A DNA stretch of 25,888 nucleotides from a virus, in IMG/VR virus record IMGVR_UViG_3300025141_008204, positions 1-25,888 of that record. The stretch is one strand, 5' to 3'. The position numbers were made by a program, and so were the translations under genes. How positions within the stretch are numbered: the stretch's first letter is position 1; each line of letters opens with the position of its first letter. Below are positions 1-25,888 of the stretch, one piece after another. Under the pieces are notes generated by a model. It was not told the origin of the DNA. It saw nothing but the letters and a program-made list of their open reading frames with translations, and ran no database searches.

Positions 1-160
1 GCTCACAGTTACGAATTATAACATTGTGAGCCTTCACATTTACTTGACCAGAAATATACTGGTTTTCAATAATCGTACCGTCTTGGGTGATCGTAATCCC
101 CGCAAAACTAGAGGACATAACCCCCATCAAACATAGCATCGCCATCATTAGTTTCTTCAT
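1..160 (-). CDS. Secreted beta-helix-type protein, N-terminal fragment
   Basis: An open frame begins at ATG 160 and runs off the left edge, giving 53 residues. The first 20 or so form a clear signal peptide: MKK, a long hydrophobic stretch rich in Met and Leu, then a small-residue cleavage region ending in SSSFAG. The mature part (ITITQDGTIIENQYISG, then NVKAHNVIIRNC) has the short alternating beta pattern and the N-V-x-I-R-N-C rung typical of right-handed parallel beta-helix proteins. Such folds occur in polysaccharide lyases, tailspikes and surface adhesins. The gene follows the tRNA cluster directly, with a TATAAT 7 nt before the start and no Shine-Dalgarno sequence. Catalytic function cannot be judged because most of the protein lies outside the window. 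Confidence 0.7.
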   Translation of the reverse strand, partial: MKKLMMAMLCLMGVMSSSFAGITITQDGTIIENQYISGQVNVKAHNVIIRNCE

Positions 161-167
161 GTTGTAT

Positions 168-173
168 TATAGT
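168..173 (-). promoter_or_regulatory. Possible -10 box (TATAAT) before the beta-helix gene
   Basis: Reading on the minus strand, CTATAATACAAC leads directly into the ATG at 160. A start point about 7 nt downstream of the box would give a nearly leaderless mRNA. No good -35 hexamer is visible, and the upstream region is the 3' end of the tRNA-Arg gene. It may instead be readthrough sequence from the tRNA unit. Confidence 0.35.
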
Positions 174-180
174 CTCACTT

Positions 181-257
181 TGGTACACCCATCAGGATTC
201 GAACCTGAAATCTACAGATTAGAAGTCTGTTGCATTATCCAATTATGCTATGGGTGC
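181..257 (-). tRNA. tRNA-Arg (anticodon UCU)
   Basis: The minus strand folds as a complete cloverleaf. The acceptor GCACCCA pairs with TGGGTGT (first pair G-U), the D stem is GCAT/ATGC, the anticodon stem is ACAGA/TCTGT with loop CTTCTAA, and the T arm is TCAGG-TTCGAAT-CCTGA. Discriminator A and the CCA end are encoded. Anticodon UCU reads AGA/AGG, codons that AT-rich phages use heavily and many hosts read poorly. It is the last tRNA of a three-gene cluster, and its anticodon stem is identical to that of the neighbouring Leu gene. Confidence 0.95.
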
Positions 258-262
258 TTGTT

Positions 263-338
263 TGGTAGGACGAGCGGGATTCGAACCCGCACTTGACAGA
301 TTTTAAGTCTGTTGCCTCTGCCATTGGGCTACCGTCCC
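263..338 (-). tRNA. tRNA-Leu (anticodon UAA), with a short variable loop
   Basis: The acceptor GGGACGG pairs with TCGTCCT (with G-U ends), the anticodon stem is ACAGA/TCTGT with loop CTTAAAA, and the T arm is GCGGG-TTCGAAT-CCCGC. Discriminator A73 and CCA are encoded. The anticodon is UAA, which reads UUA/UUG. Bacterial tRNA-Leu normally has a long class II variable arm, but here only CAAGT (5 nt) separates the anticodon and T stems. The anticodon arm equals that of the adjacent tRNA-Arg except at positions 35-36. The gene is certain; its charging identity is less so. Confidence 0.88.
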
Positions 339-339
339 T

Positions 340-415
340 TGGTGGGGGATCGGAGAATCGAACTCCGTACTAATGCTTTATAAGAACACTACTCTGACCA
401 ATGAGTTAATCCCCC
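340..415 (-). tRNA. tRNA-Ile (anticodon UAU)
   Basis: The acceptor GGGGGAT pairs perfectly with ATCCCCC, the D stem is ACTC/GAGT, the anticodon stem is GTGTT/AGCAT (two G-U pairs) with loop CTTATAA, and the T arm is CGGAG-TTCGATT-CTCCG. ACCA is encoded at the 3' end. Anticodon UAU reads AUA directly, whereas many bacteria use a lysidine-modified CAU tRNA for that codon. It is the first tRNA in the transcript and is separated from tRNA-Leu by a single nucleotide, so processing of a joint precursor is expected. Confidence 0.93.
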
Positions 416-426
416 AAGGTCTACAA

Positions 427-473
427 TTAGGATCTGTGTTCTGACAGCTTGCGTTTCCACAAGCTAATCCTAA
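427..473 (-). ncRNA. Small folded RNA element in the tRNA leader
   Basis: On the minus strand a 7-bp outer stem TTAGGAT/ATCCTAA encloses a strong hairpin, AGCTTGTG-GAAA-CGCAAGCT, which is an 8-bp arm (one T-G pair) closed by a GNRA tetraloop. A weaker arm follows, TGT-CAGAAC-ACA. It lies about 30 nt after the predicted start of the tRNA transcript and 11 nt before tRNA-Ile. No U-run follows, so it is not a simple terminator. It could be a precursor-processing or stability element or a degenerate tRNA-like fold. The pairing is seen in the sequence; any role is inferred. Confidence 0.5.
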
Positions 474-509
474 AGGGCAAAATCTCTCAAAGAATCCCCC
501 TGACCTTCT

Positions 510-538
510 ATTATACCTTACTCCCCACTAGTTCTCAC
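510..538 (-). promoter_or_regulatory. Promoter for the tRNA cluster
   Basis: A consensus TATAAT (minus strand, 515 to 510, in the context GGTATAATAG) is preceded at 17 bp by GTGAGA, a 4/6 match to TTGACA. It overlaps the last codons of the Clp gene and precedes the folded element and three tRNAs. The same GGTATAATAG core occurs in the well-formed promoter near 3952. Confidence 0.6.
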
Positions 539-1869
539 TCGGAAGAAGCCACATATTTCTTAGTATTTACAATTTTTACTTTACCTTTAACAATCCTCGG
601 GGTGTACAATCCTTCAGGTTTTTTAGGTACTAATTTGTGTAAAATAGAATCAGCAATTTGAATAGAAACATTATTCTTAATAAATCTAGCTATGTTTCTA
701 GCCCCATACTCCGCAGAGTATCCTCCTTCCACAATAAAGTTGATGAGGGAGTCTGTGATAACTATGGGAATGGTTTTTAGTTGTAAGGATACAATCTGCC
801 TTATCTGTGGTTTTGTTAGATTATTAAAGTGTACAATATCATCTAACCTATTTAGAAATTCAGGGCTAAAGTGACGCTTTACAGCCTTCTCGATAATATC
901 ACTCGTCACCTTCTCGGTAACTTCCTCTTCGCCAGCCTTAAATCCTACACGCTCAGTCTTAATATCACTCACACCTTGGTTAGAAGTAAAGATAAAAATA
1001 GATTCAGAGAAGTCCAGAGTTACTCCCATGTTATCTGTACAAGTTCCTTCATCTAAGAGAGACAATAGAAAATCATACAGCTTGTGGTGAGCCTTCTCAA
1101 TCTCATCAAAGAGAAACACCCAGCGATTAGACTGCTCTGCTTTCTCTGCTAAAAGACTCTTTTCGGAATGACCCACATAGCCTGGAGGGGCACCAATCAA
1201 TTTAGCGTACTCATGTCCTCCTGCGTACTCAGCACAATTAACCTTATAGAAATTGCCACTAAATTTCTCTCCAACCAACTTGGATAGCTGGCTCTTACCA
1301 ACCCCAGTCCTTCCTACAAATAAGAAAGAAGAGTGTTTTGCAAGGCCAGAAGCCATAAGTTTCATTGATTGTATAAGAGAAGATATAGCTTCGTGTTGCC
1401 CAATGATATTCTCACCTAAATATTTCTCTAAGTCCACTAAATCCTCAATAGACGATAAATTTATAGGATGACGCTCTCCAACATGGGGAAAGTTGCCATT
1501 GTCCTGCATATGTCTAAGAATGCTTCCCTTAACTCCAGAAAAGAACACATCCGTATTCAAATCTTGGCAGACAAATTCCAAGGAAAAGGGTGGATAAAGA
1601 CCTACAACAGCTTCATACGCTGCATCTATAATTTCATTCCTCTCCTCTATATCATCGGTGAGTCCTTCAATGAATATATCAGAATCAATAAGAAACTTTT
1701 TAACAATGTATTCTTTATAGGTTTCTATATTGATAGGAGCTTCAGCAGTCTCAATCTTGTTGCGAATGCTATTGTATAGTTTACGCTCTTCCTCTAACTT
1801 ATATCCTTTTACAAAAAGAACTAGGTTAAGCTCATCAGAAACTACTTTGTAATTCTGTCTCTTATTCAT
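535..1869 (-). CDS. Single-ring Clp/Hsp100 AAA+ unfoldase
   Basis: A 444-aa protein with one C-terminal AAA+ module of the ClpA/ClpB/ClpC D2 type after about 150 residues I do not recognise. Visible in order are Walker A GRTGVGKS (186-193), the substrate-gripping pore loop GAPPGYVG (near 226-233), Walker B VFLFDE (251-256), sensor 1 FTSNQG, arginine finger R341 in FLNRLDD, and sensor 2 R391 in YGARNI. All ATPase residues are present. The sequence TERVGFKAG (VGF at 308-310) lies at the ClpC/ClpA ClpP-docking loop, which ClpB lacks. The protein probably unfolds proteins by ATP hydrolysis in the host cytoplasm, alone or with host ClpP. Its start overlaps the preceding stop by 8 nt. It is much shorter than two-ring ClpA/ClpB. 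Confidence 0.88.
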   Translation of the reverse strand: MNKRQNYKVVSDELNLVLFVKGYKLEEERKLYNSIRNKIETAEAPINIETYKEYIVKKFLIDSDIFIEGLTDDIEERNEIIDAAYEAVVGLYPPFSLEFVCQDLNTDVFFSGVKGSILRHMQDNGNFPHVGERHPINLSSIEDLVDLEKYLGENIIGQHEAISSLIQSMKLMASGLAKHSSFLFVGRTGVGKSQLSKLVGEKFSGNFYKVNCAEYAGGHEYAKLIGAPPGYVGHSEKSLLAEKAEQSNRWVFLFDEIEKAHHKLYDFLLSLLDEGTCTDNMGVTLDFSESIFIFTSNQGVSDIKTERVGFKAGEEEVTEKVTSDIIEKAVKRHFSPEFLNRLDDIVHFNNLTKPQIRQIVSLQLKTIPIVITDSLINFIVEGGYSAEYGARNIARFIKNNVSIQIADSILHKLVPKKPEGLYTPRIVKGKVKIVNTKKYVASSE

Positions 1870-2197
1870 TTAAAAGATTATCCAACTCACTAAAAACAGA
1901 ATTTTCGGAACCTTTAGATGCCTTTGTCTTATCTTTAGGAGTCTCTTCCATCTTAATCATAAGATTGATAATCTTCACAACATTATTCTTGGAAGCCTGG
2001 GCTACCTTGAGCGTATCCACCATAAGATTCTTGGCAGCAGCATCCTGTGGGTTCTCATCCACCATAGCCCTAAAAAATCTGTGGGCTTCTAAAGCAAGTT
2101 TTCTATCTTCTCCTGCTTCATCTATAAGTTTTTTAGCTATTCTCTGAATCCTTGTTGGACCCAAGATAGCAGTTTTTGGAATGTAGTTTGTTACCAT
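1862..2197 (-). CDS. Unknown 111-aa helical protein
   Basis: I do not recognise this protein. I place the start at ATG 2197 (MVTNYIPKTAILGPT) because AAAGGA lies about 10 nt before it and it clears the upstream stop at 2205; the frame also opens further upstream from 2251. The product is charged and mostly helical, with a tetratricopeptide-like rhythm around EAHRFFRAMVDENPQDAAAK (about 37-56), an Ile/Val-rich helix at about 70-84, and a Lys/Ser-rich linker before a short acidic end. The next gene is the Clp unfoldase, whose start overlaps this stop, so an adaptor role is conceivable but unsupported by any motif. Confidence 0.75.
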   Translation of the reverse strand: MVTNYIPKTAILGPTRIQRIAKKLIDEAGEDRKLALEAHRFFRAMVDENPQDAAAKNLMVDTLKVAQASKNNVVKIINLMIKMEETPKDKTKASKGSENSVFSELDNLLNE

Positions 2198-2204
2198 TAA
2201 TAAT

Positions 2205-2396
2205 TTATCCTTTTTTTCTCTTGGGCTTATGAAATTTTTCAAAATCATCAAGCCCCTCTTCTAAATCAGAGTAGGTATCTTCTATATCTATATTATGTGA
2301 AAGATGTTTAACATAATCCTTCTCTAATTTTCTAAATTTTCTTTTACCTTTTATTCTAGAGGGCACCTCATTTCCCTTTTTATGCGTCTTTCCCAT
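2205..2396 (-). CDS. Unknown small basic protein, 63 aa
   Basis: Very rich in Lys and Arg at both ends (MGKTHKKGNEVPSRIKGKRK at the start, KPKRKKG at the end), with an acidic middle (DIEDTYSDLEEGLDDFEKF). I see no known domain. The start overlaps the preceding stop as TAATG, indicating translational coupling within the 2743-535 unit. The charge pattern suggests a nucleic-acid or protein partner, but function is unknown. Confidence 0.7.
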   Translation of the reverse strand: MGKTHKKGNEVPSRIKGKRKFRKLEKDYVKHLSHNIDIEDTYSDLEEGLDDFEKFHKPKRKKG

Positions 2397-2743
2397 TACG
2401 AAAAAGATCCCCAGGAATCCTCAGAATCATAATCATCTCCAAGAGAGCTTCCTACGGTAGCTAATGCTTGTGCTACTTTTCCTGTTGCTGGGAAGGATAG
2501 TGCGACACTTTCAGTTTTTTCATCCCAATACATTTTAGCGCACTCAGGATTGCTTTCCATCATATCGTACACCAAATTATAAACTCTACAGGTATCAAAA
2601 TAGGAGAAAAACTCAGAATCTCCTTTCCTAAAGTGCTTTCTACCCTCCTTAGTATTGAGATAGAATTGCATTTGTGCGGCTGTAATATACAGCCCTAAAT
2701 CATCTAACGCCAAGGGTTCACGAAATAGGTACTTTCCTTTCAT
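2396..2743 (-). CDS. Unknown protein, 115 aa
   Basis: I do not recognise this protein. It has an N-terminal segment LALDDLGLYITAAQMQFYLN, a central aromatic stretch (FFSYFDTCRVYNLVYDMM) and an acidic Ser-rich tail DDYDSEDSWGSFS. No signal peptide or membrane segment is visible. It is the first gene after the terminator at 2761-2811 and starts a four-gene unit. The start is preceded by GATTATAATT with no Shine-Dalgarno sequence. The TATAAT lies only 1 nt before the ATG, too close to be an obvious promoter for this start. Confidence 0.7.
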   Translation of the reverse strand: MKGKYLFREPLALDDLGLYITAAQMQFYLNTKEGRKHFRKGDSEFFSYFDTCRVYNLVYDMMESNPECAKMYWDEKTESVALSFPATGKVAQALATVGSSLGDDYDSEDSWGSFS

Positions 2744-2760
2744 AATTATAATCTATGTTA

Positions 2761-2811
2761 AGAAGAATCTCTCTTCACTATATTTAGGTAGTGAAGAGAG
2801 ACTTTTCTTCT
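2761..2811 (-). terminator. Hairpin terminator after the DUF932 gene
   Basis: A perfect 13-bp stem pairs 2768-2780 (TCTCTCTTCACTA) with 2789-2801 around an 8-nt loop. A further 7 bp (AGAAGAA with TTCTTCT) can form below a 3-nt bulge. On the minus strand it follows the DUF932 stop by about 20 nt and ends in a partly U-rich tail (ATTCTTCTTAAC). The plus-strand tail ACTTTTCTTC is also T-rich, so it could work in both directions. The run of Ts is imperfect, so efficiency is uncertain. Confidence 0.7.
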
Positions 2812-2828
2812 AATTTAAGGAAAATGAG

Positions 2829-3608
2829 TTAGTTCATGCTCACAGAATACTGTGAAGCAAGATCCCAAAGCTCAGAATTAAACTTCACATCTTTCTGGAT
2901 AGAAGTGATGGGTCGCACATTTCTGCCTGTCGAGCCATTCACAAAGCCGCCACGAATTAGGTTCTCCTGAGCCACATTGAAGGTAGACCAAAGATCAAGT
3001 CCTCTGTCTGCCTCTCTGCGAATCTTAGACATATCTTGAACAACTCCCTCGTCAGGATTCTCAAAACGAATCTTTGCAGCATCCGTAAAGAAGTCCACGC
3101 GAGAACGGGTAGAGAGTTGAACCTCCTTCCAGTCGTTAATCTTCTCCGCAATTCGGGAAGAGTTCATGACAAGTTTGCGGGAAGCATCCTGAACCTGCTT
3201 CGCCTCAAACCCAATGTGACGAATATGAATCTTACCGAAGTCCGATTCAGAGATCACCATTCCATTAGAACAGATCATACGGAAGATCCCACCTTGAAGC
3301 GTATAGCTCCCAGTACCGTTGTGGGCGTTAATAAGAAGCATCTCAGGGAAGGAGTCTCCTACCCCAAAAGATTCTTGCGTCATGTCCTCATGGCGAAGAC
3401 GAATAATGTGCTTGGCATGACCTCGACTCCATTTGCGAGGATTTACCTGCTGGGCTTTCCAAGTCGTCCAGCCCTCATCTTGAAGGATCTCAAGAATATC
3501 AGTAGTAGGAAGGAAAGAGTATCGACTCGATACCTGTCCATCTTCGGGAGCTTCTGCAAAAGCAGCAGGAGCGTAAGAACGCAGTAGTTCTTCGTTTTTA
3601 ATAACCAT
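2829..3608 (-). CDS. DUF932 family phage protein
   Basis: A 259-aa protein matching the DUF932 (phage/plasmid-like) family pattern: an early RYSFLPTTDILEIL segment, HIIRLRHED, a central FPEMLLINAHNGTGSYTLQGGIFRMICSNGMV core, and a helical C-terminal half. The family is widespread in phages and plasmids and has no firmly established function. The start is ATG 3608, overlapping the previous stop as TGATG, with GGAGG 10 nt upstream. It closes the transcript begun at the promoter near 3952 and is followed by a hairpin terminator. It is richer in GC and in common codons than the glycan genes, consistent with strong expression. Confidence 0.85.
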   Translation of the reverse strand: MVIKNEELLRSYAPAAFAEAPEDGQVSSRYSFLPTTDILEILQDEGWTTWKAQQVNPRKWSRGHAKHIIRLRHEDMTQESFGVGDSFPEMLLINAHNGTGSYTLQGGIFRMICSNGMVISESDFGKIHIRHIGFEAKQVQDASRKLVMNSSRIAEKINDWKEVQLSTRSRVDFFTDAAKIRFENPDEGVVQDMSKIRREADRGLDLWSTFNVAQENLIRGGFVNGSTGRNVRPITSIQKDVKFNSELWDLASQYSVSMN

Positions 3609-3928
3609 CAGTTTGTACCTCCAAAGGTTTCGTTAAATGCTTCATCACGGGAAAGTTCGCGGGACTTCTGTTCTTTGGTCATGCGGAATCGCTTACCAGT
3701 TTGTTCAGTATACTCTGCAATACAAGTGTATGCAGGGTTACTTTCGGGTTGATCCTCTTCGGGAATAAAATCAGTTAAATCGTCAGTCATAATTTCTCCT
3801 ACAGCGGGGCTGCTTGCCATAGCCTTAGTGTTTGGATTCTTTCTATCTCCAGTCTTCCGACCGAACACATCATCAAATGCCCCATTAATAAGGTTGGACA
3901 GTTCTTCGTAAAATTTGTCGTCAGTCAT
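3608..3928 (-). CDS. Unknown acidic protein, 106 aa
   Basis: No recognised domain. The N-terminus is helical (FYEELSNLINGAFDDVFG), the middle is acidic (LTDFIPEEDQPES) and the C-terminus is charged (RFRMTKEQKSRELSRDEAFN). ATG 3928 follows a strong Shine-Dalgarno sequence (AAAGGAGC) and the best sigma-70-like promoter in the window. It is coupled to the DUF932 gene by a stop/start overlap, so the two are probably co-expressed and may act together. Confidence 0.75.
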   Translation of the reverse strand: MTDDKFYEELSNLINGAFDDVFGRKTGDRKNPNTKAMASSPAVGEIMTDDLTDFIPEEDQPESNPAYTCIAEYTEQTGKRFRMTKEQKSRELSRDEAFNETFGGTN

Positions 3929-3951
3929 TGTAGCTCCTTTGTGCTTGCCCT

Positions 3952-3980
3952 ATTATACCAAGTCTGGCGATCTTTTGCAA
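3952..3980 (-). promoter_or_regulatory. Sigma-70-type promoter for the DUF932 unit
   Basis: On the minus strand TTGCAA (3980-3975), exactly 17 bp of spacer, then TATAAT (3957-3952). It lies just after the recA stop and gives a short leader containing AAAGGAGC before ATG 3928. A near-consensus host-type promoter suggests expression by unmodified host RNA polymerase, possibly early. Confidence 0.85.
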
Positions 3981-3982
3981 GC

Positions 3983-4969
3983 CTAAAGGCCAAAAAATTT
4001 GCGAAGGGGCTCAAAACCCTCCTCCTGATGGTCTAGAAGTAGGTCTTGGAACTCCTTAGATTGAAACTTTTTCTCCGTTCCCTCCACAGTATACCATGCT
4101 CCACTCCTGCTTACCAACGCTTCGGCTTCTAACTGCTTCAAAATTCCAGCGTAAGGGTTTAACCCTTCGTCCCACATAAGTTCAAACTCACACTCCCTAA
4201 AGGGGATGGAACACTTGTTTTTTGTGTTGCGAACCTTACCTTGGATTCCTATGACATTCTTATGCTCGTTCTTAATGAGGTCGCTGGTTTTATTAGAGAT
4301 ACACTTTAAATTTACGCCAAGGTAGTACTCTAATGATTTCCCCCCTGCTGCCATTGTATCGGGGCTACCGTACATCACTCCTACCTTATTTCTAATCTGG
4401 TTGATGATGACGAGCGCAACTTTATGTTTACGCATAAGGGGATTGATCTTTCTCAAACAAGCACCAGTAGACTTAGCTCTAATAGCTCCCTGCATATTGT
4501 TGCCTTCATAGTTCTCTGCCTCATATTCTACTTTTGAGGGAGATACAGCAATACTATCATACGCAACCACAATAGGAGTATCCTTATCTGTCTCCCTAAT
4601 AGCCAGAATCGTGTCTTCTATAACTTGAAAGCACTCTTCCAAAGTTTCGGGAGTGGAGTAGATGAGCTTCTTGGGATCAATTCCAAGATGCGTAGCGAAC
4701 TCGGGGTTGTACGCATTCTCTGAATCCACAAGCATAGTGTAATAATCTTTTGCTTGCGCCTCCTTCAGAATGTGCGTAGCAAAAACTGTCTTAGCAGTTG
4801 ATGCCTCACCATGAAACTGAGTAATCATTCCAACAGGGATCCCCTTCGTGAAATCACCAGAAATGATTTTGTTTAATGCGTAACTGCCTGTTGAAACAAA
4901 GCCCATGTCGGGCACTTGCTCTGACAATAATCCTGCGTTTTTAAGTCTCTTTAGTACTGCGTTATCCAT
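3983..4969 (-). CDS. RecA/UvsX-type recombinase
   Basis: A 328-aa RecA-family strand-exchange ATPase that would form filaments on ssDNA for recombination and replication restart. Visible are the P-loop GEASTAKT (54-61), the catalytic-Glu segment VDSENAYNP (E84, matching E. coli RecA E96), Walker B IVVAYDS, and loop L2 with its flank (RNKVGVMYGSPDTMAAGGKS). The P-loop has Ala where bacterial RecA has Gly before the Lys. The residues before the P-loop (STGSYALNKIISGDF) match the RecA core, and the usual C-terminal domain is shortened. The start follows a TATAAT with no Shine-Dalgarno sequence. With the gp32-type SSB and a possible UvsY it would make a T4-like recombination set. Confidence 0.92.
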   Translation of the reverse strand: MDNAVLKRLKNAGLLSEQVPDMGFVSTGSYALNKIISGDFTKGIPVGMITQFHGEASTAKTVFATHILKEAQAKDYYTMLVDSENAYNPEFATHLGIDPKKLIYSTPETLEECFQVIEDTILAIRETDKDTPIVVAYDSIAVSPSKVEYEAENYEGNNMQGAIRAKSTGACLRKINPLMRKHKVALVIINQIRNKVGVMYGSPDTMAAGGKSLEYYLGVNLKCISNKTSDLIKNEHKNVIGIQGKVRNTKNKCSIPFRECEFELMWDEGLNPYAGILKQLEAEALVSRSGAWYTVEGTEKKFQSKEFQDLLLDHQEEGFEPLRKFFGL

Positions 4970-4974
4970 ATACT

Positions 4975-4980
4975 ATTATA
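4975..4980 (-). promoter_or_regulatory. Possible -10 box immediately before recA
   Basis: CTATAATAGTAT leads straight into ATG 4969. A start point 6-7 nt downstream would coincide with the start codon and give a leaderless mRNA. No convincing -35 is seen. The 34-nt gap before recA contains no Shine-Dalgarno sequence. Confidence 0.4.
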
Positions 4981-5003
4981 GAAGGTTTGACTTTTTGGGT
5001 GTT

Positions 5004-5213
5004 CTAATTCCACCCTGGTTTAAAGAAACCCTTACCTTTAAGGTTGAACGCTGGGCGCATATTGCCATGATACTTATAGAGGGTGCCCTCATTAAGATCA
5101 AAGGGATCACACTTAGGGCAATGCGTAGGAGGATCATCTATATTTTCTTGAATACCCTGCAAAGTTTCAAATACAGTCTCACACGCAGAGCATTGATAAT
5201 CGTAAATTGGCAT
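5004..5213 (-). CDS. FmdB-type zinc-ribbon protein, 69 aa
   Basis: Begins MPIYDYQCSACETVF, the characteristic start of FmdB-family zinc ribbons, with a second pair CPKC at about 33-36. The four cysteines should bind one zinc. A further 30 residues follow (GTLYKYHGNMRPAF, then a short basic/aromatic end). Such proteins are common in phages and bacteria with no settled role. ATG 5213 overlaps the MazG stop as TAATG and has AGGAG upstream. It lies between MazG and RecA, and a second FmdB-like protein occurs at 25031-25546. Confidence 0.85.
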   Translation of the reverse strand: MPIYDYQCSACETVFETLQGIQENIDDPPTHCPKCDPFDLNEGTLYKYHGNMRPAFNLKGKGFFKPGWN

Positions 5214-5554
5214 TACCTATTGTCTCCTGATCCTTGTAATTTTCCCCTATCTTGTCTGCTACTAAGCTTGTCTAAATTCTCTTCAACTATGGAAGAAAGA
5301 GACACATTAATTTCACAAGCCAAAGCAGAGATATACCAAAGCACATCTCCAAGCTCTTTACTAAGCTCTAAAGAATCCTCCTCTGATAAAACCCCACCCT
5401 TATCCCGCATAATCTTTTTGACTTTTTCGCACACCTCTCCTGCTTCTCCAGCAAGACCTAGTGCAGGGTAATAGAGGTTGTCACCCTTATTAGGATACAC
5501 CGCTGTCTCCTCGGACTTATCCTGATACATATCGAATTGGTAGTAATCACTCAT
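5213..5554 (-). CDS. MazG-like nucleotide pyrophosphohydrolase
   Basis: A 113-aa all-helical protein with the MazG metal-binding pattern ExxE (E37 and E40 in GLAGEAGEVCEK) and ExxD (E67 and D70 in LSKELGDVLWYIS). Phage MazG-like proteins hydrolyse nucleoside triphosphates and have been proposed to clean the dNTP pool or alter ppGpp, though evidence for the latter is mixed. The start is ATG 5554; a GTG lies one codon earlier at 5557. The gene follows the glycan locus with almost no gap, preceded by a TATAAT that overlaps the epimerase stop codon, and it feeds into the zinc-ribbon and recA genes. Confidence 0.88.
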   Translation of the reverse strand: MSDYYQFDMYQDKSEETAVYPNKGDNLYYPALGLAGEAGEVCEKVKKIMRDKGGVLSEEDSLELSKELGDVLWYISALACEINVSLSSIVEENLDKLSSRQDRGKLQGSGDNR

Positions 5555-5562
5555 CACAGTGT

Positions 5563-5568
5563 ATTATA
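5563..5568 (-). promoter_or_regulatory. Possible -10 box before MazG
   Basis: CTATAATACACTGTG precedes ATG 5554, a spacing that would give a leaderless or near-leaderless transcript. The motif includes the TAA stop of the epimerase gene, so part of it is explained by coding. No -35 was identified, so this is weaker than the box before recA. Confidence 0.3.
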
Positions 5569-6601
5569 GAGTCGCTTTATATTGTTCTTCAATCCACTTG
5601 TAAGTTTTTTTCATACCATCCATCAAAGGCTCAGATGGTGCCCAGCCTAATAACTCTTTTATTAAAGTGTTATCACTGTTCCTTCCTGCTACTCCTACAG
5701 GTCCATCCACATTTTTGATAGTAATTTCTTTTCCACTAATGTATGCTGCCATCTGGGCCAAGTTATTAATAGAAATCATTTCATCAGATCCTATGTTAAT
5801 AACTTCCTCCACCTCAGATTCCATCAGTCTGCGTACAGCTTCTAAACACTCATCAATGTAAAGGAAAGACCTAGTTTGATTGCCTGGACCCCAGACTTCT
5901 ACTACAGGATTTCTGTGGGGAATTCTAGCCTCATCCATCATTGTACCGCTCATCTCCTCTTTAGAAGTATCAAGAGCCTGAATAACTTTCCTACACATAG
6001 CCGCAGGAGCTTTCTCTTTTCCACCATCCCAAGTTCCATTGGGGCCAAAGATGTTGTGGAACCTAGCTATGCGTACTTCCATCCCATAATTTCTAGCATA
6101 TGATCTCCACATTCTTTCAGAGAATAGTTTCTCCCATCCGTACTCTGAATCAGGGTGAGCAGGGTAAGCAGACCCCTCTTCACAATTGGGATTGTCGGGA
6201 TCTAATTGATTATGCTTAGGATAAATGCAAGCAGAGGAAGAGTAGAACACCTTAATCTTCTGACCACAATTAGTTATAGCTTTAGCAATATTCAAATTGA
6301 TCATAGCAGAGTTGTGCATAACATCTGCATCATGCTCTCCAGTAAAGATATACCCTGCTCCTCCCATGTCTGCCGCAAATTGATATAACTCATCTGCTTT
6401 AGAATAAAATAGGAGGCTATGAACAGAGTTAGCATTTCGCAGATCAAACTCTCCTTGATTAAGAGCTTTTTCACTTACCTGATCCCACTCTCTCATAGGC
6501 TTAATATCTACAGCAGCTACTCTATAGCCTTCTCCTATAAGACGCTTTACCATGTGACCTCCGATAAAGCCACCCGCTCCACATACAATTGCTTTTTTCA
6601 T
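5564..6601 (-). CDS. GDP-mannose 3,5-epimerase
   Basis: A 345-aa extended SDR that matches plant GDP-mannose 3,5-epimerase closely. Visible are the Rossmann motif GAGGFIGG (8-15), AADMGGAGYI, the active-site segment SSSACIYP with C125, Y154-x3-K158, RFHNIFGPNGTWDGG followed by EKAPAA (K197, the plant catalytic lysine), QTRSFLYIDE, and NIGSDEMISIN. The plant enzyme converts GDP-D-mannose to GDP-L-galactose and GDP-L-gulose. About 20 extra residues (about 211-233) lie between CRKVIQAL and VEVWG compared with the plant enzyme. The last gene of the glycan locus; its start overlaps the preceding stop as ATGA. Substrate specificity is inferred from the strong motif match. Confidence 0.87.
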   Translation of the reverse strand: MKKAIVCGAGGFIGGHMVKRLIGEGYRVAAVDIKPMREWDQVSEKALNQGEFDLRNANSVHSLLFYSKADELYQFAADMGGAGYIFTGEHDADVMHNSAMINLNIAKAITNCGQKIKVFYSSSACIYPKHNQLDPDNPNCEEGSAYPAHPDSEYGWEKLFSERMWRSYARNYGMEVRIARFHNIFGPNGTWDGGKEKAPAAMCRKVIQALDTSKEEMSGTMMDEARIPHRNPVVEVWGPGNQTRSFLYIDECLEAVRRLMESEVEEVINIGSDEMISINNLAQMAAYISGKEITIKNVDGPVGVAGRNSDNTLIKELLGWAPSEPLMDGMKKTYKWIEEQYKATL

Positions 6602-7467
6602 GATTTTTTTATAGTTTTAAAAGTTTTCTCGATTCCTGCCGATAGTCCACAAAAACTAACGCCGAGGGATGCTAAGAGACTACCATCTCCGTAATAATTG
6701 TTCTTATTTTTATTATAGTGCTTAGTCCAAATGGGAACCTGCTGACTAGTGAAAGAATTAATAATCGTTGCTACCTCATGTAGTGTATACTTATCATTAT
6801 AACATACATTTATGTCTCTAGGTAATCCTGGGTTAGTTGTCGTAGCATATTCTGTGAGATAGTGGATAAGTAAGAAGCATAAGTCCTCTACAAAAAAGAA
6901 GTCCATTTTAATATCTTCAAAAACTATAATGGGCTCTTTGCTTATTACATTTTTTATAGCTGTCTTAATAAATCTACTGTCTAACTCCTGTGGGCCAAAG
7001 ATATTAAATAGTCTAAAATTTACTTGATTACAATTTTGAGCTACCCTATTTGCTATTACATATTTAGAAAATCCGTAAGGAGTTGTAGGAATACGCTCCC
7101 CTAATTTAGTTTCGCTATAATCGCTTATGTCAACAGAATTATCAAATTCAGCCCCAGACCCTAAATTAATAAATAAGGTGTTGGTATTCTTTGTTAAATT
7201 TTCATACATTAAGATGTTGTCATAGAAAGTTGTTAGACTCTGCTCATCTTCTCTGAATCCTGTTTTCGCCGCACAATGAATTACTGCTTTAATATTGTGG
7301 TTTTCAAATAATAAATTTACTTCTTCTGGGTCCAGTAAATTACATGAAGATTTCTTTAGAGATATAACATCAAATCCAGCAGAAATTAAATATTTACTGA
7401 CATAGGATCCTATAAATCCAGCCCCGCCTGTAACTAAAATTTTACCAGTATTTTGATTGTGCAACAT
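6598..7467 (-). CDS. NAD(P)-dependent sugar epimerase/reductase (SDR)
   Basis: A 289-aa extended short-chain dehydrogenase with the nucleotide-binding loop GGAGFIGS near residue 14, an HCAAKTG segment, and the catalytic pair Y131/K135 in YGFSK, followed by FRLFNIFGP. It belongs to the broad family that includes GDP-fucose synthase, dTDP-sugar reductases and the reductase of yersiniose synthesis; the exact substrate cannot be read from sequence. ATG 7467 has AAGGAAGAG upstream and overlaps PanB by 26 nt. Placed directly after the E1, ThDP and PanB genes, it is a good candidate for the reduction that completes their product. Confidence 0.8.
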   Translation of the reverse strand: MLHNQNTGKILVTGGAGFIGSYVSKYLISAGFDVISLKKSSCNLLDPEEVNLLFENHNIKAVIHCAAKTGFREDEQSLTTFYDNILMYENLTKNTNTLFINLGSGAEFDNSVDISDYSETKLGERIPTTPYGFSKYVIANRVAQNCNQVNFRLFNIFGPQELDSRFIKTAIKNVISKEPIIVFEDIKMDFFFVEDLCFLLIHYLTEYATTTNPGLPRDINVCYNDKYTLHEVATIINSFTSQQVPIWTKHYNKNKNNYYGDGSLLASLGVSFCGLSAGIEKTFKTIKKS

Positions 7468-8365
7468 CGTCTAACTCTTCCTTCTTAATAGGGTAGGTGT
7501 AATCCTCGTTCGGAAACAAACCACCCTTAACTTCTCGTATATATGCAGAAATAGCTACTTCTGCCAATTTGAGAAGACCATCTGCTCTATCATCGCGCCC
7601 TAACGATCTTAAATCACTACAAGAGGAAATGTACTCTGTAAATTCAGAAATAACCTCAGGAATATAACACTTAGCAAACCAAGGTCTAAAGGATTGATAA
7701 AATCCCATAAGATCATGTATTATAACTAATTGACCATCCGTAGATTTACCTGCTCCAATTCCTAAAACAGGTACATCCAAAACCCTTGAAATTTTAGCAG
7801 CAGGAGCTTCTGGCATAGCCTCAAGAAGCAACGCACAAATACCTGCATTTTGAAGGGCTTCTGCATCCTCAAAAGTGGCATCAAAACTTTCTCTAGTTTT
7901 ACCCTGCACCCTATACCCCCCAAAAGAAGCACTACTTTGTGGGGTTAATCCTAAATGCCCAATAACTGAAACTCCAGCGTCCACAATACAACGAACTCTA
8001 TCAGCTACTCTCCTGCCTCCCTCTAATTTAACTGCATCCACTCCAGCCTCTTTAACAAATCTAATTGCATTTCTTACGGCTTCCGTATTACTAATTTCAT
8101 ACGATCCTTGAGGCATATCCCCAACAATGAAAGTGTTAGGGGCTCCGCGCCTGACAGCCTGTGAAAGAATTATCATTTCATTCATCGTTACAGGATTTGT
8201 GGTCTCATAACCAAGCTGTACCATTCCCCCCGAATCGCCAACAAGGATCATATCCACACCAGCTTTTTCAGCAGCTTGAGAAAAGGGGAGATCATACGCA
8301 GTAATCCAACTGATGAGGTCTCCACACTCTTTCATCTTCTTTAAACTAACTATGGTTTTTTTCAT
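7442..8365 (-). CDS. panB: PanB homologue (ketopantoate hydroxymethyltransferase family)
   Basis: A 307-aa TIM-barrel protein of the PanB family. Motifs match E. coli PanB: VGDSGGM (D44), VGDMPQGSY (D83), VKLEGG (K113, E115), GHLGLTPQS (H137), LLLEAMP (E182) and GIGAGKSTDGQ. All metal and catalytic positions are kept, so it is probably active. The known reaction transfers a hydroxymethyl group from methylene-tetrahydrofolate to 2-oxoisovalerate to give ketopantoate, a coenzyme A precursor. It is about 40 residues longer than the E. coli enzyme, with the extra length in the C-terminal third. It starts in an ATGA overlap with the ThDP gene. Within a sugar locus its true acceptor may be another 2-oxo acid or a keto sugar. 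Confidence 0.9.
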   Translation of the reverse strand: MKKTIVSLKKMKECGDLISWITAYDLPFSQAAEKAGVDMILVGDSGGMVQLGYETTNPVTMNEMIILSQAVRRGAPNTFIVGDMPQGSYEISNTEAVRNAIRFVKEAGVDAVKLEGGRRVADRVRCIVDAGVSVIGHLGLTPQSSASFGGYRVQGKTRESFDATFEDAEALQNAGICALLLEAMPEAPAAKISRVLDVPVLGIGAGKSTDGQLVIIHDLMGFYQSFRPWFAKCYIPEVISEFTEYISSCSDLRSLGRDDRADGLLKLAEVAISAYIREVKGGLFPNEDYTYPIKKEELDDVAQSKYW

Positions 8366-10134
8366 GATAGTGGAGAGATAATCATATTCTCATAAAATTC
8401 ATCTCTAGGGAGGAGAGGGGCCATATCCTCCAATGGTCTTCCTATTATAGATCCATCTTCCTTTTTCATAGCACTTATAGTTGGAAAAACTTCCTGCTCC
8501 TCATCACACATAACCTCACACACAACAGGACCAGAGACCTCCTCAATACAATACCTTATCTTATCCAAACATTCTCCAGAATTATTGATCTTTACATAAG
8601 ACAATCCGTATGCTTTTGTTATCTTCTCTATGTCAGGAAAAGAAACCCCCGACTTAGGACAAGTTCCAATACGATCCCCGTTAAAAAATCTGTCTTGAGT
8701 TTTTCTAATAGATAAGTACCCATTATTATTCCAAACAAAAAGCTTAATTGGGATATTATAATATTTTATAGTTTGTAGCTCTTGAACATTAAACTGGAAT
8801 GATCCATCCCCTGTAATACCAATGATAGTAGTACTAGGAGAACCAAAATAAGCTCCAATAGCTGCGGGAATCGTAAAGCCCATCTCTGCTTGTGCCCCAG
8901 GAACAATTAGTCTTTGCGGGTGTTTTAAATTTAGACTCTGACATGGGACATAATATGCTGATCCAGCATCCCCTACTACTGATGATTCTTTTGGGAGAAG
9001 AGTGCCTAATGTCTTCGTAAAATAATATAAATCTACAAGATCGCTATCACTAAAAGAAATATTATAACTCCACATATCTTTCCAACGCTGACACATATCA
9101 TTCCATGTTGGAGGAGTAGTATACTCCACTTCTTTTAGATGCGTAATAAATTCTTTAGCATCTCCTTTAACAAACTTATCTATTCTAACTGTTTCCTTTT
9201 GGTGTTCTTCTGGGTCAATATCCACCACTACTAATTTAGCCTCCCTTCCAAAATGGTCATAATTATAACCAATGGAAGGAATGCTTAAACTAGTTCCTAT
9301 TGCAAGAATAAGATCAGCATTCTGCAAAGCAAAATTTCCTGCTCTATCACCCTTCACACCTACTCTGCCTACATAGTTGGTATTATCTCCTCCTAACAGA
9401 TCAGTTGCTAAATAAGTACTCACTACTGGGATATTTAGCTTGGACACTGCTTCAGCAAACTCCTGTTGAGCATTTGCTAATCTTATTCCGTTCCCAGCTA
9501 AAATTATAGGTCTTTTAGAGTTATGTAAGAATTCAAAGTCCACCTCAACACTTTCTTCCGCTGAGTCAGGAGTATAGCCCTCCAAAGAATCCCCATCAAT
9601 TAAACTACTTTGTACATTCAAAGGAACATCTAACCATACTGGTCCAGGTCTTCCCGAAATACTTAAGTAATGAGCTTTCTCTAGAAGATACCTAATATCA
9701 TTAGGATTATCTACCATTTCTGAAAATTTGGTGAGGGGCTTTATAACCTCTAAAATATTTGCTTCCTGGGTTCCAAATTTTCGCAGCTTTGCTTGTGATT
9801 TATAACAAGTCTGGTTAATATTAACCTGACCAGAAATAAAAAAACAAGGAATACTGTCTTGCCAAGCATCCAGTAGTCCTGTAATAGTATTAGTTCCTGC
9901 ACATCCCGTGGTGGGCATAACCACCCCAATCTTACCTGTCTGCTTGGCGTACCCTACGGCTCCCATAGCACACGCTTGTTCATGATGATTACAGATGGGA
10001 GTAATATTTTTATTTTTTAAGATCCCATCTGTAAGATGCATATTTCCTCCACCCGTAAGAAGAAATACATGATTTACTCCTAACTTCTCCTCAATAAAAT
10101 TAGCGATGTAATCTGCTACTCTTATTTGTCCCAT
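8362..10134 (-). CDS. Acetolactate-synthase-like ThDP enzyme
   Basis: A 590-aa three-domain thiamine-diphosphate enzyme. The catalytic Glu is E52 (NHHEQACAMG), the middle domain is present (ILAGNGIRLA, DIDPEE), and the ThDP/Mg motif begins GDGS (442) and ends NNN (469-471). The family decarboxylates pyruvate and adds the two-carbon unit to an acceptor; members include acetolactate synthase and YerE, which acetylates a CDP-keto-dideoxyhexose in yersiniose synthesis. Its position immediately after the E1/RfbH gene favours a YerE-like role, while PanB next door leaves open a branched-chain keto-acid role. Its start overlaps the E1 stop by 13 nt. Acceptor and FAD use cannot be told by eye. Confidence 0.85.
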   Translation of the reverse strand: MGQIRVADYIANFIEEKLGVNHVFLLTGGGNMHLTDGILKNKNITPICNHHEQACAMGAVGYAKQTGKIGVVMPTTGCAGTNTITGLLDAWQDSIPCFFISGQVNINQTCYKSQAKLRKFGTQEANILEVIKPLTKFSEMVDNPNDIRYLLEKAHYLSISGRPGPVWLDVPLNVQSSLIDGDSLEGYTPDSAEESVEVDFEFLHNSKRPIILAGNGIRLANAQQEFAEAVSKLNIPVVSTYLATDLLGGDNTNYVGRVGVKGDRAGNFALQNADLILAIGTSLSIPSIGYNYDHFGREAKLVVVDIDPEEHQKETVRIDKFVKGDAKEFITHLKEVEYTTPPTWNDMCQRWKDMWSYNISFSDSDLVDLYYFTKTLGTLLPKESSVVGDAGSAYYVPCQSLNLKHPQRLIVPGAQAEMGFTIPAAIGAYFGSPSTTIIGITGDGSFQFNVQELQTIKYYNIPIKLFVWNNNGYLSIRKTQDRFFNGDRIGTCPKSGVSFPDIEKITKAYGLSYVKINNSGECLDKIRYCIEEVSGPVVCEVMCDEEQEVFPTISAMKKEDGSIIGRPLEDMAPLLPRDEFYENMIISPLS

Positions 10135-11405
10135 GTCTTTAAAACATCCTCAATGTAAGTAAAAGTTCCTTCTTTATACGAAGGAGAGGTTCCTAAGAAA
10201 AATACCCTATCTAAAACTTTATTTGCCTGTGGGTACTTCGAAAAATCATCCAGGTGTTCGTAGGCTGGGTGCAACAGAAGATTACCCGCAAAATAATTTC
10301 TAGTCTGAATTTGATTGCTCTCTAAAAAGGAAACTAATCGTTGCTTTATCTCTTTATTTTTACATACGATAGGCACCCCAAACCAAGAGGTACGAGCATT
10401 CTCTAACTCATTAGGGATATAAATATCTTTTATGTACTTCTTAAGGAGAGACTCTAATCTCACTTTGTTTTGTCTTCGTTTTTCATGAAGTTCGGGAGCT
10501 TTTTTAAGTTGGACTAACCCAATAGCTCCTTGAAAATCAAGAGGCTTTAAATTATATCCTATATTGGTAAAAACATATTTATGATCAACCACCCCCTCGT
10601 AATTATCAAGCCAGGGAGAAAATCTTTTTCCGCAAACACCATCTTTCAATAAATTGCATGATCCCACACAATAACAAGCTCTCCCCCACCAAGCAATACT
10701 TCTCGCTGTTTCTATCAATTCTTTATTATCAGACGAAATCATTCCCCCTTCTCCTGTAGTAATGTGGTGGGCGGGATAAAAGGAACAAGTGGAGGCTACG
10801 CTGTACTGAGAGAGGGGCTTGCCGTCCCATTCACTTCCTAAACTATCACAACCATCAAGAAGGAGGAAGATTCCCCTCTTTTCACACATAGAACATAAAG
10901 CATCCATGTCTACAGGATTACCCAGAACAGGAGAAAGAAATATAGCTCTAGTCTTATCTGTAATTTTCTCCTCAAGTTTGTTCATGTCAAAATTTAAACT
11001 TTCCATTTCTATATCAACAAACACAGTCTTTAAATTGTTATGGATAATAGGAGAAACAGTTGTGGGGAACCCTACTACCGAAACTATGATTTCATCTTCG
11101 TCCTCCCACCCAAACACCTTTTTTGCAGCGGCTAATAGAACAAGATTAGCAGAACTTCCTGAGTTTACCATGAGAGAGTGTTTCATCCCTATAGATTTAG
11201 AAAATCGGTTTTCAAACTTACTTACTTGCTCCCCTGATGCCAGCCAAAGTCCTCCCACCAACGAAGAAATAGCAGCCACTAACTCTTCTTTGTCCCAAAC
11301 TGGTCCTGAATAATATACAGGAGTTTCACACTTCTGATTGTATGCATACTTAAGAAGTTTATCTTCCTCTAGGGAATCTATAAAATTTTCTATGGCTTCT
11401 TTCAT
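10122..11405 (-). CDS. RfbH/E1-type CDP-4-keto-6-deoxyhexose 3-dehydrase
   Basis: A 427-aa member of the DegT aminotransferase fold in which the PLP lysine is replaced by His (H214 in FYPAHHITTGEGG), the hallmark of E1/RfbH and ColD dehydrases. It also has the E1-specific [2Fe-2S] cysteines C186, C244, C246 and C258. C186-X57-C244-X1-C246 has exactly the E1 spacing, and the last gap is 11 instead of 7. E1 uses PMP and electrons from an E3 reductase to remove the C3 hydroxyl of CDP-4-keto-6-deoxyglucose. No E3, CDP-glucose synthase or 4,6-dehydratase lies in the window, so host or distant phage genes must supply them. It starts in an ATGA overlap. Confidence 0.9.
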   Translation of the reverse strand: MKEAIENFIDSLEEDKLLKYAYNQKCETPVYYSGPVWDKEELVAAISSLVGGLWLASGEQVSKFENRFSKSIGMKHSLMVNSGSSANLVLLAAAKKVFGWEDEDEIIVSVVGFPTTVSPIIHNNLKTVFVDIEMESLNFDMNKLEEKITDKTRAIFLSPVLGNPVDMDALCSMCEKRGIFLLLDGCDSLGSEWDGKPLSQYSVASTCSFYPAHHITTGEGGMISSDNKELIETARSIAWWGRACYCVGSCNLLKDGVCGKRFSPWLDNYEGVVDHKYVFTNIGYNLKPLDFQGAIGLVQLKKAPELHEKRRQNKVRLESLLKKYIKDIYIPNELENARTSWFGVPIVCKNKEIKQRLVSFLESNQIQTRNYFAGNLLLHPAYEHLDDFSKYPQANKVLDRVFFLGTSPSYKEGTFTYIEDVLKTWDK

Positions 11406-12178
11406 TTCGTAATCTTTTCAAAGTACTCTTTTACCTCATCAGACACTAAAGACTCCATCCACGGTCGCATAGGATAAACGGATGCTGGTCCTCCTGCTTG
11501 GTGCAGCACCTTCACAACCATAGGAACTTTTGTATTGGGATCATAAAGCATTAATTTATCATCCTCTACATACAACTCCTCCCAACTATCCCAATGAGTA
11601 TCAGTTCCCCATACATTAGATTGGCCGTAAGAAACATTAGTTACTAAAGGATCAAGAAGTTTCGTGGAGTATTGCTTGCTTTGAAATAATATATTTAAAA
11701 CATCTTGCTCTCCTCCATCTAAACGGTGCCCAATTTGATTACATGCTTCTCCCCACTCTTTAACAAATTTGCTTCCATTAGTTCCCACTAACCCCGCATT
11801 TAAAAATTCAAACACGGGGATATCTCCTATAGTAATGGCTCCATGACAACCAGCCTTTCCGAAGGAATTATTATTTCTTACTCCTATAATCTCAGCGTCA
11901 CTCTCTAACAACTCAGTAAGAGGACCCGTAACAGTTGAATCTGCATCAATATGAATAACCATATCGTATTCCTCAGTCAAATCACTACAGGTAGCTGGCA
12001 TCATAAAATTTGCTGGTAAAGTACCGTACTTTTTCTTCAATATTTCTGTTTGTGCCGTATCGTATACAAACAAAGGTATATCAGGGTGAAAATAATTTAA
12101 AGAGTTTTTGAGACCCTCTAATCCAACTTTATCTACATAATCATCGGTACACCATGTAGAAAATACTACCTTTTTCAT
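11402..12178 (-). CDS. Glycosyltransferase, GT-A fold (GT8-like)
   Basis: A 258-aa probable nucleotide-sugar glycosyltransferase. It has the metal-binding DxD as D78-A-D80 in VIHIDADST, then FEFLNAGLVGTN (acceptor-side segment) and GEQDVLNILF, in the order seen in GT8 and related GT-A enzymes. It is soluble with no membrane segment. It is translationally coupled on both sides by ATGA overlaps and lies between a methyltransferase and the E1 dehydrase. Donor and acceptor sugars are unknown. Confidence 0.75.
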   Translation of the reverse strand: MKKVVFSTWCTDDYVDKVGLEGLKNSLNYFHPDIPLFVYDTAQTEILKKKYGTLPANFMMPATCSDLTEEYDMVIHIDADSTVTGPLTELLESDAEIIGVRNNNSFGKAGCHGAITIGDIPVFEFLNAGLVGTNGSKFVKEWGEACNQIGHRLDGGEQDVLNILFQSKQYSTKLLDPLVTNVSYGQSNVWGTDTHWDSWEELYVEDDKLMLYDPNTKVPMVVKVLHQAGGPASVYPMRPWMESLVSDEVKEYFEKITK

Positions 12179-12669
12179 CGTTGCTCCCCTACGATTATAA
12201 AGGAGTGATTCAGATCTCTCTCTGAATAAAAAATATTTTTAAATCCATAACTCTTCATACACTCAGCTACCATTGCTGCATCTAAGATGTGTAAATGCTT
12301 TCTGTTATTCCACGGTCTCCAATACTTCTGATCACGATGGGGAAGGTAAAGAAACAACACCCCCTTTGATTTTAATTTAGTTGCCCAATACGCAATAGTT
12401 CCAACCCAATCAGGGATATGCTCTAAACAATGAGAAGAATAGATATAATCTAGATTTTCTGGTAGATTATGGGCATGATACTCGTTGGAGTTATCCTCTA
12501 TATCTGCTCCTACTGCGTCAGGAAATTTCCATGCGTCTTTGCAGAAACCAACATCCACTCCTACCCCCGTACAAATGTGTTTTGCGAAGGGGATAGCAAA
12601 TTGAGAAGCGTTTCCTGCTGCTTGAAGAAGAGGGTACTCTTCTCCACTAAAATGTATGGTTTCAATCAT
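12175..12669 (-). CDS. Class I SAM-dependent methyltransferase, small
   Basis: A 164-aa protein resembling the Methyltransf_11 core. VGVDVGFCKDAWKFPDA takes the place of the SAM-binding motif I, GADIEDN is a motif II acidic strand, and YIYSSHCLEHIPDW is the very typical post-II/III motif, followed by GVLFLYLPHRD. Motif I lacks the usual GxGxG, having GVDVG, and the protein is short, so the SAM pocket may be minimal. It probably O-methylates a sugar or glycan end. Coupled to its neighbours by 4-nt overlaps. Confidence 0.75.
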   Translation of the reverse strand: MIETIHFSGEEYPLLQAAGNASQFAIPFAKHICTGVGVDVGFCKDAWKFPDAVGADIEDNSNEYHAHNLPENLDYIYSSHCLEHIPDWVGTIAYWATKLKSKGVLFLYLPHRDQKYWRPWNNRKHLHILDAAMVAECMKSYGFKNIFYSERDLNHSFIIVGEQR

Positions 12670-13376
12670 ATATATTTTTTATTCCATGTTGGGGAGGTAG
12701 TTGTTATCTTAGCTCCCTTAGTGGATAAGAGAAACTTTTCACAGGTGATCCTATCTCCTAATCCATCAATAAAACAATGGAGACTGCTCTCTATGCAGTA
12801 AATATTCTCAGCTTTTACTATAACCTTGTACCAGTCCAAAATATTATAGCCATTGACAGGCTCACACTTAACAATATCAGAGTTATTTTCTTGCGGTAAT
12901 TTACTAGCAGTTCCATCGGACTGATCTAAATGTGCGAATACATAATTGGGGGAACGGGCTACTAATTCAAATAGCTCGTCTTCTTTTTTTGTATTGCGTA
13001 CCCACGATAAATTATACTTTTCTTTAAACGGAACTTTAGCTATTCTGTACTTCTTCTCTTCTACTGTTTCATTATCTAAAAGTGAAGTGGGGGGTCTATC
13101 TCCCAAATCCATGTAAGTAGCTCCCATAGAATCCGCAAGGTTCTTACTCATCATCATTCTAGAGCTAAACAAAACTTCTCTCGGGTCTGGGTGGTTTATT
13201 AATTGAATAGAGGGGAGGGGAATAGCTCTTACATAAGGGAACTGCTCTACTAAAGACAAATGCTCTGTTCCAATAGGCCAGTATACTTCATACCCCTTAT
13301 TAGCATAATACTTAGCTATTGGGGCACAAACTAAAATATCGCCAAAAGCTCCTGGTTGCCCTATAACGATTTTCAT
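12666..13376 (-). CDS. GT9-like (GT-B) glycosyltransferase
   Basis: A 236-aa protein that begins with the GT9/heptosyltransferase-like segment IGQPGAFGDILVCAPIAK, where the Gly-Asp pair lies at the acceptor face, followed by YEVYWPIG. The C-terminal half has IYCIESSLHCFIDGLG, equivalent to the donor-site region of GT9 enzymes. It is shorter than typical heptosyltransferases (about 320-350 aa), so the two Rossmann domains would be trimmed. Assignment to a glycosyltransferase is likely; the sugar transferred is unknown. Confidence 0.6.
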   Translation of the reverse strand: MKIVIGQPGAFGDILVCAPIAKYYANKGYEVYWPIGTEHLSLVEQFPYVRAIPLPSIQLINHPDPREVLFSSRMMMSKNLADSMGATYMDLGDRPPTSLLDNETVEEKKYRIAKVPFKEKYNLSWVRNTKKEDELFELVARSPNYVFAHLDQSDGTASKLPQENNSDIVKCEPVNGYNILDWYKVIVKAENIYCIESSLHCFIDGLGDRITCEKFLLSTKGAKITTTSPTWNKKYI

Positions 13377-14041
13377 TGTCTAATGTAAAATGCATCTCCC
13401 CACCCTAATGTCTGAATGGAGGACGAAATTTCTGTTAATCCAAAACCTCTTTCTATAAGGTAATTATGTATAGTTTCTAAAGTAGCTTCTGATCCAGAAA
13501 ATCTAGGGGCAAGAGATACCTCTATAAAAATAGAATTTATCTTCTCCAAATTATCTTTAAATCCTTCTAAAACTTTTAGTTCAGCCCCCTCAACATCAAT
13601 ATTTAAAAAATCAAAGTTATCAATATCTAAATTTTCTTCTACAAATAAAGTATCCATCTTCTTAGTTTTTACTTGAGCAGTTCGAACATGAGGAAACTCT
13701 TCAGATAAATACAAGGATGATATATCATCACGGACTGGGATGTGGAGCGTTAATTCTTCATCATCCTTATCATAAGCTGCAAAGTTATAAATGTGCTGAT
13801 TATGTTCCTCAACTACAGGTTTTGCTTTGTGGGTGTAGGTCTCTGGGTTAGCTTCCACCCACACAACTTTATCCTTAAAAAGTTTATCGTAACAAAACAT
13901 CTCTGGGCATTCATGCGCTCCTACATGAATACATCCTCTAGGTTTCAGATTATGCCTATCGAACAATCCTATAATATCTTCAGGGTTATTATCTCTATGT
14001 TCTCCTTTCTTAAAAGAAGCGTAATGTCCTAACATACTCAT
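13373..14041 (-). CDS. FkbM-family methyltransferase
   Basis: A 222-aa FkbM-type SAM-dependent O-methyltransferase: CIHVGAHECPEM (motif I), VVWVEANPETY (motif II), and LNIDVEGAELKVLEG (the signature acidic motif of the family), then IFIEVS. These enzymes methylate hydroxyls on polyketides and on glycans, where methylation often caps O-antigen or flagellar sugars. Coupled by 4-nt overlaps to its neighbours. A second possible start lies two codons on (the N-terminus reads MSMLG). Confidence 0.85.
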   Translation of the reverse strand: MSMLGHYASFKKGEHRDNNPEDIIGLFDRHNLKPRGCIHVGAHECPEMFCYDKLFKDKVVWVEANPETYTHKAKPVVEEHNQHIYNFAAYDKDDEELTLHIPVRDDISSLYLSEEFPHVRTAQVKTKKMDTLFVEENLDIDNFDFLNIDVEGAELKVLEGFKDNLEKINSIFIEVSLAPRFSGSEATLETIHNYLIERGFGLTEISSSIQTLGWGDAFYIRQ

Positions 14042-14844
14042 GCTAAGTACCTCTCGTATATATAATCCTCAGGAACTTCCATAGCTTTAGCTCTCTCTAA
14101 ATTATCTTTCGCTGCATCTAATTTGCTATTATACAATTCTTCTGATAATTCATCTATTTGATCTGGATGTTCTAACACAATAATGCCCTCCATATTAAAG
14201 TGGTCCCCTATGTCTGGGGCTCCAAGATAAACTGGGATTGTGCCAGTTGCAAAACAATCCAAAAGCTTCTCTGTAAAGTAAGTATCATAGCATCCATTCT
14301 CAATAGCTACGGAAAACATATAATCACATAAGCCCTCTTCCTTAGTTTCAATCTCTTGAAACCCTCTACCATAGAGATCTACTTTGTCTCGCAATGCCTC
14401 TACCCACTTAAGTCTAGTAATGTGTCCTGGGCACATAGTTTTATTAGAGGAGATCATAGAGACAAGTTTATTCTTCGGATACATTTTGGCTTCTTTAATC
14501 CAGAACCCACACCCAGGAACAAACTGAAACTTATCATGTAGAGCTAACAGTTCTTGATTATGAGTAAAAATTAAATCAAACGAATCAGTATACCGTTCAT
14601 GATTTTGCTTCACCTTTTCAATAATGTCGGGGGTAATATACCTGGACTCCAGAAGCCACCCATATTTTTTCTTACTAAAACTATCAAGAAGAGCCCCATC
14701 TAAAGTTCTATCAATATAAAAAGTTTCTTCTTGCCCTCCTGGAACCCATTGGATATGCTTTGAAGATTTTCCATGAACAGAGTATCCCTTATTCCCATTG
14801 GTTAAATGAGTAAATGTATTTCCTGCTAAATTATACTTCTTCAT
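14038..14844 (-). CDS. GT10 alpha-fucosyltransferase-like enzyme
   Basis: A 268-aa protein with the GT10 signature: VSMISSNKTMCPGHITRLKW, then DLYGRGF, then FSVAIENGCYDTYFTEKLLD followed by CFATGTIPVYLGAPD. This is the GDP-fucose-binding region of alpha-1,3/4-fucosyltransferases. Family members invert GDP-L-fucose onto a glycan. In this locus the only GDP-sugar enzyme is GDP-mannose 3,5-epimerase, whose product GDP-L-galactose differs from GDP-L-fucose only at C6, so the donor may be GDP-L-galactose. No membrane anchor is seen, as in bacterial GT10 enzymes. It overlaps the preceding small gene by 14 nt. Confidence 0.85.
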   Translation of the reverse strand: MKKYNLAGNTFTHLTNGNKGYSVHGKSSKHIQWVPGGQEETFYIDRTLDGALLDSFSKKKYGWLLESRYITPDIIEKVKQNHERYTDSFDLIFTHNQELLALHDKFQFVPGCGFWIKEAKMYPKNKLVSMISSNKTMCPGHITRLKWVEALRDKVDLYGRGFQEIETKEEGLCDYMFSVAIENGCYDTYFTEKLLDCFATGTIPVYLGAPDIGDHFNMEGIIVLEHPDQIDELSEELYNSKLDAAKDNLERAKAMEVPEDYIYERYLA

Positions 14845-15097
14845 CAGACTTCTTGAATATACACCTCCACACCTGGGTTACAGGTTGCGTGGCTCGTCTC
14901 GCCAAGCCTTCTGAACCTTCCAGCCGCGCTTCTACTGCAAGTAAATCAGTCTCCCATTCCATCCACCCTGTCAAAGAGTTCGGGTTCCCCCCGTGAAACG
15001 CAGCGACCTCATTTATAGCCTCTTCGCGTGAATCAGCTTCCACCACTAATTCATATTCTACAGATTCAACCCATCGTACTTTATAGTTTGTTTTCAT
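14831..15097 (-). CDS. Unknown small protein, 88 aa
   Basis: I accept this as real because ATG 15097 has a strong Shine-Dalgarno sequence (GAAGGAG) and sits in an ATGA overlap with the epimerase upstream. The first 30 residues (YKVRWVESVEYELVVEADSREEA) form the beta-beta-helix pattern seen in many small DpnD/PcfM-like phage and plasmid proteins. The C-terminal half is more GC-rich than its neighbours and ends IFKKSDEEV. It is the only gene in the glycan operon without an obvious carbohydrate link, and may be an unrelated insertion. Confidence 0.72.
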   Translation of the reverse strand: MKTNYKVRWVESVEYELVVEADSREEAINEVAAFHGGNPNSLTGWMEWETDLLAVEARLEGSEGLARRATQPVTQVWRCIFKKSDEEV

Positions 15098-15924
15098 TTT
15101 GTCTCCTTCATAGAGTAGTTAATAATTTTTTGCAGACCTTCATCTAAAGCGGTTGTAGGTTTCCAGTACTTCAGAATATTTTCATCAGCCTCATTACGAG
15201 CATCCTTTTGAACCTCATCAGTTTTAGTAGCAAAAGACAGAGAGCAGTTTAGTTTATCTGCCAGGATCTCTCCTACCTGCTTTATAGAGGACCACTCAAA
15301 AGATGTTATATGAAGAGGTTCGGTGGGAGTGGGTTTCTCATAAGCACAACTTAAGTTATAAAGTGCTTCACACGCATCTTCAACATATAAAAATTGGCGT
15401 AGCTCCTCCCCTGATGTTCTACACTTAATCATACCTTCTTTACCCATCTTAACAAAATCAGTAATAACATGAGTCTTCTCAGGATCTTCCTCTGGTCCAT
15501 AAACATTCCAGAATTTAACTGAAAGCCCTCCTAAAACAGAAGTGTAATGCTCTCCTAGTTGTTTTAAAACTCCATAAGAAGAGTACAGCATATTAGACAT
15601 TTGGCTTGACGCAAAAAGGAAGGGCTTCTGATAATAACCTAATAGATCAAAAGTATTTTGCATTATGGAGGTATTATTTTGTAAGAATACTAAACTCCTT
15701 TCGTATCTCTGAAGATAAAGACTTCCACCAACATCAAAAGCTAGGAAGAAAACAAAATCACACTGCTCAAATAAAGTTCTTAAATGATACGAGGGCTCTT
15801 GTCGTAAATCCTGATTAATATCTGCTGCTATATCATAAGTAAAAACTGTATGACCTTTATTCTCCAAATAATTGCATAAAGGTTTTCCAACCTGACCTTC
15901 CGATCCTAGCACAAGATAATTCAT
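15094..15924 (-). CDS. NAD-dependent sugar epimerase/dehydratase (SDR)
   Basis: A 276-aa extended SDR. The nucleotide-binding loop is LGSEGQVGKPL (G7, G10, G13), the catalytic Ser region is ASSQMSN, and the Tyr/Lys pair is Y117/K121 in SSYGVLK, followed by VKFWNVYGPEEDP and QFLYVEDACEAL. All catalytic residues are present. It is likely to act on an NDP-sugar (epimerisation or 4-keto reduction). It is distant from the SDRs at 6598 and 5564, so it is probably a separate step rather than a recent duplicate. Coupled to the upstream gene through TAATG. Confidence 0.78.
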   Translation of the reverse strand: MNYLVLGSEGQVGKPLCNYLENKGHTVFTYDIAADINQDLRQEPSYHLRTLFEQCDFVFFLAFDVGGSLYLQRYERSLVFLQNNTSIMQNTFDLLGYYQKPFLFASSQMSNMLYSSYGVLKQLGEHYTSVLGGLSVKFWNVYGPEEDPEKTHVITDFVKMGKEGMIKCRTSGEELRQFLYVEDACEALYNLSCAYEKPTPTEPLHITSFEWSSIKQVGEILADKLNCSLSFATKTDEVQKDARNEADENILKYWKPTTALDEGLQKIINYSMKETK

Positions 15925-16712
15925 TAAACAAACTCCAACTCATATTCTTGGTGGCACCCGATTGGAAGACTACCATAAATATGATCCACTTTAATATTTT
16001 TTCCCTCATTAAAAGCTTTTAGAAATACATCAGTTTTAATACCAGCATTAAGATTATTCATTTCGTCCGTTACTATATTCCAAGGAATGCTCACAAAATG
16101 AGACTTCTCATCACACATTCCTTTTTTGAAAACTAAAGGAACAAAATTTTGTAGCATAACTTCCAAAGAGGTAGGGGTGCGATAGTTTACCATGCACATA
16201 AAAGCCAGAATCTGTTTACTATCAAAAATATGTCCATCCAAAGCCAGAGGATATTTCCAATCAAGCTCTCCATCCCAAGTAAAAGTTAATCTTCCCTTAT
16301 CATTAGACTTAAATTCTGGAAGGGGTTGAGCTTTCCTTCCTACAGGATGAGACTCAGTTAGATGAGAGCCTAAACGAAGGCTAAAAATATAATCACGAAT
16401 TACTTCGTGTTTAGCCATAGTATCAATATTAGTCTCTCTAATAAAAAGACCATCATCAGGAGTAAAGAAAACATAAGGAGCTTCTAATTTATGAATTAAA
16501 GCTTCAACATCTTGCTTGAAGTCTGTTTGCCTCATAAACTTAATTTCAGGAAACTCGGAAACAATTTGTTTATAAGATTCTTCGTGTTCTGGGGATGGGT
16601 GATATAAAACAACATGCTCTACATCCCCACTAACAAATTCTTTGATTGAATTTAGCTGTGCCCTAAGTTGGAGGGCGCGATCCTTAGAAAATAAAATGTG
16701 AAGACAATTCAT
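15924..16712 (-). CDS. Putative glycosyltransferase (GT-A type)
   Basis: A 262-aa protein starting with LHILFSKDRALQLRAQL, a start typical of a family of glycosyltransferase-like proteins in surface-polysaccharide loci. VFFTPDDGLF (D86, D87) lies where a GT-A enzyme has its metal-binding acidic motif, and a WDGELDWKYPLALDGHIFD stretch follows. The family is poorly characterised. No membrane segment is seen. It starts in an ATGA overlap with the radical SAM gene. Confidence 0.6.
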   Translation of the reverse strand: MNCLHILFSKDRALQLRAQLNSIKEFVSGDVEHVVLYHPSPEHEESYKQIVSEFPEIKFMRQTDFKQDVEALIHKLEAPYVFFTPDDGLFIRETNIDTMAKHEVIRDYIFSLRLGSHLTESHPVGRKAQPLPEFKSNDKGRLTFTWDGELDWKYPLALDGHIFDSKQILAFMCMVNYRTPTSLEVMLQNFVPLVFKKGMCDEKSHFVSIPWNIVTDEMNNLNAGIKTDVFLKAFNEGKNIKVDHIYGSLPIGCHQEYELEFV

Positions 16713-18190
16713 ACTGGTGTGGTTCTCCTTAGAATACTGCTTGGAAGGTTTCCTTGTCCCATGCTATGCTCAAAAGCTACGGAGCCCCCAGCAGGATTAA
16801 AAGGTATATTTAATGTACTGCGAACCTTGGCTTCTAACTTCTCTCTTTCTATTACCAGATCGTTGGCAGAAATATGATCAGTCCAAACATAGGATTTATA
16901 CCCTCCATCAGGGTCTCCTTTATAATAGTCAGGTTCCTCTAAATAATTTAGATCCTTCTGATATAATATATCACCAGTCCTAGGCTGAGTATAAACATAA
17001 TGGTCTCCCTTCTTAACAGCCTCATCAAAGTATGGAGAGCCTGGATAAGTGGTTATGATGGTGCAATCGAAGTCCTCTGGTTTAGTTTCAAGTAACCAGT
17101 TCTTTGTATTTTCTATAGTCTCCTTACTTTCTCCTGCATGACCTATAGACATGAGAGCTTTTACCTTCAAGCCAGCATTCTTAGCGTACTGCATACACCT
17201 AGTATTAGCCTCTACATCAGCATTCTTCTCTATATTAGTCAGGATACGCTCGTCACCAGACTCAAAGCCTGTCAGGAGCCATCGGAACCCAGCTTGGTAC
17301 ATAAGGTCAGCTTGCCTCTGCGTGAATAGTTCAGCCTTTACAAAGCCTCTAAACATGAACTGCACATTAACTTCTTTTTGTAAGACAATCAACTTCTCCA
17401 AAAGAGCTTCCCACTCTTTACTTACATTCAACTCATCATCATAGAACATAAAACCAGTAAATCCATAAGTATCATAGAGATGACGCACTTCAGCTACCAC
17501 AGAATCAGATGATCTAGTTCTAATTCTTCTCAGAAATGGAGAATTTCTTCCCCCACAAAAAGTACACTTGAAAGGACAACCTAGTTGACAAATTAAACTC
17601 GTAGCTTTAGCTCCCTCGATATTGTAATGGTAAGAATCAGCATCCACTAAATGACGAGCAGGAAAAGGAAGCTCCTCTAACTCGTCATTAGTTAAGAATA
17701 AATTCCCTTTAGGAACATCAGCATCTACTATACCTTTGTCCAAATCAAGAGCCTCAAAGATAGCTTTCTCTCCATCCCCTGCAACAAGCACATCAAAATT
17801 ATCTAACAAGGCTTGAATGTCTTTCGTAGCTCTTCCAGGAGTTTTCTCCTTCTTCATAGCAGAATGCATAAGGGAAGGATGTGTTCCTCCTAAAATAACC
17901 TTAGATCCTAAACAAAACTCTTTGAGGTATTCAGCTATCTTAAAGGCAGACGGTACTTGAGGAGTGGTTGCAGTTAAACCAAAAGTCTTCATAAGAGGAT
18001 TTTGGTTTAAGTAAGTATCTAAAACTTCCTCACAATTCTCTACTCCAGCTAAATCTAGAAAATCAACAGAATATCCCCTCTCTTCTAAAGCAGCAGCTAC
18101 CTTTAAGATTCCTATATGCATAAAGACCCTTTCATCTAACAAAAAGGGGGAAGGGGGAGTAATTAAACAAATTTTATTTTTGAATAACAT
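16709..18190 (-). CDS. B12-binding-domain radical SAM enzyme
   Basis: A 493-aa protein with an N-terminal Rossmann-like domain of the B12-binding type (ICLITPPSPFLLDERV, ALEERGYSVDFLDLAG, VILGGTHPS, VLVAGDGE) and then a radical SAM domain with the CxxxCxxC motif C205-x3-C209-x2-C212 (GCPFKCTFCGG) for the [4Fe-4S] cluster. Later segments MFYDDELNV, LTGFESGDERIL and MSIGHAGES are typical of the family. Members methylate unactivated carbons or do other radical chemistry. The classic DxHxxG cobalamin motif is not evident, which is common in this group. A sugar C-methylation or rearrangement would fit the locus but is not demonstrated. Confidence 0.88.
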   Translation of the reverse strand: MLFKNKICLITPPSPFLLDERVFMHIGILKVAAALEERGYSVDFLDLAGVENCEEVLDTYLNQNPLMKTFGLTATTPQVPSAFKIAEYLKEFCLGSKVILGGTHPSLMHSAMKKEKTPGRATKDIQALLDNFDVLVAGDGEKAIFEALDLDKGIVDADVPKGNLFLTNDELEELPFPARHLVDADSYHYNIEGAKATSLICQLGCPFKCTFCGGRNSPFLRRIRTRSSDSVVAEVRHLYDTYGFTGFMFYDDELNVSKEWEALLEKLIVLQKEVNVQFMFRGFVKAELFTQRQADLMYQAGFRWLLTGFESGDERILTNIEKNADVEANTRCMQYAKNAGLKVKALMSIGHAGESKETIENTKNWLLETKPEDFDCTIITTYPGSPYFDEAVKKGDHYVYTQPRTGDILYQKDLNYLEEPDYYKGDPDGGYKSYVWTDHISANDLVIEREKLEAKVRSTLNIPFNPAGGSVAFEHSMGQGNLPSSILRRTTPV

Positions 18191-18881
18191 CTAAAGCAGC
18201 CTTTACTTGTCCACTTAAATTTTGCTTGTTTTCACTGTTAATATGAGATGTATTATATACTAGGAGGGGCTCCTCAATAAATTCCACCCGCTCGTAACCT
18301 ATTTTTTCCAAAATAGGAACAAAAATAACCACATCTGCTGCCGCTGTATAAAAGTTACCTTCTCTATCTTTAAAATTATGATCTTCTAGCAAATCCCATA
18401 AATGTCTCTTAAAGGTTCTTAGGTGAGAAAAGGGCCACCCATCTATAACAGCTTTACGAGGGGATTTGGTGTATTTTCGTGCAACGCACTCCTCCCCCTC
18501 CGTATCAATATAGCTTCCATAAGTAAGCCAACAATCAGTACTCTTGTATACGGCTGCAACTTTCGAAAGAGAACTAGCATCATAAAACCAATCATCCCCA
18601 TCCAAGTGGACTAGCACATCTTCACTAGAAGCATTGGCCTCCTCTACACCCTTTTTTTGATTTAAAGGAACCCCCCTTCTTTCTTTATTGCAGACTAACT
18701 TAAATCGTTTATCGTCTCCAATTGCCTCTTGGGCCTTTCTAACCGTAGAGTCCAAGGAATTATCATCAATTATAATTTGCTCAAAATTAGTGTAACCCTG
18801 ATCCTTAACAGATTGGATACACTTACCTATCCAATCCTGAGCGTTGTATACAGGTGTTATTATTTTAAAATGTTGGTCCAT
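18174..18881 (-). CDS. GT2 family glycosyltransferase
   Basis: A 235-aa GT-A enzyme of family 2. It begins FKIITPVYNAQDWIGKCIQS, then EQIIIDDNSLDST (nucleotide-binding Asp pair) and VHLDGDDWFY, giving the DxD-type metal site at D94-D97. It is compact and without C-terminal membrane helices, so it probably adds a single sugar to a nascent chain in the cytoplasm. It overlaps the preceding gene by 22 nt and the next by 17 nt. Confidence 0.88.
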   Translation of the reverse strand: MDQHFKIITPVYNAQDWIGKCIQSVKDQGYTNFEQIIIDDNSLDSTVRKAQEAIGDDKRFKLVCNKERRGVPLNQKKGVEEANASSEDVLVHLDGDDWFYDASSLSKVAAVYKSTDCWLTYGSYIDTEGEECVARKYTKSPRKAVIDGWPFSHLRTFKRHLWDLLEDHNFKDREGNFYTAAADVVIFVPILEKIGYERVEFIEEPLLVYNTSHINSENKQNLSGQVKAALDVIQK

Positions 18882-19765
18882 CTCTTTAAGATCTCCTCTT
18901 CTTCTAATATTTCTTGATTATTTCCTGGCCCATTGAAAGGAATACCCGCTAATCTGCATTCAGCTTCCACCAGCCCGTAGGTCTCTCTGAGGGAGGAATG
19001 GTAAACAATATCAATAGAGCTATACATGGCAGATTTGTCATCAACATGATTTAGAAGAGCGGCTGATCCATTCATCATGTGGGGGGCTACATATTTATCA
19101 AAATAATCTTTATCTGTTATAGTACCAAAAAGAAGGACTTTCCTAAACCCATCTTGCAACGCTCGTTCTATGGATAAATGCGGTAATTTGTGGCTGTCTA
19201 TGCTTCCAATGACCCCAGCATTCCCTGTATACATTCGCTGAGTTTTGCCATTCACCTCTAAAAAATCAGCGTTTATCTTCACTTTTTCCACCACAGGGGG
19301 TATGATGGTAGATGCCTTGTCGATAGAGTGCCAATCCTTTTGAAGCTGGCTCACATACTGAATTAAATCATAAGGCTGTAAATTTATATGCCGTATAGGA
19401 AATATGTTAGTCTCATGTAGACTCAAAATGTGTCTTTTAGCCTGGGTGGGATTAGCTATTCCTTGATATACAGCCTCAGGGTCTATAGGAAATTGAATGA
19501 AGTGACTAATTACAACATCATCTGGATCAATCTTTAAATCCTTATTACCAATTAATATTGGGATTCTTGTCCCAGGAGCAATATTATCTCTAAACTCGAC
19601 CCCTATAGATCCAGATTTACATTTATCTAAATGATAATCATGGGGACCATAGAAAGTGCAGTCTATCCCGTTATCATTTAGTAAATTAGTTAGAGATATG
19701 TGATGGCTGGTGCTACCTCCAGGCATCGACCAACCACTCAGTATTTTAACTCTGGACTGAGACAC
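18860..19765 (-). CDS. GT4-like (GT-B) glycosyltransferase
   Basis: A 301-aa GT-B enzyme. The C-terminal domain has YHSSLRETYGLVEAECRLAG, where ETYGLVEAE carries the ExxxxxxxE motif that holds the donor nucleotide in GT4 enzymes, followed by GIPFNGPGNN. The N-terminal acceptor domain begins ILSGWSMPGGSTSHHIS. The best start is GTG 19765, which overlaps the upstream gene by 20 nt in another frame; the codon choice suggests modest, coupled translation. Confidence 0.8.
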   Translation of the reverse strand: MSQSRVKILSGWSMPGGSTSHHISLTNLLNDNGIDCTFYGPHDYHLDKCKSGSIGVEFRDNIAPGTRIPILIGNKDLKIDPDDVVISHFIQFPIDPEAVYQGIANPTQAKRHILSLHETNIFPIRHINLQPYDLIQYVSQLQKDWHSIDKASTIIPPVVEKVKINADFLEVNGKTQRMYTGNAGVIGSIDSHKLPHLSIERALQDGFRKVLLFGTITDKDYFDKYVAPHMMNGSAALLNHVDDKSAMYSSIDIVYHSSLRETYGLVEAECRLAGIPFNGPGNNQEILEEEEILKRWTNILK

Positions 19766-20906
19766 TCATAGCCTCCCTATAAAGATCAAGTCTTTGTCCA
19801 ACCATTTTATTCATATCGAATTCTTTCTCTGTAATCTCATGTAGATTTTCACCCATGCGCTTAACTAGTCCTGGATCTTTAGCTACTTTAGATAAAATTC
19901 TCACCCAGTCAGCAATTCCTTTTTTAGGATCCACTAAAAATCCAGTCTCTCCATTAACAATCCATTCATCATAACACCCCACATTGGAAGCAACCAAGGG
20001 AACCTTATAACGACCACACTCAGCAATTTTAATCTCAGACTTTGAATCGTTAAACTCATTCATTTCTAGAGGAGCCAAAGCTACATCCATATTAGTAAAA
20101 AACTCTCCGTATCTATCTGGTTGTAAAGCATAGTGAAGGTTCCAGTTCTTTCCTCCCTTAAAACCTCTTAGGATAATCTCTTTATATCGTTTCCAAACAT
20201 CCCATTGCCAGTCATCCTTCGGTGTTTGCGGAGGTGGGTGCCCATAGAAATCCCAAACACAATTCTCTCTTCCCACTCTCTGATTAACAAAATGTGGAAC
20301 TCCTGAAAAGTATTTTAAGTCCTGTTCATGATGAATTCCTCCTGCCCACCCAAACCTGCAAAACTTCTTTCTTGGTTTAGGACGCTTTTCCATATTCCAA
20401 CAAGGCAGATTATAGTCTACTGTATTTTTAATAATAGCTAATTTATGCTGGCAATAGGGAGCTATTCTTTCAGCAAATTTACTTTGAGTTACCGTCACTA
20501 AATCTGAATGGGCATAGATAAACTTAGTTATATCTCCTAAGCCCTTTTCTTGGTACACCCCATACAAACGATGCCCTTTGTAAATATCTGTCAGAAGATC
20601 GTCTGTATCGTAATGCACAAACTTCCCAAACTCTTTTCCCTTCCCAACAATTCTAGCAGTATAGTTCCCACCAAAGTTAGAAAGATTTTGAGTGAAGATA
20701 ATGTCTGCCCATTTCATGGCTGAAAAATCCCAGTCCTGTTGCCATGCTCCATTCTTCTCATCCACCCCCAACGGATTCTTGTCAAATCTAATCTCTACAT
20801 CATTAGGGTAAAGCTCTTGTAGCTTTTGGTAGGGTGCAATGATTCTATAGTACGCACAGCCACCCTCGTTCGCTGGGACACAAAGTATTTTTAGTTTATC
20901 ACTCAT
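19746..20906 (-). CDS. GT4-like glycosyltransferase, first gene of the glycan operon
   Basis: A 386-aa GT-B enzyme. N-terminal LKILCVPANEGGCAYYRI and a C-terminal donor domain with SKSEIKIAECGRYKVPLVAS, then GETGFLVDP, support GT4. I choose ATG 20906 (MSDKLKIL) over the in-frame ATG 20927, because the latter lies inside the stem of the terminator hairpin at 20916-20959. No Shine-Dalgarno sequence is seen before either. It is first in the 17-gene locus and follows the terminator after only about 10 nt, so it needs a promoter inside or just before that hairpin, or readthrough. Confidence 0.82.
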   Translation of the reverse strand: MSDKLKILCVPANEGGCAYYRIIAPYQKLQELYPNDVEIRFDKNPLGVDEKNGAWQQDWDFSAMKWADIIFTQNLSNFGGNYTARIVGKGKEFGKFVHYDTDDLLTDIYKGHRLYGVYQEKGLGDITKFIYAHSDLVTVTQSKFAERIAPYCQHKLAIIKNTVDYNLPCWNMEKRPKPRKKFCRFGWAGGIHHEQDLKYFSGVPHFVNQRVGRENCVWDFYGHPPPQTPKDDWQWDVWKRYKEIILRGFKGGKNWNLHYALQPDRYGEFFTNMDVALAPLEMNEFNDSKSEIKIAECGRYKVPLVASNVGCYDEWIVNGETGFLVDPKKGIADWVRILSKVAKDPGLVKRMGENLHEITEKEFDMNKMVGQRLDLYREAMSVSVQS

Positions 20907-20915
20907 GGTATAAAA

Positions 20916-20959
20916 ATAGGAAGGCATCTCATGAATAAAGTGAGGAGATGCCTTCCTAT
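20916..20959 (-). terminator. Rho-independent terminator between the replication and glycan blocks
   Basis: A perfect 15-bp inverted repeat (20916-20930 with 20945-20959; core AGGAAGGCATCTC) has a 14-nt loop and, on the minus strand, is followed by TTTTTATA. It lies about 25 nt after the stop at 20983. A TATGAT box (20963-20958) overlaps the start of the hairpin and could be the -10 of a promoter for the glycan genes, in which case the hairpin would also form the 5' end of that mRNA. Confidence 0.9.
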
Positions 20960-20982
20960 CATAGAAGATCTGTAGTAACTAC

Positions 20983-21207
20983 TTAATCTTCTTCTTCGTT
21001 TTCTCCTTCTAATTCAAGGAGAACTTTAAGCTCATCAACCGCAGTAACCCATTCGTCTCTCTGCATTTTTGCACCTTCGACTTGAGTTTCGTGCTGCTCA
21101 ATAAATTCATTCACTTGTTGAATATTCTGCTCATAACCCTCTAATAGAGTTGAGAGAAAAGATTCAACCTTTCCGTCTAATGCGGAGGATTCTTTTACAA
21201 TTTCCAT
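20983..21207 (-). CDS. Unknown small coiled-coil protein, 74 aa
   Basis: I use ATG 21207 (MEIVKESSALDGK), which has AGGAGG just upstream and overlaps the preceding stop as TAATG. The protein is one long heptad-like helix (VESFLSTLLEGYEQNIQQVN, EFIEQHETQVEGAKMQRDEW) ending in a very acidic tail LEGENEEED. No known domain. Directly coupled to the lipoprotein gene, so the two may be partners. It is the last gene before a strong terminator. Confidence 0.75.
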   Translation of the reverse strand: MEIVKESSALDGKVESFLSTLLEGYEQNIQQVNEFIEQHETQVEGAKMQRDEWVTAVDELKVLLELEGENEEED

Positions 21208-21749
21208 TATGCTTCCTCCTCTTCCCACTCTTCTTCTTCCTCAAAAGCAGTTTTTGAAGTGTCAGACGAGTGTGACATACCAAGAGCAGACGCAAGACTA
21301 CCCACAGCACCACCAATATCCATGTTCTTATCCGTAGGGATAATGGATTTCAGAGCTTTACCGTAGTGCTTACGCTTACGCTTACTAAAGAGAGTAACCA
21401 TACCCTCCCACGCAGCGAGCCCAGGAATAAAAGCCTTAGCAATACCAAAACCAGCATCAATTGCGCCTCCTACATCATCACCGTCCATAGGACCAGTAGC
21501 AACATAGGCAGCATCAGCTTTCAACTGATCTTTGGTAGCCATAACAAGCGAAGTCCCTTCTGGGATCTTTGCTTTCACCGAATCAGGAAGCTGATCGAAG
21601 GGAATAATAGCTCCCTCCTGACCTTCCGCAAGCTGATCCGCAGTCGTAAATACTGTACCTTCCCCGAAGAAATTTTCAAGAACAGCGCAGGAACCCAACC
21701 CCACACCTAGTACAGCAGTAAGTAATAGGGTAATAATAATATCTCTCAT
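21207..21749 (-). CDS. Putative phage lipoprotein
   Basis: A 180-aa protein with a signal peptide (MRDIIITLLLTAVLGVG) and a lipobox L-G-S-C at residues 18-21, predicting lipid attachment at C21 after signal peptidase II cleavage. A second hydrophobic stretch (about 93-121, VGGAIDAGFGIAKAFIPG onwards) is followed by the basic cluster KRKRKH. The end is a run of Glu and Trp (about 169-180). The basic then acidic layout suggests a membrane-associated protein. Possible roles are exclusion, lysis or a virion component; none is supported by a known motif. It starts 6 nt after the SSB stop without a clear Shine-Dalgarno sequence. Confidence 0.7.
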   Translation of the reverse strand: MRDIIITLLLTAVLGVGLGSCAVLENFFGEGTVFTTADQLAEGQEGAIIPFDQLPDSVKAKIPEGTSLVMATKDQLKADAAYVATGPMDGDDVGGAIDAGFGIAKAFIPGLAAWEGMVTLFSKRKRKHYGKALKSIIPTDKNMDIGGAVGSLASALGMSHSSDTSKTAFEEEEEWEEEEA

Positions 21750-21755
21750 AATTAA

Positions 21756-22493
21756 TTAACTTTGCATTTTAGAGAGGTAATCATCGTCCGACACTTCTTC
21801 TGAAGGCTTAGGAGCCGATGTACCTTCAACCGATACGCCAACAAGGGTATCAGCAGACTTCTTCACATCCTCATACTCTTCCAGTTTAACGAGGGCATGA
21901 ATATCGTGGAGACTATCCATGATGCCAGCAACCTCAGAATTTGTACCCAAAACCGAAGTCTTAGGACGAGGTTGAGACTGATCATACTTGGGCCATTGAC
22001 CCTCCATGATCTTCACGATCTTAAAATCGTGACCAGTTTCGGGATCAGTAATGTCACCAAAATCCTCATCCAACATGGCAGCAATAATCTTCTTGAAAAG
22101 AATCACTCCAATAGAAAGAATTTTCACATCACCACTCTCCCGATCAAGAATGTTCATGTAGTAACGAGCGCGAGGCTTAATTTGACGAGCCAGATCCTCA
22201 TCCTCTGACCTACCAGTTTTCCACAAAGCATAGTACACATCACAAAGAGGGCAAGCCTCACCATGTATCTTACGGCAATGCGTATTTCTAACAGATCCAT
22301 CGGGTTGAGTAACCCTATGAATTTTAGTCTCTGCATAAAATTCCTTGTCCTCATCCTTCCAAGGAAGAACACGCACGGCATTGCTGCCTTCGGGAATTTG
22401 ATAGAACTTCTGGAGGAAGTCTGAGTTAGAAGCCCCTGCGGGGTTGTTAAGTTGTTCGTGCTTCAAACGAAGCGCATTAAGGTCGATAGCCAT
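21756..22493 (-). CDS. gp32-type single-stranded DNA-binding protein
   Basis: A 245-aa ssDNA-binding protein with T4 gp32 layout. A basic N-terminal segment (LNALRLKHEQLNN) serves for cooperativity, the OB-fold core carries a zinc site H59-X13-C73-X7-C81-X2-C84 (gp32 has H-X12-C-X9-C-X2-C), and an acidic tail (EEVSDDDYLSKMQS) serves for partner binding. It coats ssDNA during replication and recombination, working with RecA, helicase and possibly the neighbouring UvsY-like protein. It has its own TATAAT and a Shine-Dalgarno sequence (AAAGGAAA), fitting the high copy number such proteins need. Confidence 0.9.
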   Translation of the reverse strand: MAIDLNALRLKHEQLNNPAGASNSDFLQKFYQIPEGSNAVRVLPWKDEDKEFYAETKIHRVTQPDGSVRNTHCRKIHGEACPLCDVYYALWKTGRSEDEDLARQIKPRARYYMNILDRESGDVKILSIGVILFKKIIAAMLDEDFGDITDPETGHDFKIVKIMEGQWPKYDQSQPRPKTSVLGTNSEVAGIMDSLHDIHALVKLEEYEDVKKSADTLVGVSVEGTSAPKPSEEVSDDDYLSKMQS

Positions 22494-22521
22494 TTTAGTT
22501 TCCTTTAGTTAATAGTTAGTT

Positions 22522-22527
22522 ATTATA
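22522..22527 (-). promoter_or_regulatory. -10 box of the SSB promoter
   Basis: CTATAATAAC on the minus strand, 29 nt before ATG 22493, leaves a leader that carries AAAGGAAA. The -35 position (CTAAAT) is poor and lies at the end of the upstream gene, so an activator or a phage-modified polymerase may be used. Confidence 0.55.
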
Positions 22528-22533
22528 GTAGTA

Positions 22534-22965
22534 TTACTTGTATAATTTAGTTTCTTCGCGTTTATTTGCAGACACTTGCTGCAACATATCTTTCTTCTGT
22601 TCAAGGGCGCGAACCAATCCCTTGAGCATTTCGTATTTGAAGGTCGCCTCATCCACACTACTTTGCAATTCAGAATAATAATCGTCACCAAAGACAATAT
22701 CATCCAAATCTTTTGCAGTAAGCTTCGTAGAAGATTCTCTCTTAGATACTTTTCTGAGATTGGCAGCGTATCGAGTAATCTCTACGCTAGATTCATTCAG
22801 CATCCTTTTAGCTTTACTCATCAGACCATAATAATAGGAGTAAATTGATGCTTGTCGAAACATCTCATCTTCTACTCCATGATCGGTAAAGTTAACTAGA
22901 GCATCACTAATGTCCTTGTAGTTCTCCCAAGTAAAATCATCGAGAGTTTCAATTAAAGTATTCAT
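22534..22965 (-). CDS. Possible UvsY-like recombination mediator
   Basis: A 143-aa charged helical protein next to the gp32-type SSB. Its size (T4 UvsY is 137 aa) and its C-terminal helix (FKYEMLKGLVRALEQKKDML followed by QQVSANKREE) resemble a family of phage UvsY-like and related mediators, which load the recombinase onto SSB-coated DNA. The central YYYGLMSKAKRMLNESSVEI is also helical and amphipathic. No catalytic motif exists for this family, so the call rests on size, helix pattern and neighbourhood. The reading frame itself is solid. Confidence 0.5.
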   Translation of the reverse strand: MNTLIETLDDFTWENYKDISDALVNFTDHGVEDEMFRQASIYSYYYGLMSKAKRMLNESSVEITRYAANLRKVSKRESSTKLTAKDLDDIVFGDDYYSELQSSVDEATFKYEMLKGLVRALEQKKDMLQQVSANKREETKLYK

Positions 22966-22967
22966 AG

Positions 22968-23375
22968 TTAGTATGTAGAGGTTGTTGGAGTAGTAGATCT
23001 CTGAGTACTATTATACTTAAGGTTGGCTGTCCCTTCAGCAATTTTAGTAAGAAAATTTGGATCTTTTAAAGCTTCTGAGGACAATGGGGGCTTGGGGGGT
23101 GGTGTATAACGCTGAGAAGGATATAATGTATCATAAATCTTTTTCTTCACTACTGTAAGGTTTCCGAAGATATCCCTAGCTAAATAATCTCCACCCGAGC
23201 CTACCTGTGAATGTTTTGTTCGATTATTTGGATCTGTCACACTTTGATCTACGGCAGCAAATTCAAAGCCAATTCTATAATAAGAAATTCCAAGCTCTTC
23301 CCTTGTTTTATCTGTAGGAAAAGCAAAAGCCCAGCCCTTTCCAGGAAAATTCACACTTAATTTGGTATTTTTCAT
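22968..23375 (-). CDS. Unknown protein, 135 aa
   Basis: No recognised domain. The first 90 residues look globular (GKGWAFAFPTDKTREELG, DYLARDIFGNLTVVKKKIYD). Then comes a proline-rich linker YTPPPKPPLSS and a Ser/Thr-rich end (NSTQRSTTPTTSTY). No signal peptide or membrane segment. It starts 12 nt after the preceding stop with no Shine-Dalgarno sequence and is embedded among replication genes. Confidence 0.72.
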   Translation of the reverse strand: MKNTKLSVNFPGKGWAFAFPTDKTREELGISYYRIGFEFAAVDQSVTDPNNRTKHSQVGSGGDYLARDIFGNLTVVKKKIYDTLYPSQRYTPPPKPPLSSEALKDPNFLTKIAEGTANLKYNSTQRSTTPTTSTY

Positions 23376-23387
23376 ACTATATTTAGG

Positions 23388-23717
23388 TTAGTCGAAGATA
23401 AATTCGAACAGTTCTTTGTTTAATGTAGCTAATTGCTGAATCATATTGGAAGTAACGGTAGTCAGAAATTCGTTCCCCAGTTGAGGCATATCCTCATCCT
23501 CCCCCAATCCATATAGCTCAAATCCGATGTGGCAAATTTCATGGAGGAGAGTACCTTTGTAATCCTCAATGCATTGAGTAGGGTCAATAGTTAATACAGA
23601 CTTAGGAAACTCTACACATCCATATAAATTATCTTTATTCAATGACCTCTGGACAATTGTAAACTCCTTAATCCCAGTAAAAAAAACCATTGGATGCTCT
23701 GGTTTTTTAGCTACCAT
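23388..23717 (-). CDS. HExxH zinc metallopeptidase-like protein
   Basis: A 109-aa protein with the zinc-binding motif HEICH (H59, E60, H63) in a helix TLLHEICHIGFELYGL and a downstream E83 (GNEFLTTVTSNMIQQL) as likely third ligand, in the style of ImmA/IrrE and SprT-like peptidases. Small phage proteins of this type are often found near replication genes; their targets are unknown, and some may be non-proteolytic. GGAG precedes the ATG and the gap to the helicase is 3 nt. Confidence 0.75.
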   Translation of the reverse strand: MVAKKPEHPMVFFTGIKEFTIVQRSLNKDNLYGCVEFPKSVLTIDPTQCIEDYKGTLLHEICHIGFELYGLGEDEDMPQLGNEFLTTVTSNMIQQLATLNKELFEFIFD

Positions 23718-23720
23718 TTT

Positions 23721-25028
23721 TTATTCTCCACCTTCAAAAGTATCTTCTGCCTCTGACATTCTAAGAACTCCATAGTCCACTTCCATAGGGACTGTGAACC
23801 TAGGTCTTCCATTTCTAGATTTAATAACATACGCTCTCATATTGCCTTGATCAAACTCTTCCTCACTTTGATTGAGAGATATAGCAAAATCACAAGTTCT
23901 AATCTTTCCGTAAGAATCTCCTAGCTCTGCATCTGTGATAATTTTAACCATCCTCCCCTGACGGTTAGTTTGCGTAGCAGTCCAAATAAGAAAGTTATTT
24001 TCCATAGCGATACCCCTAAGTTCCTCTGCCACTCTCTGTTGAGCGTGATACTCTTGCTGAATATCCCTAGTGGGGCGCATCAATTCAAGGTAGTCTACTA
24101 CAAGAAGATCAGGCTCAAACTCATCATAGTTTTTAAGCTGCACAAGGAGATTGCGAATAGTATTGATAGAGGCTTGGCTTGTGGGGAACTCTTTAATAAC
24201 CAATTGGCTACCAGGGAACTCCTTCTGAAATAGTTCAAGCCTCTCTTTAACATTAAGCTGACTAGAAGGATCTTTGAGTTTGAATTGAGGAACCAATGTC
24301 ATAATAGAATCAAAGCGTTGAGCAATCTTATCTTCACTCATCTCTAGGGAAATGTATAACACCTTACGCCCCTCAATCAAAGAATGAACACTCTGATTGA
24401 CCAGGAACAAAGACTTACCCACTCCAGGAGGAGCGACTACCATAGCCAACTCTTTGCTACCTAAGCCTCCTTCTAATGACCTATTCAAAGAGGGAAGAAT
24501 GGTTTTATACTTTACTTCATTCTTCTTATTGAAGATCCTATCCCACCTACCAGCAAAATCATCAAAGTAATCCTGGCCCGTATCCACATCTCTATTAGTG
24601 AGAAGAGCCTTTCTTACAAGAGCTTCTACCTCCTCCACTCTATCTTCTTTAATTAATGAAATGCTTTGAGAGATAGCAGACTTCATAGCCTCTTTCTTAG
24701 CAAAGCCCTCCACAAGGTCCAGCATGTAATCAGCGTTGCTAACCGTAGAAGTATCCAGATTATTTACATACAGAATCTCATCTTCATAATCAGAAACATT
24801 TTCTCTTGCTCCAATCTTAGGCTTAAGATCCTGTAGAATAAAATCATCCGTAGGAAGTTTGTTATACTTCTCATAATGATCCTTTACTGCTGTAAATATT
24901 TTAGAGTGGGAAGGAAACTCAAAAAACTCGGGCTTAATCAAGTTAACAATCTGTAGGTAGAAGTCCTTATCAGATTTTAAAAAGTACAAAATACCTCGTT
25001 GGATATTTTCACTAAATTCGTATGCCAT
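23721..25028 (-). CDS. DnaB/gp41-type replicative helicase
   Basis: A 435-aa hexameric helicase. The N-terminal helical domain (about 1-150, starting YEFSENIQRGILYFL) is followed by the RecA-like motor: Walker A APPGVGKS (199-206), LYISLEMSEDKIAQR (motif 1a), Walker B LLVVDYLEL (D312), Q-rich ATQTNRQG (motif 3), and SRNGRPRFTVPMEVDY at the C-terminus. It unwinds the replication fork 5' to 3' and normally works with a primase, which is not in this window. Length is typical of phage gp41/DnaB. It starts after an AAGGTTAG ribosome-binding sequence 3 nt beyond the zinc-ribbon stop. Confidence 0.93.
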   Translation of the reverse strand: MAYEFSENIQRGILYFLKSDKDFYLQIVNLIKPEFFEFPSHSKIFTAVKDHYEKYNKLPTDDFILQDLKPKIGARENVSDYEDEILYVNNLDTSTVSNADYMLDLVEGFAKKEAMKSAISQSISLIKEDRVEEVEALVRKALLTNRDVDTGQDYFDDFAGRWDRIFNKKNEVKYKTILPSLNRSLEGGLGSKELAMVVAPPGVGKSLFLVNQSVHSLIEGRKVLYISLEMSEDKIAQRFDSIMTLVPQFKLKDPSSQLNVKERLELFQKEFPGSQLVIKEFPTSQASINTIRNLLVQLKNYDEFEPDLLVVDYLELMRPTRDIQQEYHAQQRVAEELRGIAMENNFLIWTATQTNRQGRMVKIITDAELGDSYGKIRTCDFAISLNQSEEEFDQGNMRAYVIKSRNGRPRFTVPMEVDYGVLRMSEAEDTFEGGE

Positions 25029-25030
25029 TT

Positions 25031-25546
25031 CTAACCTTGTCTCTGGGGTTTACTTATGTCTAATTCGGTCTTATTAATGTCCTTGTAGCCCATATCATTT
25101 GCTCTATCATAGGCTTCTGCCGTCAGTTTTTTAGCTCTTTCTTTTTTTGCTAGAGCCTCCTTGTCAGATAATTTTGTAACTAATCCGTCTTCAGCCATCT
25201 TATCGTAATTTAAATTTGCTGGTCTATAGCGGTAAGACTCATCATCCTGAGAATTTCTAGACGCTTCAATCTGTCGTCTAAGGAAATTATTTGCAGAATT
25301 CTGATCATATCCATCTTCAGCATGTTTTTGATAGCGTCTTTTAACAGTATGAAAATCATTAGCATTAGAACCTTTGTTTCCACTACCGTCATCCTTAAAA
25401 GATACTGCCACTCCCTGCTGCTGCCAATATCTAGAAGATAACTTGTTACACTCTGGGCATCTGGTTCTATCAGGAGCTTTACCTAATCTACACTCTCGGT
25501 CCCAATAAATCTTACACTCTCTACATATCCATTCGTAAGTAGGCAT
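25031..25546 (-). CDS. FmdB-like zinc-ribbon protein with long charged tail
   Basis: A 171-aa protein. The start at ATG 25546 (MPTYEWICRECKIYW) is chosen because it overlaps the RNR stop as TAATG and gives the standard FmdB beginning; an in-frame upstream extension to 25576 would lie inside the RNR gene. The four zinc cysteines are CREC (9-12) and CPEC (about 31-34). The remaining 130 residues are charged and low in hydrophobics (YRYRPANLNYDKMAEDG, AKKERAKKLTAEAYD), probably disordered or extended. It is larger than its relative at 5004 and shares only the N-terminal ribbon. Placed between RNR and helicase; function unknown. Confidence 0.8.
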   Translation of the reverse strand: MPTYEWICRECKIYWDRECRLGKAPDRTRCPECNKLSSRYWQQQGVAVSFKDDGSGNKGSNANDFHTVKRRYQKHAEDGYDQNSANNFLRRQIEASRNSQDDESYRYRPANLNYDKMAEDGLVTKLSDKEALAKKERAKKLTAEAYDRANDMGYKDINKTELDISKPQRQG

Positions 25547-25888
25547 TAGCATTGACCCTCCGCTGCCATAGAACACGAATCTCCTGTAGCCAAGGAAGGT
25601 TCGGCAAATACCGTCATATGCTCTTCGATGCTTTCTGGAGTAAGGGGGATAGCTTCCAACGGCTCACCTTCCTTTGCTCCTGCTCTATACACCGTCAACC
25701 CTTTCAGGTACGGAGCATAATCCAAAGCTGCTTGAGAGAATTCCTCAGGTGTAGAAGTGGAAGGGAGATTAATAGTTTTCGAGATACAGGAGTCCATGTA
25801 TTTTTGGATCGTCGCTTGTACCCGAATGTGGTCTTCGGGGGCCACATCATAGGCTCCGACGAAGCATTCAAGTGATCTGTCTTTTTCA
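25546..25888 (-). CDS. Class II (B12-dependent) ribonucleotide reductase, C-terminal part
   Basis: The frame is open to the right edge, so this is the last 113 residues of a longer enzyme. The sequence CFVGAYDVAPEDHIRVQATI, then SKTINLP, then LKGLTVYRAGAKEGEPLEAI is the conserved end of the adenosylcobalamin-dependent ribonucleotide reductase family, which reduces ribonucleotides to deoxyribonucleotides. The tail has two cysteines (CSMAAEGQC, C-X6-C) suited to shuttling electrons to the active site. The class II call rests on this conserved end, and the catalytic core is outside the window. It requires cobalamin but no oxygen and no separate radical subunit. Confidence 0.85.
   Translation of the reverse strand, partial: EKDRSLECFVGAYDVAPEDHIRVQATIQKYMDSCISKTINLPSTSTPEEFSQAALDYAPYLKGLTVYRAGAKEGEPLEAIPLTPESIEEHMTVFAEPSLATGDSCSMAAEGQC

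Follow-up and report, generated by a model that had tools for sequence, protein, structure and literature searches.

A phage single-ring Clp-type unfoldase with a conserved candidate ClpP-docking tripeptide

ClpA carries an IGL/F tripeptide that is absent from ClpB and Hsp104, and grafting the loop onto ClpB gives ClpP-dependent degradation (PMC5540906). Natural ClpX proteins with VGF and LGF are also on record (PMC8745299). Clp parts known from jumbo phages comprise ClpA, ClpX, ClpP, and ClpS (PMC7824862; PMC6102473); phage ClpS has been suggested to deliver targets to the ClpAP of the host (PMC7824862), and phage Atu_ph07 has a ClpP of its own (PMC6102473). A search of open-licence papers, for phages as well as Planctomycetota, turned up no account of a ClpA/C-type single-ring motor that has the N-terminal domain reported here.

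The window, that is, the whole stretch of 25,888 nucleotides that was analysed, is a 25.9-kb viral contig with genes for a UvsX-like recombinase, a gp32-like SSB, and a DnaB-like helicase, indicating a T4-like phage. It encodes a 444-aa Clp-type protein (hereafter the motor; Table 1). A first scan found about 50 full-length viral relatives and a second one added more; a 97%-identical copy lies on an independent contig (L194). The carriers, which are T4-like phages and mostly marine, form a widespread group. The neighbours of the motor gene are uvsX, DUF932, and dCMP-deaminase-like genes, and this company suggests early or middle expression, in the phase of DNA metabolism. The DUF932 protein of the window (2829-3608, minus strand; Pfam 9e-36, phrog_12094) is encoded near the motor in many relatives.

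Only one AAA+ module was detected by Pfam in the motor, composed of AAA_2 at residues 179-345 and ClpB_D2-small at residues 362-416, and no D1, Clp_N, or zinc-ribbon domain was listed. The initial annotation had described a single ClpC/ClpA-like D2 module without the usual D1 ring, which was in agreement with this result. Upon alignment of 41 relatives, which were 36-68% identical to the query, we found that the Walker A, Walker B, sensor 1, arginine finger, sensor 2, and GYVG pore loop were kept throughout, so that the protein has both the domains and the motifs of an Hsp100/Clp AAA+ D2 module. The top NCBIfam model was ClpA with 233 bits, below the equivalog cut-off of 993, a shortfall to be anticipated when half of the protein is present. 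The product of 535-1869 is thus a single-ring Hsp100 motor with a ClpA/ClpC-type D2, without D1, and with intact ATPase and pore motifs.

Table 1. Features of the motor gene and its upstream partner in the window
Feature	Window position	Strand	Basis
Single-ring Hsp100/Clp-type AAA+ unfoldase, 444 aa	535..1869	-	ATG-start ORF; AAA_2 and ClpB_D2-small
N-terminal domain, residues 1-115, candidate substrate/adaptor-recognition domain	1525..1869	-	Separate model; homology to cellular N-domains
Flexible linker, residues 116-136	1462..1524	-	pLDDT <50 at 114-136; length varies in alignment
Walker A GRTGVGKS, residues 186-193	1291..1314	-	G186, T188, G189, G191, and K192 invariant in 41 sequences
Pore loop PGYVGH, residues 229-234	1168..1185	-	P229, G230, and G233 invariant, Y231 and H234 at least 90% (41 sequences)
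Walker B VFLFDE, residues 251-256	1102..1119	-	F254, D255, and E256 invariant (41-sequence alignment)
VGF tripeptide, residues 308-310, candidate ClpP-docking plug	940..948	-	Conserved in relatives; flexible loop 306-315
R341, arginine-finger position (FLNRLDD)	847..849	-	Invariant in 41 sequences
R391, sensor-2 GAR motif	697..699	-	Invariant in 41 sequences
c1, 111-aa predicted helical protein, candidate adaptor or substrate	1862..2197	-	Directly upstream of the motor in 46 loci

The whole-protein AlphaFold model of the motor had a pLDDT of 84. Its closest VIA-align matches were ClpC chains from ClpC-ClpP complexes (Z 29.5-30.9, rmsd 2.5-2.8, 291-297 residues), with the ClpB D2 trailing by 1-2 Z units and ClpB, Hsp104, and the ClpA D2 together lying within about two to four; the ClpB D2 and Skd3 structures matched at Z 26-29. 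As ClpB D2 scores near ClpC, the fold alone does not discriminate between the classes; it identifies an Hsp100 D2, and it is the tripeptide that points to ClpP.

The spacing from the sensor-1 TSN/TTN to the tripeptide was identical for the VGF of the motor and the IGL of Escherichia coli ClpA (TSNQGVSDIKTERVGF and TTNAGVRETERKSIGL, respectively), whereas E. coli ClpB had no such tripeptide at the corresponding place after sensor 1. It had been noted before that TERVGFKAG lies where ClpA has IGL and that ClpB-type proteins lack the element, and both statements hold in these sequence comparisons, the second for E. coli ClpB. The motor therefore has, at the D2 loop, a docking tripeptide of the IGL/IGF/VGF kind that characterises ClpA and ClpC. 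In the 41 aligned relatives, position 308 was V, L, or M in every sequence, position 309 was G in 38 and S in 3, and position 310 was always F. Between G299 and F334, G309 and F310 were the only columns with at least 90% identity in these relatives, and the adjacent loop positions varied freely. The pattern [VILM]G[FL] occurred in 65 of the 69 distinct viral loops (the exceptions being VGY once and LSF three times), compared to 2.9 expected by shuffling, a procedure that disregards common ancestry; the flanks serve as an internal control, having the same history and yet having lost their identity. Residues 306-315 had a pLDDT below 50 in the AlphaFold model, as expected of a flexible docking loop, which speaks against a buried VGF segment, the finding that had been named as contradicting the docking proposal, a model being no substitute for a solved structure. 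These patterns show that the tripeptide is under selection. It is a candidate docking element of the ClpP type, which would bind ClpP; it could also serve a partner other than ClpP.

When residues 1-115 were modelled separately, they formed a beta-hairpin and five helices with a pLDDT of about 96 over residues 11-100. This N-domain falls in no Pfam or PHROG family. A unique N-terminal region of 150 residues had been proposed for the protein; the region is present, but its make-up is a domain of about 115 residues followed by a linker of about 20, and it is not unique. A domain of about 115 residues is common to all viral members and to an unnamed cellular family of single-ring Clp proteins, and comparison of the viral with the cellular N-domains by hhalign gave a probability of 96% (E 2.4e-9). 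Among other candidates for the origin of the N-domain, homology to T4 gp26/PF12322 was not adopted (hhalign probability 1% with the viral, 12% with the cellular, and 8% with the merged profile). A match of RHEph01 to residues 60-119 (E 0.01) was dropped because it lay on the strand opposite to the annotated gene, and PDB profile matches to Fem-3 binding factors (E 0.02), which spanned 45 residues only, were taken as chance.

The cellular relatives came from a scan of bacterial and archaeal genomes, which yielded 135 relatives. The best 80 of these were examined further and were mostly single-ring proteins of 430-510 residues from Planctomycetota, Riflebacteria, and others. The unnamed family with the same N-domain (L115-L193) derives mainly from metagenome-assembled genomes of Planctomycetota and Riflebacteria, with Wallbacteria and Schekmanbacteria also represented. 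Its members have the architecture of the phage motor, in which a homologous N-domain stands directly before a ClpA/C-type D2. From the best 80 of the 135 relatives, 57 of the 62 distinct cellular loops contained [VILM]G[FL], mostly as [MIV]GF, compared to 2.8 by shuffling. The two groups differ in that identity in D2 is at most 41%, and the viral proteins form one clade with a support of 100/100 and a long stem of 1.09, apart from all cellular ones sampled. They differ as well in the upstream gene c1, which accompanies the viral motor and was not found in the cellular single-ring loci. No ClpP lay near the cellular family genes within the fetched flanks, and no functional neighbour was common to all of these loci. 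As far as can be seen, the combination of N-domain and D2 is not a phage invention.

Compared with the described systems, the motor shares its D2 fold, its motor motifs, and the position of the docking tripeptide with ClpC and ClpA, the double-ring, ClpP-dependent Hsp100 proteins, from which it differs in having a single AAA+ module, with neither D1 ring nor Clp_N repeat domain, and roughly half the size. It resembles ClpX, the single-ring partner of ClpP, in having one AAA+ ring, a small N-domain, and an xGF docking loop, whereas its sequence belongs to the ClpA/C D2 class and the Pfam scan listed no zinc-binding N-domain. ClpB NBD2 and Skd3 have the same single-module D2 fold; from ClpB/Hsp104 the motor is set apart by the absence of D1 and the presence of the ClpP tripeptide, which E. 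coli ClpB lacks. The two-ring ClpA-like proteins and ClpS adaptors of phages (jumbo phages, phrog_4871) are likewise Clp parts of phage origin, and the two-ring phage relatives sampled (L051-L081) were about 690-930 aa long and lacked the N-domain of the motor.

The commonest arrangement of c1 and the motor was an overlap of 8 nt, as in the window (1862-1869). The C-terminus of c1 has a recurring S.F..L..L motif, and no family was assigned to the protein. The c1 gene, which the initial annotation had passed over, is translationally coupled to the motor, and the obvious guess is that its product is an adaptor or preferred substrate. It may instead be a small terminase subunit: one c1 member matched a terminase small subunit PHROG (E 0.047), and no gp16-like gene directly adjoined the terminase in two relatives (G022 and G035), while comparison of c1 with T4 gp16 alone gave an hhalign probability of 0.1%. 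Downstream of the motor, another locus has a conserved gene of about 190 aa (cluster c8; L010, 12633-13223, plus strand) that looks by eye like sigma region 2 (gp55-like) and had no PHROG or Pfam match.

A ClpP partner encoded by the phages themselves was also searched for. None of the 53 viral contigs (38 and 15), most of them fragments, contained a member of the Pfam family. Among them, the IMG/VR contig G022 (129.9 kb) is a complete genome, as shown by circular permutation: the two ends of the related contig L114 meet inside it, and the termini of G022 itself share a 574-bp overlap at 89%. This complete relative encodes the motor but lacks ClpP, so that reliance on the ClpP of the host is the best reading. 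When E. coli ClpP was compared with all fetched loci by tblastn, the only match was a phage-encoded ClpP in L061 (8231-8915, plus strand), which is 40% identical to the E. coli protein and is encoded about 1.4 kb downstream of a two-ring ClpA-like motor; in having its own ClpP, this locus is like Atu_ph07 and unlike the single-ring family. L114 (QCKN01000003.1) is a 130.6-kb T4-like phage contig from the Prochlorococcus single-cell assembly AG-409-P03, which hints at a cyanobacterial host for this relative, not for the window phage. The Pfam search found no ClpP over the cut-off in that assembly, and no photosystem genes, taken as a marker of cyanophage hosts, were found in the phage contigs tested.

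We consider it probable that the motor, a phage single-ring unfoldase, docks on the ClpP of the host and that its N-domain, perhaps together with c1, picks the substrates. We infer that six copies would assemble into one ring, in which the N-domain, perhaps with c1, would capture particular proteins and the GYVG pore loops would thread them through in an ATP-driven manner. At the distal face, the flexible VGF loops would insert into hydrophobic pockets of the host ClpP barrel, in which the threaded protein would be degraded. The phage would then provide motor and specificity, and the host the peptidase, presumably in the early or middle, DNA-metabolism phase, and the motor may in this way redirect host ClpP to new substrates, as first proposed for this locus. 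A bolder version, which we hold only tentatively, is that c1, as adaptor or substrate, and the unfoldase form a two-gene phage module making host ClpP a phage-programmed protease, that the undescribed N-domain is common to uncharacterised ClpP-dependent single-ring Clp proteins of Planctomycetota and relatives, and that a ClpX-like way of working arose independently from a ClpA/C D2.

Action without proteolysis is also conceivable: as a single-ring unfoldase or disaggregase, the motor could take apart phage or host complexes in the manner of the ClpB D2 or mitochondrial Skd3, with the tripeptide binding something else or being a remnant. The ClpB D2 and Skd3 structures are nearly as close to the motor as ClpC (Z 26-29 vs 31), and the absence of ClpP from the 53 contigs would fit; however, we regard such an activity as unlikely, since E. 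coli ClpB has no tripeptide, whereas here G and F are kept amid unconstrained loop neighbours, and a remnant would have decayed at an overall identity of 36-40%. The N-domain brings up a role in virion assembly, in which a domain of the tail-assembly-chaperone type would bring the motor to tail proteins (e.g., the tape measure) for folding, threading, or clearing. A resemblance of this kind was suspected from the sequence pattern before folding, the N-domain had as its three best VIA matches phage or phage-like proteins, namely 5ir0 (Vibrio PICI-like ORF19), 3klu (YqbN), and 2ob9 (HK97 tail assembly chaperone), and several BFVD matches carry the name tail assembly chaperone. The VIA matches were weak, though (Z 3.4-3.9), and a Z below 4 does not reach the values at which real similarity can be told from arrangements that are simply common, so we treat the resemblance as a lead. 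Profile comparison with T4 gp26-type proteins gave probabilities of 1-12%, the domain is also present in Planctomycetota proteins of cellular origin, around which no phage context was seen, and in G022 the terminase and the gp26-like gene lie at distances of about 30 kb and about 40 kb, respectively, from the motor, which makes a role in assembly improbable.

That bacterial genomes encode the same architecture could mean that the phages carry, as cargo, a housekeeping Clp gene taken from a host, which simply raises general proteolytic capacity during infection. This is very improbable: the viral proteins form a single deep clade apart from the cellular ones sampled, and the motor is fixed in one gene pair with c1, indicating an old phage gene rather than recent cargo.

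Should the motor indeed dock on the ClpP of the host, a large group of ocean phages would steer the main soluble protease of that host through a motor, not through an adaptor of the ClpS type. In that case, the presence of this N-domain in Planctomycetota and Riflebacteria also suggests that a class of single-ring ClpP motors has been overlooked. As the motor is small and single-ring, its docking, its substrates, and the role of c1 are directly testable.

The rest of the window has further features. Three consecutive tRNA genes for Arg(TCT), Leu(TAA), and Ile(TAT) lie at 181-415 on the minus strand. At 7442-11405 (minus strand), adjoining genes encode PanB (3-methyl-2-oxobutanoate hydroxymethyltransferase, over the NCBIfam equivalog cut-off), an acetolactate-synthase-like TPP enzyme, and an RfbH-like DegT aminotransferase (below the cut-off). 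They are embedded in a cassette that encodes sugar epimerases and glycosyltransferases; such a set is unusual in a phage and possibly serves the synthesis of a branched or deoxy sugar. The cassette also includes a B12-binding radical SAM protein (16709-18190, minus strand), and at 25546-25887 (minus strand) the contig end cuts a B12-dependent (class II, NrdJ-like) ribonucleotide reductase, of which the C-terminal piece is present.
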